Positions 1 through 64,000 of a DNA stretch of 64,000 nucleotides are shown one piece after another. This DNA comes from Brevibacterium paucivorans (GTDB taxonomy: Bacteria; Actinomycetota; Actinomycetes; Actinomycetales; Brevibacteriaceae), in the NCBI RefSeq assembly GCF_016907735.1, contig NZ_JAFBCP010000001.1:2046001-2110000 (forward strand), given 5' to 3'. Within the stretch, counting starts at the first letter, position 1, and the number at the start of each line of letters is the position of its first letter. Below the pieces are notes generated by a model. The model saw only the letters and a program-made list of their open reading frames with translations, did no database searches and was not told where the DNA came from. The translations under genes and the position numbers were made by a program.

Positions 1-573
1 TCACGCGAAGAGGCGCGCGACCTGCTCGATGTTCCGTCTGGTGCGTGGCTCGTGTCGAGCCCGGTCGCTCTCATCGATTCGCCTGCCGTGACCACCATCG
101 CCGAGGTGGGTGTCCGGTTGGCAACGTACCGCTCCGACCGCTCGTGGGTGTTCGCGCTGACCGGTGGCGGACGTTCCCGCTCTACGGTGCGTAGCGGAAT
201 CGTCGACAGGGTCGAGCACATGCGTTTGGCAGAAGAAGTGTCCACGGTCGATGTTTTGGCAGCGTCCGATGTCGTTGTGGCGTCTGACCGGATGACCGCG
301 GTTGACGCTGAACGTCTCATGCAGTTGGGCCGTCCAGTTGTGTTCGTCGGCTCGGAACAAAACGGCCGTATGTACGGCGACGGTGTTCCACAGTTCGCAC
401 CAGACGATGTGGACGGTGCGCTACACGCTGTCGCGGAACTTATCGACCGTCCGGCCCTGCGCGTGCAAAACGGAATCCACGCTCACGACCGCGTGAGCAC
501 CGCGCGCCACACGTTCATCGCTGACCACCTCTTGAGCGTGTACGCACAGGCGCTTGTCCTCAACGACGACTAA
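1..573 (+). CDS. Probable glycosyltransferase, C-terminal part (5' end outside window)
   Basis: The reading frame is open from the first base and ends at TAA 571-573, giving the last 190 residues; the start lies upstream of the window. The fragment looks like the C-terminal half of a GT-B fold glycosyltransferase. A segment resembling DVLAASDVVVA is followed by a glycine/proline turn (LGRPVVF) where nucleotide-sugar transferases bind donor, and it ends in a helical tail. A GTG at 52 is in frame but the homology-like sequence starts before it. It overlaps the next gene by one base (TAATG), so it is probably the upstream member of the same operon. The family call is moderate; donor and acceptor cannot be told. 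Confidence 0.5.
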   Translation, partial: SREEARDLLDVPSGAWLVSSPVALIDSPAVTTIAEVGVRLATYRSDRSWVFALTGGGRSRSTVRSGIVDRVEHMRLAEEVSTVDVLAASDVVVASDRMTAVDAERLMQLGRPVVFVGSEQNGRMYGDGVPQFAPDDVDGALHAVAELIDRPALRVQNGIHAHDRVSTARHTFIADHLLSVYAQALVLNDD

Positions 574-1205
574 TGCGCGACCAGTACGTCGACACGCACA
601 TTGTCGACAGCTCAGTGGTTTTCACTGGCGCTGTGTGGGACGTGGTTGAACAACGCTTCGTGCTACCAGGAACCGACACCGCACTTACCCGCCAGGTCAT
701 GCGCCACCCGGGCGCTGTGGCCGTTGTGGCTCTCGACGACGACAACCGCGTCATGCTCATGCAACAGTACCGGCATCCGCTACGAGTCATCGAGTGGGAA
801 GTTCCCGCTGGACTTCTGGACCACGCTGGAGAAGAACCACACGTGGCAGCTGCCAGGGAACTGCGCGAAGAAGTCGACTTAAGCGCCAAAACCTGGAACG
901 TACTGGCCGATCAGCTGACCTCACCCGGGGGTTCTTCGGAAGCGCTACGCATCTACCTGGCCCGTGACATCACCACGCACCCAGCGAGCGAGCGCACGGC
1001 AGAAGAAGCCCAGATCAAACCACACTGGGTGCCCTTAGAGGATGCCGTCCAAGCGGTCATGGCCGGTCACATCACCAATGCAACAGCATGTTTGGGCATC
1101 CTTCACACAGCTAGGCACGCAGAAACTGGATTTACGAACCTGCGCCCAGTCGATGACCCGTGGCCCGCACGTAATCACCTGCTCAACGGATTCCTGAACT
1201 CGTGA
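573..1205 (+). CDS. Nudix hydrolase, ADP-ribose pyrophosphatase-like
   Basis: 210 residues. The Nudix box is visible at about residues 80-103, with the metal-binding REL-REE core (RELREEVDL, 95-103) preceded by PAGLLD. This PAGLLD arrangement is typical of ADP-ribose pyrophosphatases, which split ADP-ribose or related nucleoside diphosphate sugars into AMP and a sugar phosphate. The ATG overlaps the previous stop (TAATG), and the gene is followed by xerD with a GTGA overlap, so it should be cotranscribed with the segregation genes. A Nudix gene immediately before xerD is a familiar actinobacterial arrangement. The exact substrate is inferred from family resemblance only. Confidence 0.85.
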   Translation: MRDQYVDTHIVDSSVVFTGAVWDVVEQRFVLPGTDTALTRQVMRHPGAVAVVALDDDNRVMLMQQYRHPLRVIEWEVPAGLLDHAGEEPHVAAARELREEVDLSAKTWNVLADQLTSPGGSSEALRIYLARDITTHPASERTAEEAQIKPHWVPLEDAVQAVMAGHITNATACLGILHTARHAETGFTNLRPVDDPWPARNHLLNGFLNS

Positions 1206-2140
1206 CTGGGGCACGGCACGGGGCGTCCCTCCTGCCGGATGCCCCCTCAGGTCTCATCCGCCCCGTGAGCGAGTACCTCACGTACCTGCAATTGGAGCGG
1301 GGGAGTTCACGCAACACCGTCGACGCGTACGCCCGCGACCTCGCAAAATACGTCACCTACCTGGCAGACGCAGGGGTCAACGACCTCGGGGCCGTCACCA
1401 GCGAACACGTTGCCGGTTTCATTGAACACATTGCGCAACAGAACTTTGCCGTGACATCCAGAGCCCGGATCACGGTAGCTGTGCGCAGGCTCCACCACTT
1501 CACCGCGGCCGAAACCGGGGGAGCGAGCCCCGCCGATGACGTGCAACCACCCACCGACACGATGCGGCTTCCCAAAGCGCTGAGCGTCGACCAGGTGGGC
1601 CAGATCATTCACGCTGCCGGCGATCCACACAGCGCCGACCCCGCCCAACTGCGCGCCGTCGCTTTAGTGGAGTTCCTGTACGCCACCGGCGCTCGCATCA
1701 GTGAGGCCGTAGGGGTTGACCATGACGACGTCGACGTGGACGTCGGCATTGCGCGCGTGTACGGAAAAGGAAACAAGGAACGCCTGGTGCCGTTGGGCTC
1801 CCACTCGATTGAAGCGTTGGGGGCGTGGTTGACGCGCGGCCGGCCCGCGTGGGCCGCCTCAAGTCCCGCTGTTTTTCTCAACGCCCGAGGTGGCAGACTG
1901 TCCCGGCAAAGCGCGTGGGCGATCGTGAAAAAGGCCGCCGAGGTTGCCGACGTTCCGGGTGTCACGGCGCACTCGTTGCGGCATTCGTGCGCAACCCACT
2001 TAGTGGAAGGTGGGGCCGATATCCGAATTGTCCAAGAACTCTTGGGGCATTCGTCCGTGACAACCACTCAGATATACACTCAGGTCACGAGCCAAGCGCT
2101 GAAAGAGGTCTATGCATCGACCCACCCCAGAGCGCGATAG
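1202..2140 (+). CDS. xerD: Site-specific tyrosine recombinase XerD
   Basis: 312 residues. An N-terminal SAM-like core-binding domain (about 22-105) precedes the catalytic domain. All catalytic residues are present: R165 (ARISEA), K in GKGNKER, H257 and R260 (HSLRH), H283 (LLGHSS) and nucleophile Y292 (QIYTQV). It resolves chromosome dimers at dif near the terminus. GTG 1202 overlaps the Nudix stop as GTGA; an in-frame GTG at 1265 would give a 291-residue protein starting at the core domain and cannot be excluded. The position just before parA-scpA-scpB matches the segregation operon of many actinobacteria. Confidence 0.93.
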   Translation: MTGARHGASLLPDAPSGLIRPVSEYLTYLQLERGSSRNTVDAYARDLAKYVTYLADAGVNDLGAVTSEHVAGFIEHIAQQNFAVTSRARITVAVRRLHHFTAAETGGASPADDVQPPTDTMRLPKALSVDQVGQIIHAAGDPHSADPAQLRAVALVEFLYATGARISEAVGVDHDDVDVDVGIARVYGKGNKERLVPLGSHSIEALGAWLTRGRPAWAASSPAVFLNARGGRLSRQSAWAIVKKAAEVADVPGVTAHSLRHSCATHLVEGGADIRIVQELLGHSSVTTTQIYTQVTSQALKEVYASTHPRAR

Positions 2141-2175
2141 GGTGAAAGAAGATCGTTTCGAAGAAAGGCACGTGC

Positions 2176-3027
2176 GTGGAAGAACAGGAACTCGGACCCA
2201 CCGGCCGGCCGGTTCGACAATTTCCGGAACCGCCACCGCTTGAAAGCCACGGTCCCGCACGGATCATCGCGATGGTCAACCAGAAAGGTGGCGTGGGTAA
2301 AACCACGTCGTCGGTCAACTTGGGTGCCGCTTTGGCGGATTACGGGCGTCGCGTACTTCTGGTTGACTTCGACCCGCAGGGCGCACTTTCGGTGGGCCTG
2401 GGGCTCAACCCGCACGACTTGGAACAGAGCGTGTACAACGTACTCATGTCGAGTCGCGTGAACCCGTCAGACGTCATCCAGCACACGGAACACCAGCTCA
2501 TTGACGTGTTGCCGGCCAACATCGACCTGTCAGCCGCAGAAGTTCAGCTGGTCAACGAAGTCGCGCGCGAACAGGTGCTGGCCCGGGCACTGGACAAAGT
2601 TGCTGACGAATACGATGTCATTCTCATCGACTGCCAGCCGTCTTTGGGACTTCTCACCGTCAACGCGTTGACGGCAGCGCACGGTGTCATCATTCCGCTT
2701 GAAACCGAATTCTTCGCCCTGCGCGGTGTGGCCTTGTTGGTCGAAACGATTGAAAAAGTTCAAGACCGCCTCAACCCGGGTCTTGAAATCGACGGTATTT
2801 TGGCCACCATGTTCGACGGGCGCACACTGCACGCCCGCGAAGTGATCTCACGTGTCGTCGACGCGTTTGACGACAAAGTGTTTGAAACCGTGATCAACCG
2901 CACCGTGAAGTTCCCAGACGCCTCCGTGGCCGCCGAACCCATCACCAGCTTCGCGCCCAAACACTCGGGCGCGGAGGCGTACCGGCAACTGGCCCGTGAA
3001 CTCATCTCCCGAGGTGGGGCTCCCTGA
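2176..3027 (+). CDS. parA: ParA family ATPase (segregation operon type)
   Basis: 283 residues. After a 28-residue proline-rich leader comes the deviant Walker A motif KGGVGKTT (37-44) of ParA/Soj/MinD ATPases, followed by VDFDPQG and DCQPSLG. These proteins dimerise on ATP and bind DNA or a partner. Located between xerD and scpA, not beside parB and oriC, this is the second ParA type found in actinobacterial xerD-scpAB operons; its partner is not in the window. GTG 2176 follows an AAAGG ribosome site; a GTG at 2172 is out of frame. Its last codons carry the scpA ribosome site and its stop overlaps the scpA start. Confidence 0.88.
   Translation: MEEQELGPTGRPVRQFPEPPPLESHGPARIIAMVNQKGGVGKTTSSVNLGAALADYGRRVLLVDFDPQGALSVGLGLNPHDLEQSVYNVLMSSRVNPSDVIQHTEHQLIDVLPANIDLSAAEVQLVNEVAREQVLARALDKVADEYDVILIDCQPSLGLLTVNALTAAHGVIIPLETEFFALRGVALLVETIEKVQDRLNPGLEIDGILATMFDGRTLHAREVISRVVDAFDDKVFETVINRTVKFPDASVAAEPITSFAPKHSGAEAYRQLARELISRGGAP
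3011..3017 (+). promoter_or_regulatory. Ribosome binding site deciding the CTG start of scpA
   Basis: GAGGTGG lies inside the last codons of parA, six bases before CTG 3024. No ATG, GTG or TTG is available in the scpA frame between the in-frame stop at 2997-2999 and GTG 3159. This site is therefore the strongest argument that translation of scpA begins at CTG. Confidence 0.7.
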
Positions 3028-3809
3028 GCCACGAATTCGTTGTTGAACTCGACAACTTTTCCGGCCCGTTCGACCTTCTGCTGGGGCTCATCAGTAAACG
3101 TAAACTCGACATTACCGATGTAGCCCTCGCGGAAGTCACCGACGAGTTCGTCGAACACGTGAACGTGCTTACCACCTCGGCCCAGGAAGCCGGCTGGAGC
3201 ACAGCCAAAACCCTGGACCAACTATCCAACTTCCTCCTGGTCGCCTCCACCCTGCTTGACCTTAAAACCGCGCGCCTGCTGCCCGCCGGGACTGTCGAAG
3301 ACGAACTCGATTTAGAACTGCTCGAAGCCAGAGACCTTCTCTTTGCGCGACTCTTGCAATACCGCGCGTACAAAGCCGTGTCTTATGAACTGGGCGAACG
3401 GATCACCCAAACCGGATACTCGGTGGCCAACAGTGGCAACATGAGTGACTTCCAGGGCGTTCTGCCCCCGCTCATCATGTCGGCGACACCAGACATGCTG
3501 GCCGCCATGTATGCGACCGTGCTGGCACGCGACACCACGCCGCCCACCGTGTCGATCGACCACATTCACCTCCAACACGTCAGCGTTCCCGAACAGCGCG
3601 CCCACATTCTTGGTTTGCTCACCGAACGTGAGACGATTACATTTGATGAACTTGCCCAGACGGCCGACTCCACCCTGGTGGTCGTCGCACGGTTTTTAGC
3701 ACTGCTGGAGTTGTTTAAAGCCGGCACAATCGATCTGGACCAAGACGCACCGCTGAGTACACTCGTCATCTCCGGGAGGACACATGACACCACTGACCAC
3801 ACGGATTGA
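3024..3809 (+). CDS. scpA: Segregation and condensation protein A (CTG start)
   Basis: 261 residues from CTG 3024. ScpA is the kleisin that closes the SMC ring together with ScpB. The N-terminal kleisin signature (NFSGPFDLLLGLI, about 11-23) and LDITDVALAEVTDEF are intact only if translation begins at or near 3024. The first conventional start, GTG 3159, would remove 45 residues including that signature, which contacts the SMC neck. CTG overlaps the parA stop as CTGA and sits six bases after GAGGTGG, exactly the GTGA/ATGA coupling used by its neighbours. The 3' end overlaps scpB by 26 bases. The product is certain; the CTG start is strongly supported inference. Confidence 0.9.
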   Translation: MSHEFVVELDNFSGPFDLLLGLISKRKLDITDVALAEVTDEFVEHVNVLTTSAQEAGWSTAKTLDQLSNFLLVASTLLDLKTARLLPAGTVEDELDLELLEARDLLFARLLQYRAYKAVSYELGERITQTGYSVANSGNMSDFQGVLPPLIMSATPDMLAAMYATVLARDTTPPTVSIDHIHLQHVSVPEQRAHILGLLTERETITFDELAQTADSTLVVVARFLALLELFKAGTIDLDQDAPLSTLVISGRTHDTTDHTD

Positions 3810-4335
3810 AGCGATCCTGACGGTCATTGGCGAACCGGTGACCACCGACGAACTCGCGACCGCACTTGAAGTCAGTCCACAAGAGATTGAGCAGGCGATT
3901 GAAGAGTTACACGACGAATACTCCACCGGACGCGTCAGCGGTTTCGAAATCCGCAAATCAGCAGGTGGGTGGCAGTTCCACTCCCGCCCAGAACACTTCG
4001 ACACCGTCAAACAGTTCCTGACTCGTGGCCAGACCGCCAAGCTCAGCCAAGCAGCCCTGGAAACCTTGGCAGTTGTCGCGTACGCACAGCCCGTGACCCG
4101 CGCGCGCATCGCAGCCATCAGAGGCGTTAACGTCGACGGAGTGGTGCGTACCCTACTCATGCGCGGTCTCATTGTTGAAGCCCCAAAAACAGAAGGCCCC
4201 ACCCAGTTCGTCACCTCCCACGTGTTTCTGTCAGCCATGGGAATCGACAGCCTCGACGAACTTCCAGCAATCGCCCCATTCCTCCCAGAAGACGTCCCAC
4301 AAGAAGCCACCTTTGACACGAAGGAAACAACGTGA
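3784..4335 (+). CDS. scpB: Segregation and condensation protein B
   Basis: 183 residues. ScpB has tandem winged-helix domains and binds the ScpA kleisin to form the SMC-ScpAB condensin complex. Typical features are the early IEAILTVIGEPV segment, the QAALETLAVVAYAQPVTRARI stretch around residues 80-100 and a C-terminal FLSAMGIDSLDELP motif. ATG 3784 follows a strong GGGAGGA site that lies inside the end of scpA, so the two are translated together. Its stop overlaps the GTG of the pseudouridine synthase (GTGA). Confidence 0.93.
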   Translation: MTPLTTRIEAILTVIGEPVTTDELATALEVSPQEIEQAIEELHDEYSTGRVSGFEIRKSAGGWQFHSRPEHFDTVKQFLTRGQTAKLSQAALETLAVVAYAQPVTRARIAAIRGVNVDGVVRTLLMRGLIVEAPKTEGPTQFVTSHVFLSAMGIDSLDELPAIAPFLPEDVPQEATFDTKETT

Positions 4336-5147
4336 ACTTTGACAAGAAGCGCCCCAGCCGCAAACAGCGCGAAGCCAACATCGCCCGCGCCCAGAAACAA
4401 ACCACCTCGGACCCACACACCCAAACCGGGGTACGCCTCCAGAAAGTCATGGCGGACGCCGGACTGGGGTCGCGACGCACGTGCGAACAGATGATCCTGG
4501 ACGGGCGCGTGGAAGTCGACGGCCACATCGTGATCGAACTGGGTACCCGAATCGACCCCACCAAACAGCGCCTGGTGGTCGACTCCATGCCCATCGAGGT
4601 GAACTCCGAAAAGGTGTACTTCGCACTCAACAAACCCGCCAAGGTCGTCTCGTCCATGGGCGACCCCGAAGGCCGACGCAACCTCGACGAATTCGTCCGC
4701 GACCGCACCGAACGCCTCTTCCACGTAGGACGCTTGGACTACGAAACAGAAGGGCTGCTCCTTTTGACAAACGACGGGGACATGGCCAACCGGCTTACCC
4801 ACCCACGCTATGAGATCCCCAAGAAATACCTGGCCCAAGTCAAGGGCCCCGTGGCCAAAGACGTGGGCGCTCGCTTGCGTGAAGGAATCGAACTGGACGA
4901 CGGCATCAGCCGGGTGGACTCGTTTAAACTCATCGACTCCCAGCCCGGGGTGGCTCTGGTGGAAGTGATTCTGCACTCTGGGAAAAACCGGATCGTTCGA
5001 CGCTTGCTCAGTGCCGTGGGCAACCCGGTCCTACGCCTGGTGCGCACCGAATTTGGGCCCATTGCCCTTGCAGAACAGCGCCAAGGAAAAATGCGGCAAC
5101 TGCGCCCGGAAGAGGTTTCAGAACTCATGAAAGCTGTTGATCTGTGA
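4332..5147 (+). CDS. rluB: 23S rRNA pseudouridine synthase, RluB/RsuA family
   Basis: 271 residues. A charged N-terminal leader is followed by an S4 RNA-binding domain (about 35-80) and an RsuA/RluB catalytic domain; the catalytic aspartate is D136 in GRLDYETEGLL, and the end contains KNRIVRRLL. It isomerises uridine in 23S rRNA helix 89 if it follows its family. It lies between scpB and tyrA with GTGA overlaps on both sides, the arrangement seen in many Gram-positive scpAB operons. Assignment to RluB rather than RsuA rests on length and gene order. Confidence 0.9.
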   Translation: MNFDKKRPSRKQREANIARAQKQTTSDPHTQTGVRLQKVMADAGLGSRRTCEQMILDGRVEVDGHIVIELGTRIDPTKQRLVVDSMPIEVNSEKVYFALNKPAKVVSSMGDPEGRRNLDEFVRDRTERLFHVGRLDYETEGLLLLTNDGDMANRLTHPRYEIPKKYLAQVKGPVAKDVGARLREGIELDDGISRVDSFKLIDSQPGVALVEVILHSGKNRIVRRLLSAVGNPVLRLVRTEFGPIALAEQRQGKMRQLRPEEVSELMKAVDL

Positions 5148-6232
5148 ACGTACACATCGTAGGGACTGGACTGTTAGGCACCTCGCTTGGCCTGAGCTTG
5201 TCCCGGCACGGTTACCGTGTCACCCTCGAAGACCTTTCACCCACGGCCGTGCAACTCGCAGCCGACATGGGAGCCGGCGAAGCGGATCACCCTAAGGACC
5301 CCGACGTCGTCGTCATTGCCACGCCTCCCGACGTGGTCGCACAGGTCATCGTCGACGCACTGCGCACATGGCCCAACGCCACCATCACCGATGTCGCGAG
5401 CGTCAAAACCGCCATCTTGGACGCAGTCAAGCAGCACACACGCGACCGGGAACTGGACCGCTACATCGGTTCACACCCCATGGCCGGTCGCGAAAAATCC
5501 GGCGCGATCGCAGCCCGGGCCGACCTGTTCATGGGTCGCCCATGGGTCGTGTGCTCCGACGAAGACACCCCACAGGAGCGCTTGGAACAGGTCGTGACAA
5601 TCGCGCAGGCCGTAGGTGCCTCGGTCATGCACCTGGACCCGCTGTTCCACGACTCCTCAGTGGCCCGAGTCTCTCACGCCCCGCAAGTCGTGGCCTCGAT
5701 CATGGCTGCCCAGCTGATCGACATGCCGTCAGAAGGCGTTGCGCTCGCTGGTCAAGGACTGCGTGACACCACCCGGATTGCGGATTCTGACCCGGGGTTG
5801 TGGACTCAGATTTTGGCGGGTAACGCCGCCGAGGTGGCAGCGGTGTTGCGTGATATCCGCAGTGATCTGGATAGAGTGATCGACGCGTTGGACGTGCGTC
5901 CGGGATCGCTGCGAACGATCGCCGGTTCGATTGCAGCTGGAAACGACGGTCGGGCTCGGATTCCCGGTAAGCACGGAATGGCACCGGCAACCTATGAGAC
6001 GGTCACGGTGTACGTGGACGACGCGCCGGGAACGCTGTCACGGCTGTTTGCCGACATCGGTGGCCTGGGTGTGAACATTGAAGACATCCGGATCGACCAT
6101 GCCACGGGCGTTAAACTGGGTAGCGTCGAACTTTCGGTCGTGCCCGCTCACGTGCAAGTTCTTGTGCAAGGCTTAAGCGAAAATGGGTGGCGTCTACCGG
6201 AGCAGGCTCTCGATCCCAAGGAGGAAAAGTGA
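5144..6232 (+). CDS. tyrA: Prephenate dehydrogenase with C-terminal ACT domain
   Basis: 362 residues. The Rossmann fingerprint GTGLLG (7-12) starts an NAD(P)-binding domain; the [13 protein letters not shown] segment (about 108-120) is the conserved prephenate dehydrogenase active-site region. The last 80 residues (from [16 protein letters not shown]) form an ACT domain, which normally gives feedback control by tyrosine. It oxidatively decarboxylates prephenate to 4-hydroxyphenylpyruvate. It sits between rluB and cmk with GTGA overlaps. A DAHP synthase for the entry to the same pathway lies at 28478. Confidence 0.93.
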
Positions 6233-6909
6233 CCGTTATTGCTATCGATGGCCCCAGCGGAGTTGGGAAGTCCAGCGTTTCGCGTGAGGTTGCGCGTCGT
6301 AACGGCTTTGGGTACTTGGACACGGGGGCGATGTACCGGGCGATGGCGTGGCTGTGCTTGCAGCGTGGGGTGAGTGATCCCGGCGACGTGGTTGAACAAA
6401 TCCGTGGCGTGGACTTCGAAATCTCGACCGACCCTGAACACGTTTCCGTCGAGGTCGACGGGATCGACGTCACCACCGACATCCGGTCAGAAGACGTCTC
6501 CACGAATGTGCAGATTGTTTCAAGCGTGCCTGACGCTCGCGAAGAACTCATTGGCATGCAGCGTGACATCATTTCTCGCGTGAGCGCAGACAAAGGCGGA
6601 ATCGTCGTTGAAGGGCGTGACATTACAACTGTCGTTGCCCCCGACGCCGATGTTCGGATTCTCATGACCGCCCGCGAAGACGTGCGCATTGCTCGTCGGG
6701 CAGGCGAGATCCACGGTGAAGCCACCGAAGAATCAGTCGAGGCTACCCGCGCTCAGGTCGCTGACCGTGACCGCAAGGATTCGGCAACCACCAGCTTCCT
6801 CACGGCAGCCGAAGGCGTTCACACGCTGGACACCACCCACATTGACTTCGACGAATCGGTTGAGGCAGTCATGGGGCTCATTGACCAGGCGGACGGCGGT
6901 AACAAGTGA
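6229..6909 (+). CDS. cmk: Cytidylate kinase
   Basis: 226 residues, the usual length for bacterial CMP kinase. The P-loop GPSGVGKSS is at about residues 8-16, followed by [14 protein letters not shown] (substrate site) and a late [12 protein letters not shown] lid segment. It phosphorylates CMP and dCMP with ATP. GTG 6229 overlaps the tyrA stop and follows AAGGAGG, so it is preferred over the ATG at 6187, which would add 14 residues lacking family features. It overlaps der by GTGA. Confidence 0.95.
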
Positions 6910-8417
6910 CCAAGGAACCCGAATTTTCGCCTGTTCCTGACGAGGATTTTCACGAACGTTTCTCTGCTATTGACGGTGATGAAGAACGGCTCAGGGAAGA
7001 AAGTCTGCGAGCCGGCCTCGACGACTACGAACTCGAGGACGAAGACCGCGAACTTCTGGACCGTTCCCCGGACGACCACGACGCGAGTGGCCCCACGGGA
7101 CCGTCACCGATCCTCGCGATTGTGGGCCGTCCAAACGTGGGTAAATCCACGCTGGTAAACCGTATTTTGGGCCGACGCGAGGCCGTTGTTGAAGACGTTC
7201 CTGGTGTGACCCGTGACCGCGTGAGCTACACGGCTCACTGGGCTGGCCGTGACATCACCCTGGTGGACACCGGAGGATGGGACATCGATTCGAAGGGGAT
7301 GGCCTCACGGATCGCTGAGCAGGCTGAAATCGCGGTCGAACTCGCCGACGCCGTTGTGTTCGTGCTCGACGTACACACCGGCATCACCTCGACCGATGAG
7401 CACATTGTTCGCATGCTTCGCCGCACTGGTAAACCGGTGATCGTGGCGGCGAACAAGGTTGACGATGAGCGCTCGGAGTTGGCCGCGTTTGAGCTGTGGA
7501 ACCTGGGGCTGGGCGAACCGTCACCGGTTTCGGCTATGCACGGCCGAGGTGTCGCTGATCTTCTGGACCGAGCTGTCGACGTTCTCCCCGCCGTGTCCGA
7601 GGTCGACCAGATGATGGAAGAAGGCGGGCCGCGCCGAGTGGCTCTCATTGGGCGCCCGAATGTGGGGAAGTCTTCGCTTCTGAACCGCCTTGTGGGTAGC
7701 GAACGCGTCATGGTGGACAACGTGGCTGGCACCACGCGCGACCCCGTGGACGAACTGGTGGTTTTGGGGGATCGGCAATGGCGTTTTGTGGACACGGCCG
7801 GTATCCGTAAGCGGGCGCGGCAGTCGTCTGGGGCTGACTATTACGCCGCCTTGCGTACGCAAACGGCGTTGGAGCGCGCCGAGGTGGCATTGGTTTTGTT
7901 GGAAGCCGATCAGCCCATCTCGGAGCAGGATCTGCGTGTGATCAACAGCGTCATTGAAGCTGGACGCGCCCTGGTTTTGGTGTTTAACAAATGGGACCTC
8001 CTGGATGAGGACCGGCGTCTTGAGCTCGAAAAGGAAATCGAGCTACAACTTGGGCACGTGTCGTGGGCGCCACGTGTGAACATTTCGGCAAAGACGGGGC
8101 GTCACGCCGACAAGCTCGTGCCCGCCCTGGACGGGGCCCTGAAGGGATGGGATACGCGGATTCCGACCGGCCGTCTTAACGCTTTCTTGGGCGAACTCGT
8201 TGCGGCGAACCCGCACCCGTTGCGCGGAGGAAAACAGCCACGCATTCTGTTTGGAACGCAGGCTCACCCGCGTCCGCCCAAGTTTGTTCTGTTCACTACG
8301 GGATTCTTGGACCCGGGGTATCGGCGGTTCATTACGCGTCGCTTGCGTGAAACGTTCGACTTCACGGGAACCCCAGTTGAGATCAACATGCGCATTCGCG
8401 AGAAAAGGAAGCGCTAG
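6906..8417 (+). CDS. der: Ribosome biogenesis GTPase Der (EngA)
   Basis: 503 residues. Two tandem GTPase domains each have a GRPNVGKS P-loop (74-81 and about 249-256), with DTGG/DTAG switch II and NKVD/NKWD specificity motifs, then a KH-like C-terminal domain. Der is essential for maturation of the 50S subunit. About 65 acidic residues precede the first G domain, as in other actinobacterial Der proteins. It overlaps cmk (GTGA); its stop TAG (8415-8417) shares the final G with GTG 8417 of the next gene. Confidence 0.95.
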
Positions 8418-9652
8418 TGGACACTGATTCCACTCGCCAGCCGATTCTTCCGCGATTCCTCATCATTGTTTTGGGACTCGCGGGTTTGGCGTTTGGAATC
8501 CAGTTTGTGCAAGGGCTGCAAACGATCGTGGCCCCTGTGTTTTTGGCGCTGAACCTGGTGGTCGTGGTGCATCCGCTGCAGGCGTATCTGATTTCTAAAC
8601 GCGTGCCAGCGATTATTGCAGCGTCGATCACCGTGGTGTTGGTCATGGCTCTGTTGGTTGCGTTCTTTGGGCTCAACGCGTGGGCAATCGCCGAACTGGT
8701 CATTGTACTTCCCAGCTATTCGGGAAAACTGGCGGAACTCTACGGGGACATCATTGGCGTCACCACGTCGTGGGGACTCACCCCCGAGGTGATCCAGAGC
8801 CAACTCAACGCGTTCGACTTTTCGTCCTTGACCGACGCGGCCCTGAAAGTTCTGTCGAATGTGTCAGCCATTGTTGCGTTGTTGACCACGGTGATCATGA
8901 CGGTGTTCTTCGTGATTATGGATTCGTTGCAGTTCCCGGCTCGTTTACAGGCGATCAGCAATGTGGCCCCGCAGTTCACCTACGCCATGCGCTCCTTTGG
9001 GCAGGGCGTGCGACGCTACTGGATCGTGGCTACGATTTTTGGTCTGATCGTGGCGGTTTTCGACGTCATTGCTCTGTGGATCATTGGTGTTCCACTCGCT
9101 TTAGTCTGGGGTGTTCTGGCTTTTACCACCAACTACATCCCCAACGTGGGACTCATCATTGGCCTGGTTCCACCCACCCTCATGGCGTTGCTAGAAGGAA
9201 GCTGGTGGGACGCGTTTTGGGTGGTCGTCGCGTACTTGACGCTCAACTTCGTCATCCAGTCGATTATCCAGCCCAAGTTCACAGGCGAATCGGTGGGTGT
9301 GACTCCCTTTATCTCGTTCCTTTCGCTTCTGTTCTGGTACTGGGTCTTAGGGCCGTTGGGCGCTCTTCTCGCACTTCCTGCCACCCTGTTGGTCAAGGCA
9401 CTCTTGGTGGACGCCGACCCCCGGGCGCGGTGGATCAACCTGCTGATCTCGTCAGGTTTTAACCGGCACACCGGCAAGATACTCGCCACGTCCGGAGCTC
9501 CCACGGGCCCGGAACCGGAAGCCACCTCGGAACCCGCAGCCACCGCGGAACCTGCACCCACCTCGGATCCGGAAGAGGATTCAGAAACCACCTCGGAGGA
9601 TACAGAAGACCCAGAAAACCCGGAAACCACCTCGGGGGACGCCATAAAATAA
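8417..9652 (+). CDS. AI-2E family membrane transporter-like protein
   Basis: 411 residues. About seven or eight hydrophobic segments, with the extended hydrophilic stretch between the second pair and the ITNYIPN-like region (FTTNYIPNVGLIIGLVPP, about 236-253) that marks the AI-2E exporter/PerM/TqsA family. Members move autoinducer-2, sodium/protons or unknown solutes, so no substrate is claimed. The last 55 residues are a hydrophilic, degenerate repeat of T, S, E, P and A (ATSEPAATAEPAPT), probably an exposed cytoplasmic tail. GTG start overlaps the der stop. Confidence 0.82.
   Translation: MDTDSTRQPILPRFLIIVLGLAGLAFGIQFVQGLQTIVAPVFLALNLVVVVHPLQAYLISKRVPAIIAASITVVLVMALLVAFFGLNAWAIAELVIVLPSYSGKLAELYGDIIGVTTSWGLTPEVIQSQLNAFDFSSLTDAALKVLSNVSAIVALLTTVIMTVFFVIMDSLQFPARLQAISNVAPQFTYAMRSFGQGVRRYWIVATIFGLIVAVFDVIALWIIGVPLALVWGVLAFTTNYIPNVGLIIGLVPPTLMALLEGSWWDAFWVVVAYLTLNFVIQSIIQPKFTGESVGVTPFISFLSLLFWYWVLGPLGALLALPATLLVKALLVDADPRARWINLLISSGFNRHTGKILATSGAPTGPEPEATSEPAATAEPAPTSDPEEDSETTSEDTEDPENPETTSGDAIK
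9645..9650 (+). promoter_or_regulatory. Candidate -10 box for a leaderless yciO-like transcript
   Basis: TAAAAT lies at the very end of the preceding gene, five bases before ATG 9656. There is no ribosome binding site before that ATG, so transcription starting at or just before the ATG would explain the arrangement. No convincing -35 box is seen. Confidence 0.4.
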
Positions 9653-9655
9653 AGC

Positions 9656-10291
9656 ATGGCTGAAATTCTTGAGATCCATCCGGAAAACCCTCAACCACGA
9701 CTCATTTCATCTGTTGTTGACGTGATCACAAACGGCGGTTTGATCGCCTACCCAACGGACTCGTGCTACGCGCTTGGGTGTTCGCTGGACAACAAGGACG
9801 GCATCGAACGCATTACGCGGATTCGGCAGTTGAACGCGAAGCACCACTTCACGCTCATGTGTCACGACTTCGCTCAGCTGGGCCAGTTTGTCATTGTCGA
9901 CAACAGCGCCTTTCGTACCATTAAAACGCTCACGCCTGGGCCGTATACGTTCATTCTCAAGGCCACAAAAGAGGTTCCCCGGCGCATGTTGCACGCCAAA
10001 AAGAAGACTGTGGGAGCACGCATTCCCGACAACCGACTGTCGCTGGATCTGATTGAGCGCGTGGGCGAGCCGATCCTGTCGTCCACCTTGCTGCTGCCGG
10101 GTGAAGATGAGCCTTTGACTGATCCGGTTGATGTGGAAGCACGCATTGGCAAACTTGTCGATGTCATTGTGGCTTCGGGGGTGCCAGGAACTACTCCGTC
10201 GACTGTTGTGGACTTCTCAAGTGGCGCTCCCGTTGTCAGGCGCGTGGGGGCGGGATCGATCGATCTGTTCGACACGGTCGACGAGGACTGA
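9656..10291 (+). CDS. yciO: YciO-type protein, Sua5/YciO/YrdC family
   Basis: 211 residues forming one YrdC-like domain. The beginning (IHPENPQPRLI), YPTDSCYALGC, RQLNAKHHFTLMC and KEVPRRMLHAKKKTVGARIP follow the pattern of E. coli YciO rather than TsaC or Sua5. YrdC-fold proteins bind ATP and RNA; TsaC/Sua5 members make threonylcarbamoyl-AMP for tRNA t6A37, whereas the physiological role of YciO is less clear. It starts four bases after the transporter gene, with a TAAAAT box in place of a ribosome site. The family is sure; the function is not. Confidence 0.85.
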   Translation: MAEILEIHPENPQPRLISSVVDVITNGGLIAYPTDSCYALGCSLDNKDGIERITRIRQLNAKHHFTLMCHDFAQLGQFVIVDNSAFRTIKTLTPGPYTFILKATKEVPRRMLHAKKKTVGARIPDNRLSLDLIERVGEPILSSTLLLPGEDEPLTDPVDVEARIGKLVDVIVASGVPGTTPSTVVDFSSGAPVVRRVGAGSIDLFDTVDED

Positions 10292-10331
10292 ACACACGTG
10301 AGAACCGGTTGCATCTAAACGAGTGTTCAGT
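10287..10331 (+). promoter_or_regulatory. Widely spaced inverted repeat over the fabG promoter
   Basis: ACTGAACAC (10287-10295) and its exact reverse complement GTGTTCAGT (10323-10331) flank the region before fabG. The right arm ends directly before the candidate -10. With 27 bases between arms, this is more likely two operator half-sites than a terminator, though a long-loop hairpin after yciO is possible. Confidence 0.4.
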
Positions 10332-10337
10332 TAAGAA
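10309..10337 (+). promoter_or_regulatory. Candidate promoter of the fabG-thiolase operon
   Basis: TTGCAT (10309-10314), a 17-base spacer and TAAGAA (10332-10337) fit a housekeeping sigma promoter. The start codon GTG 10377 with its AGAGG site follows 39 bases later. Confidence 0.45.
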
Positions 10338-10376
10338 TGTGATAGACCACACAGACGTGGAGAATAGAGGTTGATT

Positions 10377-11126
10377 GTGAATAGAACTGCAATTGTCACC
10401 GGTGGAGCTCGCGGAATTGGCGCGGCTATCGCTACTCGTCTCGCACAGGACGGGCACAACGTAGCTGTCATCGACCTGCGCGAAGAAGACACTCAAGCCG
10501 TTGTCAAAGAGATCGAAGCGGCAGGCGGAAAAGCACTGGGAATCGGTGCCGACGTTACCGACGAAGCCTCCGCAACCCAAGCCGTTGAACGTATCGCTGA
10601 GGAATTGGGCGCGCCCACCATTCTGGTGAACAACGCAGGCATCATTCGCGACGACATGCTCTTCAAGATGCCATTGGACGGCTTCACCAAGGTATTGGAC
10701 GTTCACCTCACGGGTAACTTCATCATGACTAAAGCCGTGCAGAAGTACATGGTGGAAGAAAAGTTTGGCCGCATTATTTCCATGTCGTCCACCTCGGCAC
10801 TGGGTAACCGTGGGCAGACCAACTACTCGGCAGCTAAAGCCGGGATTCAGGGCATGACCAAGACGTACGCGTTCGAACTGGGTAAGTTCGGCGTGACCGC
10901 CAACGCTATTGCTCCTGGATTCATCCAAACCGACATGACCAAGGCCACGGCAGAACGCCTGGGCATGGACTGGGAAGAGTTCGTCAAACTCAACGTCTCC
11001 CAGATCCCTGTTGCACGCCCAGGTGTCCCAGAAGACATCGCCCACACCACGTCGTTCTTGGCTTCAGAAGGTGCCGGATTCGTTTCCGGTCAGGTCATTT
11101 ACGTCGCCGGTGGGCCACGCAACTAA
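10377..11126 (+). CDS. fabG: 3-oxoacyl-ACP/acetoacetyl-CoA reductase, SDR family
   Basis: 249 residues. A classical short-chain dehydrogenase: cofactor loop TGGARGIGAA near residue 10, NNAG around 88, catalytic S with Y-x-x-x-K (TNYSAAKAG) and a VIYVAGG end. It reduces 3-oxoacyl thioesters with NADPH. GTG 10377 is six bases after AGAGG and is preferred over TTG 10371, which touches that site. A thiolase follows after 12 bases, so the pair could interconvert acetyl-CoA, acetoacetyl-CoA and 3-hydroxybutyryl-CoA. No dedicated PHA synthase is present here. Confidence 0.85.
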   Translation: MNRTAIVTGGARGIGAAIATRLAQDGHNVAVIDLREEDTQAVVKEIEAAGGKALGIGADVTDEASATQAVERIAEELGAPTILVNNAGIIRDDMLFKMPLDGFTKVLDVHLTGNFIMTKAVQKYMVEEKFGRIISMSSTSALGNRGQTNYSAAKAGIQGMTKTYAFELGKFGVTANAIAPGFIQTDMTKATAERLGMDWEEFVKLNVSQIPVARPGVPEDIAHTTSFLASEGAGFVSGQVIYVAGGPRN

Positions 11127-11138
11127 AGGAGACGACTC

Positions 11139-12338
11139 ATGACAGACGCAGTCATCGTTTCAACTGCACGCACCCCCATTGGTAAGGCTTACCGCGGTGC
11201 GTTTAACAACACGCAGTCGCAGACACTCGCTGGTCACGCGATCGAACACGCAGTCCAGCGCGCCGGTCTCGAAGGTGGCGAAGTTGAAGACGTCATCATC
11301 GGTGCAGCACTTCAGCAGGGTGCCCAGGGCGGTAACGTGGCACGTCAGGCTGCGATTCGTGCGGGCCTGCCTGTTGAGGTGTCCGGCATGAGCGTGGATC
11401 GCCAGTGTGCCTCTGGTCTGATGGCGATTTCGATTGCCGCCAAGCAGATTCTGGTTGACGGTATGAATGTTGCTGTGGGTGGTGGCGTTGAGTCCGTGTC
11501 GCTGGTTCAGAACGACAAGATGAACACGTTCAAGACCAAGGACCCGTGGATCGTTGAGCACCGCCCGGACACGTACTACTCCATGTTGGAAACCGCCGAG
11601 GTCGTTGCTAAGCGGTATGGCGTGTCCCGTGAGGCTCAAGACGAGTATTCGTACCAGTCGCAGATGCGCACGGCGGCCGCCCAGGAAGCTGGGAAGTTCG
11701 ACGACGAGATTGTTCCTTTGGAATCCACCATGTTGGTGCAGGACAAAGAGACAAAAGAGATCTCGGAAAAGACGCTGACGCTCACCAAGGACGAAGGTAA
11801 TCGTCCGTCCACAACGCTTGAAGGACTCGCAAGCCTCAAGCCGGTGCTGGAGCCAAGCGAACTGTCCGACACTCCGTGCATCACAGCCGGAAACGCGTCA
11901 CAGCTTTCCGACGGTGCATCGGCAGCAGTTCTCATGAGCGATGCCGAAGCCTCACGCCGCGGCCTGGAGCCACTGGGCATCTACCGAGGGATCGCGGTTG
12001 CGGGTCTAGCCCCTGACGAAATGGGGATCGGACCGGTGTATGCGGTTCCAAAACTGCTCAAGCAACACGGGCTGACGGTCGATGACATTGGCCTGTGGGA
12101 GCTCAACGAAGCGTTTGCCGTTCAAGCCCTGTACTGCCGTGACCGTTTGGGAATTGACCCGGAAAAGTACAACGTCAACGGTGGCGGTATTTCGGTTGGA
12201 CACCCGTACGGAATGACCGGTGCGCGCCTGACCGGGCACGCACTCATCGAAGGTAAACGACGCGGCGCTAAGTACGTTGTTGTCACCATGTGCGTTGGTG
12301 GCGGCATGGGCGCCGCAGGACTGTTCGAAGTCTGTTAA
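11139..12338 (+). CDS. Acetyl-CoA C-acyltransferase (thiolase)
   Basis: 399 residues with N- and C-terminal thiolase halves. The acyl-accepting cysteine is C90 (DRQCASGL); the second half has [22 protein letters not shown] with the active-site histidine, and [13 protein letters not shown] with the second catalytic cysteine. It cleaves or forms 3-oxoacyl-CoA. ATG 11139 follows AAAGGAG. It is cotranscribed with fabG and closed by a strong hairpin at 12347-12376. The direction (beta-oxidation or acetoacetyl-CoA synthesis) cannot be read from sequence. Confidence 0.92.
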
Positions 12339-12346
12339 CAACCCCC

Positions 12347-12376
12347 ACACCGGGTGGCCACCGCGCCACCCGGTGT
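12347..12376 (+). terminator. Hairpin terminator after the thiolase gene
   Basis: An 11-bp perfect stem (ACACCGGGTGG at 12347-12357, CCACCCGGTGT at 12366-12376) with an eight-base loop, followed by a short T-containing tail (CTTTG). It separates the fabG-thiolase unit from the acyl-CoA synthetase. Confidence 0.75.
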
Positions 12377-12398
12377 CTTTGTCACAAAGGAGTGACCA

Positions 12399-14060
12399 AT
12401 GAGCTGGATTGACGAAAAACCTTGGATTAAAACCGCGTACGACAACCCCGAGGACGCGACTCCTATTCCTCTCACACCTCCGCTTGATCTGTGGATTGAC
12501 GCGGTCAACGAGGTTCCTGAACACCCCGCGATCTATTACTACGGAACCGAACTCACCTACAGCGAAGTCGACCGCATGAGTAACGCGTTCGCGGCGTACC
12601 TTTCCCAGAACGGCTTTGGTGAAGACGACCCACTGGGCGTGTACCTGCAAAACGTTCCGCACTACATGATCACGGTCATCGCCGTGTGGAAACTGGGCGG
12701 AGTCGTTGTCCCACTCAACCCCATGTACCGGGACGAACTCGACCACATTTTCAGCGACTCCGAGGTGAAAGCACTCGTGGTTTCGGCAGCAGCGTACATG
12801 GATCGGGTGAAGGACCACGCCGGTGACATTCCACTGGTGGTGACGGTGGGCGAACACGATTTCGTCACCACCAACGAACCGGCCATTTTCGACATGTTCC
12901 CGCAACAGATCGACACGGGGAAGCCCGACTTCCTCGCCGTGCTCAAAGAACACGACGGTGCCACGGTCACCGTCAACAAGCGCGCGCACGACCCGGACGC
13001 GGTGGGCCTCATCGGGTACACCTCGGGGACTTCTGGGAAATCTAAAGGCGCGCTCTTGCCGTTTAAGGGGCTTGGCGTCAACTCACTCATGCTGGTGCAC
13101 CGTTATAAGTTCGAACCCAAGCTGACGTTCTATCAAATGGCGCCGGTATTCCACATCACCGGGTTTGTGTGCATTTTCTTGTCCGCAATCTCCACCAAAG
13201 CCACTCTGGTGCTCAACTATCGCTTTGACCCTGCAGTTGCGCTCAAACAGTTCCGCGAAACGCGCCCGGTTTACATGGCCGGGCCAGCCACAGCGTTCAC
13301 GGCACTGCTCGCTCAGCCGGACTTCACGCCGGACGACTTCAGCTCCTTCCGCTCCATCATGTCCGGCGGAGCTGCTTTGCCTGAAGGCCTTGTCAAGAAG
13401 TTCGAAGAACGCGCGGGCATCTACGTAGGTCAAGGGTACGGGCTGACGGAAACCAGTGCTCAGTGCATCACCGTTCCCCACTGGTTGCGCGCCCCCGTGG
13501 ACCCGGAGTCGGGCAACCTGTCGTGTGGTCTGCCCAGTGTGGACGCGCACGTGCGCATTGCTCGTGAAGACGGCTCCGACTGCGACCCAGGCGAAGTGGG
13601 CGAAGTCTATGTCAGCGGCCCTATGGTGGCGCACTGCTACCTGAACAACCCAACGGCAACAGAAACCGACATTCCGGACGGCGAACTCCACACCGGCGAC
13701 GTGGGCTTCATGGACAAAGACGGATGGGTATACATCGTGGACCGCAAGAAGGACATGATCAACGCCTCCGGCTTCAAGGTGTGGCCACGTGAGGTCGAGG
13801 ATGTCCTGTACCTGCACCCGGCCGTATCGGAAGCCGCCGTTGTGGGTGTCCCGGACGACTACCGCGGTGAAAACGTGGTCGCGTTCGTGACACTTCGGGC
13901 CGGCGAGGACGTCACTGAAGATCAGATCATCGAACACTGTCGCAAACACTTGGCGGCCTACAAAGCGCCACGCCAGGTGAACTTCATCGACGCACTGCCC
14001 AAGACCGCCTCGGGCAAAATCCTGCGCCGCGAAATGCGCGCGGTCGCCGCGGACCACTAA
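12399..14060 (+). CDS. Acyl-CoA synthetase (AMP-forming, FadD-like)
   Basis: 553 residues of the ANL adenylating superfamily: P-loop-like YTSGTSGKSKG (about 207-217), GYGLTET (347-353), GDVGFMDKDGWVYIVDRKKD (433 on) and catalytic lysine near the end in TASGKILRRE. It activates a fatty or other carboxylic acid to its CoA thioester through an acyl adenylate. ATG 12399 follows AAAGGAG. It has its own ribosome site after the thiolase terminator, so it may be separately transcribed or fed by read-through. Chain-length preference cannot be told. Confidence 0.9.
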   Translation: MSWIDEKPWIKTAYDNPEDATPIPLTPPLDLWIDAVNEVPEHPAIYYYGTELTYSEVDRMSNAFAAYLSQNGFGEDDPLGVYLQNVPHYMITVIAVWKLGGVVVPLNPMYRDELDHIFSDSEVKALVVSAAAYMDRVKDHAGDIPLVVTVGEHDFVTTNEPAIFDMFPQQIDTGKPDFLAVLKEHDGATVTVNKRAHDPDAVGLIGYTSGTSGKSKGALLPFKGLGVNSLMLVHRYKFEPKLTFYQMAPVFHITGFVCIFLSAISTKATLVLNYRFDPAVALKQFRETRPVYMAGPATAFTALLAQPDFTPDDFSSFRSIMSGGAALPEGLVKKFEERAGIYVGQGYGLTETSAQCITVPHWLRAPVDPESGNLSCGLPSVDAHVRIAREDGSDCDPGEVGEVYVSGPMVAHCYLNNPTATETDIPDGELHTGDVGFMDKDGWVYIVDRKKDMINASGFKVWPREVEDVLYLHPAVSEAAVVGVPDDYRGENVVAFVTLRAGEDVTEDQIIEHCRKHLAAYKAPRQVNFIDALPKTASGKILRREMRAVAADH

Positions 14061-14092
14061 CCCACGCTGCGATAGAAAAACCACAAAACCCA

Positions 14093-14132
14093 CACGCACG
14101 GGCTAGCCCACTACAATTGGGGCCCGTGCGTG
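14093..14132 (+). promoter_or_regulatory. Leaderless promoter inside an 11-bp inverted repeat before the MATE gene
   Basis: CACGCACGGGC (14093-14103) and GCCCGTGCGTG (14122-14132) are perfect reverse complements. The loop holds a TACAAT -10 box (14112-14117), and the right arm contains the GTG start at 14126, eight bases after the box. The layout suits a repressor operator or a hairpin on the upstream transcript. No clear -35 box is seen. Confidence 0.5.
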
Positions 14133-15463
14133 CTGTTGATCGTGACATTCTTCGTTTGGCGCTTCCGGCTTTGGGAGCGCTCGCTGCCGAACCCATCTTC
14201 CTCCTCGCCGACACTGCGATGGTAGGCCACCTGGGGAAGGACGCGTTGGCGTCCCTTGCGCTGGCCGGTGTGGTAGTGCAGACGGTCCTGGGACTCATGA
14301 TTTTCCTCGCGTATGCGACCACCCCGCGTGTGGCCAGGTTTGTGGGCGCAGGGGATCTGAAACGGGCCGTGAGCGCCGGGTTTGACGGCATGTGGTTGGC
14401 CCTGGTGGTGTCCGTCGTTCTGGTGGCCGCCGGTCTGCCCCTGTTAGGCCCGGTTTTGCGCATGTTTGATCCCTCGCCCGAGGTGTTCGCCGGCGCCCTC
14501 TCATATGTCACCGTGTCGTGGTGGGGACTGCCGTTTATGCTGATCGTGATCGCTGCGACGGGACTGTTGCGCGGTATGCAAGACACCGTGACGCCACTCA
14601 TCGTGGCAGCTGGTGGGTTTGGCCTAAACATTGGGCTCAACGCCGTGTTCATCTACGGAATGGGCTTAGGTGTTGCCGGTTCGGCGTGGGGGAGCGTGCT
14701 GGCTCATGCCGCCATGTGTTCTGTGTACCTGGTTTTCGCCGGGCGGGCGGCCCGGCGCCACAACGCCTCCTTGGCGCCCGACTGGTCGGGAGTGCTGTCA
14801 GCGGCTTCCACCTCGGGCTGGCTTCTCATCCGATCCGCGAGCCTGCGCGCGGCCCTCATTGTGCTGGTATCTGTTGCCAGCGTGATGGGCACCGTGAGCC
14901 TGGCGGCTGTGCAGATTGCCCAGACCCTGTTCAACTCGCTTGCGCTGGTGCTGGACTCGCTGGCGATCGCCGGGCAGGCCATGATCGGACTGTACGTGGG
15001 TAAGGACGACACGCAGAAGGTTCACACAGTCAAGACCCGCTTGATTGTGTGGGGTGTGGGATTCGGAGTCGTAGTGGGTGTTGTGCTCGCTGTTGTGAGT
15101 CCGTTCGTGGGAAGAGTGTTTACGTCCAGTCCCGAGGTCGTTTCCACCGTAGCTGTCCTGGTGCTGATCTTGGCACTGAGTATGCCTCTGGCCGGGTACG
15201 TGTTTACGCTGGACGGGATTCTCTTGGGTGCCTCCGATGCCCGTTATCTGGCGCTTGCACAGTTTGGTGCAGCTGCCGGTTTCGCCCTGCTGGTGTGGGC
15301 GGCGATGGGCATGAGCTTCACGATCAGTGCGCTATGGGCGTGCTTCTGTTTTGGGTTCATGGCTTTCCGTGCCGTGGGCTTGGGGGCACGGATGCGCGGC
15401 GAAGGGTGGATTCGTCGTGCGCGCGCCGTTGCGATACTCGACGCAAAGCAGAAAGAACATTAG
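14126..15463 (+). CDS. MATE family efflux transporter (DinF-like)
   Basis: 445 residues with about 12 membrane segments arranged as two six-helix halves. The opening DILRLALPALGALAAEPIFLLADTAMVGHLG is the N-terminal MATE signature with its conserved proline and aspartate. These pumps expel cationic drugs or metabolites in exchange for sodium or protons. GTG 14126 is chosen because a TACAAT box lies eight bases before it; the TTG at 14117 overlaps that box. The inverted repeat over the start suggests specific control. Confidence 0.88.
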   Translation: MRAVDRDILRLALPALGALAAEPIFLLADTAMVGHLGKDALASLALAGVVVQTVLGLMIFLAYATTPRVARFVGAGDLKRAVSAGFDGMWLALVVSVVLVAAGLPLLGPVLRMFDPSPEVFAGALSYVTVSWWGLPFMLIVIAATGLLRGMQDTVTPLIVAAGGFGLNIGLNAVFIYGMGLGVAGSAWGSVLAHAAMCSVYLVFAGRAARRHNASLAPDWSGVLSAASTSGWLLIRSASLRAALIVLVSVASVMGTVSLAAVQIAQTLFNSLALVLDSLAIAGQAMIGLYVGKDDTQKVHTVKTRLIVWGVGFGVVVGVVLAVVSPFVGRVFTSSPEVVSTVAVLVLILALSMPLAGYVFTLDGILLGASDARYLALAQFGAAAGFALLVWAAMGMSFTISALWACFCFGFMAFRAVGLGARMRGEGWIRRARAVAILDAKQKEH

Positions 15464-15466
15464 CCT
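15461..15466 (+). promoter_or_regulatory. Candidate -10 box for a leaderless GNAT gene transcript
   Basis: TAGCCT starts with the stop codon of the MATE gene and lies six bases before ATG 15473. No ribosome binding site precedes that ATG. There is no obvious -35 box. Confidence 0.35.
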
Positions 15467-15472
15467 GGTGCC

Positions 15473-15934
15473 ATGAACTTTAGTGGTGCGACAGAGCCGT
15501 CGACAACGCAACTTTTAGAACCGTTTCTCATGCTGTGCATTAACTGGTCAGGCACTCACACCAGTTTTGACGAACTCGACCCGCACGTGCGCGCCTACGT
15601 GGAGGACTGGGGCCAAGAAGGCGACCACGCACTGATTGCGTGGGAAGACGACCAGCCTGTGGGGGCTGCGTGGGTCCGTTACTTGCCCCACGGGTACGGG
15701 TATATCGCCGACGATGTTCCTGAACTCGCAGTTGCGGTCATTCCGGAGTTTCAAGGCCGGGGGATTGCGACCAAGCTCATTTCTAAACTCCATTCCAAGT
15801 TGTATGACGAAGGAATCGAGTCTGTGTCACTGTCGGTGAACCACGCCAACCCGGCGGCCGCACTGTTTGCCCAGTTGGGCTACATTACCGCCGGTGTTAA
15901 CGGTGATTCGAGCTTGATGATCGCCTCGACCTAG
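15473..15934 (+). CDS. GNAT family N-acetyltransferase
   Basis: 153 residues, one GNAT fold. The acetyl-CoA pyrophosphate loop motif is at about residues 99-108 (PEFQGRGIATKLI, the Q/R-x-x-G-x-A form), followed by the beta-bulge region SVNHANPAAALFAQLGY. The substrate is unknown. It follows the MATE gene after nine bases but probably has its own leaderless start. It is convergent with the M1 peptidase (20 bases apart). Confidence 0.8.
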   Translation: MNFSGATEPSTTQLLEPFLMLCINWSGTHTSFDELDPHVRAYVEDWGQEGDHALIAWEDDQPVGAAWVRYLPHGYGYIADDVPELAVAVIPEFQGRGIATKLISKLHSKLYDEGIESVSLSVNHANPAAALFAQLGYITAGVNGDSSLMIAST

Positions 15935-15953
15935 AGCGGTTCTCAGGCGGTTT

Positions 15954-17258
15954 TTAGAACAGCCCGCCTGGGAAAGGCGGGAGTGACTGTTCGTAGAGCC
16001 ACGGTGTGAGCACATCGTTGGCACCTTCGCCACAGACCTGATTCGTCATGGTGAGGAAATCCGTTGTGGTGGCATTCGCATGCTTATATGTCTGTGTCCA
16101 GGCGCGCAGAAGCGTGAAGAACTTCTCATCGCCCACGTGATGACGCAGGGCATGAACTGCTAGCGCGCCCTTTTTATACACCCGGTCGTCAAACATGTCT
16201 GGGGCACCGGGATTAGTGAGAATGAGCCCAGGCTTGAGCTTGAGCAAGCCCCAGTGGCGCTTGGCATGATTCGAAGCCACCTGGTGACCCTTGGACTCCG
16301 CCCACAGCCATTCGGAATAACACGCGAAACCTTCGTTGAGCCAGATGTCTGACCACGTGGTGAGGCTGACAGAGTTCCCGAACCACTGGTGGGAAAGCTC
16401 GTGCGCCACCAGACGTTCGGCTTCCCAGGACTGGCCAACATGGTTGGGGCCCAGGATGGAAAGCGGTTGGCTCTCAAGTGGGATCTCTAAGTGTTCGTTT
16501 GTGACAACCACGCCGTAACGGTCAAACGGGTAGGGGCCAAAAAGGTCTTCAAACACGTTCATCATTTGGTGCTGCAGGCTCAAGAAGTTCTGTGCTTTAG
16601 CCCAGTTGTGTTCGGCTGTTGCAAGCGCCATGGGAATACGAGACGCTTTATGCTGGCCAGGCTCCAGGGGTCCCATCTTGTAGGGGCCGATCTGGACGGT
16701 AGCCAGATACGTGGCCATGGGGACATTGCACTCCCAGACCCATTCGGTGCGCGACGCTTTGCGCCGGGTAGACGTGAGCGTGCCGTTCGCAATCGACACG
16801 TAGTCGGAGTCCGAAAGGATCGTGATGGTGTACGTGGACTTGTTCCGCGGGTGGTCGTTGCACGGGAACCACGTGGATGCGCCGTTGGGTTGACCGGCAA
16901 CCAGCACGCCCTCTTCGAGTTCTTCCCAACCCACATCGCCCCATGTGCCCATGGCAGGGGCGGGGTTTCCGTTGTAGCGAATCTCGGCGCGAACTGGTGT
17001 CCCTGGAGTAAGCGCGGACCGGACGGTGACTTGACCCGGGGACTGCTTGAACCTGGTGGTCTTGCCGTTGACATACACCTTGGTGACGGTGAGACCAGAC
17101 AAGTCGAGTTTAAAAGAACTGACCGCCTCGAGAGGTTCGATCTGGAGTGTGGCAATTCCGTTTAAACGGTTTGGGGCAGTGTGGTAGTCCAACCGCAGAT
17201 CGTAGTGTGCAACTTTGTACGAAGTGCTCCCGCTCTGCGGTAGATAAGGGTCGGTCAC
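15954..17258 (-). CDS. M1 family zinc metallopeptidase, short form
   Basis: 434 residues. The gluzincin motif HELSHQWFGN (H286, E287, H290) and the third zinc ligand E309 (NEGFA) are present after an N-terminal beta-sandwich domain. Classical PepN proteins are about twice as long, so the large C-terminal helical domain is missing. The usual GAMEN exopeptidase motif is replaced by a segment ending IPLESQ. No signal peptide is seen. GTG 17258 lies nine bases behind the NRPS stop, and its AAAGGA site overlaps that stop, so the two are translationally coupled. A Zn aminopeptidase of this type degrades epsilon-polylysine in Streptomyces albulus, which makes a product-processing or self-protection role attractive but unproven. 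Confidence 0.85.
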   Translation of the reverse strand: MTDPYLPQSGSTSYKVAHYDLRLDYHTAPNRLNGIATLQIEPLEAVSSFKLDLSGLTVTKVYVNGKTTRFKQSPGQVTVRSALTPGTPVRAEIRYNGNPAPAMGTWGDVGWEELEEGVLVAGQPNGASTWFPCNDHPRNKSTYTITILSDSDYVSIANGTLTSTRRKASRTEWVWECNVPMATYLATVQIGPYKMGPLEPGQHKASRIPMALATAEHNWAKAQNFLSLQHQMMNVFEDLFGPYPFDRYGVVVTNEHLEIPLESQPLSILGPNHVGQSWEAERLVAHELSHQWFGNSVSLTTWSDIWLNEGFACYSEWLWAESKGHQVASNHAKRHWGLLKLKPGLILTNPGAPDMFDDRVYKKGALAVHALRHHVGDEKFFTLLRAWTQTYKHANATTTDFLTMTNQVCGEGANDVLTPWLYEQSLPPFPGGLF

Positions 17259-17267
17259 GTAAGTCCT

Positions 17268-20200
17268 TTACTCTTGGTCAACAGGCGCATCGACCCAGGG
17301 GACAACTGGGTTGCCTGTAAAGTACGCGTTCGCGGGAACAAATTCTCCACGCATCACAAGTGACGTGGGTCCCACGGTAGACGACCTGCCCAGTGTGGCG
17401 GCCGGCAAGATAACGCTGTTTGGCCCAAGGGTAGCACCGTCCTCCAAGGTCACCGCGTCAAGGGACATGACACGGTCGTGGAAAAGGTGCGTTTGGACCA
17501 CGCATCCACGGTTCACCGTGGAGTTGTTCTCCAAGACCACCAGATCGGCTTCTGGCAACCAGTACGTTTCACACCACACGCCGTGGCCAATCTTGGCCCC
17601 GAGCGCACGCAAGTACCACACGAGAGCCGGCGTTCCCACAGCCTTTCGGGTAAACCACGGGGCAGCAATGAGCTCAACAAAGCAGTCAGCGACCTCGTTA
17701 CGCCAGATAAACGAGGACCAGAGCGGGTGTTCACCAGCAGGGATACGACCCACAAACAACCACTTGGTCACCACGGCCACACCGGCGGCAACAGCGCCAG
17801 CGCACATCATGACCAGTCCGGACAACACAATGGCCCACACAGCTGACTGTGTCGCTTGAGTAATCCACATAAGCGAAAGGATCACGCCAGCGACCATGAG
17901 ACCAGCGACACCCACGGACAACAGACGCAGAGTCTCCCACGCTCCACGCGCCACCTTGAGTTTCTTGGGAGGTGCGTACGTGAGCGATTCGTCGGCCGCC
18001 ACCTCGGCGCGCCGGAGCTCAACAGGAGGCGAACCGATCCACGAGCTACCCTTCTTTGACTTGGGAGGCGCTGCCGACAACACCGCAACCAGGGCGTTCT
18101 TCGGAACCCTGCGCCCGGCTGCCGCAATTCCAGAGTTACCCAGGAAGGCGCGCTTACCCACTTTGGCGTGGCCAATACGCATCCACCCGTTACCCAGTTC
18201 GTAACTGGCGACCATGGTGTCGTCGGCGAGGAACGCGCCGGAAGCGATGTGCGTCATCTTGGGAACCAACAGCACCGTCGAAGCTTCGACACCTGAACCC
18301 ACCTTGGTGCCCAACAGTCGCAACCAGATGGGCGTGATCAGACCGGCGTACATGGGGAACAGTAGATCCCGGGCCATGTCCATGATGCGTTCGGTAGCCC
18401 AGACCCTAAAGCCCATGAGCGAACGCACGGGATACGTGCCTTCGCGCAAACCAATCGACAGCGTGCGCACCGCAATGAGGACAAACAAGGCGGTGAAAAC
18501 AAACCAGATGAGTGCCAGTGCCGGTGACCACGCGAGAAGAGTCAGCGGCTGAGTGACAACGTCAACACCGTACATCCACAGCATGAGCGCAATGGGCGGA
18601 ACCGCGGCCAAATATGGAATAGACGCGTGGAGTAGCGAACCGATCGCGTAGAGCAAGAACGGCAAGTGCGCGCGCTTGCTTGGCGGTGCCGGCCAGCGAT
18701 GGTGCTTCTTCGATGTGCGCTGAGCAGGGGACCCGGAGTACACCTGCTTCTTGCGCACTTTACCCGTCACTGCCGAGCCCGGAGCGACACGGGCTTCTGC
18801 GCCCACGCGCGTGCCGGGCATGAGAGTTGAACGGGACCCAACAACGGCGTACTTGCCCACGTGAATGGGGCCAACCCGCAACAGATCTCCATCGACCCAC
18901 CAGCCCTTGAGATCCACCTCGGGCTCAATTGCGGCACCCTCTTCCAAGGTGAGCATGCCCGTCACCGGTGGGATGGAGTGGAGGTCGATATCGCGCCCCA
19001 ACTTGTTACCCAGCAGGCGCGCGTACCACGTTACCCACGGGGCAGAACCAACCGAGACGGCAGAGGCGTTGTCGGCGATATGTTCGGCCAACCACAGGCG
19101 CAAGTGAACCCACCCGGAGCGCGGATACACGCCGGGTTTGAGGTTGCCCAAGAGCAGGCGCGCACAGCCAGCTGAGACCAGCATGCGCCCCCACGACGTG
19201 ACGAACACCAGGTAGAGAACACCGATCAGCCACCATGACGTGGTGATGACAGGCGCGCCCATGAGTGCGAGCACGTTCATTGCGACCAGCGTCATGACGA
19301 TCCAGTGCATCGCCGCCAAAATGTGGACCGGAATGCCCAAGAGGGTCTGCATCCACTGCATGAAGCGACTGGTGCGCTTCACGGTGCGTTCGGAACGCTG
19401 GGTGGTGGGCTCGGTTCCCGTACACATTTCAGCGAGTGCGCCGAAGCGTGGGTGTGCGTAAATGTCACCTACGGTGATGGTCGAGAAGTTGGTGCGCAAG
19501 CGGCTCACCAGCTGAGCCGCGGCCAAGGATCCGCCACCGGCGTTAAAGAAGTCCGTGTTCATGCCGGGTGCTGCGCCCAGGGTGGCCTCCCACTGTTCGG
19601 CGATCCAGGCGTATTCGGCTGGGACATCACCGGTGTCCTCGGAGGTGTCCATGCCTGGAAGAGGCCAGGGGAGTGCGTTGCGGTCAACCTTGCCCGAGGT
19701 CTTGGTTGGCAGATCGTCGACGATGGCTAGGCGCGGAACAAGGGCAGGTGGCAACACGTCACGGAGTTGCTGGGACCAGGTTTCGAGCTGCTGCGCGTCA
19801 GCAGTGACGCCGGGTGAGGGTGCCAAATAACCAATCAGCAGTTGAACCCCGCCAGAAGTGGTTTTCACCGCGGCCGCGCCACCGTGAACGTCGGGTAGCG
19901 ATTGGAGGGCGGCGTCGACTTCACCCATTTCAATACGGCGGCCACCCAGTTTGATCTGTTCGTCGGCTCGTCCAACGAAGATCAGGCCGGCTGGGTCGTT
20001 GATGACGAGGTCACCGGATCTGTATGCGCGCTCCCAGCCGAGCGTTTCCATAGGAGCGTATTTTTCGGCGTCTTTTTCTGGGTCCAAATAACGTGCGAGG
20101 CCCACGCCGCCGATGATGAGTTCGCCCGTTTCACCTTCGGCAACTGGGATGCCGGTTTCTGGGTTGACGACGGCCAGATCCCACCCGGCCAGAGGAAGAC

Positions 20201-21137
20201 CAATACGCACGGGTTCTTCGCCCAGCGGGGCAGCACACGCAACCACGGTGGCTTCGGTGGGACCGTATGTGTTCCACACTTCGCGGTCCCCGTCAGACAG
20301 GCGCTGAGCCAGTTCAAGTGGGCAGGCTTCGCCACCAAAAATGAGGAGGCGCACATTGTCCAAAGTTTCTGGTGGCCACAGGGCTGCCAGCGTGGGGACC
20401 GTGGAGACGACCGAGATGCGCCTACTCGCAAGCCACGGGCCCAAGTCCATTCCGGACTTCACCAACGCGCGGGGAGCCGGAACCAGGCAGGCTCCGTGAC
20501 CCCACGCGAGCCACATTTCTTCACAGCTCGCGTCGAATGCCACCGACAAGCCGGCTAGCACTCGGTCGGATGGACCCAACGGTTCGTCCTGGCAGAAAAT
20601 CTGTGCTTCGGCTGCCACGAACGCGGCCGCGGACCGGTGTGTGACGGCAACACCCTTGGGTTTGCCCGTAGATCCCGAGGTGAAAATCACCCAACAGTCG
20701 TCCTCGGGGACCGGGGCGCGAAGTTCGGGTGGCGTTTCGCGCGTGGTCACTTTGGTGATCGTGGGGCCGTCGGTGATGACGGCAGCGACATTGGCTTCTT
20801 CGAAGACCGTACGGGCACGCTCGTCCGGGTCGTCAACATCGACAGGGACGTAGGCCGCGCCGATCATGAGCACCGACAGAATCGACACGTACAGATCAAC
20901 GGAACCAGAGGAGACGCGAACACCCACCTTGTCGCCTGGCCCCACCCCGTGCTCGTGCAGAGTGAGTCCAAAGCTACGCATCTGCTCAACGAGCTCCGCG
21001 TATGTGAGAACTGTGGTGCCGTCGTCGATCGCTGGAGTGTCCGGGTGTTCTGCGACGTTCTTTAAAATGAGGTCGACAAGGGTTCCGGGTTCACTTGCGA
21101 GGTGACCGGCCGGAAATTGAGGCTCGTACGTGTTCAC
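17268..21137 (-). CDS. Pls/PosA-type single-module NRPS with C-terminal membrane LbH domains
   Basis: 1289 residues. An adenylation domain (about 20-500) has TSGSTGKPKG (153 on), NTYGPTEA (289), YRSGDL, GRRIEMGEVDAAL and PTKTSGKVDRNALP with K483. A carrier domain follows with phosphopantetheine serine S537 (GGGSLAA). There is no condensation or thioesterase domain. The rest (600-1289) alternates membrane segments with three left-handed beta-helix, hexapeptide-like blocks, the hallmark of polylysine synthetase-type enzymes that elongate one amino acid iteratively at the membrane. The pocket residues I align are DAETIGTVVK, with acidic E206, which suggests a basic substrate such as lysine. GTG 21137 follows AAGGTGG. 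The M1 peptidase is coupled behind it and a PPTase diverges in front. Confidence 0.88.
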   Translation of the reverse strand: MNTYEPQFPAGHLASEPGTLVDLILKNVAEHPDTPAIDDGTTVLTYAELVEQMRSFGLTLHEHGVGPGDKVGVRVSSGSVDLYVSILSVLMIGAAYVPVDVDDPDERARTVFEEANVAAVITDGPTITKVTTRETPPELRAPVPEDDCWVIFTSGSTGKPKGVAVTHRSAAAFVAAEAQIFCQDEPLGPSDRVLAGLSVAFDASCEEMWLAWGHGACLVPAPRALVKSGMDLGPWLASRRISVVSTVPTLAALWPPETLDNVRLLIFGGEACPLELAQRLSDGDREVWNTYGPTEATVVACAAPLGEEPVRIGLPLAGWDLAVVNPETGIPVAEGETGELIIGGVGLARYLDPEKDAEKYAPMETLGWERAYRSGDLVINDPAGLIFVGRADEQIKLGGRRIEMGEVDAALQSLPDVHGGAAAVKTTSGGVQLLIGYLAPSPGVTADAQQLETWSQQLRDVLPPALVPRLAIVDDLPTKTSGKVDRNALPWPLPGMDTSEDTGDVPAEYAWIAEQWEATLGAAPGMNTDFFNAGGGSLAAAQLVSRLRTNFSTITVGDIYAHPRFGALAEMCTGTEPTTQRSERTVKRTSRFMQWMQTLLGIPVHILAAMHWIVMTLVAMNVLALMGAPVITTSWWLIGVLYLVFVTSWGRMLVSAGCARLLLGNLKPGVYPRSGWVHLRLWLAEHIADNASAVSVGSAPWVTWYARLLGNKLGRDIDLHSIPPVTGMLTLEEGAAIEPEVDLKGWWVDGDLLRVGPIHVGKYAVVGSRSTLMPGTRVGAEARVAPGSAVTGKVRKKQVYSGSPAQRTSKKHHRWPAPPSKRAHLPFLLYAIGSLLHASIPYLAAVPPIALMLWMYGVDVVTQPLTLLAWSPALALIWFVFTALFVLIAVRTLSIGLREGTYPVRSLMGFRVWATERIMDMARDLLFPMYAGLITPIWLRLLGTKVGSGVEASTVLLVPKMTHIASGAFLADDTMVASYELGNGWMRIGHAKVGKRAFLGNSGIAAAGRRVPKNALVAVLSAAPPKSKKGSSWIGSPPVELRRAEVAADESLTYAPPKKLKVARGAWETLRLLSVGVAGLMVAGVILSLMWITQATQSAVWAIVLSGLVMMCAGAVAAGVAVVTKWLFVGRIPAGEHPLWSSFIWRNEVADCFVELIAAPWFTRKAVGTPALVWYLRALGAKIGHGVWCETYWLPEADLVVLENNSTVNRGCVVQTHLFHDRVMSLDAVTLEDGATLGPNSVILPAATLGRSSTVGPTSLVMRGEFVPANAYFTGNPVVPWVDAPVDQE

Positions 21138-21215
21138 AGACCACCTTGGGTAGGGCTTTGAGATCGCCTTAATGGTACAGAACTAAACCGCTGGAGTTAA
21201 TTTGGAGGAACGGGA

Positions 21216-21767
21216 GTGGATGCGCGAATCGTGAGGGACACCGATGCTTCAGCAGACCACATGCTGACTCAACTTGTGGCCCACCACTACGGTATCAACC
21301 CACATGACCTGCAGGTTAAATCGCACGCGCGAGGTAATCCCATCGTCACCGACGGTAATCACATCGTGGAATGTTCCGTGTCCCGATCACACCCTTACAC
21401 GGCTGTTGCAATTCTCACACCAGGGGAAACAGGCTGGATCGGCATTGACATTGAACCGGCAGATGCCCTCACAGTTCAACCCCACACTTTCACCCACATC
21501 CTGGGACCCCACGAACGGCCGCACTTTACAGACCTTCCCGAGGACGACCTCGGCCGGGCCCTTCTGCGCGCCTGGGTGCGCAAAGAGGCAGTTCTCAAAA
21601 GCATGCACACCGGATTTGGGGCGTTAGAACCCGCTCAGATCGAATGCGGGCCACCCCAGAACGCCGACTGCACATCACACTCCTGGATCACCGTGACCGA
21701 CATGGTGACGAAAGAATACGTGGCTGCGCTCGCGGTCAATCCAGCAGGTGGCAACGGCAGTGAGTAA
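21216..21767 (+). CDS. 4'-phosphopantetheinyl transferase, Sfp type
   Basis: 183 residues. The magnesium and CoA-binding motifs of Sfp-like transferases are visible: GIDIEPA (about 75-81) and WVRKEAVLK (119-127). The family converts apo-carrier domains to holo form by moving phosphopantetheine from CoA. It starts 78 bases from the divergent NRPS, whose carrier serine S537 is the obvious client. GTG 21216 follows GGAGGAA. It is shorter than Sfp (about 220 residues), in line with compact actinobacterial versions. Confidence 0.88.
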   Translation: MDARIVRDTDASADHMLTQLVAHHYGINPHDLQVKSHARGNPIVTDGNHIVECSVSRSHPYTAVAILTPGETGWIGIDIEPADALTVQPHTFTHILGPHERPHFTDLPEDDLGRALLRAWVRKEAVLKSMHTGFGALEPAQIECGPPQNADCTSHSWITVTDMVTKEYVAALAVNPAGGNGSE

Positions 21768-21798
21768 CATGCGTAACTAGCACGAGAGAAAGGCACGC

Positions 21799-22599
21799 AT
21801 GACGGAATCGGCTTTTGACCAGGCAATCGCGGTGAGCTTTGACGGCAACCGGGCACAGGCCAGCACACACCCCAAGTTTCACAACATGGTGGGCCCGTTT
21901 GGCGGGATCACTGTGGCCACCATTTGCCACGCAGTCCAGACCCACCCTGACGCCCAGGGGAGGCTCGCAGCAGTCACCACGAACTTCACGTCACCTGTGC
22001 GCGACGGCGACTATGAGCTGGAACTGGTGTGCGTGCGTACCAACTCGTCGAACCAACACTGGGTGGTGAAGGGGCACCAAGGTGAGGACACGCCACTGAC
22101 GGCCACAGTGTTGCTGGTCGCCGAGCGTGGCCAGTTGCGCGCAAACGAGATTCCGTTCCCTTCTGTGGCAGCGCCGGAAGAGTACCCGGTCGCCGACGGC
22201 GCAGGACGGCCCGAATGGTCAAACAACTACGAACTGCGGTTTGTCGAAGGTGGCTGGGAACGGATCCAGGAAGGGCCGCAAGAGGACACCACATCCACGT
22301 ACTGGCTACGACACGCAGATGGTCGCCCATGGGATTACGCGGCCCTTGTTGCGGCTTCCGATTCGTTCTTCCCCAGGTCCTTCCTGCGCGCGGGACGTCC
22401 ACTGCCAGCCGGCACTATCACGATCACCACATACTTGTCGGCGGACGCGCACGTGCTGGAATCGGCAGGCGCGGACATTCTGTGTTCGGCGCGTGCGCAG
22501 TGGTTTGGGTCTGGTCTGCACGACCAAACAGCTCAGCTGTGGACGCGGTCGGGCGAGGTGCTCGCTGTCAGTCACCAGCTGGTGTACTCGAAGCTGTAA
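21799..22599 (+). CDS. Acyl-CoA thioesterase-like double hot-dog protein
   Basis: 266 residues. Two hot-dog halves of the TesB-like thioesterase family can be recognised: the first includes FGGITVATICHAVQTHP and TTNFTSPVRDGDYELE, the second a TITTYLSADAHVLE segment near the end. It probably hydrolyses an acyl-CoA, substrate unknown. It lies 31 bases after the PPTase gene in the same direction with its own GAGAAAGG site, so cotranscription is likely. A link to the NRPS product is possible but not shown, and a role in lipid metabolism is equally likely. Confidence 0.75.
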   Translation: MTESAFDQAIAVSFDGNRAQASTHPKFHNMVGPFGGITVATICHAVQTHPDAQGRLAAVTTNFTSPVRDGDYELELVCVRTNSSNQHWVVKGHQGEDTPLTATVLLVAERGQLRANEIPFPSVAAPEEYPVADGAGRPEWSNNYELRFVEGGWERIQEGPQEDTTSTYWLRHADGRPWDYAALVAASDSFFPRSFLRAGRPLPAGTITITTYLSADAHVLESAGADILCSARAQWFGSGLHDQTAQLWTRSGEVLAVSHQLVYSKL

Positions 22600-22630
22600 C
22601 GCGGGCCTTTTGTTCGCTGTCGCGGGCTCT

Positions 22631-23779
22631 TTACTCCTGTGGGCGTGAAGGCAAGCGCGACAGACCTTCGAGGAGGAGGTCGGTGTCGCCTGCGAAGCAC
22701 ACGCGTACCCACCCTTCACCGTGCTGTCCAAAAGCGGTGCCAGGGGCTAGAGCTACTTTGTGTTCGAGCAAGAACTGTTCGGCCCATGTGCTCACGTCAC
22801 CACCCGTGGCGTGTGACATGTTGATAAACAGGTAGATCGCACCGCGCGGAGTGAGGTACTCGATGTTCTTTGCGTCCAGGACTTCGCGTGCGCGGGCCAG
22901 GTTTGTGCGGTAGTGCTCAAGCGCCTTGTGGACTTCGTCCTGCGGGCCTTCAACCGCGGCGAGCGCCGAGTACTGTGCTGGGGTATTCACACACGACACG
23001 TTCGCTTCCTGCAGAGCGCCCACGCGAGTGGTCATCCCAGGGGGCGTGACCAAGTAGCCCACGCGACCGCCTGTGATGCCATAGGTTTTTGAAAAGGAAT
23101 ATACGGACAAGACGCGGTTGTCGTTGTCGAGGGTAGCCGGCGAAATGAACTCGCCGTCAAACACCAGGTACTCGTAGACTTCGTCGCTGATGACCCACAG
23201 GTCGTACTCCTTTGCGAAGTCCATGAGGGCGACCATGACGTCGCGTTCAAAAACAACACCCAGCGGGTTGGACGGGCTGTTGAGCAAGATGGCTTTGGTG
23301 TTGGGAGTAACCAGTTTTTCGAGGTCTTCGATCTGTGGAGTGAAATCGTTTTCAGACTTCAAGGGGTAACCCACTGGGGTTGCGCCCACCGTGCGTGGAG
23401 TCATGAAGAACGTGGCGTAACCGGGGTCAGGTACAAGAATTTCGTCACCGGGCCCAAGCGCCAGGCTCATGGCCATGTGAAGCGAATTAGATCCACCAGC
23501 GCCGATGTGAATCTGGTCGGGGTCCACCGGGTACTTGTTGAACTCGGTGACTTTCTTTGCCAGTGCGCGCCGCAGTGGCATGATTCCCGAGTTGGGCGCG
23601 TAACGGATCATGCCGTCCTTAAATGCGCGAGCTCCGGCTTCCAGAATGTGTTGGGGGACAGGAAGATCGGGTTCCCCCACGCTCAAAGGAATGACGTCGT
23701 CGAGTTCAAGAGAGAGCTCGAAGATGCGACGGATCTCGGAGTCAGGGAAGCTGTGCGCTGTCTGGCTGAGTTTGGGCAT
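22631..23779 (-). CDS. Pyridoxal-phosphate aminotransferase, class I/II
   Basis: 382 residues of fold type I. The N-terminal IPLSVGEPDLPVP motif, NSPSNPLG, SDEVYEYL and the PLP-binding lysine in SFSKTYGITGGRVGYL are all typical of aspartate/PatA-like aminotransferases. It moves an amino group between an amino acid and a 2-oxo acid; the exact pair is unknown. It is the last gene of a minus-strand group with the OpgC-like protein (59 bases upstream) and the alpha/beta hydrolase, and is convergent with the thioesterase. Confidence 0.88.
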   Translation of the reverse strand: MPKLSQTAHSFPDSEIRRIFELSLELDDVIPLSVGEPDLPVPQHILEAGARAFKDGMIRYAPNSGIMPLRRALAKKVTEFNKYPVDPDQIHIGAGGSNSLHMAMSLALGPGDEILVPDPGYATFFMTPRTVGATPVGYPLKSENDFTPQIEDLEKLVTPNTKAILLNSPSNPLGVVFERDVMVALMDFAKEYDLWVISDEVYEYLVFDGEFISPATLDNDNRVLSVYSFSKTYGITGGRVGYLVTPPGMTTRVGALQEANVSCVNTPAQYSALAAVEGPQDEVHKALEHYRTNLARAREVLDAKNIEYLTPRGAIYLFINMSHATGGDVSTWAEQFLLEHKVALAPGTAFGQHGEGWVRVCFAGDTDLLLEGLSRLPSRPQE

Positions 23780-23838
23780 GTGTAGTCCTCATTGATTACG
23801 TCTTGAAGGTGGCAGATGCTGGGGTCAGTCGCTACCAC

Positions 23839-24939
23839 TCACTGAGGCATGATTTTAAGCACTAGCTTACTCTTCATCAACAGCCACATAATCATGATCG
23901 TCAGCAGCCCAACGAACATGTTCCACAGGGAGCCCTGTGCTTCAGTGATGATCACGATAAACGGCAAAATAATCGCCTGCAGACAGTAAGCAGTGAGCGA
24001 GTACTTTCCGAATGGAACCAAGACCCACCCCAAGAATTTCATAATGGGGTCGCGCAGGACGTGGAAGAACGCGAGGAGCCCACCAAACCAGATGAACGCC
24101 AGGATCATGCGCCCTGGTTGCATGGGGAAGTTGGAGAAGGTGCTGTTACCCCAGTGGTGGAGGTTCGTCTGGAAATCGCCCAGACCAAGCTGGTTCATCA
24201 GGTGCTCTCCGTGGATCGCAATCCCACTGAGCACCATTGTTACGGCGGTGACGGATACGAGTCCCACGATCATGACATTGCGCCACGTCACGTGATTCGC
24301 CATCCAATTTCGAACAGGTGTGAAGACATACCCCAACGCCGCCGCCAGGAAGAACAACAGTTGCCACTGGACGACCGCCTCGGGCGTTTCAAAAAACAAA
24401 CTGGAGGCGTACACAAGCACCGACGCCAGAACTGCCACCCACAGTTTGCCTTTGCGCACTAACCAGAGGAATACAGGCGTCACCAGCAACATCACCGCGT
24501 ACATGCGGAGGAAAAAGATCCATGCGTGAAACGTGCGCATGAGTAGGACGTTCACAACGGTGCTACCCACCGTGGTGTCTTCGGGAGGGAGAGAAGGCAA
24601 GGTATTCACGTTGTCCGGGGGAACCAACGCCGTGATCGCCATGAGGAAAAGAGTGATGCCCACACCCCACAGATAGAGCTTGAGGGCGCGTCGCCACAGG
24701 CTCTTCGTGACCTGCCACAGGTCTTTGTGACGTCCCTTGTACGCGCGAATAAAACCGATAAGGAAACCGGAAATGAGGAAGAAGCCTTCTGCCGAACTCA
24801 CCCACAGCCAACCCTTGCCAGAGAAGAATGCAAGAGGGGAGGGCCAGTAAGCCAGATGGTCAAGCGTAATGACCATGATGAAGAAGCCCCGCAAAAGGTC
24901 AAACTCAACGATTCTGCGGGAAGTAGCGCGTTTTGCCAT
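23839..24939 (-). CDS. OpgC-like integral membrane acyltransferase
   Basis: 366 residues with about ten membrane helices. The start (EFDLLRGFFIMVITLDHL) has the arginine and histidine that the OpgC/acyltransferase-3 group uses to move acyl groups across the membrane to glycans. The family succinylates osmoregulated periplasmic glucans in proteobacteria; in actinobacteria the acceptor is unknown. ATG 24939 lies only six bases after the hydrolase stop, so the two are one transcription unit. Confidence 0.75.
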   Translation of the reverse strand: MAKRATSRRIVEFDLLRGFFIMVITLDHLAYWPSPLAFFSGKGWLWVSSAEGFFLISGFLIGFIRAYKGRHKDLWQVTKSLWRRALKLYLWGVGITLFLMAITALVPPDNVNTLPSLPPEDTTVGSTVVNVLLMRTFHAWIFFLRMYAVMLLVTPVFLWLVRKGKLWVAVLASVLVYASSLFFETPEAVVQWQLLFFLAAALGYVFTPVRNWMANHVTWRNVMIVGLVSVTAVTMVLSGIAIHGEHLMNQLGLGDFQTNLHHWGNSTFSNFPMQPGRMILAFIWFGGLLAFFHVLRDPIMKFLGWVLVPFGKYSLTAYCLQAIILPFIVIITEAQGSLWNMFVGLLTIMIMWLLMKSKLVLKIMPQ

Positions 24940-24945
24940 GTGTTG

Positions 24946-26754
24946 TTATGAATCCTTCCGTCTCTGAAGGATAGCCCACAAGACCTTGTCGAACAGACTC
25001 TGTTGAGCCGTGTTTTGCTCAGGGTGGCGCCACGCTTGACCCGTGGACTTGCGGGCGATGTCATCGGCAATCGCGTCACCAATTTTGGTGCAGTCCTTTT
25101 TTGTGAAACGTGTGTCCAGAATCTCGTTCCAGTAGTGCACAACTTCGCGGTGATAACTGTGCCCGCGACCACCGGGGAGCTGAACCGACCGGGGCATATC
25201 CGCCAGGAGTTGCCAGAACGTGAGCCAAGGGAACCACACAACATAGGGGCTCACGTCTTTGCCCCGTGGTTCGCGTAGCCAGTCGGGCTTGCGGAACATT
25301 ACGGATGGTGACCACCAGACCACCGGATCGGACGGATGCTGCGCGTATACGATGCGCGACCCAATCCACGGGCGATACGGGCCCAACGGAGACTCTTTGA
25401 GCTGTTTGGGCTTCTGCACGAAGCGGATGCGGCTCCCGCGGCCAATCACCGGTTGAATTTCGGGGGAGAGGACGTGACGCGATGCGATGAGGCCTTTGAA
25501 GATAGGGGTGGTGCGAGGGGTCCCCGTCCACAGGGCGCCGTCCACGCGCTGGCGCATATCGGTGATGCTAGTGAACGCGCCGTGTCCGCCCAAGGCGCCC
25601 AGGGATTCGCCGGTCACGTAAATGCGGGGGCGTTTGCCTAATGTGCTGACGTGACGCTCAACGGCCTCAAGTAGTGCGCGGCTGGCGTAGATTGCTTGAT
25701 CGCGGTGGATGAGGAATGCCAGCCAAGAGCCTGCAAAGCTGTATTGGATTGCGACCGATGCGCAGTTTCCTCCCATGAGGTATTCGAAGGCTTCGATTGA
25801 CCACTGTGGGGTCCAACCGGATCCGGTGTTGGTGACCAAGAGGAGGGCTTCGCGGTCGAACGCTCCCGCGCGGTCGAGTTCGCGTACGGCTGCGTCGGCT
25901 GCGTCCGCGAGGTCGGGGTGCGACAGGCGCCCGATGAACACGCGGATAGGTTCGTGGGCGGCGTCGGTGGGGGTCTGTGATTTGCCCGAGGTGCGTGTCA
26001 GTGTCGCTTGGATGCGGTCTTTGCGCGGGCCCGAGGCGACGAAATCACGGCCGTGGTAACCCAAGGTGGAAAAGGGTTCTTGTGAATAGCGCGAACCGGA
26101 GCGTTGAGGTTCAGACGGGCGGCGGGCGAGTGATGGGCGGGCGAAGTCGGAGCGCACGGCTTCTTCGGCGAGCCTGAACAGCAGTGTGGTGATGAGTTTG
26201 CGTGATGAGTAAATCATGGCGCCGGCGGACAGCGTCGTGATGAGCAGTTCGGGCATGAACGGCAAACGTGTGTGGAGTCGGCTTTCGAGGAACCGACGGA
26301 ACCGGTTCATCCCCAGGGACGCAAGGTCCAGACTCAGCCAGCCGAGTTCGCCTACGAGGTAACCGAATACGTGCTCACGAAGCGACACGGTGTGGTCGTT
26401 GGTGCGTTGCGCAATGTCTTCTTGTTCACGAATCGAACGCGAGATCGCGAATGCGGACCCCGCGCCTGCGAGGGACAGGAGCGCGATGTTGCGACTCACG
26501 CTTTGTGTGGCGGGACGGGCGATGCGGAAGCCGATGCGGTTGGATTGTGAGGGGTGTGGCGGTTGCGAAGAGTCAGCGGTGTTATGGCGTCTTCGGTTGA
26601 GTAGAGCGTAGGCGAGTTCGCCTGCTTTTTGTCCTGCGTACGCGTTGGCTGCCACGTTGATGGCGGTCATCCACCACGTGCGGGGAACGAGACTAGGAGT
26701 AAGGGCGGTCCAAGAACTTGCGTGACCAAAAGCGGCGGCAATGCGTTTCACCAC
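24946..26754 (-). CDS. Membrane-associated alpha/beta hydrolase (Abhydrolase_9-like)
   Basis: 602 residues from GTG 26754. The N-terminal third has several hydrophobic helices; the C-terminal half is an alpha/beta hydrolase with nucleophile elbow GESLG and a late GHSYHREVVHYW region that can supply the histidine. This matches a family of large actinobacterial membrane hydrolases of unknown substrate. A TTG at 26817 is also in frame, but its extra residues lie over a likely promoter (TAAATT), and GTG 26754 (or the adjacent GTG 26751) follows AGAGAAAG. It leads an operon with the OpgC-like protein. Confidence 0.78.
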   Translation of the reverse strand: MVKRIAAAFGHASSWTALTPSLVPRTWWMTAINVAANAYAGQKAGELAYALLNRRRHNTADSSQPPHPSQSNRIGFRIARPATQSVSRNIALLSLAGAGSAFAISRSIREQEDIAQRTNDHTVSLREHVFGYLVGELGWLSLDLASLGMNRFRRFLESRLHTRLPFMPELLITTLSAGAMIYSSRKLITTLLFRLAEEAVRSDFARPSLARRPSEPQRSGSRYSQEPFSTLGYHGRDFVASGPRKDRIQATLTRTSGKSQTPTDAAHEPIRVFIGRLSHPDLADAADAAVRELDRAGAFDREALLLVTNTGSGWTPQWSIEAFEYLMGGNCASVAIQYSFAGSWLAFLIHRDQAIYASRALLEAVERHVSTLGKRPRIYVTGESLGALGGHGAFTSITDMRQRVDGALWTGTPRTTPIFKGLIASRHVLSPEIQPVIGRGSRIRFVQKPKQLKESPLGPYRPWIGSRIVYAQHPSDPVVWWSPSVMFRKPDWLREPRGKDVSPYVVWFPWLTFWQLLADMPRSVQLPGGRGHSYHREVVHYWNEILDTRFTKKDCTKIGDAIADDIARKSTGQAWRHPEQNTAQQSLFDKVLWAILQRRKDS

Positions 26755-26820
26755 GTGTCGCTTTCTCTTCGCTTCAAGGGGTGCATCGCTTAAGAACGAT
26801 AATTTAAGACTACACAAATG

Positions 26821-26894
26821 TCGGGCTAGCGGGATTTGAACCCACGACCTCTTGACCCCCAGTCAAGCGCGCTACCAAGCTGCGCCATAGCCCG
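26821..26894 (-). tRNA. tRNA-Pro (anticodon GGG)
   Basis: 74 bases on the minus strand, read as CGGGCTA acceptor arm, D arm, anticodon stem CTTGA/TCAAG with loop CTGGGGG, T arm GTGGG-TTCAAAT-CCCGC and closing TAGCCCG plus discriminator A. The middle three bases of the loop are GGG, so it reads CCC and CCT proline codons. CCA is not encoded. It stands alone between two protein genes. Confidence 0.96.
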
Positions 26895-26920
26895 TACATG
26901 CATTGCGCACGAACTCCGAC

Positions 26921-26950
26921 AGTCTACACATGCGCCACAAGCAAAAGCAA
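26921..26950 (-). promoter_or_regulatory. Candidate promoter of tRNA-Pro
   Basis: On the minus strand TTGCTT (26950-26945), an 18-base spacer and TAGACT (26926-26921) lie about 27 bases before the tRNA 5' end. The -35 box is part of a 15-base palindrome, AAAGCAATTTGCTTT (26944-26958). Confidence 0.45.
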
Positions 26951-27164
26951 TTTGCTTTGCCAGCAGGCATCTTAACTGTATATAGGTGGCGCAAATTACA
27001 CGGACGTGGGCAAAAGTGCTAGCCTTCATGTGTTCAGCTGTTTGCACTATCCACCACGATAAGCTGAGAACAGCTATGCTTGAGTGTACAACTCGAGCTG
27101 ATAACTTGAGCCGTAAATTGTGTAAGTGGTTTCTGCGGAAGCAACGCGTTATCGAGGGGGTCTG

Positions 27165-27992
27165 ATGTCTCAACCTAACCAGCCTACTGGTCAGGGCGAC
27201 TCATGGTATCAGGAGGACTCGGGCCAACAAGCTAAGAAGTTCCCGCTGGGTGGCCCAGCCAACGACAGCCCCCAGACCTCAAACGGAGCCGTTCAATCTC
27301 AGCCCGAACAGAACTCCAACCCGTTTAACCCCTTCGCAGGGCCAGGCCAGCAGGCGCCCGCACCGCAACAGGGATCCGCGCCTCAGCAAGCATCGGCTCC
27401 GCAGTACGGGTCTGCACCACAACAAGGTTCTGCACCGCAACACGGAACCACTCCAGGACAGTACGGCGGTGGCATCGAGCCACAAGTAGGATCCTCTGAC
27501 CAGGCTCCACACCAGTCGTTCGCGAGCACCCCAGCTAACCCACACAGAGGTAACCCAAACAGCAACGAACAGACCGACCAGCACCAGCCTGCGCAGTCTG
27601 CGCCTGCTCAGCAGAATGACAGCGTCCCTGGCATCTACGACCCACGCACCGGCGATGTCATGCCGGTTGCTGACCTCAACCGACTGCAGGACACCGACGC
27701 TCTGCTCGTTGTCGTATCCGGCCCGGACGCCGGCGCACAGATTCTTCTCGACACCGATGTCGTCACGGTTGGCCGTAGCCCTAATGCGGACATCTTCTTG
27801 GACGACGTTACGGTTTCACGTAAGCACGCAGAATTTGTTCGCACCCCATCAGGGTTCACCTTGCGCGACACCGGATCGCTCAACGGCACGTACGTTGGCC
27901 GCCAGCTGATCGACTCGGTGGAACTTCGCAACGGCGCTGACGTTCAGATTGGAAAATTCCGCATGATTTTCCAACAGCGCCCCCGCCAGTAA
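27165..27992 (+). CDS. GarA/OdhI-like FHA domain protein with long Q/P-rich leader
   Basis: 275 residues. The C-terminal 95 residues are an FHA phosphothreonine-binding domain with all landmarks (GRSPNADIFLDD, VSRKH, GSLNGTYV) and close resemblance to GarA/OdhI, which inhibit 2-oxoglutarate dehydrogenase and tune glutamate metabolism under kinase control. The first 180 residues are rich in Q, P, S and N, with five copies of an APQQGS-type hexapeptide at residues 66-95. The ETTS motif that kinases phosphorylate in GarA/OdhI is not visible, so control may differ. ATG 27165 follows GAGGGGG. A DUF151 nuclease follows after two bases. Confidence 0.85.
   Translation: MSQPNQPTGQGDSWYQEDSGQQAKKFPLGGPANDSPQTSNGAVQSQPEQNSNPFNPFAGPGQQAPAPQQGSAPQQASAPQYGSAPQQGSAPQHGTTPGQYGGGIEPQVGSSDQAPHQSFASTPANPHRGNPNSNEQTDQHQPAQSAPAQQNDSVPGIYDPRTGDVMPVADLNRLQDTDALLVVVSGPDAGAQILLDTDVVTVGRSPNADIFLDDVTVSRKHAEFVRTPSGFTLRDTGSLNGTYVGRQLIDSVELRNGADVQIGKFRMIFQQRPRQ
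27360..27449 (+). repeat. Five tandem 18-bp coding repeats (APQQGS-like)
   Basis: Five consecutive 18-base units encode APQQGS, APQQAS, APQYGS, APQQGS and APQHGT inside the FHA protein leader. Codons differ between units, so the repeat is conserved mainly at protein level. Confidence 0.85.
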
Positions 27993-27994
27993 CA

Positions 27995-28462
27995 GTGGTG
28001 CACATCGAAGTTGAAGTTGTGGGCATCCGTGTCGAAATGCCCGCAAATCAGCGTGTCCTCCTGCTCAAAGGAGTAGACGTACCCAAATTCTTGCCCATTT
28101 GGATCGGTGCCCAGGAGGCCAACGCGATCAGTATTGCCGAACGCGGGTGGGAACCACCTCGGCCGCTGAGCCACAACCTCTTGGTCGACATCGTTGAGGC
28201 ATTCGGAACGGAGCTGGACCGCGTGGTCATCACCCACCGCGACGGGCACACCATCCACGCCGAGCTTCGTTTAAGCGACGGCAAAGTCATTTCCGCCCGC
28301 CCTTCGGACGCCGTCGCCATGGCACTCGTCTCTCATTGCACAATTGAAACCACTCAAGAATTGCTCGACGACATCGGTATCGACGCGCCTCAGGCCGACG
28401 AAGAAGAAGTTGCACAGTTCCGCGAGTTTCTTGACCACGTGTCGCCCGAAGATTTTGACTAA
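27995..28462 (+). CDS. Bifunctional nuclease family protein (DUF151)
   Basis: 155 residues of the DUF151 family, with the opening VVHIEVEVVGIRVEMPANQRVLLLK and central GAQEANAIS segment. Plant and bacterial members have been reported to have RNase and DNase activity; the role in actinobacteria is unknown, although the gene stays beside garA. GTG 27995 (or 27998) is two to five bases after the FHA stop, so it is translated from the same message. The MerR-type genes that usually flank it in actinobacteria are absent here. Confidence 0.85.
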   Translation: MVHIEVEVVGIRVEMPANQRVLLLKGVDVPKFLPIWIGAQEANAISIAERGWEPPRPLSHNLLVDIVEAFGTELDRVVITHRDGHTIHAELRLSDGKVISARPSDAVAMALVSHCTIETTQELLDDIGIDAPQADEEEVAQFREFLDHVSPEDFD

Positions 28463-28477
28463 CTGAAGGTAGGTAAG

Positions 28478-29854
28478 TTGAACGACAACATGTTCACCGC
28501 TGCAGGGACCGTTAAAGCATCGCAAGAGACCCTTGACGGTCTGGAACGTTGGCGCGAACTTAACCCGCTACAGCAGCCCACCTACCTGGACGCCGCCGAA
28601 CTCGAAGAAGCACTCGCTGAGCTTCGACAGCAACCACCGCTGATTTTCGCCGGTGAGGCCGACGTTCTCACTCAGCACATCGCAAAAGCATCGCGCGGAG
28701 AAGCCTTCATCCTGGCTGGCGGTGACTGCGCAGAAACCTTCGCAGACGCAACCGCCGACCAAATCAGCCGTCGCGTGCAAACCATTCTGCAGATGGCAGC
28801 GATCCTCACCTACGGTGGTTCGGTTCCCGTCGTGAAAATGGGACGCATGGCCGGCCAGTTCGCAAAGCCACGTTCAGCCGAGACCGAAACCCGCGACGGC
28901 GTCACCCTGCCGTCTTATCGCGGGGACATCGTCAACTCGCACGAATTCACGGAAGAAGCCCGCAGGCACGACCCTCGACGCCTGCAGGAGGCATACAACA
29001 CCTCGGCGTCAACCTTGAACCTCATTCGCGCGTTCACCACGGGAGGGTTTGCCGACCTGCGCTTTGTCCACCAATGGAACCGCGGCTTCCTCAGCGCAAA
29101 CGAAAACTACATGCGTTACGAACGCACAGCAGCCGAAATTGACCGCGCACTGAAGTTCATGGAGGCGTGCGGAGCCGACTTCCAGAACCTCCGCTCAGTG
29201 GAATTCTTCGCAGCCCACGAAGCGCTTCTCCTCGAATACGAACGTGCGCTCACCCGTATTGACTCACGTACCGGAGAACCGTACGGGACGTCGGGGCACT
29301 TCCTGTGGATCGGGGAGCGCACACGCGACATCGACGGTGCGCACGTCGACTTCCTGTCGCGGGTCAAGAACCCTGTTGGCGTTAAGTTGGGGCCAACCGC
29401 CACAACCGATGACGCGCTGCGCCTTGCCGAAAAACTCGACCCTCACGGCACACCAGGACGCCTGACATTCATCACCCGGATGGGTGCTGAAACCGTGCGC
29501 GAACGCCTCCCAAAACTACTCGCAAGCGTTGACTTGCCCCACGTCACCTGGGTGTGCGACCCCATGCACGGCAACACCATTACCAGCTCAAACGGTTTCA
29601 AGACCCGCCGATTCGAAGACGTTATGAGCGAAGTCTCGGGCTTCTTTGACGCTCACGCCGAAGCCGGGACCATTCCCGGCGGGCTCCACATGGAACTCAC
29701 CGGAGACGACGTCACCGAGGTGATGGGTGGTGGCGCCGAAATCGACGAAGAAGGCCTGCGCCGTCGCTACGAAACGCGTGTTGACCCACGCCTCAACCAC
29801 GACCAGTCACTTGAAATGGCATTCCAAGTCGCGGAGTACCTGACGTCGCACTGA
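28478..29854 (+). CDS. aroG: 3-deoxy-7-phosphoheptulonate synthase, class II
   Basis: 458 residues of the class II (plant and mycobacterial type) DAHP synthase. The metal-binding cysteine is in AGGDCAE, followed by GRMAGQFAKPRS (phosphoenolpyruvate site) and PVGVKLGPT. It joins phosphoenolpyruvate and erythrose 4-phosphate to start aromatic amino acid synthesis. TTG 28478 follows AAGGTAGG by about six bases and is preferred; ATG 28490 is four codons downstream. It is convergent with the kinase gene, four bases apart, as in the mycobacterial aroG-pknL neighbourhood. Confidence 0.95.
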   Translation: MNDNMFTAAGTVKASQETLDGLERWRELNPLQQPTYLDAAELEEALAELRQQPPLIFAGEADVLTQHIAKASRGEAFILAGGDCAETFADATADQISRRVQTILQMAAILTYGGSVPVVKMGRMAGQFAKPRSAETETRDGVTLPSYRGDIVNSHEFTEEARRHDPRRLQEAYNTSASTLNLIRAFTTGGFADLRFVHQWNRGFLSANENYMRYERTAAEIDRALKFMEACGADFQNLRSVEFFAAHEALLLEYERALTRIDSRTGEPYGTSGHFLWIGERTRDIDGAHVDFLSRVKNPVGVKLGPTATTDDALRLAEKLDPHGTPGRLTFITRMGAETVRERLPKLLASVDLPHVTWVCDPMHGNTITSSNGFKTRRFEDVMSEVSGFFDAHAEAGTIPGGLHMELTGDDVTEVMGGGAEIDEEGLRRRYETRVDPRLNHDQSLEMAFQVAEYLTSH

Positions 29855-29858
29855 CGGA

Positions 29859-31772
29859 CTACTTGTCCTTCTTGTCGTCCTTTTTAGGTTCGTCCTTCTT
29901 TTTGTCGCCAGATTTCTTGTCATCCGCGGGCTTCTTGCCTTTAGAGATACGCAGAAGGATGAAGTCGCCGGGGTGTTTGGGCGTGCCGGGCGCAGGGTGC
30001 TGTGAGATGACGCGACCCTTTGGAACCGTGTCGTGGTACTTCTCATCGGTCCCTACGCGGAAGCCAAGCTTCAACATCTTGTGGTAAGCACTCTTGAACT
30101 CCAGGCCTTTGACGTTGGGCACGGAGATCGGCTCTTCACCCTTGGACACCGTAATGTTGACGGACTCCGAACGTTCGACCTTGTCGCCGGGCTTGCGGGA
30201 CTGTTCGATCACTTCGCCCTTAGGCGAGTCGGAGTATGTGTCCTCAACGTTGCCAATGGTGATGCCGGCCTTTTCGGCTTCCTTTTCCGCGTCGTTACGC
30301 TTGAGCCCCGTGAGCGTGGGAACCGCGACCAGGTCCTTACCCTTCGAGACGACGAGCGTGACGGTGCCACCCGGTTCCACCTGACTTCCCGGGGCCGGGT
30401 GGGTTTCCAAAATCCTGCCGGCAGGCACCTCGGAACTGAACTTCTGGGTGATCGCGACGGTCAAACCCGCCGATTCGATCATGTGCTGCGCGTCCGACTG
30501 TTCAACACCGGTAGCAATTGCGGGCACTTCCTTAGGTGCGTCCGTGTTCTGCCGGTTCCACACGATTCCGGACGCGACCAACACCAGGATGGCCGCTGCT
30601 GCGATGAGCGCGAAAATGGTGCGGCGTCGGCGTGCGACGCGGGGGTTGGGCGCCGAGGCGGTCGCCGGCTCTGGGCGTGAGCCTGCGCCTTTGTCATGTG
30701 CGCCTTTGTCTTCTGCGCCTTCCTCCATGTCTGCCGTGTGAACCACGGTGGTGGGGGAGAGCGTCTCGGCACCGTCGTCCTGCGCCTGGCTCTGTTCCGC
30801 TTTGTCCTCATCTACGTCGTCGCTGACCAGAGGCTGTTCGTTGGGGCGTTGAATCGGGTCGGAGGACTCGACATCGGCGGTCGCGGTGATGACCGGCGCC
30901 GACGCATCCACGGGTTCCGACGAACCAAAGTCGAGTTCCTCGTCGCTGAGCTCAGCGCGCGCCTCGTTGAGTGCGTCCCTAAACGCTCGCGCAGATTCGG
31001 GTCGGTCCTCCGGTTCAGGGGACGTTGCCCACAACACCAGAGCGTCGATCGCAGGAGGTAGGCCCGGGAGGGCTTCGCTAGGGGCGGGAACTCTGTCGTG
31101 AACGTGCCGATAGGCCACCTGAATGGGCACTTCGTCGGTGTATGGCTGGGACCCGGTGAGCATTTCGTAGAGCATGATGCCCAGCGTGTACAGGTCCGTG
31201 CGCGCGTCGGCCCCAGCCCGCGTGACAAGTTCCGGTGCGACGTACCCCACCGTTCCGATCAGGGTTTTTGTAGTCGTCGCTGTGGTGACCGCACGGGCCA
31301 GACCAAAGTCGGTGAGTTTAATTTTGCCGTCGGTGCCCAACAGAACATTGTCCGGTTTGAGGTCACGGTGAATCATGCCTGCGTCGTGAACGGCTTCGAG
31401 GGCTGCCAAAATTGCGTTGCTGACAACGATCGCCTGCCGAGGTGTGAGCTTACCCCGGTGCCGAAGCTCCTTGCGAAGTGTTACGGATTCGAGGTACTCC
31501 ATCACCAAGTAGACGACGTCCCCGTCGCGTCCTTGGTCGGTGACCGAGATGAGGTTGGGGTGTTCGAGCCGCGACGCGTTCATGGCTTCGCGCTCGAACC
31601 GTTCCACGAATGACGCATCCGTCGCCAAGTGCGGGTGCATGACCTTGATGGCGATCTGCCGGTCCGTGGTCAGATCGGTGCCCAGGTACACCATGGCCAT
31701 GCCACCGCGCGCGATTTTGTCATCGACGCGGTAGCGCTTGTTGAGGACCGTCCCTACGAGCGGGTCTTTCAC
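29859..31772 (-). CDS. pknL: PknL-locus Ser/Thr kinase with three PASTA domains
   Basis: 637 residues. Kinase domain 14-275: glycine loop GGMAMVYLG, catalytic lysine K43, HRDLKPDN, DFG and a threonine-rich activation loop (TTATTTKTLIGT). A charged linker is followed by one membrane helix (about 395-415, FALIAAAAILVLVASGIVW) and three extracellular PASTA repeats that bind peptidoglycan stems, with a lysine/aspartate-rich tail. GTG 31772 overlaps the stop of the LysM gene (GTGA); a longer frame runs upstream inside that gene and is not used. Synteny with aroG, an Rv2175c homologue and polyprenyl synthase marks it as the PknL locus kinase. Confidence 0.93.
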   Translation of the reverse strand: MKDPLVGTVLNKRYRVDDKIARGGMAMVYLGTDLTTDRQIAIKVMHPHLATDASFVERFEREAMNASRLEHPNLISVTDQGRDGDVVYLVMEYLESVTLRKELRHRGKLTPRQAIVVSNAILAALEAVHDAGMIHRDLKPDNVLLGTDGKIKLTDFGLARAVTTATTTKTLIGTVGYVAPELVTRAGADARTDLYTLGIMLYEMLTGSQPYTDEVPIQVAYRHVHDRVPAPSEALPGLPPAIDALVLWATSPEPEDRPESARAFRDALNEARAELSDEELDFGSSEPVDASAPVITATADVESSDPIQRPNEQPLVSDDVDEDKAEQSQAQDDGAETLSPTTVVHTADMEEGAEDKGAHDKGAGSRPEPATASAPNPRVARRRRTIFALIAAAAILVLVASGIVWNRQNTDAPKEVPAIATGVEQSDAQHMIESAGLTVAITQKFSSEVPAGRILETHPAPGSQVEPGGTVTLVVSKGKDLVAVPTLTGLKRNDAEKEAEKAGITIGNVEDTYSDSPKGEVIEQSRKPGDKVERSESVNITVSKGEEPISVPNVKGLEFKSAYHKMLKLGFRVGTDEKYHDTVPKGRVISQHPAPGTPKHPGDFILLRISKGKKPADDKKSGDKKKDEPKKDDKKDK

Positions 31773-32869
31773 TGCGCACCGTCCGTAGAAGATTCGCCGA
31801 GGTGGTTGCCCGGTGACTGCGTAGATCCGGTTGTCGCGAACCGGTCGGCGAGCACTTGAACAGCACGTACAAACGCGCGCGTATCGGGTGCGAGTCCATG
31901 AGCTTCGATGCTGGCCGCGCCTTGATAGTACGCGGCGATTGCCGCCGGTACGGATTCGGTTGACCGAATGAGCGACCTGAGGATGACCAGCCCCGCCACG
32001 ATATTGTCGGCAGGGTCGGTGATGTTGAGGTGACGTCCTGCCAGGGATGAAGCCCACATTCCCGCTCGTGGCGTGACTTGCATGATGCCTATCGCGTTGA
32101 CAGGGGAGACGGTCCGGTGGTTGAGCCCGGACTCCTGGGTCGCGATCGCAAGCCCCAAGTGCGGGCTCACCCCGATCTCAGAGGCCAAGCGTGTGAGTGT
32201 TTTGTACACCCAGTCTCGGCGCGGTGCTGGGCGGGTCGAAAGCACCCACTTGTTAAAACGGGCAGCTTCGACAACGTGTTCGGGATACGGCTCGTCACCG
32301 TGGCGGGTAGGAAGTTTAGGTAGACGCTGGTCGACGGCAGGACGGGTCCTGCCAGATGTGGCTCCCGAACCCTGCAACATGAGTAGCTCGCCTACCACAA
32401 TGTGTTGGCTGGTCATCGCGTTGGCACGCATGAGAGCGCCAACGGTGGTCGAGTATTTCAGCGCGATCGATTCGAGCGAATCTCCCGGGCACACGCGGTG
32501 AGAGGCCGGCGGGGGAGCAACGTTCTTTTCTGGCAGAGACAGAATCTGGCCGGGACGTACCGCTCCTCCAGTCAGGTTGTTCAATTCCACGAGCGCGGGA
32601 ATCGATACCCCGTGTTTCTTCGCGATGCTGAGTACCGTATCTGAAGTTTTGACCCGGTAGGTGCGTCCCCCGTGCGTGACGGGGACGGCCTCGGTCAGGG
32701 TACCCGAGGTGAATCCCGGCGCGTCGTCAATGAGGGGGCGCTCTTCATAGCGTTCAGGAAGTGTGCGCGGCTGTTCGTGTTCCCGCTGGAGCAGAGCCTC
32801 GACCTCGAGCGCATCGGCACCTGGGTGCGTGCGCGGAGGTCGTTGGCGCGACGTGCGGAAATTGGTCAT
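31769..32869 (-). CDS. LysM and lytic-transglycosylase-like (SLT) protein
   Basis: 366 residues. Two LysM domains (about 50-95 and 103-147) bind glycan; the C-terminal SLT-like domain has the catalytic-glutamate context ATQESGLNHRT and NAIGIMQVTP. Such enzymes cut peptidoglycan glycan strands. No signal peptide or membrane helix is visible in the N-terminus, which is charged and proline-rich, so export is unexplained. ATG 32869 follows CCGGAG; an upstream TTG-type extension is less likely. The stop overlaps the kinase start, so wall sensor and wall enzyme are made from one message. Confidence 0.85.
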   Translation of the reverse strand: MTNFRTSRQRPPRTHPGADALEVEALLQREHEQPRTLPERYEERPLIDDAPGFTSGTLTEAVPVTHGGRTYRVKTSDTVLSIAKKHGVSIPALVELNNLTGGAVRPGQILSLPEKNVAPPPASHRVCPGDSLESIALKYSTTVGALMRANAMTSQHIVVGELLMLQGSGATSGRTRPAVDQRLPKLPTRHGDEPYPEHVVEAARFNKWVLSTRPAPRRDWVYKTLTRLASEIGVSPHLGLAIATQESGLNHRTVSPVNAIGIMQVTPRAGMWASSLAGRHLNITDPADNIVAGLVILRSLIRSTESVPAAIAAYYQGAASIEAHGLAPDTRAFVRAVQVLADRFATTGSTQSPGNHLGESSTDGAQ

Positions 32870-32938
32870 GAAAAATGCTCCGGGGGAAGACGGGTTTCGC
32901 ACCTCCAGATTAGTTGCGGCCATCCATGTTTAGGTGGG

Positions 32939-32967
32939 TTTGCAGTGCGGCGTGTCGCAAGTACTCT
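32939..32967 (+). promoter_or_regulatory. Leaderless promoter of the Rv2175c-like gene
   Basis: TTGCAG (32939-32944), 17 bases, TACTCT (32962-32967), then only six bases to ATG 32974. No ribosome binding site is present, so the message should begin at or next to the start codon. Confidence 0.6.
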
Positions 32968-32973
32968 TAAACC

Positions 32974-33306
32974 ATGACTGTTGACACATGGCTCACGCGT
33001 GAAGAAGTTGCCCAGCTTCTGGGCGTCACCCCGTCGAAAGTGCGTCGCCTGCTGGAGGACCGGTATGTGTGCGGAGTCAAAGATGGGCACGTGATGAAGA
33101 TTCCGGAACTGTTCTTCAAGGACAGCGAACCGGTTCCTGCTTTGCGCGGAACCATCACGCTTTTAGACGACGCAGGGATGGACGATCACCAAATCATCCA
33201 GTGGCTGTTCACTGATGATGAGACGCTTCCCGGTCGCCCCATCGACCACCTGCGCAAAGGCGCTAAATCAGAAGTGCGCCGCCGTGCGCAAGCGCTTGCG
33301 CTGTAG
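32974..33306 (+). CDS. Rv2175c-like DNA-binding protein
   Basis: 110 residues. An N-terminal winged helix-turn-helix (WLTREEVAQLLGVTPSKVRRLLED, about 5-28) is followed by the tail domain of the Rv2175c family (DHQIIQWLFTDDE and PIDHLRKG). In mycobacteria this protein binds DNA and is phosphorylated by the neighbouring kinase PknL. Here it diverges from the kinase operon by about 100 bases, which supports the same partnership. Target genes are not known from the sequence. Confidence 0.88.
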   Translation: MTVDTWLTREEVAQLLGVTPSKVRRLLEDRYVCGVKDGHVMKIPELFFKDSEPVPALRGTITLLDDAGMDDHQIIQWLFTDDETLPGRPIDHLRKGAKSEVRRRAQALAL

Positions 33307-33311
33307 AGCTT

Positions 33312-34376
33312 TTACGTATCTCTGCGCGTGAGCCGGTTGGCGTAGGCGCGCAACAACTCCAGATCATTCGAGCTCACTCCGTGCTCACCCAGGGCGTCCA
33401 GCGCGACGAACGCGTCCTGGAGCTTCGAATCAATCAGGTCTTCGTGTTCGCGTTTCGCACCGCACTGATCCAGGAGCTCAATCATGCGACCGGTGTCGGA
33501 GTCGGTTCCCAAGCGCTCACGGAACCACTGGGCGTCGTCATCGTTCATGCGTGCCAACGCCAACCCCACTAGGACGGTCTTCTTCCCTTCAACAAGATCA
33601 TCACCCGCAGGTTTGCCGGTCGCCTGCGGATCACCAAACACGCCCAGCTCATCGTCACGCAGCTGAAACGCCTGCCCCAACGGCAAAGTGAAAGCCGAAA
33701 GAGCGCGCACAAACTCTGGTTTGGCACCCGCTAAGCGCGCGCCCAATTCAAAGGGCTGTTCAACCGAATACTTCGCGGACTTGTACGTGAGCACTTCCAT
33801 GGCCCGGTCCACGATCTGTGCGTCTGGTACCGGGGCCGCCTGGATACGAATATCCAAGTATTGCCCCAGCATGACATCGCGACGAAACGCGTCGTGCGTG
33901 GCCCGGACATGGGAATCGGCCACCTCCAAACCGGAGGCAGTGAACAACTGCTCGGACAACCCCAGGCACACGTCACCTGCAATAATTGCGGCATTGATTC
34001 CGAAGCTCCGCGCATCGCCTCCGAACCCTTCGTCACTGTGCATGTGAGAAAAGAACGCGTGGGTAGACGGGTTCCCACGGCGCGTATCCGAGTTGTCAAT
34101 AATGTCGTCGTGTATGAGAGCAGCCGCGTGAAGAAGCTCAACACTGGCAGCCACATGGACAATTCCAGGATGTGTGCCACCCGCCAGTTGGTAACCCCAC
34201 CACGTTGCCAGAGCGCGGATCCGTTTTCCGCCCACGCAGAACGCGCGAATCGGGTCGGTAAGTTCAGAAGCCACAGGCGACAAACCGGCCAGTTCATCAG
34301 CGAACGTGCCAAGTTCCTGTTCCAAAACAGCGTCGACGTGGGCAATAATGTCCGCAGGCTGATGTAACCGATCCAT
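33312..34376 (-). CDS. idsA: Polyprenyl (geranylgeranyl-type) diphosphate synthase
   Basis: 354 residues. The first aspartate-rich motif is DDIIDNSDTRRG and the second is QLRDDELGVFGD; GGKRIRALATWWG near residue 70 is the start of the trans-prenyltransferase fold. It condenses isopentenyl diphosphate with allylic diphosphates; chain length is not certain. ATG 34376 is selected: the frame stays open another 93 codons upstream, but that part overlaps dinB and has no family features. TTGCGG and TAGGCT on the minus strand place a leaderless start seven bases before the ATG. Confidence 0.9.
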   Translation of the reverse strand: MDRLHQPADIIAHVDAVLEQELGTFADELAGLSPVASELTDPIRAFCVGGKRIRALATWWGYQLAGGTHPGIVHVAASVELLHAAALIHDDIIDNSDTRRGNPSTHAFFSHMHSDEGFGGDARSFGINAAIIAGDVCLGLSEQLFTASGLEVADSHVRATHDAFRRDVMLGQYLDIRIQAAPVPDAQIVDRAMEVLTYKSAKYSVEQPFELGARLAGAKPEFVRALSAFTLPLGQAFQLRDDELGVFGDPQATGKPAGDDLVEGKKTVLVGLALARMNDDDAQWFRERLGTDSDTGRMIELLDQCGAKREHEDLIDSKLQDAFVALDALGEHGVSSNDLELLRAYANRLTRRDT

Positions 34377-34383
34377 GCCTGCA

Positions 34384-34411
34384 AGCCTACAGGGGGAAGT
34401 GTGAGCCGCAA
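34384..34411 (-). promoter_or_regulatory. Candidate leaderless promoter of the polyprenyl synthase gene
   Basis: On the minus strand TTGCGG (34411-34406), 16 bases and TAGGCT (34389-34384) end seven bases before ATG 34376. The -35 lies inside the first codons of the divergent dinB. Confidence 0.4.
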
Positions 34412-35681
34412 GCAACTCGCCCGGTCTGGTGGGGACCTGTCCACGCTGTCCGGTGACGACACCGGGTGTACCACCCTGCATGTGGACATGGACTCCTTCT
34501 TTGTGTCCGTTGAGCTCTTGGATCGCCCGGATCTCAAAGGCGCCGAGGTGATTGTGGGCGGCCGCGCAGGTCGCGGCGTCGTGGTGTCGGCTTCCTATGA
34601 AGCGCGCGCATACGGTGTCTACGCGGGTATGCCCATGAGTAGGGCGCTCGCCCAATGCCCTTCAGCGGTCGTGATTCCGCCGTCCCGTGGCCTGTATTCG
34701 CAGTATTCCGCCCGGGTTTTCGACATTCTGAAAACCTTTACCAACGAAGTGCATCAAGTGAGCGTCGACGAGGCGTACATCGACGTCGCCTCGGCTGTGC
34801 GCAGACTGGGGCGACCGGGCGTGATCGCGCAGAGTATGCGCGCGCAGATCCGTGAGGCCACAGGGCTTGCTGCGTCAATTGGTGTCGCTCATTCACGTGT
34901 GGTCGCAAAAATGGCGTCCGCGCGGGCCAAACCCGATGGCATGCTCGTTGTTCCGCGTGCCCAAGTGGCACAGTTTCTTCACGACATGCCCGTTGAAGCA
35001 ATCCCCGGTGTAGGGGGTAAGACCCAAGACAAACTGGCACGGTACGGAATCACTACGATCGGTCAGCTTGCTGCGTGCTCACCCGATTGGCTCAACGCCC
35101 GCTTTGGTGCCCATGGAAAAGGCCTCTACGCATCTGCTCACGGTGAAGATTCGCGTGACCCCAACAGAGTCCGCGACCACTCGATCAGCGCAGAACACAC
35201 CTTTCCAGCCGACATTTTCTCCATCGACGAGCTTGAACTCGAACTCATCCGTTTGGCCGACACCGTGGCGAGCCGGGTGCGCAAAGAAGGCAAAGCGGCC
35301 CGCACCGTGAGCCTGAAATACCGAACCGCGGACTTCTCCACCTTCACCCGGTCTGTGACTCTGTCAGCCCCCAGCGACGTCGCCAGCGAGTTCCGAGACG
35401 CGCTCCTCCCTGCACTCCGCACCTTGCACACACGGGGAACTGGAGTGCGCCTGCTGGGCGTGCGCGCGGCCGACCTCAACGACCTCGGCGAGGTTGGTAG
35501 GCAAGCAACGCTGGAGAATACGGACTCAGGAAAGCGGGACTCGGAGATCGCGTTAGACGCCGTTCGCAACCGTTTTGGGAGCGGGGCGATTTCACGCGCG
35601 TCGCTCATTCGCAACAATCCTGACAAAACCCATGACGCACCTGCGCACAAGACCGACTATGATAGTGATACCGAGCTTTGA
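34401..35681 (+). CDS. dinB: DNA polymerase IV (Y family)
   Basis: 426 residues. The Y-family active site shows LHVDMDSFFVSVE (about 29-41) and SVDEAYID (about 120), followed by a helix-hairpin-helix segment (PGVGGKTQDKL) and little-finger domain. It performs error-prone translesion synthesis. GTG 34401 follows AGGGGGAAG. Its start is 24 bases from the divergent prenyl synthase start. No LexA box of the classical form was recognised in this very short gap. The C-terminal tail could hold a clamp-binding peptide but none is obvious. Confidence 0.93.
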   Translation: MSRKQLARSGGDLSTLSGDDTGCTTLHVDMDSFFVSVELLDRPDLKGAEVIVGGRAGRGVVVSASYEARAYGVYAGMPMSRALAQCPSAVVIPPSRGLYSQYSARVFDILKTFTNEVHQVSVDEAYIDVASAVRRLGRPGVIAQSMRAQIREATGLAASIGVAHSRVVAKMASARAKPDGMLVVPRAQVAQFLHDMPVEAIPGVGGKTQDKLARYGITTIGQLAACSPDWLNARFGAHGKGLYASAHGEDSRDPNRVRDHSISAEHTFPADIFSIDELELELIRLADTVASRVRKEGKAARTVSLKYRTADFSTFTRSVTLSAPSDVASEFRDALLPALRTLHTRGTGVRLLGVRAADLNDLGEVGRQATLENTDSGKRDSEIALDAVRNRFGSGAISRASLIRNNPDKTHDAPAHKTDYDSDTEL

Positions 35682-35696
35682 AATGGGGGATTTGTG

Positions 35697-36098
35697 ATGG
35701 CGCTGTCGGAACACGAACAGCAACTTCTTGACCAGCTGGAAAAGCAGTTGCGCAATGAAGATCCGCGATTTGCGCAAAACATTTCACAAACCCACAGCCC
35801 TGCAGGTATCGCACTTTCTCCTAAGCACCTGGTTACTGGCACGCTCGTGCTGGTCGTTGGTTTAGCTATCGCGCTCGGCTCGGTGTTCTTCTTGACATCG
35901 CCTCTGTCCATCGTGGGTGGAGTGCTCGGGTTCTTCCTCATGGTGGGAGGCGCCTACTACGGTTTCGCAGCAGCGTCTGCATCAAAGCCCGCGGGATCCG
36001 GTTCTAAAGCTCAGAGCTCGGCAAACAAGCCAAACAAGAACAGTGGTTTCATGAACCGTGTCGAAGAACGCTGGGACAAGCGTCGCGGTTCGCTCTAG
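35697..36098 (+). CDS. DUF3040 membrane protein
   Basis: 133 residues. The start MALSEHEQQLLDQLEKQLRNEDPRF is the signature of the actinobacterial DUF3040 family; two membrane helices follow (about 46-66 and 70-90) and a basic C-terminal tail. The function is unknown; the gene is usually found near mraZ and the moxR genes, as here. ATG 35697 is six bases after TGGGGGA; GTG 35694 is an alternative. It is convergent with the transglutaminase gene. Confidence 0.85.
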   Translation: MALSEHEQQLLDQLEKQLRNEDPRFAQNISQTHSPAGIALSPKHLVTGTLVLVVGLAIALGSVFFLTSPLSIVGGVLGFFLMVGGAYYGFAAASASKPAGSGSKAQSSANKPNKNSGFMNRVEERWDKRRGSL

Positions 36099-36116
36099 CC
36101 CTATTTTTCTTCAGCC

Positions 36117-38246
36117 TTATTTTTTCTTCCACAGACTCCGGGGCCACAGGGTGGCTTTCACGCGCCCAAACGCTGAACCAGCCCGGTCTTTCTTCACGTC
36201 TTTGACCAGCCCACGAGCGTCGATATCGAGGGACTCCGAGCCCGTTCCCGCGTAGTGCTCACGCTCCAAGGTGCCGACCAGTTTCGCAATGTCGTCCGCG
36301 TGGTCGGGGTACTGCTCCGACAGATCGCGGCCGCGCTTGGCAAGCGTATCCGACGCCGGGGCAGCGTAACCGCAATCCACCTCGGTCGCCCGGATTTCTT
36401 CCCACACCAGGTTGGCGTTCAACGGGGTGCGCAGTCGCCGGCTGCGGGCCCGCGCACGCAACAACAGCGGTAGCAAGGCCAGGATGACCAGCGCAAACAC
36501 GGCCGCTCCCACAATGAACGGAACCGCCGAGGTCGTCTCCGACTCCTCTTCCTGAGCTGGCTCTTCCTCTGGGGTAGGCGTGGGTTCGGCGGCTTCTTCC
36601 TCTGGCGCCGGCTCCTCTGAGGGCTCCTGGGTAGGTTCTTCCGGTTCCTCAGGGGCCTCGCCGCCTTCGACCGACCACGGTGGTGGGGGACCGGCAGGGC
36701 CACCTGGGGTGGGTTCGAACCGCACCCAACCGGCGCCTTCGAAGTACAGTTCGGGCCACGCGTGAGACCGCTGCATAGTCACGTCATATCCGCCCGCGTC
36801 GTTGGGCTCACCAGCAGTGAACCCAACCCCAATGCGCGCCGGAATACCTTCCATGCGCGCCATCGTGGCCATTGCGGCCGAGAATTGAACACAGTATCCA
36901 CGACGGTCTTTGAGGAACTGCGACAGCACACTTCCCGACGCCTCATTGGGAGCATCGAGCGAGTACTCAAAGTCGCGGAAGTGCGCCTGCAACTTCGCGG
37001 CTTTGTCCCAGTCGGTTTTGGCGTCTTTGGTGATTGCGTCGGCTTCTTCTTTAATGTCGCTAGGCAGATCGTTTGGCAGCTTCAGATACTGCTCGAACGC
37101 GCCCTCATTCACAGGAGGAGCCTTCTTCAACTGTTCAGCCGTGGGTTCAACCGACCGGTATGTGAGCGAGTAGTTCAGCCCTTCAACTCCCACGTTGTTG
37201 CCCACGATCGTGAGGGTGTCACGGTCATAGACCCACCGGTCGCCCAGGCCCGAGGTCTCAAGCGGGGCGTACTGAGCCGGCAAGTGATTGCCACCCAGCC
37301 CTTTGATCGTAAAGGTGCTGGTGTAGGAGTTGGCTTCAATGTCTGGCCCGAGGTCGCCCACCGGTAGTCCTGCGTCAGGCGAGGCACCGCGTTTAAAAGA
37401 GAAGGCGGCTGGTGCCCACTTCTTGCCGTCGAATTCGGACACGGACGTGAGTCGTACGGGTGGTTCCAGCGGGTCAGTTGATTCGTATGAGAAGACGACG
37501 TCGTCACTCTTGTTGGTCAGATTCGCCCGCAGGTCAAGGAACGGGTTGATGACTTTGACATCCTGGTCTTCTCCCGCCGGCTTGTTCGCTTGAGGAACGA
37601 TGGGAGGCATGAGGAGAGGTAGGCCGATCCCCAAGATGAGCGCAAGGGCTCCAGCGGTGACAGCCCACAAGAAACCTCGCGACGCTCCTGTGTGCGCGGT
37701 GAGCAAAAGCAAAATGAAGGCAACGGCAACGGAACATGTGTGCCACCACTGGATTGACGAGGCTGCAATGAATACGGGAATGAGCCACGTGGCAAGAACC
37801 AGAGCGCCTGCGATGTGGGTTAAGTGCAGGTCATGGACCAGGCTGTCGACCAACATGGTCAAGAGCGCAAAAGATACTGTGGCGAGAACGGTGAGGCCGG
37901 CCGTTGACGGGGCCGGGGCGGGAGCCGCATACACGTCTCGGAAACCTTGTGCGATCGACCCCGCGAGCTCAGAAAAGCTACTTCCTGTGGGGATCACACC
38001 AGCGACAGTGGTTTCAGGCAGTGTAACTGCGATGACCGCAAAGAACCCCACCACGAACTGCACGATCACGGTAAGGCCCGTGTTACGCGCGGTTTCAGAC
38101 AAACGCGACAGCCACCCTGTGGCCACCGTGAGGAAGACCACCGCAACGGTGGGTACGAACCAGTTCCAGTCGCTAAAGACGGCCGAGGTCGCCACAACTG
38201 ACAGAACCATGGCGACAAATACTGTGAGAGTCGAGATTATGCGCAT
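36117..38246 (-). CDS. Transglutaminase-like membrane protein (TgpA type)
   Basis: 709 residues. Six or so N-terminal membrane helices are followed by an extracellular transglutaminase-like domain with the catalytic cysteine in RRGYCVQFSAAMATMAR and histidine in SHAWPELYF. A long E/P-rich linker and a last membrane helix (VPFIVGAAVFALVILALLPLLL) precede a basic cytoplasmic tail. The activity is probably protease or amide-transfer on wall-linked proteins or peptides, but the substrate is unknown. ATG 38246 overlaps the DUF58 gene by ten bases. It is the third gene of the moxR operon. Confidence 0.88.
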   Translation of the reverse strand: MRIISTLTVFVAMVLSVVATSAVFSDWNWFVPTVAVVFLTVATGWLSRLSETARNTGLTVIVQFVVGFFAVIAVTLPETTVAGVIPTGSSFSELAGSIAQGFRDVYAAPAPAPSTAGLTVLATVSFALLTMLVDSLVHDLHLTHIAGALVLATWLIPVFIAASSIQWWHTCSVAVAFILLLLTAHTGASRGFLWAVTAGALALILGIGLPLLMPPIVPQANKPAGEDQDVKVINPFLDLRANLTNKSDDVVFSYESTDPLEPPVRLTSVSEFDGKKWAPAAFSFKRGASPDAGLPVGDLGPDIEANSYTSTFTIKGLGGNHLPAQYAPLETSGLGDRWVYDRDTLTIVGNNVGVEGLNYSLTYRSVEPTAEQLKKAPPVNEGAFEQYLKLPNDLPSDIKEEADAITKDAKTDWDKAAKLQAHFRDFEYSLDAPNEASGSVLSQFLKDRRGYCVQFSAAMATMARMEGIPARIGVGFTAGEPNDAGGYDVTMQRSHAWPELYFEGAGWVRFEPTPGGPAGPPPPWSVEGGEAPEEPEEPTQEPSEEPAPEEEAAEPTPTPEEEPAQEEESETTSAVPFIVGAAVFALVILALLPLLLRARARSRRLRTPLNANLVWEEIRATEVDCGYAAPASDTLAKRGRDLSEQYPDHADDIAKLVGTLEREHYAGTGSESLDIDARGLVKDVKKDRAGSAFGRVKATLWPRSLWKKK

Positions 38247-39379
38247 GACACACCTCGCAGGCTCCACTGAGAAGGAAGGTTCACATCTCCACCGAACATG
38301 CCTGTGAAGTTCATATCGTCAATGGTTTCGCTATCGATGTCCGAGGCGTACCAGCGATGCGTGCGGACGCGCTGGCCACCGGTGATCCGGGGGACGTGAT
38401 CGGGATCAGGTGCGCAGACAACAAGTTCTGACAATGCGCGCATTTCCCGAGCAGAAGGCATGCGTGCGGGTGCAGCATGTGCCCGGGCTGCCAAAACATC
38501 GACCGACAAATTGCGTTCTCTGGGTTCAGCTTGAACCGAATGTTCGCCCATGACGACACGGACCGAAAAACCGGACTGCGTGAGAGCGTGAACAGCGCTC
38601 ATGGCCGCAGCCACCAGCAAGTCGAATTCGACGGGGTGTGAAATGCCTTCACCGTGAACGATCACAGCCGCTACCGGGTTGTCTTCATCGGCTTCTTGCC
38701 TGACAACCAGCTGACCGGTGCGCGCCACAGTCTTCCAGTGTATGTGTCGCAAATCGTCGCCTGGCGCGTATTCGCGTGTATAGAAATCGCGGGTGGAGGT
38801 TCCACGCGACAAACGTTCTGTTTCCGCAAGCGGGTTTGGTCGCCCACTCAAACCTGGGCTAGCCAACTGAACTCGCGGGGGAGCGACCGCAATCTTGAGA
38901 CCCTGGGACACTTTCTTCTTAAACATCGTCAGCCTAAACGGGCCATTCACCGCCACCGTGACAGCTGAAATCCCTCGGAGACCTCGGGCCGATGGAGTGA
39001 ACGTCGCATCCACCTCGACGGTCCCGCCGCCCGCGACCGAAGGAACCTGCACCCCCTGGGGGAAGCCGAACCCGTTTTCCGGCTCAACCTCCAGGTAGAA
39101 CGACCCGCTACGAAACGGAAGCGCGTTCGTCACACTGACACGTACATCGGTGTCTGTGCCCACGTACGTGAGGGGGTATCCGCTCACATGGGGCGCAAAC
39201 GCCCGGAGCTTTACCTTCATGCGGGTGCTGGTCACGAGGGCGAAGATGAGTGAAAAAACCGTGAGGAAGACCAGCAAAATGCCCACTGGTAGCAGTGCCG
39301 GAAGCTGAAAACGGTACGCGGCAATGCACAGGCTCACGCCTGCAATCAAGAAAACAATGCCAGAGGTGGTAACGCGCAT
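38237..39379 (-). CDS. DUF58 domain protein
   Basis: 380 residues. Two N-terminal membrane helices (about 5-45) precede a beta-rich domain and the DUF58 signature (GDDLRHIHWKTVARTGQLVVRQ), the core of a von Willebrand A-like fold without obvious metal site. MoxR-DUF58-TgpA triplets are thought to act as chaperone and membrane-effector systems in envelope stress. ATG 39379 overlaps the moxR stop (TAATG). Confidence 0.88.
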   Translation of the reverse strand: MRVTTSGIVFLIAGVSLCIAAYRFQLPALLPVGILLVFLTVFSLIFALVTSTRMKVKLRAFAPHVSGYPLTYVGTDTDVRVSVTNALPFRSGSFYLEVEPENGFGFPQGVQVPSVAGGGTVEVDATFTPSARGLRGISAVTVAVNGPFRLTMFKKKVSQGLKIAVAPPRVQLASPGLSGRPNPLAETERLSRGTSTRDFYTREYAPGDDLRHIHWKTVARTGQLVVRQEADEDNPVAAVIVHGEGISHPVEFDLLVAAAMSAVHALTQSGFSVRVVMGEHSVQAEPRERNLSVDVLAARAHAAPARMPSAREMRALSELVVCAPDPDHVPRITGGQRVRTHRWYASDIDSETIDDMNFTGMFGGDVNLPSQWSLRGVSCA

Positions 39380-40329
39380 TAGGAAACCGGGGTTGCGGCC
39401 ACCACGTCACGGATCAGCTGGGAGGTGTGTTCTGGGTGGTCGCTTTCAACAGCGATAATGCGGTGGGCCAAAACCTCCTGAGCCAAGTCCTGTACATCGT
39501 CAGGAGTGACGTAGTTGCGTCCATTGAGGACCGCGTGAGCCTGGGCTGCGCGCAAGAGGAGGACGCCACCACGTGGGGAAACACCCACGGAAATTGCGTC
39601 GTGAGAACGTGTCGCCGTCAACAAGCGAACCATGTAGTTACGTAGCTCGGCTGTGGCGGTGACATTTGTGACGGCCACACGGGCACGTTCGATCTCTTCC
39701 AATGTTGTAACGGGGCTCAGTTCGTCTAACGGGTCGCGCCCGGTGTTGTGCGCCAACATTTGGGCTTCCGACTCAACCGACGGATAGCCCACCGACGTGC
39801 GGATCATGAAACGGTCGCGCTGAGCCTCCGGAAGACTGTACGTGCCTTCCATATCAATGGGGTTCTGAGTTGCCACCACAATGAACGGCTGTGGCATGAG
39901 ATACGTGGTCCCGTCGACACTGGCCTGACCTTCGGCCATGCACTCCAGCATCGCTGACTGGGTCTTGGGGGAAGCGCGGTTAATTTCGTCGGCAATCACG
40001 ACATTGGAAAAAACAGGTCCCGCACGGAACTCAAAATGGCGAGTTTCCTGATTAAACAGGTTCACACCCACAACGTCCGTGGGCAGAAGGTCAGGTGTGA
40101 ACTGGATACGACGGACTGAACCGTCGACGACGCGACCCAGCGCTTTAGCGAGAAGGGTTTTACCTACGCCAGGGACGTCTTCGAGGAGAAGGTGTCCGCC
40201 TGCCAGAAGAGTAATCAAGCTCAGCTCAACAACACGATCTTTGCCATCGAGGACCGTGTTCATGGAGTTGCGGGCGCGCGCTGCGAGTTCAGCGATGGAT
40301 GCGATTTCTGCCTCTGTGGGTGTGCTCAT
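39379..40329 (-). CDS. MoxR family AAA+ ATPase
   Basis: 316 residues. Walker A is in DVPGVGKTLLAKAL, Walker B in VVIADEINRA, followed by sensor and MoxR-specific SLPEAQRDRF. These ATPases remodel or activate VWA/DUF58 partners. ATG 40329 is used: the open frame continues 141 codons upstream but only through the intergenic MraZ-box region. The three tandem boxes at 40362-40421 begin 33 bases before its start, so MraZ could control this operon directly. Confidence 0.92.
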   Translation of the reverse strand: MSTPTEAEIASIAELAARARNSMNTVLDGKDRVVELSLITLLAGGHLLLEDVPGVGKTLLAKALGRVVDGSVRRIQFTPDLLPTDVVGVNLFNQETRHFEFRAGPVFSNVVIADEINRASPKTQSAMLECMAEGQASVDGTTYLMPQPFIVVATQNPIDMEGTYSLPEAQRDRFMIRTSVGYPSVESEAQMLAHNTGRDPLDELSPVTTLEEIERARVAVTNVTATAELRNYMVRLLTATRSHDAISVGVSPRGGVLLLRAAQAHAVLNGRNYVTPDDVQDLAQEVLAHRIIAVESDHPEHTSQLIRDVVAATPVS

Positions 40330-40361
40330 TTCTCCATTTTGGCCTATTGCGCAAGTCATCT

Positions 40362-40421
40362 CCACTTCACTCCACACAGCCACCCCACTTTGCCCCACTG
40401 AACACCTCCACTTTCCTCCCC
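40362..40421 (-). promoter_or_regulatory. Three tandem MraZ-box-like repeats in front of moxR
   Basis: On the plus strand CCACTTCACTCCAC (40362-40375), CCACTTTGCCCCAC (40385-40398) and CCACTTTCCTCCCC (40408-40421) repeat every 23 bases. Within each, the two CCAC-like halves are ten bases apart (CCCC in the third). Read on the minus strand they are GTGG-N6-GTGG with AAAGTGG, matching the type of repeat MraZ proteins bind. Confidence 0.7.
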
Positions 40422-40499
40422 TCGGTGTGTAAACGCCGAAGATCCGGGCGAAAAACATGGCTTTGACCCCTGAAAACGACACAACGCTGAAAATTTCTC

Positions 40500-40513
40500 C
40501 CACTTTCCTCCAC
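40500..40513 (-). promoter_or_regulatory. Single MraZ-box-like repeat, reverse orientation
   Basis: CCACTTTCCTCCAC on the plus strand, minus-strand reading GTGGAGGAAAGTGG. It starts 92 bases (four times 23) from the third tandem copy at 40408. Confidence 0.65.
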
Positions 40514-40572
40514 CTATTTGACCTGCAGTTATATATGTTATCAGGGAGTAGAAGGCCGAAAAAGTGTATTTG

Positions 40573-40596
40573 GTGGGGGAAAGTGGAGTACAGTGG
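40573..40596 (+). promoter_or_regulatory. Triple GTGG MraZ operator before mraZ
   Basis: GTGG occurs at 40573, 40583 and 40593, exactly ten bases apart, in GTGGGGGAAAGTGG followed by AGTACAGTGG. This spacing and the position 43-66 bases before the mraZ ATG match the autoregulatory operator of MraZ in other bacteria. Confidence 0.8.
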
Positions 40597-40638
40597 TCTT
40601 TGTCGGAGCTCGTGGAGTTTCGAAAGGGGTGAGATGAC

Positions 40639-41070
40639 ATGTTCTTGGGCACGCATATGCAGCGGCTCGACGACAAAGGTCGCCTCATCCTGCCCGCAAA
40701 GTTCCGGGAGGAACTGGCCGGTGGACTCGTTGTAACTCGCGGTCAAGAACACTGCCTCACCCTGTTTTCAGCCCGAGAGTTCGAAACGGTTCACGAAAAA
40801 CTGCGGACCGCCCCCATGACCAGTAAGGACGCTCGCGACTACCTGCGTGTGTTCCTCTCTGGAGCTTCGGCAGAACAACCCGACAAACAAGGACGCATCA
40901 CAATCCCGCAGATTCTTCGCAAATATGCGGGACTCGAGCGCGAGCTCGCGGTGATCGGCCTGGGAAATCGCGTTGAAATCTGGGATGCCCACACATGGGA
41001 GTCCTACTTGAACGAAACCGAACAAGGATTCGCGGATCGTACCGACGAGGTCATCCAGGGAGTCTTCTGA
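40639..41070 (+). CDS. mraZ: Transcriptional regulator MraZ
   Basis: 143 residues. Two tandem SpoVT/AbrB-like halves each show the DxxGR signature: [14 protein letters not shown] (about 11-24) and [15 protein letters not shown] (about 83-97). MraZ forms a ring-shaped oligomer and binds the repeats in front of the dcw cluster, generally repressing it. ATG 40639 follows AAAGGGG. It opens the cluster and is separated from rsmH by 154 bases containing a 33-base direct repeat. Confidence 0.95.
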
Positions 41071-41113
41071 TGTTGCTGGATTCCGATCTCTGTTCGTCCA
41101 CGTTGTTTTGGAG

Positions 41114-41158
41114 CACTTCCCCGGTTCCAAAGCCCTAGTCCTGACACACTTCCCCGGT
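41114..41158 (+). repeat. Two direct repeats in the mraZ-rsmH gap
   Basis: CACTTCCCCGGT occurs at 41114-41125 and 41147-41158, a period of 33 bases, inside the 154-base untranslated gap. The surrounding bases are also partly alike (TCCAAAGCCCT and GCCAGGGCC). They do not match the GTGG boxes upstream. Confidence 0.55.
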
Positions 41159-41224
41159 GCCAGGGCCGTGGACGAACGGAGTTCAGTTTTCAGCAGCACT
41201 ACAACAGCCAGGAAGGAGGAGACC

Positions 41225-42196
41225 ATGACATATCCACACATTCCCGTTCTGCTCGACATGTGCGTCGAACTGCTGGGACGAGGAGTCGAAGAAGCACGGG
41301 CCCGCGACATTGCGCCCGTCATTATCGACTTCACTTTAGGCATGGGCGGTCACTCCGAAGGCATCCTGCGTGCATATGACGATGTCCACGTCATCGGAAT
41401 TGACCGTGATCCCGCGGCGATCGACATCGCATCGTCGCGGCTCGCCCCGTTTGGTTCCCGCTTTGAGGCTGTGTGTACCTCGGACGACGACATTGCCCAG
41501 GTTCTCGACCAACGCGGAAACCCGCCGATCTCCGGAGTCCTTTTCGACCTCGGCGTCTCCTCTTTACAACTCGACGATGACGCACGCGGTTTCAGCTACT
41601 CCCGCGACACCCCGCTGGACATGCGTATGAACCCCGAAGAGGGAATCAGTGCCGCCCACGTGCTGGCGACGTACTCAGAAGAGGATCTCGCTCGCATCAT
41701 CTCCACGTACGGAGAAGAACGGTACGCGCGCAAAATCGCTCGCGCGATCGTCGCCGACCGGGAACACACACCATGGACGACCACTCAGCAGCTCGCAGAC
41801 CTCATTGGGCGGGTAGTCCCCGACCCAAAGTACCAACGGAAGCGGTCTCACCCAGCTAAACGCACGTTCCAAGCCCTGCGCATCGAAGTCAATGACGAAC
41901 TTGGCAACATCACGCGCGCTCTACCTGTGGCGCTCTCTGCGCTCCACCTCGGGGGAGTGGCCGTTGTGGAGTCCTACCAGTCTGGCGAAGACACCATTGT
42001 CAAACGCATTTTCCGCCAAGGGACGACCGTGCAAGCGCCCCCCGACCTTCCAGTTGTGCCTGACCACCTCAAACCGTGGCTAGAAGAAATTGTCCGAGGC
42101 GCCTACAAAGCGCCACAAGAAGAAATTGACCAGAATCCCCGCGCAGCCTCTGTGCGGCTGAGAGCCGTGAGAAAAATTGGAGTTGATCCCGCGTGA
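41225..42196 (+). CDS. rsmH: 16S rRNA (cytosine1402-N4)-methyltransferase
   Basis: 323 residues. The start HIPVLLDMCVELL and the SAM-binding DFTLGMGGHSEGIL (about 35-48), then GIDRDP and the FDLGVSSLQLDDDARGFSY motif define RsmH (MraW). It methylates C1402 of 16S rRNA. ATG 41225 follows a strong AAGGAGGAG; the open frame reaches 41108 but that part is not conserved sequence and holds the repeat. The stop overlaps ftsL (GTGA). Confidence 0.95.
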   Translation: MTYPHIPVLLDMCVELLGRGVEEARARDIAPVIIDFTLGMGGHSEGILRAYDDVHVIGIDRDPAAIDIASSRLAPFGSRFEAVCTSDDDIAQVLDQRGNPPISGVLFDLGVSSLQLDDDARGFSYSRDTPLDMRMNPEEGISAAHVLATYSEEDLARIISTYGEERYARKIARAIVADREHTPWTTTQQLADLIGRVVPDPKYQRKRSHPAKRTFQALRIEVNDELGNITRALPVALSALHLGGVAVVESYQSGEDTIVKRIFRQGTTVQAPPDLPVVPDHLKPWLEEIVRGAYKAPQEEIDQNPRAASVRLRAVRKIGVDPA

Positions 42197-42702
42197 GCAC
42201 TGCACTAAAGCGCTCCGTACAGCGGAGCCCAGTCACTACCCAACGACCCCTCAAGCTCATCACCTCTCCGGTCCGACGATCACGGTCGTTCCCGTTTGTA
42301 TGCATGGGCATTCTGTTCATCGGCGTAGTAGCGGTGCTACTGGCCAACATCTTCGTGTCGAACACCACTTACCAGATCAACGAACTGAGCGAACGTAGCG
42401 AAGATCTCAAATCTCAGCGCGACCGACTTTCTGAAGACATCGCTTACCGGCAAAGCCCGCAGAACGTACACAAAGCAGCGCACGAGATGGGCTTGGTGCC
42501 CGCTGACAAGGTGTACTTCGTCACCACTGACGGCAAAGTCGTTGAAGCGAAGGAAGATCCTGGAAAGAAAGTGGGAACCGTGCCTGGTCCGCGTGCCGAT
42601 ACACGGGATGACGCCCGACCAAACTTACGATCGGATGAGAGGCTTCCCGCAGTCGGTGAAAGTGGAAAAGACCTCGAAGCACCCACGATCAGAACCCCGT
42701 AG
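42193..42702 (+). CDS. ftsL: Cell division protein FtsL
   Basis: 169 residues, type II membrane topology: a basic N-terminus, one helix (about 34-55) and a coiled coil starting ISELSERSEDLKSQRDRLSE-like (about 60-85), then a flexible C-terminus. FtsL scaffolds the divisome with FtsB and FtsQ and activates FtsWI. The sequence is poorly conserved, so position between rsmH and ftsI is the main support. GTG 42193 overlaps the rsmH stop. Confidence 0.85.
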   Translation: MSTALKRSVQRSPVTTQRPLKLITSPVRRSRSFPFVCMGILFIGVVAVLLANIFVSNTTYQINELSERSEDLKSQRDRLSEDIAYRQSPQNVHKAAHEMGLVPADKVYFVTTDGKVVEAKEDPGKKVGTVPGPRADTRDDARPNLRSDERLPAVGESGKDLEAPTIRTP

Positions 42703-42715
42703 AAAAGGATGAAAA

Positions 42716-44500
42716 ATGCCCGCGACGATTGCCAGCCGAAAGGTTGCTAATCCTAAGCGTCGCATGGCATTAGTCGTATTCGCGATTGCCGCTGTCCTTG
42801 TTCTTATCGTGGTCAAGCTCGTGTCGATTCAGGGCATGGACACCGCGAAACTGGCAGAGCAGGCGTTGGACTCCCGCCTCGTAAACAAAACATTGCCCGC
42901 CAAACGCGGCTCCATTCTTGCGGCTGATGGAACCGTTCTCGCAGATAACGCCAGGCGTTTCAAGCTGGTTGCCGACCCGGTCAATGTAGCGGCTTACAAG
43001 GACGAAAGCGGTCAGGTTGTTGGTGCGTGGGGCGCTGCAAACGAAATTGCGACCGTTCTCAACACCGACCCAGGACTTATCTACCCCAAACTCAAAGAAC
43101 AAGGGGATAAGCGGTGGAGCCCCATCGCTGACGGCCTCACGAGCGAAATTTGGGTAAAAATTCGCGAACTCAAAATCCCTGGTATCACCGTCGAAGAGTC
43201 CTCAGTTCGCACCTACCCAGCAGGTGAAGTGGCCGGAAACATTGTGGGATTCGTCGGATCTGACGGTGAAGCCCTCACCGGTGTAGAACGCCAGTACCGT
43301 CACCTCCTTACCGGTAAAGACGGAAAAGAGCAGTACGAACGCGGACTGTCCGGTGACCCCATTCCACTGGGAAGTAATTCGCAAGTTCCACCCGTGGACG
43401 GAACGGGTCTCCAGCTCACCATCGACACCAATATTCAGATGTATGCCCAAAACGCCATTGGCGAAGCCGTGAAAAAGCACAAGGCCGAATGGGGATCCGT
43501 GGTTATTCAAGAAGCAGGCACAGGACGTATCCTGGCCGCGGCCGAATCGCCCACTGTTGACCCCAACAACCCCGGTAAGAGCAAGGCCGAAGACCGCGGG
43601 TCACGCACCTTCACCTCCACCTTCGAACCTGGGTCCACAGCGAAACTCATTACTACCTCGGCGCTCATTGACGCTGGCAAAGCAACCGCGGATTCCCAAT
43701 ACGTGGTGCCGTACAAATGGAAAGCCCCCAACGGCGAAGTCTTCCGCGACTCCCACGACCACGCTGACCAAAACCTCACCTTGGCAGGAATCCTCATGGA
43801 CTCCTCCAACACGGGAACGCTGATCGCAGCCGAGGGGTTGAACAACCAAGAACGCTACGATTGGCTCAAGAAATTTGGGTTCGGCACGCCCCCGGAACTG
43901 GAGTTCCCCGGAACGAGCCGTGGCATTCTGCATCACCCCAAGTCGTGGGACGGACGTACCGAACATGCCGTCTTGTTCGGTCAAGGTGTCGCCGCGACCG
44001 CGCTACAGACCACGCAAGCCTTTTCCATCATTGCTGATGACGGAATGGCACACCCGCAACGCATCGTCAACGGAACCGTGGACCCCACCGGAAAAGTCAC
44101 GGAAATCCCCCTCAAAGACGGAACCCAAGTGGTCAAACCCCAGACCGCACAGTCCATGCGGGAAATTCTCGAGGCGGGAGTCGAGGAGGGGACCGGTAGC
44201 AACGCCAAAGTTCCTGGTTACCGAGTGGGTGGCAAGACCGGAACCGCTCAAGCGCCAGCCGAAAAAGGTGGCGGATATGACGGCTACACCGCGAGCTTTA
44301 TTGGAATCGCGCCCATCGACGACCCCAAGATCACCGTGTCGGTGACCCTGCAACGACCACGCAAAGGGTACTATGGCGCTGCGGTGGCCGCGCCAGTATT
44401 TTCCGATGTCACCGGCTACGCGCTCAAACAGATGCGTGTGCCTCCCTCCGGCCCTGTCCCTGAACTTCCAGCTAGAGAGTGGAAAAATGAAGATCGCTGA
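42716..44500 (+). CDS. ftsI: Septal peptidoglycan transpeptidase FtsI (PBP3)
   Basis: 594 residues. A membrane anchor (about 17-38) is followed by a non-catalytic PBP dimerisation domain (RGSILAADGTVLA) and the transpeptidase domain. The penicillin-binding motifs are S307-T-A-K310, S363-S-N365 and K507-T-G509. It cross-links septal peptidoglycan with FtsW. No C-terminal PASTA domain is present. ATG 42716 lies 13 bases after ftsL; its 3' end overlaps murE by 14 bases. Confidence 0.95.
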   Translation: MPATIASRKVANPKRRMALVVFAIAAVLVLIVVKLVSIQGMDTAKLAEQALDSRLVNKTLPAKRGSILAADGTVLADNARRFKLVADPVNVAAYKDESGQVVGAWGAANEIATVLNTDPGLIYPKLKEQGDKRWSPIADGLTSEIWVKIRELKIPGITVEESSVRTYPAGEVAGNIVGFVGSDGEALTGVERQYRHLLTGKDGKEQYERGLSGDPIPLGSNSQVPPVDGTGLQLTIDTNIQMYAQNAIGEAVKKHKAEWGSVVIQEAGTGRILAAAESPTVDPNNPGKSKAEDRGSRTFTSTFEPGSTAKLITTSALIDAGKATADSQYVVPYKWKAPNGEVFRDSHDHADQNLTLAGILMDSSNTGTLIAAEGLNNQERYDWLKKFGFGTPPELEFPGTSRGILHHPKSWDGRTEHAVLFGQGVAATALQTTQAFSIIADDGMAHPQRIVNGTVDPTGKVTEIPLKDGTQVVKPQTAQSMREILEAGVEEGTGSNAKVPGYRVGGKTGTAQAPAEKGGGYDGYTASFIGIAPIDDPKITVSVTLQRPRKGYYGAAVAAPVFSDVTGYALKQMRVPPSGPVPELPAREWKNEDR

Positions 44501-45962
44501 CCTCACGCTTGAGAACACCACGGTGATGGGCGACCCCGACCGTGACATCACGAGCGTGGACAACGACTCACGCACGACCAAGCCGGGTGGGCTATATGCA
44601 GCCTTTCCCGGTGCCAATGTCCACGGCGCGAGCTTCGCAGCCCAGCTGGTCGACCAAGGCGTTCACGCGTTCCTCACCGACCCCGCCGGCGTCGAGATCA
44701 TGCGCGAAGCAGGCCTGGATATGTCCGATCTGACAATCCTTGTTCACGAGTTCCCGCGAGCAGTAGCTGGCCACATCGCCGCGCAAGTGTATGGAACCGG
44801 AGCAAGCCCTGCCATGTTTGGAGTGACAGGCACCAACGGTAAGACCACAACCACGTTTATCCTCGATGCGTTCCTCCAAGCGCTTGGTCACACGACTGGG
44901 TTGATCGGAACGGTTGCCACAGTGATCGCAGGTGACCGGGTTGACAGTGTGCGCACCACCCCCGAGGCTGCGGCTTTACATCAGCTTTTGGCTCGGATGC
45001 GGGACGCGGGTGTCGATACGTGCTCGATGGAAGTGTCCTCCCACGCGCTGAGCCAGCACCGTGTCGACGGGGCGCACTTCGACGTAGTGAGTTTCACGAA
45101 CCTGTCCCAGGACCACCTGGACTATCACGGCACCATGGACGAGTATTTCAACGCGAAAGCTACTCTTTTTACCCCGGTGTTTGCTTCCCGAGGAGTGGTG
45201 GTTCTTGCGGACGACTGGGCGCGCAAACTCGTTTCGGTCTCGCAGATCCCCGTGGTGACTGTGTCGATGAACAGCGAAGACAAGCCCGATTATCTGGTGG
45301 TTCAGGGTGAGAAGTGGGAATTGCATACGCCACAGGGAAACATTCCGTTCACGCCCGTTCTTCCGGGTTTGTTCAATGTCACCAACACCGCGCTGGCCCT
45401 TGCCATGCTGTTGGAGTCCGGAGCTTCGTTTGAGGCAGTCGCGTCTATTGCGAACGGGACCGAGGTCGTTGTTCCCGGACGTATGGAAGTGGTCAACGCT
45501 GCGCACCCGCGGGCAATCATCGACTATTCGCACACGCCAGACGCCATTGAAAAGGTGCTGGATCGGTTGTCGGGCGACCCCGTGGTTGTAGTCGTGGGTG
45601 CCGGAGGCGACCGAGACTCCACCAAACGTGCTGCGATGGGTGAAGCCGCCGCACGCGGTGCGGATGTGGTAATTGTCACTGACGACAATCCGCGGTCAGA
45701 AGATCCGGCCTCGATTCGCGCGCAAGTTTTAGCTGGTGCGCGCGAAGCAACTGACGTACGTGCTCACACCATTGAAGAGGCTGATGGCCGTGGTTTAGCG
45801 ATCCGCCGAGCAGTTGAGCTCGCGGGTGTAAACGGGACTATTGTTGTTGCTGGGAAGGGACACGAAACCGGTCAAGAAATCGCCGGTGAAGTGCTCCCGT
45901 TTAGTGACCGTGACCAGACACGCGAGGCCATTGAGGCCTATTACCGTGAAGAGAACCGGTAA
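44487..45962 (+). CDS. murE: UDP-MurNAc-L-Ala-D-Glu:diamino acid ligase
   Basis: 491 residues. Mur ligase order: DSR near residue 28, ATP loop GTNGKTTTT (about 113-121), carbamylated-lysine region and a C-terminal domain with D400-N-P-R403 (DDNPRSEDP). The DNPR motif is the meso-diaminopimelate selective form in well-studied MurE enzymes, so the third residue of the stem peptide is probably mDAP; lysine cannot be fully excluded. ATG 44487 lies inside the end of ftsI and is chosen over longer in-frame options that lack homology. Confidence 0.93.
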   Translation: MKIADLTLENTTVMGDPDRDITSVDNDSRTTKPGGLYAAFPGANVHGASFAAQLVDQGVHAFLTDPAGVEIMREAGLDMSDLTILVHEFPRAVAGHIAAQVYGTGASPAMFGVTGTNGKTTTTFILDAFLQALGHTTGLIGTVATVIAGDRVDSVRTTPEAAALHQLLARMRDAGVDTCSMEVSSHALSQHRVDGAHFDVVSFTNLSQDHLDYHGTMDEYFNAKATLFTPVFASRGVVVLADDWARKLVSVSQIPVVTVSMNSEDKPDYLVVQGEKWELHTPQGNIPFTPVLPGLFNVTNTALALAMLLESGASFEAVASIANGTEVVVPGRMEVVNAAHPRAIIDYSHTPDAIEKVLDRLSGDPVVVVVGAGGDRDSTKRAAMGEAAARGADVVIVTDDNPRSEDPASIRAQVLAGAREATDVRAHTIEEADGRGLAIRRAVELAGVNGTIVVAGKGHETGQEIAGEVLPFSDRDQTREAIEAYYREENR

Positions 45963-45976
45963 AGTTCAGGAATGAT

Positions 45977-47422
45977 ATGAAGGAATTCACCGCACAGCAG
46001 ATTGCTGACATCGTTGGGGGAGAGCTGTATGGCATAGACCCCCAGACAACCCTGAGTGCCGGAGTTGAAACCGATTCCCGCGAAGTCTCCACCGGCGACA
46101 TTTTTGTGGCTCGTCGAGGAGAAACGACGAACGGAATCGAGTTTGCGCCCTCGGCGATAGCCGCAGGTGCCGCGCTTGTGATCGCTGAAGCGGTCCCCAC
46201 CGTTGGCGATGACACACTCCCATCGTGTGTGGTCACAGACGCGACAGTCGCGCTCGGAAAGCTCGCCTCGGCCAGTGTTGAAGCATTGCGCGAATCGATG
46301 ACCGTCATCGCGATCACCGGCTCAAGTGGGAAAACCTCGGTGAAAGACCTCGTGTCTGTTCTTTTGGCCGGTGAAGGTGAAACCGTCTACCCGCCCAACT
46401 CGTACAACAACGAGGTGGGCGTTCCTCTGACAGCCCTGCAGGCAGGGGAGTCGACCCGTTTCCTCGTTCTCGAAATGGGCGCGCGATCCATCGGAAACCT
46501 CGCCTACCTCACGTCGCTTATCCGCCCCGATATTGCAGTCGAACTCAACGTCGGTGCCGCTCACTCGGGCGTTTTCGGTTCGATCGACAACACTGCGCGG
46601 GCCAAAGCAGAGCTGGTTGAGTCGCTTCAGGAACCAGGCTGGGCGGTCCTCAACGCCGACGACCCGCGCGTGCGTGACATGCAGAACGTGCTTGCCCAGG
46701 GTGTTAACACCATGTGGTTCAGCGAAGGCGAACCCACCAACCCAGACTCAACGGTGTGGGCGAGCGACGTCACCACGGGAGCAACCGGACGCTCTTCGTT
46801 TGTTTTGCACCTTCCTGGCGAAGAACCCGCACAGGTTGAACTGTCGCTCTTGGGTCAGCACCATGTCTCGAACGCGCTGGCGGCCGCGACCGTAGCGCAC
46901 CTGTGTGGCGTGACTGCCCGCTCAATTGTGACCACCCTGGCTACCGCTGGTGCTGCAAGCAGGTGGCGAATGGAACTCGTCGACTCACCAAATGGTGTGA
47001 CCGTCATCAACGACGCGTACAACGCCAACCCCGACTCTATGCGCGCCGCCCTCAAGACGCTCGCCGAGATGGGCCGAGGCGATGACGAGAACCCACCTCG
47101 GCGCACGGTAGCGGTGTTGGGTGAAATGCTCGAACTGGGCGATGCGTCAGTCGAAGAGCACGACAAAATTGGAAGCCTTGTGGTGCGCTTGAACATCTCA
47201 CGCACGATCGCGGTAGGTGAAGGCGCACGTCCCATCTACCAGGCAGCAAACCTCGAAGGATCCTGGGGGAACGAAGCCACATGGGTTGAGAATGTCTCGG
47301 ACGCCCGCGACCTTCTGCAATCCGAACTCAAACCAGGAGATCTGGTCCTTTTCAAGTCCTCGCGTGATGCTGGACTGCGCTTCCTCGGCGATGAGATCGC
47401 CGGAGTTTCGGGGGCCCAGTGA
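45977..47422 (+). CDS. murF: UDP-MurNAc-tripeptide:D-Ala-D-Ala ligase
   Basis: 481 residues. The ATP loop [10 protein letters not shown] (about 115-124), [12 protein letters not shown] and [11 protein letters not shown] are typical MurF motifs. It adds the D-Ala-D-Ala dipeptide to complete the UDP-MurNAc-pentapeptide. ATG 45977 follows murE after 14 bases. The stop overlaps the GTG of mraY. Confidence 0.95.
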
Positions 47423-48510
47423 TTGCCGTACTTCTTGCCGCATGCATTGCGCTCGTCCTGACGCTGGTGGGTACGCCCCTCTTTATCCGTGTGCTCGTGA
47501 AACGCGGTTACGGACAGTTCGTCCGCGACGACGGTCCAGCGTCCCACGCCACCAAGCGCGGTACCCCCACCATGGGTGGTGTCGTCATTCTGTTGTCGGC
47601 AGTTGTTGCGTACCTCCTGGGGCACTTGTTCACCAGTTCGAGCCCTACGCCTTCCGGCCTTTTGGTGTTGTGGTTGGCAGTGGGCCTGGGAATCGTCGGG
47701 TTCTTGGACGATTACATCAAAGTGTCCAAACAGCGGTCGCTCGGTCTGCGCCCCGCAGGCAAACTGATCGGGCAGGGTTTCGTGGGCGTCTCGTTCGCGG
47801 TTCTTGCCCTGCTTTTTCCGAATGACTACGGGCGCACTCCGGCGTCAGCAAAAATCTCTTTTTTGCGCGATATTGATGCGTTAGATCTCGCTTTCTGGGG
47901 AACAGCAGTGGGGATGGTCCTGTTTGTGGTGTGGGCCAACCTCATCATCACTGCTGCATCGAACGCGGTAAACCTCACCGATGGGTTGGACGGACTCGCT
48001 TCCGGTGCGGCCGCGGTGGTATTCGCCGGGTACGTCATCATTACGTCGTGGCAGTCGATCCAGAACTGTGACCTCATGAGCACTGCCCGCGCCGGATGCT
48101 ACATCGTCCGCGACCCACGCGACTTGGCCATGGTCGCAGCGGCAATGGGGGCAGCGTGTATTGGGTTCCTGTGGTGGAACGCTTCGCCCGCCAAGATCTT
48201 CATGGGTGACACTGGTTCGCTCGGAATCGGTGGTGCGATTGGTGGTCTCGCGATGATGTCACGCACCGAGCTTCTGCTGGTTGTCTTGGGTGGCCTGTTT
48301 GTCATCATCACCGTTTCGGTGATTGTCCAGGTGACATCGTTCAAGCTTACCGGTAAACGCGTGTTCCGCATGGCCCCGCTGCAGCACCACTTTGAGCTGA
48401 AAGGATGGGGCGAAGTGACCATCGTGATCCGTTTCTGGATCGTGGCACTTATCGGTGTTGTGATCGCAGTGGCCCTGTTCTACGCCGAGTGGGTGTCCTA
48501 CCTTGGCTGA
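47419..48510 (+). CDS. mraY: Phospho-N-acetylmuramoyl-pentapeptide transferase
   Basis: 363 residues, about ten membrane helices. Landmarks are GTPTMGGV (about 52-59), FLDDYIK (DDxxK, about 95-101), [12 protein letters not shown] and [12 protein letters not shown]. It transfers the phospho-MurNAc-pentapeptide to undecaprenyl phosphate, forming lipid I. GTG 47419 overlaps the murF stop (GTGA); the 3' end overlaps murD by eight bases. Confidence 0.96.
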
Positions 48511-50008
48511 TGTCTTGGTACCCGGTGCCACACCCGTGGACTATCCGCTCGCTGACAAGATCCCCGAGCAGATTATTGGCCCTGAGTCGCCCTTAGACGG
48601 TCTCACGATTGTAGTGACAGGCTTGGGTGTTTCTGGCTACCCCATGGCCGTTCACCTCGCTGAACGAGGCGCTCACGTCATTTGTGTCGACGGCGACACT
48701 CAGATCGACCGGAGCGAACACGAAAAGATCCTGCGCGTATTCGACGTGGACATTCGCCGTGGCCCCGAACACGTCACGGAGCTTCCCACGGCCCCCGACG
48801 GTTCGCTTCCCGACCTGGTGTGTACGTCCCAGGGATGGCGTCCCGACCAGCCGCTTTTGGTGGACGCTCAAGCCAAGGGCGTGCCAGTGATCGGTGAAGT
48901 CGAACTTGCGTGGCGGGTGCGTGGCACGAACGCCGCACCGTGGCTGGTCGTCACGGGAACGAACGGTAAAACCACGGCCACGTCCATGCTCGCGTCGATG
49001 TTTCAGGCCGCGGGCGTGAACGCTGTTGCGTGTGGCAACATCGGTTCTCCTCTTCTTGAAGCTGTTTTGGACCCGGCTGCTGAAGTCCTTGCGATTGAGC
49101 TTGCGAGCTTTCAACTCCACTGGCAGTTTTCGATGTGCGCCCACGCCGCAGTGGTACTCAACCTCGCGCCTGATCACGTGGATTGGCACGGCTCGTATGA
49201 GAACTATGTGGCTGACAAAGCACGGGTGTTCTCGAACGTAATGAAGGCATGCGTGTACAACCGGGAAGATCTGGCTACGCGTACGTTGGTAGAAGATGCC
49301 GAGGTGGTTGCCGGGGCCCGCGCGGTCGGTTTTGGTTTGAGTGTCCCCGGGCCCGGAGAGTTTGGCCTGGTAGAAGACGTCTTAGTGGATCGCGCCTTTG
49401 CGCCTAACCGCTACTCGAGCGCGTTGGAATTGGCCAGCCTGGAGGATGTTGCGCACGCAGCTGGAACAACGTCTGCTCCAGCCCACTATGTCATGAACGC
49501 GTTAGCAGCGGCTGCGCTTGCTCGCAGTATCGACCTTCCACCAATTGCGGTGCGTGACGGCTTGCGGTCGTTCTCGCCAGGTGACCACCGGATGCGAGTT
49601 GTGCGCACACACGACGACATCACGTGGGTGAATGACTCGAAGGCGACGAACCCGCACGCAACAACGGCAGCGCTGGGATCCTTTGACCCGATCGTGTGGA
49701 TCGCCGGTGGTCTGCCGAAAGGGGCCGACTACCACGACATCGTTGCCACCTTTAAAGACCGCCTCAGGTCAGTGGTCGTCATTGGTGAAGACGACTCTGC
49801 ACTGAAGAGCGCACTGGAAGCGTCGCAGGTTGACGTGATCCGCATCCAACCTGGGCCCAAGGTCATGGAACGCGCGGTCAGTGCCGCTAACGACGCCGCG
49901 CAGGCTGGTGACACGGTGCTGTTGAGCCCAGCCGCAGCAAGCATGGATCAGTTCACGAACTACGTGGAGCGTGGCGACGCTTTTGAACAGGCAGTAAGCG
50001 AGCTGTAG
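48503..50008 (+). CDS. murD: UDP-MurNAc-L-alanine:D-glutamate ligase
   Basis: 501 residues. An N-terminal Rossmann-like domain ([13 protein letters not shown], 37-49) binds the substrate, the ATP loop is GTNGKTTAT (152-160), and a [14 protein letters not shown] segment opens the C-terminal domain. It adds D-glutamate. The start is uncertain: TTG 48503 overlaps mraY and no ATG or GTG precedes the conserved part except GTG at codon 11. The 35-residue N-terminal leader is longer than in E. coli MurD. Confidence 0.93.
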
Positions 50009-50010
50009 AC

Positions 50011-51267
50011 GTGGCGAGCCAGGCAGTAGAGAACCCGTCTCGTGCGCGCCGTTGGGTCGAGCAGTGGAAAGAACTGTTAGACGCCCCGGTCGCCACGTAC
50101 CACATCGTGCTGTGGTGTGTTGTTCTGCTCACCTCGTTTGGTCTCATCATGGTGCTTTCGGCGTCGTCCATCACCTCGTACGCAGGTGGTGAGGGAAACC
50201 CTTTCAGTGTGTTTCTTCGGCAAGCCATGTTCGCTGTGGTCGGGATGGGCTTGATGTTTGTTGTCGCACACTTCAAGGTAAAGACCTGGAAGAAGCTCGC
50301 TCCCGTGCTTCTGATAGGTGGACTTCTGCTACAGGTTCTGCCGTTGACCCCGCTTGGCGTTGAAGTCAACGGAAACCGGTCATGGTTCTCGGTGGGTGGC
50401 GGTTTTCGAATCCAACCAGCGGAGTTCGTCAAGATTGCGCTGTCGCTGTACATCGGTCGTTTCATGGCAGCGAAAATCCGAGAGCTTTCGTCTTTTACCG
50501 TTGTGATTCCAGTCCTTGCCGCCACTGGCCTGTCGATCGGGCTCGTGATAGCCGGGCACGACCTCGGGACCGGGCTGGTGCTCATCGCAGTTGCCCTTGG
50601 CGCGCTTTTTGTGGGGGGACTGCCGTGGAAGTGGCTCATGACGCTCATGGCGGCCGCGATCGCTGGTGTGGCGGTGTTGGTTCTGACGAATGCGAACCGA
50701 ATAGCGCGCATTCAAGCGATGTTCACCGGTCACTCGTCTGACGTGTCGGATCCGCTGGGGCAGCACTGGCAGTCCAACCACGGTCTGTACGCGCTTGCCT
50801 CCGGAGGATGGCTAGGAGTCGGCCTCGGTTGGAGCCGCGAAAAGTGGGCGTGGTTGCCGGAAGCTCACAACGACTTCATTTTCGCGATCATCGGCGAAGA
50901 GCTCGGGCTCGTGGGAACGTTGGCTGTAGTCTTGCTGTTTGCTCTTTTGAGCTACGGAATTGTGCGCATCATCATGCGTTCGCAGGACCGGTTTGTCCAA
51001 ACGGCTTCGGCGGGACTCTTAGCGTGGTTGGCCGGTCAGGCGTTTATCAATATCTCGGTTGTGACTGGCCTGTTGCCGGTGATCGGTGTGCCTCTGCCAT
51101 TCGTGTCATACGGTGGTTCTTCGCTGGCCGCGACACTGATAGCTGCGGGGGTTTTGTTGTCATTTGCACGTTCTGAACCTGGTGCTTCGGAAGCGCTTGC
51201 GTCGCGTGGTTTCCACCTGCGAAGTACGCTGCTGGGCCGAATGTCAAGAAAGAGTAAGAATGGTTAA
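50011..51267 (+). CDS. ftsW: Peptidoglycan glycosyltransferase FtsW
   Basis: 418 residues of the SEDS family, about ten membrane helices. Conserved segments include GNRSWFSVGGGFRIQPAEFVKIA (active-site aspartate region follows), GHDLGTGLVL and the late GVPLPFVSYGGSS. It polymerises lipid II at the septum with FtsI. GTG 50011 begins two bases after the murD stop. The 3' end overlaps murG by eight bases. Confidence 0.95.
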   Translation: MASQAVENPSRARRWVEQWKELLDAPVATYHIVLWCVVLLTSFGLIMVLSASSITSYAGGEGNPFSVFLRQAMFAVVGMGLMFVVAHFKVKTWKKLAPVLLIGGLLLQVLPLTPLGVEVNGNRSWFSVGGGFRIQPAEFVKIALSLYIGRFMAAKIRELSSFTVVIPVLAATGLSIGLVIAGHDLGTGLVLIAVALGALFVGGLPWKWLMTLMAAAIAGVAVLVLTNANRIARIQAMFTGHSSDVSDPLGQHWQSNHGLYALASGGWLGVGLGWSREKWAWLPEAHNDFIFAIIGEELGLVGTLAVVLLFALLSYGIVRIIMRSQDRFVQTASAGLLAWLAGQAFINISVVTGLLPVIGVPLPFVSYGGSSLAATLIAAGVLLSFARSEPGASEALASRGFHLRSTLLGRMSRKSKNG

Positions 51268-52414
51268 CGTCCTTTTTGCTGGTGGTGGGACAACGGGGCA
51301 CGTGGCTCCGATGCTTGCCATTGTCCGCGACTTCACGTTCCAAGACCCCAACGGAAACGTGACGATCCTGGGTACCGAGGAAGGGCTAGAGAGTCGCCTC
51401 GTTCCTCAGGCAGGATATGAACTCAACACAATTGAAAAGGTGCCGTTTCCCCGCTCCATCAATGCGTCGCTTGTGAAGTTCCCCGGTCGTTTGGCCGGAG
51501 CAGTTTCGCGTACCAGGAACTTGATTAAGCAGAACAGCGTCGACGTGGTTGTGGGCGTGGGTGGATACGTGTCCACACCTGCCTACTTGGCCGCAAAATC
51601 CTTGGGAGTGCCAATCGTGATCCACGAAGGCAACGCCGTACCGGGACTAGCGAACAAACTGGGTGCGCGTTTTACCAAGCATGTCGGCTACACGTTCGCC
51701 TCGACCCCAATGAAGGGGAAGCACGTGGGAATGCCCATGCGTCGCGAGATCGCTCAGATCAACCGCAAGGACCCGCTGACTCGGTACGAAGCCATGCAGA
51801 AACTCGGCCTGGACGCGTCCCTTGCCACCGTGATCGTGACGGGCGGTTCCAGCGGTGCGCAGGCCATTAACGACGCGTTCTGCGACGCGGTTGACGAAAT
51901 TCGGCGCACCGGTGTCCAGGTACTTCACATCACGGGAATCGGCAAGGCTGACAAGATTCGCGAAGCCACAGCAGACCTGCGCAACTACCATGTCACGGAG
52001 TACGTAGACGGTATGGAGACGGTGTACTCGGCTGCGGACCTTCTGATTTGTCGAGCTGGCGCAGGGACCGTCGCCGAGGTGACCATCGCCCAAGTGCCGG
52101 CTCTGTATGTTCCACTGGCGATCGGCAACGGCGAACAAGTGAAAAATGCCTCGGATCCTGTCACTGCCGGTGGGGCGCTCATGGTGGACAACGCGGCGTT
52201 TAGCGCAACGACCATCAAGAACACGGTGATTCCGCTTGCCAAGGATCCCCACCGTTTGAAGAACATGACCAAACGCTTGAACGAACTCAAGTTCCCGGCA
52301 ACAGCCGACCGCGACGTGACACGCATGATCTTCGAGGCAGCGAACGTCCCGTACCCGGACAGGGCATACCCGTATGAACTCATGACCCGTGACGAACGAG
52401 AGGACCAGACGTGA
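51260..52414 (+). CDS. murG: UDP-GlcNAc:lipid I N-acetylglucosaminyltransferase
   Basis: 384 residues. The N-terminal GGGTTGHVAPMLA (about 7-19) is the MurG glycine-rich loop; GVGGYVSTPAYLAA, HEGNAVPGLANK, TGGSSGAQAIN and CRAGAGTVAE follow in the expected order. It makes lipid II on the inner face of the membrane. ATG 51260 overlaps the end of ftsW; the frame is open further upstream inside ftsW without family features. Confidence 0.95.
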   Translation: MVNVLFAGGGTTGHVAPMLAIVRDFTFQDPNGNVTILGTEEGLESRLVPQAGYELNTIEKVPFPRSINASLVKFPGRLAGAVSRTRNLIKQNSVDVVVGVGGYVSTPAYLAAKSLGVPIVIHEGNAVPGLANKLGARFTKHVGYTFASTPMKGKHVGMPMRREIAQINRKDPLTRYEAMQKLGLDASLATVIVTGGSSGAQAINDAFCDAVDEIRRTGVQVLHITGIGKADKIREATADLRNYHVTEYVDGMETVYSAADLLICRAGAGTVAEVTIAQVPALYVPLAIGNGEQVKNASDPVTAGGALMVDNAAFSATTIKNTVIPLAKDPHRLKNMTKRLNELKFPATADRDVTRMIFEAANVPYPDRAYPYELMTRDEREDQT

Positions 52415-53769
52415 GCACGTACCACTTCATTGGGATCGGAGGAGCCGGCATGTCCGGCATTGCCCGCATCATGCTCAGCCGTGGCTACACCGTGACTGGT
52501 TCAGACGCAAAAGAGTCAGCCGTGGTCGATGCGCTACGTGCTCAAGGTGCCCACGTGTTCATTGTGCACGACGGCTCGCACGTCGAAGGCGCCGACACCG
52601 TTGTTGTGTCTTCCGCGATCCGGCCCACTAACCCCGAAATCGTGCGCGCACAGGAACTCAACATTCCAGTGATTCACCGTTCGGACGCACTTGCCATGCT
52701 CATGGAGGGCAAGCGGACCATCGCGATCGCCGGTACGCATGGAAAAACGACAACCACCTCGATGACCACAGTGGCCCTGCAGGCGGCAGGGGAGGACCCT
52801 TCCTTTGCGATCGGTGGGCAACTCTCGAAAACTGGTACCAACGCGCACGCCGGTTCAGGAGATGTGTTCATCGCTGAGGCTGACGAATCTGACGGGTCGT
52901 TCTTAAAGTACCGCCCAGAGGTTGGCGTCATCACGAACGCTGAAGCAGATCACCTCGACCACTATGGGAGTTGGGAGCGTGTCCGCGAAGCATTCGTCGA
53001 CTTTAGCTCCCACGTAGGAAAAATGAGCGGGACCCTCATCGTGTGTGCAGACGACGAAGGTGCGGCCTCGATCGGACGTGAAGCTCGTGAACGAGGGACC
53101 AGCGTCATCTTCTACGGTGAAAACGACGATGCTGATGCGTGCGTTAAGGCGACGACCCACGGACAAGGAGTCAGCGTTTCGATCACATACGAGGGGCAGA
53201 TCTATGGGTTCGACATCGCATTGCCTGGAACGTACAACGCGCTCAATGCAACAGCTGCGTTCTTGAGTGCGCGCACGGTAGGAGCGAACCCTGCAGGAAT
53301 CATCCAAGGGTTGGAAAGCTTCACGGGTACGCGTCGCCGTTTTGAACTGCGCGGAACCGAAAAGGGAGTGCGCGTCTACGACGACTACGCCCACCACCCC
53401 ACCGAGGTGACAGCTCTGCTGACGGCAGCGAACAGAGTGGTAGACCCGTCAAACAAGGTCCACGTGGTATTTCAACCGCATCTGTTTAGCCGTACCAAGA
53501 ACTTCTACCGTGAATTCGCACAAGCTTTGAGCCTGGCCGACGACGTTATCGTCCTGGACGTCTTTCCTGCACGCGAAGATCCAATTCCTGGCGTAACAGG
53601 GGAACTCATCGCTCGCGAAGTCACGAGCGACGTGACATATGTGCCCTCGTTTTCTGACGCAGTACCAACTGTCGTCGAACGTGTGAAACCCGGCGACATT
53701 GTTTTGACGGTGGGCGCAGGCGACGTCACGATCTTGGGACCGGAGCTACTGGGAGCACTCGCGCGGTGA
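52411..53769 (+). CDS. murC: UDP-N-acetylmuramate:L-alanine ligase
   Basis: 452 residues. The start HFIGIGGAGMSGIA and the ATP loop GTHGKTTTTSM (about 109-119) are diagnostic; EADESDGSFLKY and YDDYAHHPTEV follow. It adds L-alanine to UDP-MurNAc, the first peptide step. GTG 52411 overlaps the murG stop, and its stop overlaps ftsQ (GTGA). Confidence 0.95.
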   Translation: MSTYHFIGIGGAGMSGIARIMLSRGYTVTGSDAKESAVVDALRAQGAHVFIVHDGSHVEGADTVVVSSAIRPTNPEIVRAQELNIPVIHRSDALAMLMEGKRTIAIAGTHGKTTTTSMTTVALQAAGEDPSFAIGGQLSKTGTNAHAGSGDVFIAEADESDGSFLKYRPEVGVITNAEADHLDHYGSWERVREAFVDFSSHVGKMSGTLIVCADDEGAASIGREARERGTSVIFYGENDDADACVKATTHGQGVSVSITYEGQIYGFDIALPGTYNALNATAAFLSARTVGANPAGIIQGLESFTGTRRRFELRGTEKGVRVYDDYAHHPTEVTALLTAANRVVDPSNKVHVVFQPHLFSRTKNFYREFAQALSLADDVIVLDVFPAREDPIPGVTGELIAREVTSDVTYVPSFSDAVPTVVERVKPGDIVLTVGAGDVTILGPELLGALAR

Positions 53770-54455
53770 CATCCATCCCGGTCATTGGGAAGAAACGCGG
53801 AATCCACCTCGGTGTGAAGGTGGGAGCCGGAATCGTCGCGGGGCTCGTACTCGTTGCGTGTCTCATGTTCTTTACGCCCATCATGGGACTCAAAAACGTG
53901 AGCGTAGAGACCGGAGATCTGACTCCGGCAGAAGACGTGCGCACGTTTGTGCTCGAACGACATGGCGGACGTCCACTTCCCAGAATCTCCATGAATACGC
54001 TTTCTGGGGATATCCGCGCCGCATTCACGAAGTCCGAAAACGTGCGCGTGAGATGGTCAGGGATCAACGCTCTGCACGTCACCATCACGGATAAAAAACC
54101 CGTTGCAGCGCACAAAACCGACGACGGGTGGGTCAGGTACTCGTCGCGTGGCGAAGAAATCGACGTAGTTCAGCAAGATCCTGAGCTCGTCAACATTCGT
54201 GGAGGCAGCCCCCGCGCAATTGAACAAGCTCTCGTTGTGGTTAAACACGTGCCAGATATTTCACGCGTAGAGTCAGTCGATGCACAAACCGAAGACGCCA
54301 TCACGGTGGTGGTGACGCACGATGAGTCCACGCGGCAAATCCGAGTAGGAGACGCCAGCGACATCGAGAAGAAGTTGAAAGTAGCGTTCAAACTCCTCGA
54401 CCATTCCAAGGAATACGTCGATGTTTCTGCGCCAGATACCCCTGTCGCGCGATAA
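53766..54455 (+). CDS. ftsQ: Cell division protein FtsQ/DivIB
   Basis: 229 residues. A short basic N-terminus, one membrane helix (about 17-37), a POTRA domain (GLKNVSVETGDLTPAEDV on) and the FtsQ beta domain. It links early and late divisome proteins. It is identified by topology, domain order and position before ftsZ. GTG 53766 overlaps the murC stop. A gap of 122 bases to ftsZ may carry an ftsZ promoter. Confidence 0.9.
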   Translation: MTSIPVIGKKRGIHLGVKVGAGIVAGLVLVACLMFFTPIMGLKNVSVETGDLTPAEDVRTFVLERHGGRPLPRISMNTLSGDIRAAFTKSENVRVRWSGINALHVTITDKKPVAAHKTDDGWVRYSSRGEEIDVVQQDPELVNIRGGSPRAIEQALVVVKHVPDISRVESVDAQTEDAITVVVTHDESTRQIRVGDASDIEKKLKVAFKLLDHSKEYVDVSAPDTPVAR

Positions 54456-54577
54456 AGTTGAGGGCAGAGCCCACTCGGCTTAAACGACACACCGCGGCGG
54501 TAGTTGCGCGAGTCCGTGAGTGGCAATAGCGTCGAGACAAAGACACCTGTCCCTTAAGCGTCGAAAGAGGAACCGAC

Positions 54578-55738
54578 TTGGCTGAATACCCTCAATCCGG
54601 AGCAGACATCAAGGTCGCCGGAACCGGTGGCGGTGGTGTTAACGCTGTACAGCGCATGATCGACGTGGGCCTCCGCGGTGTCGAATTCATCGCGATCAAC
54701 ACCGACGCCCAGGCACTCGTGCTGTCAGAAGCAGACACCAAACTTGAAATCGGGCGCGAGCTCACCCGCGGTCTCGGTGCCGGTGCCGACCCAGAGATTG
54801 GTCGCAAAGCTGCTGAAGACTCCGAAGAAGCCATCCAGGAAGCACTCGAAGGTGCCGACATGGTGTTCGTCACCGCAGGTGAAGGTGGCGGAACCGGAAC
54901 GGGTGCGGCGCCAGTTGTCGCACGCATCGCCCGCTCACTGGGTGCGTTGACCATCGGTGTCGTCACACGCCCCTTTACCTTTGAAGGACGTCGTCGTTCC
55001 GCACAGGCCGAAGCCGGAATTGAAGCACTTCGCAAAGAAGTCGACACGCTGATCGTCATTCCGAACGACCGACTCCTCACGATCTCCGACCGCAACGTCT
55101 CGGTCGTTGAAGCGTTCAAGTCAGCCGACGAAGTTCTGCGCTCCGGTGTGCAGGGCATCACCGACCTGATCTCGACTCCCGGCATGATCAACCTGGACTT
55201 CGCCGACGTGAAGTCAGTCATGCAGGACGCGGGAACCGCGCTCATGGGTATCGGTTCTGCGGTCGGTGAAGACCGCGCAGTCAAGGCAGCCGAAGCAGCA
55301 ATCGCTTCGCCGCTGTTGGAAGCGAGCATCGAAGGTGCGCACGGAGTCCTTCTCTCGATCCAAGGTGGCACCGACCTCGGCTTGTTCGAAGTCAACGAAG
55401 CCGCCCGCCTGGTGCAGGAAGCCGCTCACCCAGAAGCCAACATCATTTTTGGTACCGTGATCGACTCCAACCTGGGCGACGAATGCCGTATCACCGTTAT
55501 TGCGGCTGGTTTCGACGTTCCTAAGAGCGAAACTCAGTCGGCAAGCCCAGCGGTGGCGACACAGGAAGCCGCGCCCGCCTCGGACGGTCCTGCACAGGAA
55601 GCGGAAGAGAGCCCAGCGCCGGCGCCGACAACGGAAGCCGAGCCAGCCCCTGCGGCGCCTCCAGTTCCGGAGTCCCTGCCCGAAGAGCGAACCAAGAACT
55701 TCGATAACAACATCGAAATTCCGGACTTCTTGAAGTAA
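54578..55738 (+). CDS. ftsZ: Cell division GTPase FtsZ
   Basis: 386 residues. The tubulin signature [10 protein letters not shown] spans 101-110, and N-terminal [12 protein letters not shown] (13-24) binds nucleotide; the usual valine of GVGGGG is threonine here. A C-terminal A/P/E-rich linker of about 55 residues ends in the conserved tail [10 protein letters not shown], which binds SepF. TTG 54578 after AGAGGA is the start; no ATG or GTG exists in frame before the conserved region. It polymerises into the division ring. Separated from ftsQ by 122 bases; pgeF follows after two bases. Confidence 0.96.
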
Positions 55739-55740
55739 AC

Positions 55741-56526
55741 GTGCTCTACAGCCGTTTCGTCCTCCCCAGCAGTCGCACACGCGCGCACGTTGCGTTCACC
55801 GACCGCTGGGGAGGTTTCAGTTCTACCCCATTTAGCACGCTGAACCTGGCGTTGCACGTGGGTGACGATGGCACAGATGTGGCGGCTAACAGGGGAGTCC
55901 TCGCCAATACGCTGGGGCTCAATCCTGAAGCCCTGCGGTTCATCGACCAGGTTCACGGAAACCGGGTGATCGCGTGGGACGCAGACGGAGCGCACGATCC
56001 CCACACAGGTGAACGCACGGAGTCGGTGACGGCTGACGCGCACGTGACGAAAACGCCTGGGCTGGGGTTGGTCATCATGGTGGCTGACTGTGTGCCGGTG
56101 ATGTTCGCAGACCCCGAGGTCGGTGTCATTGGGGCGGCGCACGCAGGGCGAGCAGGAATGGTAGACGGCGTGGTGCCAGCAACGGTGGCGGCCATGCGTG
56201 AACTAGGTGCGTCTAAGATCCAGGTGGCGATCGGCCCGTCGATTTGCCCCCGCTGCTATGAAGTTCCTACTGACATGCGCGCTCAAGTATCAAGCGTTGA
56301 ACCGGTAACGGCTTCGGTTTCCCGGGAGGGAACACCCGCTTTGGATGTCGCTGCCGGGGTCGCTGAACAGGCCGCCCGTGAAGGGTGTGAGATTGTCGAC
56401 TTCTCGAGCACGTGTACTCGCGAGTCCTCAGATCTGTTTTCCTACCGCAAAGACTCTGTTACAGGTCGGTTCGGCGGTCTGGTGTGGCTAGAAGAATTAA
56501 CGACACACCCACGCAAAGACGCATAA
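55741..56526 (+). CDS. pgeF: Peptidoglycan editing factor PgeF (laccase-domain)
   Basis: 261 residues. The zinc and active-site triad is visible in QVHGNRV, ADCVPVMFAD and AHAGRAGMVDGV. PgeF removes wrongly added residues (such as L-serine at position 1) from peptidoglycan precursors and is also called YlmD/YfiH. GTG 55741 is two bases after the ftsZ stop. The PLP protein YggS that usually follows it is missing; sepF is next after 57 bases. Confidence 0.88.
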   Translation: MLYSRFVLPSSRTRAHVAFTDRWGGFSSTPFSTLNLALHVGDDGTDVAANRGVLANTLGLNPEALRFIDQVHGNRVIAWDADGAHDPHTGERTESVTADAHVTKTPGLGLVIMVADCVPVMFADPEVGVIGAAHAGRAGMVDGVVPATVAAMRELGASKIQVAIGPSICPRCYEVPTDMRAQVSSVEPVTASVSREGTPALDVAAGVAEQAAREGCEIVDFSSTCTRESSDLFSYRKDSVTGRFGGLVWLEELTTHPRKDA

Positions 56527-56583
56527 CAACACCCGCCCTCCGGTACCTTCAAATAAGAGGGAACCAAACCACGAGGAGGGCCA

Positions 56584-57060
56584 ATGTCCACCCTGAAGAA
56601 AATCAGCAACTACTTTGGCTTCGGCGAAGAAGAAGCCTACGAAGCCGAGCCACGTCACGAACGCAACAGTCAGTACGAAGCTCCTGTGTACGAAGAAGAA
56701 CCACAGGAAGAGGAACCCGCTGACGTCACGCCTATCCGTTCTTCTGTCCGCCCAGTAGAAACGGCATCGCCTGCGAACATGTCAAACATCCACGTGATCC
56801 ACCCACGCAGCTACAACGATGCGAAAACGATCGGTACTGCTTTCCGCGACGGAATCCCCGTTGTCATGAATCTGTCTGCCATGGACGAAGCCAACGCAAA
56901 GCGTTTGGTGGACTTCTCTGCGGGCTTGATCTTTGGCTTGCACGGATCGATCTCTAAAGTGACAAACAACGTGTTTTTGCTTACTCCTGCCAACGTTGAG
57001 GTGGGCGAAGAAACCGATTCCGTAGCAAAGACCCAGGCGAGCTTTTTTAACCAAAGCTAA
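56584..57060 (+). CDS. sepF: Cell division protein SepF
   Basis: 158 residues. An N-terminal amphipathic helix (STLKKISNYFGFGEEE), an acidic variable linker (20-60) and a C-terminal SepF core (VIHPRSYNDAKTI, GIPVVMNLSAMD, RLVDFSAGLIFGL) can be seen. SepF anchors FtsZ to the membrane in organisms without FtsA. ATG 56584 follows GAGGAGGG. An intrinsic terminator lies 18 bases after the stop. Confidence 0.94.
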   Translation: MSTLKKISNYFGFGEEEAYEAEPRHERNSQYEAPVYEEEPQEEEPADVTPIRSSVRPVETASPANMSNIHVIHPRSYNDAKTIGTAFRDGIPVVMNLSAMDEANAKRLVDFSAGLIFGLHGSISKVTNNVFLLTPANVEVGEETDSVAKTQASFFNQS

Positions 57061-57077
57061 TTCGTGATTGTTCCCTC

Positions 57078-57113
57078 TGACGGGCTACCGTATACGGTGG
57101 TCCGTCAATTTTT
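57078..57113 (+). terminator. Intrinsic terminator between sepF and yggT
   Basis: A stem of 13 pairs (two G-T wobbles) runs from 57078-57090 to 57095-57107 around the loop TATA, followed by a run of six T. It is one of the clearest rho-independent terminators in the window and marks the end of the ftsZ-side transcript. Confidence 0.85.
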
Positions 57114-57128
57114 TCTGAAAGAGGTTTC

Positions 57129-57428
57129 GTGGCAATAGTTCTACAGATTCTTGCGTGGCTCTTGTCGCTGTACGTGTATGTACTTATCGGCCGAGTCATT
57201 ATCGATCTGATTCAAGTCTTTGCCCGAGACTGGCGCCCCACGGGTGTGGTGTTGGTGCTGTGTGAAATCATTTACACCATCACCGACCCTCCAATTAAGG
57301 CAATTCGCAAAGTGATTCCTCCACTCAGACTAGGAAATGTTGCGATTGACCTAGGGTTTATCCTTGTATTTATTGGGGTTCAGATGCTTTCGAGGTTTCT
57401 CTTCGTCCTCTCGACGCAGGTAGGTTAG
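57129..57428 (+). CDS. yggT: YggT family membrane protein
   Basis: 99 residues with two or three membrane helices, VLQILAWLLSLYVYVLIGRVIIDL at the start and the family hallmark ITDPPIKAIRKVIPPLRLG in the middle. The function is unknown; it is always near sepF and divIVA in Gram-positive bacteria. GTG 57129 follows GAAAGAGG. Since a terminator lies in front, it needs a promoter in the 20 bases before it or read-through. Confidence 0.9.
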   Translation: MAIVLQILAWLLSLYVYVLIGRVIIDLIQVFARDWRPTGVVLVLCEIIYTITDPPIKAIRKVIPPLRLGNVAIDLGFILVFIGVQMLSRFLFVLSTQVG

Positions 57429-57447
57429 ACTGTCTCCATATGATGAC

Positions 57448-57479
57448 TTGACACATTCATGCTGGTGGTGCGGTATTGT
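57448..57479 (+). promoter_or_regulatory. Candidate promoter of wag31
   Basis: A perfect TTGACA (57448-57453) is followed by GGTATT at 18 bases or TATTGT (57474-57479) at 20 bases. The wag31 start is about 50 bases further on. The -10 choice is uncertain. Confidence 0.45.
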
Positions 57480-57528
57480 GGCAGTGATCATCAAAAAAGA
57501 ATTTGTACGCACAACCGAAGGTGGCCAC

Positions 57529-58416
57529 ATGGCTCTTACGCCTGAAGACGTAGTCAACAAACAGTTCCAGCACGTTAAGTTCCGTGAAGGATACGACGTA
57601 GACCAGGTTGATGACTTCCTCGACGAGGTTGTCGTTGAACTGCGTCGCTTGAACGAAGAGAACGATTCACTTCGTCAGAAACTGTCTGTGGCTGAACAGC
57701 GCGTAGCCGAACTCGAAGCTAAGGGTTCGAACACTGAAGACGTGAACGCTACCCAGGCAATGCCAGCAGCTGTTGATGCTCCTAAGGAAGAAGCGCCTAA
57801 GGAAGCCGCTACTAAGAAGGAAGAAGCTAAGCCTGTTGTTGCTCCACAGCAGCCTGCTTCTGTTAAGGCGGAACCTGCTGAGGCTGACGCTCCAAAGGAA
57901 GAGGCACCTAAGGCTGAAGCGCCAAAGGCCGAAGCACCTAAGGCCGAGGTTGCCGACGACGCTAAGGTTGGCGAAGAAACCCAGGTTGCTCCTGCAGTTG
58001 CTACCCCAGACGCAAAGCCTGCAGCTGCTCCTGCCGCACCTGCTGCCACCGCACCTGCTGCGGCTCCTGTTGCTGGCGCAGGCGACAAGGACGCTCACGG
58101 CCTGATCGCTTTGGCACAGCGCGTCCACGACGAACACGTTGCTGAAGGTGAGAAGACCCGCGACCGACTGATCGGTGAAGCGAAGAAGAAAGCTGCCGAC
58201 ATCGTTTCTGAAGCTCAGAAGAAGCGTGACGAAACCCTGCAGCAGCTTGAGACGCAGAAGGTCAACCTGGAGAAGGACATCGACGGTCTGCAGAACTTCG
58301 AACGTCAGTACCGCACCCGTCTCAAGAGCTACCTCACCGACCAGTTGCGCGACCTCGAAAGCTCAGGTTCGCTTGCTCCTGAGACCCTTTCCAAGGACGC
58401 TAAGCACACTCTGTAA
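57529..58416 (+). CDS. wag31: DivIVA family polar growth and division protein (Wag31)
   Basis: 295 residues. The N-terminal DivIVA domain (KFREGYDVDQVDDFLDEVV, about 17-35) senses membrane curvature; a short coiled coil follows, then an A/P/E/K-rich linker (80-185, with four APKAE-type repeats), then a long C-terminal coiled coil. In actinobacteria it recruits wall synthesis to the poles. ATG 57529 follows GAAGG; an upstream frame to 57448 is noise over the promoter. Codons in the linker use more GCT, CCT and AAG than neighbours, as in highly expressed genes. A strong terminator follows. Confidence 0.93.
   Translation: MALTPEDVVNKQFQHVKFREGYDVDQVDDFLDEVVVELRRLNEENDSLRQKLSVAEQRVAELEAKGSNTEDVNATQAMPAAVDAPKEEAPKEAATKKEEAKPVVAPQQPASVKAEPAEADAPKEEAPKAEAPKAEAPKAEVADDAKVGEETQVAPAVATPDAKPAAAPAAPAATAPAAAPVAGAGDKDAHGLIALAQRVHDEHVAEGEKTRDRLIGEAKKKAADIVSEAQKKRDETLQQLETQKVNLEKDIDGLQNFERQYRTRLKSYLTDQLRDLESSGSLAPETLSKDAKHTL
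57889..57948 (+). repeat. Four 15-bp coding repeats in wag31
   Basis: Units of 15 bases encode APKEE, APKAE, APKAE and APKAE in the flexible linker of the DivIVA protein. Confidence 0.85.
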
Positions 58417-58453
58417 ACAAGAGTCCGTGTGTAGTCTTTGACACAAACACGTT

Positions 58454-58487
58454 AAACGCACCGCACGTTCCGACGTGCGGTGCGTTT
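58454..58487 (+). terminator. Intrinsic terminator after wag31
   Basis: A perfect 14-bp stem, AAACGCACCGCACG (58454-58467) and CGTGCGGTGCGTTT (58474-58487), with a six-base loop; the 3' arm ends in TTT. It can work in both directions because the left arm begins with AAA. Confidence 0.85.
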
Positions 58488-58534
58488 GTATATCGTAAGA
58501 TCGAATTCGTTGACGAAGCCCAAAGGAGAAGTAC

Positions 58535-59029
58535 GTGAGCACACGAGCTGTGACGCTATATGCACTAGCGCTAGGCGTCATCGCCATTGATCAGCTCGCA
58601 AAAGTTCTCGCGGTTAACCTCCTTCAAGGTCAGCCACGAATCGCAATCGTGGGCGACCTGGTGGGACTCACGTTTTTGCGCAATCCCGGAGCAGCGTTCG
58701 GAATCGGTGCCGGGGCAACGTGGATTTTTTCGGTGATCGCCATTGCAGTGTTCGCGGTGATCGTCTTTATCTCTCGTAGACTTGCCTCAACGTGGTGGGC
58801 AATCGGCCTGGGCTTGCTGTTAGGCGGTTTGACGGGGAACCTCATCGACAGGTTTTTCCGCATGCCAGCAAATGGGCAAGTCCCACAGTTTATGCACGGA
58901 GCCGTTGTCGATTTCATTGATTTGCACTTCTTTGTGTGCAACATTGCTGATATCGCAATCACAGGTGCAGCCGTCGTCATTGCACTTCTCACACTCAAAG
59001 GCACCAGCATCGACGGGAGGGAAGAGTAG
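58535..59029 (+). CDS. lspA: Lipoprotein signal peptidase II
   Basis: 164 residues, four membrane helices. Conserved blocks are [31 protein letters not shown] and [19 protein letters not shown]; the catalytic aspartates are D126 and D139. It removes signal peptides from prolipoproteins. GTG 58535 follows AAAGGAG. It overlaps rluD by one codon edge (TAGTG). Confidence 0.95.
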
Positions 59030-59955
59030 TGGAACGCTCAATCCTTGTGCCCGAAGGGCTCGAAGGTGAACGCATCGATACCGCACTGTCGCGCCTCCTA
59101 GGCCTGTCACGTTCGGCAGCTGCCGGACTCGCCGAGAACGGCGACGTTGAAGTCGACGGTGCCAAGGTGCCTAAGTCGATGCGAGTGACGGCAGGTTCAC
59201 GTATCGACGTGACAATGCCGCAGCCTAAGGAACCGTTGTCGATCGTTGCTGAACCAGTACCGGGAATGAATGTGATCTACGACGACGACGCGTTTGTCGT
59301 GGTCGACAAACCAGTCGGAGTCGCGGCACACGCGGCCGCCGGGTGGTCCGGCCCCACCGTGATCGGTGGTCTTGCCGCAGCTGGGTACCAGATTGCCACC
59401 TCGGGAGCGGCTGAACGGCAAGGGATCGTTCAGCGTCTGGACGTGGGCACCTCGGGAGTCATGGTGGTCGCCAAAGGCGAACACGCCTACTCCGTCCTCA
59501 AACGGGCGTTTAAAGAACGCACCGTCGACAAGACCTACCACGCCCTTGTGCAGGGGCTCCCAGACCCCGTGGTGGGCACAATCGAAGCTCCGATCGGCCG
59601 GCACCCACGCAAAGACGGTCTGTACGCGGTACGCACAGACGGCAAACACGCCGTCACTCATTACGAAGTGATTGAAGCCTACAGGTCAGCGTCGCTGATT
59701 GAAGTCAAGCTGGAAACCGGGCGCACGCACCAGATTCGCGTACACATGTCCGCTACTAAACGGCCTTGCTGCGGTGACATTCCCTACGGGGCGGACCCCG
59801 TGTTAGCTCAGAAACTGGGGCTTGAACGCCAGTGGCTCCACGCCGTCAAACTCGGTTTCGAGCACCCCGAAACAGGGGAGTATGTCGAATTCACATCTGA
59901 CTATCCACACGATCTCGAGACCGCGCTCGAACGCTTACGAGCAGCACAGTGGTGA
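59029..59955 (+). CDS. rluD: 23S rRNA pseudouridine synthase, RluD family
   Basis: 308 residues. An N-terminal S4 domain ([26 protein letters not shown]) precedes the RluA-type catalytic domain with aspartate in [16 protein letters not shown]. The residue before RLD is glutamine rather than the common histidine. It makes pseudouridines in 23S rRNA helix 69 if it follows the family. GTG 59029 overlaps the lspA stop; dnaE starts after five bases. The lspA-rluD-dnaE order is usual for actinobacteria. Confidence 0.92.
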
Positions 59956-59960
59956 GGTAA

Positions 59961-62900
59961 TTGGCTGACGACTTCGTACACCTGCACGTCCACACTGAGT
60001 ACTCGATGCTCGACGGGGCGGCCCGTCTGGGTGACCTCATGGCGGCAACTAACGAACTGGGAATGCACGCATTGGCCACCACCGACCACGGGTACCTGTT
60101 TGGTGCGTTCGACTTCTGGAACCAGGCCACTAAAGCGGGTATCAAACCCATCATTGGTGTCGAAGCCTACGTGACTCCCGGAACGGCACGTAACGACAAA
60201 ACCGTCGTGAAGTGGCGCACCGACGAGTCCCAGCGTTCCGACGACGTGTCAGGTGGTGGTCGCTACACGCACATGACACTCCTGTCGCGCAACAACCGGG
60301 GAATGCAGAACCTGTTCAAAGCCTCGTCTTTGGCATCTTTGGATTCCGCTTTGGGTAACCGCCCGCGTTTGGACCGGGAACTTTTGCAGAACTATTCGGA
60401 AGGTCTGATCGCGACCACCGGGTGCCCGTCCGGTGAAGTCCAGACACGTCTGCGTTTGGGCCAGTACGAAGAAGCCCGCAAAGCGGCGGGGGAGTACCGC
60501 GAAATTTTTGGCGCGGACTACTACTTCTGCGAACTCATGGACCACGGGCTCGAAATTGAACGCCGTGTCACCAAGGATCTTTTGCGGCTGGCTAAAGAGC
60601 TCAACCTGCCGCTTGTCGCCACCAACGACTTGCACTACACCCATGAGTCCGACGCCACAGCGCACGAGGCTCTGCTGGCTTTGCAATCCGGGTCCAAACT
60701 TCTTGAACCCACTTATGATCAGGGCGGAAGCCGGTTCGCGTTCTCGGGAACCGGCTACTACCTCAAATCGCCTGCCGAAATGCGACACCTGTTCAAAGAG
60801 CTCCCCGAAGCCTGCGACAACACGCTCAAAATCGCAGACATGTGCGACGTGTCGTTCGACACCAGCGCGAACTACATGCCCAAGTTCCCAACGCCCGAAG
60901 GCGAAGACGAAACGTCGTGGCTCATCAAAGAGGTCGACAAAGGGTTGCACTATCGCTACCCGCAGGGCATTCCTGATGAGGTGCGGAAGCAAGCCGACTA
61001 CGAACTCGACATCATCATCAAGATGGGGTTCCCCGGTTACTTCCTGGTGGTTGCCGATTTCATTAACTGGTCCAAGGACAACGGAATCCGGGTGGGGCCA
61101 GGTCGTGGGTCCGGAGCGGGCTCCATGGTGGCGTACGCGATGCGTATCACCGACCTCGACCCCCTTCAGCACGGCCTGATCTTCGAACGGTTCCTCAACC
61201 CTGAACGTGTGTCCATGCCGGACTTCGACGTGGACTTTGACGACCGTCGACGCTCCGAAGTGATCGACTATGTGACACAGAAATACGGTTCCGAATACGT
61301 GGCGATGATCGTGACGTACGGAACCATCAAGACCAAACAAGCGCTCAAAGACGCGGCCCGCGTGCTGGGGCACCCGTTCTCGATGGGTGAAGAACTCACA
61401 AAAGCCCTGCCACCTGCCGCCATGGCAAAGGACATCCCTCTTGCCGACATCGAAAACCCGGAAGCACCTCGGTATAACGAAGCCGGGGACTTCCGCAACC
61501 TCCTTGCCACCAATGAACAAGCACGCGAAGTGTTTGAAACCGCCCGAGGTCTCGAAGGGCTGAAACGTCAGTGGGGCGTTCACGCGGCCGGCGTCATCAT
61601 GTCGTCTGAGCCCATTATTGACGTCATCCCCATCATGCGACGCTTCCAAGACGGTCAGGTCATCACCCAGTTCGACTACCCCACCTCGGAGGGGCTGGGC
61701 CTTATCAAGATGGACTTCTTGGGGCTACGCAACCTCACCATCATTTCTGACGCTCTTGAAAACATTCAGCGCAACCGCGATGTCGAACTGGACCTTGAGC
61801 GCCTCGAGCTTGACGACGCCGACACGTACAAACTTCTGGCACGCGGGGACACGCTGGGTGTGTTCCAGCTCGACGGTGGGGGGCTACAAGGGTTGCTCAG
61901 GCTTATGCAGCCGGACAACTTCGAAGACATTTCCGCAACGCTTGCTCTGTACCGTCCGGGCCCCATGGGTGCCGACTCACACACCAACTACGCCAAGCGT
62001 AAGAACGGCCTGCAAGAGATTACCCCGATCCACCCGGAGCTTGCTGAACCGCTCAAGGAGATCCTGGACACCACGTTCGGTCTGATCATCTACCAGGAAC
62101 AGGTGATGGCGATCGCGCAGAAGGTGGCCGGGTACTCGCTGGGTCAGGCCGATATTTTGCGCCGCGCGATGGGTAAGAAGAAGAAGGCCGAACTGGATAA
62201 GCAACAGGTCGGGTTCTTTGGTGGCATGAAGGAACGGGGCTACTCCGAAGAAGCAGCCCAAGCGCTGTGGGACATCCTCCTGCCATTCTCTGACTACGCG
62301 TTCAACAAGGCTCACTCCGCTGCGTACGGTGTGGTGTCTTACTGGACGGCGTATCTGAAAGCCCACTATCCGGCAGAATACATGGCCGCTCTGCTCACCA
62401 GCGTGGGTGACAACAAGGACAAACTGGCGGTGTACTTGGGTGAGTGCCGCAAAATGCACATCACGGTCCTGCCACCGGATGTAAACGAATCTGAACTCAA
62501 CTTCACACCAGTGGGCAACGACATTCGCTTCGGCATGGGCGCGGTGCGTAACGTGGGCTACAACGTGGTCGACGGGATCGTGGAATCGCGTACCGAAAAA
62601 GGCTCGTTCACGTCGTTCTCCGACTTCTTGGACAAGGTGCCTGCACACGTGTGCAACAAGCGCACAGTGGAGTCTCTCATCAAATCCGGTGCCTTTGACT
62701 CGCTGGGTCACACCCGCAGGTCACTGGTCGAAGTTCACGAAGAAGCCGTCGATTCGGTTATTGGGGTGAAACGCCAGGAAGCCGCGGGGCAGTTTGATCT
62801 TTTCGCTGGGCTCGGTGACGAAGACTCTTCGAGCTTCTCGGTCCCTATCCCGGATCGAGTGGAGTGGGACAAGAAAGAGAAGCTGGCGTTTGAACGCGAG

Positions 62901-63497
62901 ATGATTGGGCTGTACGTCTCGGACCACCCGCTCAACGGTCTTGAGGGGGTCATCGCGTCTGAATCCGATCTTCCTCTTGTGGATCTCATCAGCCACGGGC
63001 GACCCGACGGGTCCACCATCACGGTATGCGGCATGATCACGTCGCTTGTGCGGAAGGTTTCGAAGAACACGGGACGTCCATACGCGATTGTCACGATTGA
63101 AGACTTGGAGGCTTCGATCGAGGTGCTGTTCTTTGGTGACGTGTATGAACCCGTTGCCGACATTCTGACGAGTGATTTGATCGTGACGATCCGCGGGCGT
63201 GTCAAACAGTCCGAAGACCGTCCCATCAGTCTCATGGCACAGTCCGTCACGCTTCCCGATGTCTCCAACGCGTCTGGTAGCCCGTTGCAACTGACCATTC
63301 CGCTAGATCGCGCAACCCAGAACACCGTGGAGGAACTCGACGAGATTCTGCGCGCGAACCCTGGGCCCACGGAAGTACGGGTCAATGTGATGGAACCGGG
63401 GAAGCGCACGTTAATTCGTTTGAACCGCCGGGTCGAAACTGGCCCCAGCCTCTACGGGGACCTGAAGGCTCTGCTGGGCTCCCGCTGTCTGGGATGA
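59961..63497 (+). CDS. dnaE: DNA polymerase III alpha subunit
   Basis: 1178 residues. An N-terminal PHP domain (HLHVHTEYSMLDGAARL), the polymerase core with GRGSGAGSMVAYAMRI and metal-binding PDFDVDFDDRRRSEVI (about 415-430), a helix-hairpin-helix segment and an OB fold near the end (ITVCGMITSLVRKVSK). This is the main replicative DnaE1 type. TTG 59961 after GAGGTAA is the only start that keeps the PHP motif; there is no earlier ATG or GTG. The PHP metal-binding histidines are kept, which fits a proofreading PHP exonuclease. Confidence 0.96.
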   Translation: MADDFVHLHVHTEYSMLDGAARLGDLMAATNELGMHALATTDHGYLFGAFDFWNQATKAGIKPIIGVEAYVTPGTARNDKTVVKWRTDESQRSDDVSGGGRYTHMTLLSRNNRGMQNLFKASSLASLDSALGNRPRLDRELLQNYSEGLIATTGCPSGEVQTRLRLGQYEEARKAAGEYREIFGADYYFCELMDHGLEIERRVTKDLLRLAKELNLPLVATNDLHYTHESDATAHEALLALQSGSKLLEPTYDQGGSRFAFSGTGYYLKSPAEMRHLFKELPEACDNTLKIADMCDVSFDTSANYMPKFPTPEGEDETSWLIKEVDKGLHYRYPQGIPDEVRKQADYELDIIIKMGFPGYFLVVADFINWSKDNGIRVGPGRGSGAGSMVAYAMRITDLDPLQHGLIFERFLNPERVSMPDFDVDFDDRRRSEVIDYVTQKYGSEYVAMIVTYGTIKTKQALKDAARVLGHPFSMGEELTKALPPAAMAKDIPLADIENPEAPRYNEAGDFRNLLATNEQAREVFETARGLEGLKRQWGVHAAGVIMSSEPIIDVIPIMRRFQDGQVITQFDYPTSEGLGLIKMDFLGLRNLTIISDALENIQRNRDVELDLERLELDDADTYKLLARGDTLGVFQLDGGGLQGLLRLMQPDNFEDISATLALYRPGPMGADSHTNYAKRKNGLQEITPIHPELAEPLKEILDTTFGLIIYQEQVMAIAQKVAGYSLGQADILRRAMGKKKKAELDKQQVGFFGGMKERGYSEEAAQALWDILLPFSDYAFNKAHSAAYGVVSYWTAYLKAHYPAEYMAALLTSVGDNKDKLAVYLGECRKMHITVLPPDVNESELNFTPVGNDIRFGMGAVRNVGYNVVDGIVESRTEKGSFTSFSDFLDKVPAHVCNKRTVESLIKSGAFDSLGHTRRSLVEVHEEAVDSVIGVKRQEAAGQFDLFAGLGDEDSSSFSVPIPDRVEWDKKEKLAFEREMIGLYVSDHPLNGLEGVIASESDLPLVDLISHGRPDGSTITVCGMITSLVRKVSKNTGRPYAIVTIEDLEASIEVLFFGDVYEPVADILTSDLIVTIRGRVKQSEDRPISLMAQSVTLPDVSNASGSPLQLTIPLDRATQNTVEELDEILRANPGPTEVRVNVMEPGKRTLIRLNRRVETGPSLYGDLKALLGSRCLG

Positions 63498-63547
63498 CCC
63501 GCTGCTATATGGGGGTGGGACGCCGAGGTGTTCCACACCACTCTGAG

Positions 63548-63553
63548 TAGAAT
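63548..63553 (+). promoter_or_regulatory. Candidate -10 box for a leaderless hisD transcript
   Basis: TAGAAT lies six bases before GTG 63560 in the 62-base gap after dnaE. No ribosome binding site is seen. No convincing -35 was found. Confidence 0.5.
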
Positions 63554-63559
63554 GGCTGT

Positions 63560-64000
63560 GTGAACGAACTGTTAAGAATCATCAAGGTGCCAGCGGGAAT
63601 TGCTACTCGTGAGCTTCGCTCACTCGTTCCGCGAGCACATGATTCTTTGGACAAGGCACGCTCCAGTGTCGCCCCAGTGGTTGACGATGTCCGGGACCGA
63701 GGTCGTGCAGCAGTCATCGATGCAACGTCGCGTTTCGACGGGGTTGAGTTAGAAAACGTGCGGGTTCCTCGCGAAGAACTCACCCGCGCTCTGGCCGAAT
63801 TGGGCTCAGGAGTACGCGAAGCACTGGAAGAGTCAGTTGCGCGCTTGCGTCAGGTGAGCACACGCGATGTCCCGCAGGGTTCGACGACGGACTTTGGCGG
63901 TTCTGTCGTGTCAACGCGGTGGACCCCGGTGGACCGCGTGGGACTCTACGTTCCCGGTGGTCGTGCCGTGTACCCGTCCACGGTCGTTATGAACGCGGTG
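63560..64000 (+). CDS. hisD: Histidinol dehydrogenase, N-terminal part (runs off window)
   Basis: 147 codons to the end of the window. The sequence VDRVGLYVPGGRAVYPSTVVMNAV near the edge is the conserved substrate and NAD-binding region of histidinol dehydrogenase, and ARSSVAPVVDDVRDRGRAAVIDATSRFDGV fits its N-terminal helices. It would oxidise L-histidinol to histidine. GTG 63560 is chosen because a TAGAAT box is placed six bases before it. hisD after dnaE is common in actinobacteria. Confidence 0.92.
   Translation, partial: MNELLRIIKVPAGIATRELRSLVPRAHDSLDKARSSVAPVVDDVRDRGRAAVIDATSRFDGVELENVRVPREELTRALAELGSGVREALEESVARLRQVSTRDVPQGSTTDFGGSVVSTRWTPVDRVGLYVPGGRAVYPSTVVMNAV

Follow-up and report, generated by a model that had tools for sequence, protein, structure and literature searches.

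The 309 bp between the start codons of moxR (40329, minus strand) and mraZ (40639, plus strand), a gap length that agrees with the original prediction, probably contain two oppositely oriented MraZ operators that share a face of the helix, so placed that MraZ bound at both would close a loop around the promoter of the dcw cluster. An array of three to four repeats on the plus strand and an inverted box upstream of it are both conserved, and the spacing between them is in helical phase across many families. This phased operator pair is a more surprising result than the link to moxR that the orientation of the boxes had first suggested.

The window, by which we mean the whole 64-kb stretch of DNA analyzed, belongs to a genome of 2.41 Mb in one contig. 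Its mraZ (40639..41070, plus strand; Pfam PF02381, E 3.2e-40) encodes an ordinary MraZ of 143 aa, which matches the solved MraZ chains 1n0e, 9qlr, 9qlg and 9sx6 and is 99% identical to MraZ of B. mcbrellneri ATCC 49030, the nearest named relatives being Brevibacterium. On the other side of the gap, moxR (39379..40329, minus; AAA ATPase, PF07726, E 2.2e-61) is directly followed by the gene for a DUF58 protein (38237..39379, minus; PF01882, E 3.6e-07) and, third in the row, by that for a TgpA-type transglutaminase-like protein (36117..38267, minus; PF11992 and PF01841); a gene for a DUF3040 protein lies at 35697-36098 (PF11239, E 2.1e-19). A promoter scan of the gap returned no sigma-70-like site. 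Between mraZ and rsmH, the sequence CACTTCCCCGGT occurs twice, at 41114-41125 and 41147-41158, 33 bp apart, with 0.01 expected in the window.

The plus array (40573..40596), found by motif search and by conservation, starts 66 bp before mraZ and has three GTGG repeats with a period of 10 bp, at 40573, 40583 and, as originally noted, 40593. It is composed of an exact GTGG-N3-AAAGTGG box (40573-40586) and a one-mismatch box (40583-40596) that includes the third GTGG; the consensus of relatives shows a fourth, weaker repeat at the same 10-bp step, and the window has TCGG at 40603-40606. On the minus strand, an exact inverted box on the mraZ side (40500..40513; motif search and genus conservation) has its left edge 83 bp away from the GTGGAGTA point at 40583, which corresponds to 7.9 turns of 10.5 bp, and 73 bp from the left edge of the exact box at 40573. 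Motif search located three more minus boxes on the moxR side at a spacing of 23 bp, one of them exact (40385..40398) and two MraZ-like with one mismatch (40362..40375 and 40408..40421). The cluster of five copies first described is real, although it consists of three exact and two near copies and not of five identical ones. The exact box was observed three times in the 64 kb, against 0.06 expected, and 0 of 100 shuffles reached this count. Direct repeats with a GTG core and a 10-bp period thus precede mraZ, as in MraZ operators, and the assignment of the boxes to the MraZ type agrees with the sites described in the consulted parts of published reports (GTG core, 7-nt repeats, 3-nt spacers; PMC8475190, PMC5282649, PMC7761207).

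The boxes are not in excess in the genome as a whole: the exact pattern occurs four times (1 + 3) versus five (2 + 3) for the pattern written backwards and, among the matches listed, GTGGNNNRAAGTGG with one mismatch gave at least 60 + 80 matches versus at least 85 + 97 backwards. Both exact boxes inspected outside the gap (466362 and 1151941) are within reading frames, and a wider MraZ regulon in this genome is unsupported. Likewise, a search of the genus for double boxes away from mraZ gave nine matches in 8 of 57 genomes, all of which adjoin mraZ by their coordinates. The meaning of the boxes is confined to the cluster in the gap.

In what follows, "genus" denotes Brevibacterium and "order" the actinobacterial Micrococcales. 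All 57 genus genomes searched have mraZ, and a divergent moxR was present in each of the 54 with a long enough contig, three loci whose sequence ends within 360 bp being excluded. Plus and minus boxes with at most one mismatch occur in all 54 of these moxR loci, where 15 shuffles per locus predict 0.0 and 0.4 such loci, respectively; in this comparison of the gap across relatives, a check of the kind originally proposed, the minus boxes are conserved far beyond chance. In 56 of the 57 genomes, 83-84 bp separate the nearest minus box from the GTGGRGTA point of the plus array (188 bp in L059), whereas anything from 184 to 698 bp lies between this box and the first aligned moxR codon across the genus, L059 excepted. 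This constancy on one side and variation on the other indicate that the nearest minus box belongs to the mraZ side, and for the box at 40500-40513 the original description as facing moxR is not supported.

Outside the genus, we used loci from 68 of the 106 order genomes with MraZ, representing 17 families (the 28 best-scoring loci plus 40 picked by hand for spread of families and genera) and, outside the order, 28 loci among 51 class genomes with MraZ, having dropped one that belongs to the same order; three named relatives were kept out of the statistics, and the box counts and the results derived from them cover at most the last 500 bp of each gap ahead of mraZ. An MraZ match was absent in 4 of 119 order genomes, three from family f14 and one from f4; each f14 assembly is split into about 500 contigs or more, and assembly gaps are thus a possible cause. 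A divergent moxR adjoins mraZ in 37 of the 68 order loci, and the upstream neighbor in 29 of the other 31 is a DUF3040 gene pointing at mraZ. Plus boxes were present in 37/37 loci with moxR and 27/29 with DUF3040, and minus boxes in 29/37 and 19/29, respectively, as well as in 1/2 others; shuffles expect fewer than 0.5 loci with a minus box in each group (genus, moxR, DUF3040). At one mismatch, 8/37 and 10/29 of these loci had no minus box, and outside the order it was found in 4 of the 28 loci and was absent from 24.

The distance between the plus point and the minus box nearest to it takes values such as 84, 85, 97, 106, 118, 189 and 200 bp and, at longer range, 210, 223, 231, 242, 253, 264, 275 and 284 bp. 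A scan of periods from 9 to 12 bp, restricted like the other phase tests on these loci to those with a GTGGRGTA point, peaked at 10.50 bp. For the 51 loci of the order and class, the Rayleigh R was 0.771, a value reached by 0 of 4000 random sets. At 10.5 bp, R was 0.743 on 42 distinct family/distance values, 0.694 with one locus per family (n = 18) and 0.721 when only the 29 distances above 120 bp were used, and phasing was seen in loci that lack moxR (n = 19, R 0.778) as well as in those that have it (n = 23, R 0.716). Permuted partners matched the observed phasing in 0 of 20000 trials. In a control set of 47 distinct genus/distance values, the minus box was phased to the plus point (R 0.757); no phasing to the start codon was found for either the minus box (R 0.152) or the plus point (R 0.149). 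Gain and loss of 10-bp repeats was considered as a source of the periodicity and rejected, because R falls to 0.22 at a period of 10.0, versus 0.74 at 10.5, on distinct family/distance values; the contrast against period 10 is weaker for distances above 120 bp (0.48 versus 0.72). These data are best accounted for by two oppositely oriented MraZ operators that have to lie on one face of the DNA, as they would for a loop.

The distances were known before this discovery test was designed, and new genomes, many from families or genera already seen, served as a check, for which R above 0.5 and a phase near 1 bp had been predicted in writing beforehand. Pattern searches of 396 order genomes, counting only those new to the analysis (G223 onward) and keeping the double hits of three genomes, gave 113 matches by pattern alone, irrespective of whether mraZ adjoins them, with R 0.623 and phase 0.73. 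From the short to the long distance window, 55/56, 33/40 and 10/17 matches were within a quarter turn of the expected phase, where chance gives one half; the last of these, at 245-305 bp, shows no phasing (R 0.126, not significant). The pooled new data have their optimum at a period of 11.30 (R 0.630), slightly above the value at 10.5. Apart from the longest distances among the new genomes (245-305 bp), we therefore find what a loop pair should have, namely two sites for the same protein in helical phase. Related genomes are not independent in these statistics, and common ancestry accounts in part for the 84-85 bp cluster. In one genus, however, six genomes have 74-75 bp, one turn below the 84-87 bp that the same search gave for the other genera in their family, and several clusters one turn apart, these included, are not what descent alone would be expected to give.

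The minus boxes had originally been taken to place the moxR-DUF58-transglutaminase operon under MraZ, on the grounds that most of them face moxR. The conservation of the boxes agrees with this proposal, as does the divergent moxR beside mraZ in every testable genus genome and in over half of the order loci. However, minus boxes are about equally common with and without a divergent moxR in the order (p = 0.28), so that their presence does not depend on it, and in the 11 values available they show no phase relation to the moxR frame (R 0.225). Furthermore, 27 of 30 genomes without an adjacent moxR have moxR-like genes elsewhere (101 matches), and none of 29 distinct loci (30 were fetched, two of them identical), which may be paralogues, has a box within 500 bp upstream; in this sample the box does not follow moxR-like genes that lie elsewhere. 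With the nearest box locked to mraZ, and with boxes present where no divergent moxR exists, orientation need not mean facing moxR and would be explained at least as well by the control region of mraZ itself. We consider control of the moxR operon doubtful, although the extra boxes nearer moxR leave room for it and are the only route by which it would be possible. Among the loci compared, gaps with at least three minus boxes were confined to the genus, with 34/54 Brevibacterium gaps versus 0/37 (moxR) and 0/29 (DUF3040) order gaps. They could also be a drifting tandem repeat without a regulatory role, which we likewise regard as a less than probable explanation. Their number and place vary, with one to five minus boxes per gap, they are unphased to the plus array in the genus (R 0.15 for distinct distances and 0.29 when all are counted), and in B. 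daeguense a 23-bp tandem repeat that contains the CTCCAC core runs to 4.8 copies in the moxR-side part of the region ahead of mraZ (L139, 3117-3226), suggesting that the cluster may expand as a minisatellite. Against mere drift, at least two minus boxes with up to one mismatch are kept in 47/54 genomes, which also speaks for a role at moxR.

The inverted box might also work without a loop, if MraZ bound there touched a second factor, or RNA polymerase itself, only from the right face of the helix, and this would yield phasing too. A candidate for a second site exists in the TGACCTG element beside the minus box (TGACCTGCAG, 40519..40528, plus strand; found by conservation), which precedes the GTGGAGTA point by 64 bp. 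Of 91 non-genus loci, 46 have TGACCTG or TGACCAG between 40 and 120 bp ahead of the plus point; the distance is 64-66 bp in 37 of these and 75-77 bp, a turn more, in five. The element is possibly the operator of another regulator. Phasing in the discovery set, however, extends to about 280 bp, which is far for direct contact, and we judge this explanation unlikely. That another GTGG-recognizing protein binds the sites is very improbable, given that the plus array has the form and position of MraZ sites in the consulted parts of published reports (PMC5282649, PMC7761207) and that the core is common to both boxes.

We thus favor the MraZ loop, in which the gap would be the control region of the dcw cluster and MraZ, a ring-shaped oligomer, would occupy the plus array together with the inverted box. 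The short loop closed in this manner would contain or overlap the mraZ promoter and lead to autoregulation of mraZ and the dcw genes, probably as repression; a loop of 73 bp needs bending or wrapping of the DNA. In many related bacteria, the helix-following spacing suggests a promoter folded by MraZ and not a mere reach to moxR. The moxR-side boxes of Brevibacterium would be further MraZ sites, perhaps acting on the divergent moxR promoter, and this is the weakest step of the model. The broader proposal, that MraZ is a DNA-looping protein throughout the order, with operators in register from 7 to about 27 turns apart and a box cluster in Brevibacterium that extends the complex to moxR, has in our estimation somewhat less than an even chance. 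To our knowledge, the control of division genes by the MraZ ring is little understood in actinobacteria, and a phased operator pair would tie the architecture of this ring to the way in which the entire cluster of division and cell-wall genes is regulated. Such a pair also corrects a natural yet misleading reading, in which the orientation of a box is a pointer to the regulated gene.

According to the consulted parts of the literature, repeats before mraZ are bound by MraZ, probably as an octameric ring; the cluster is thereby repressed in E. coli, and in B. cenocepacia it is regulated in this way (PMC8475190, PMC5282649, PMC7761207). Mollicutes have (AAAGTGKN3)3 as the operator upstream of mraZ, whereas that of B. 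cenocepacia is made up of four repeats of 7 nt separated by 3-nt spacers (PMC8475190, PMC5282649, PMC7761207); the latter lies downstream of the -10 box and overlaps the transcription start (PMC7761207); MraZ binds the repeats as an octamer (PMC5282649, PMC7761207). The array described here shares with these three systems the direct GTG-core repeats with a 10-bp period before mraZ, and differs in having a second, inverted and helically phased operator upstream, of which the same parts make no mention. In Dietzia, MtrA is reported to control mraZ (PMC9602371, consulted in part), which is similar in that an actinobacterial mraZ is regulated by a promoter-binding protein, and different in the regulator. 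In C. glutamicum, ciprofloxacin lowers the transcript level of mraZ and raises that of the MoxR-like cg1980, according to the part of the report consulted (PMC5055667); cg1980 is not adjacent to mraZ by gene number, and this response thus has no direct bearing on the moxR-mraZ gap. Among the titles and abstract openings listed, with few subscription journals covered, none describes a DNA loop formed by MraZ or MraZ control of moxR. The repression loops of lac, gal and ara have two operators for one oligomer, with a spacing that follows the helical repeat. The loop proposed here resembles them in its operator pair for one oligomer and in its helix-following spacing, and departs from them in that the regulator is MraZ and the operators are repeat arrays of opposite orientation.
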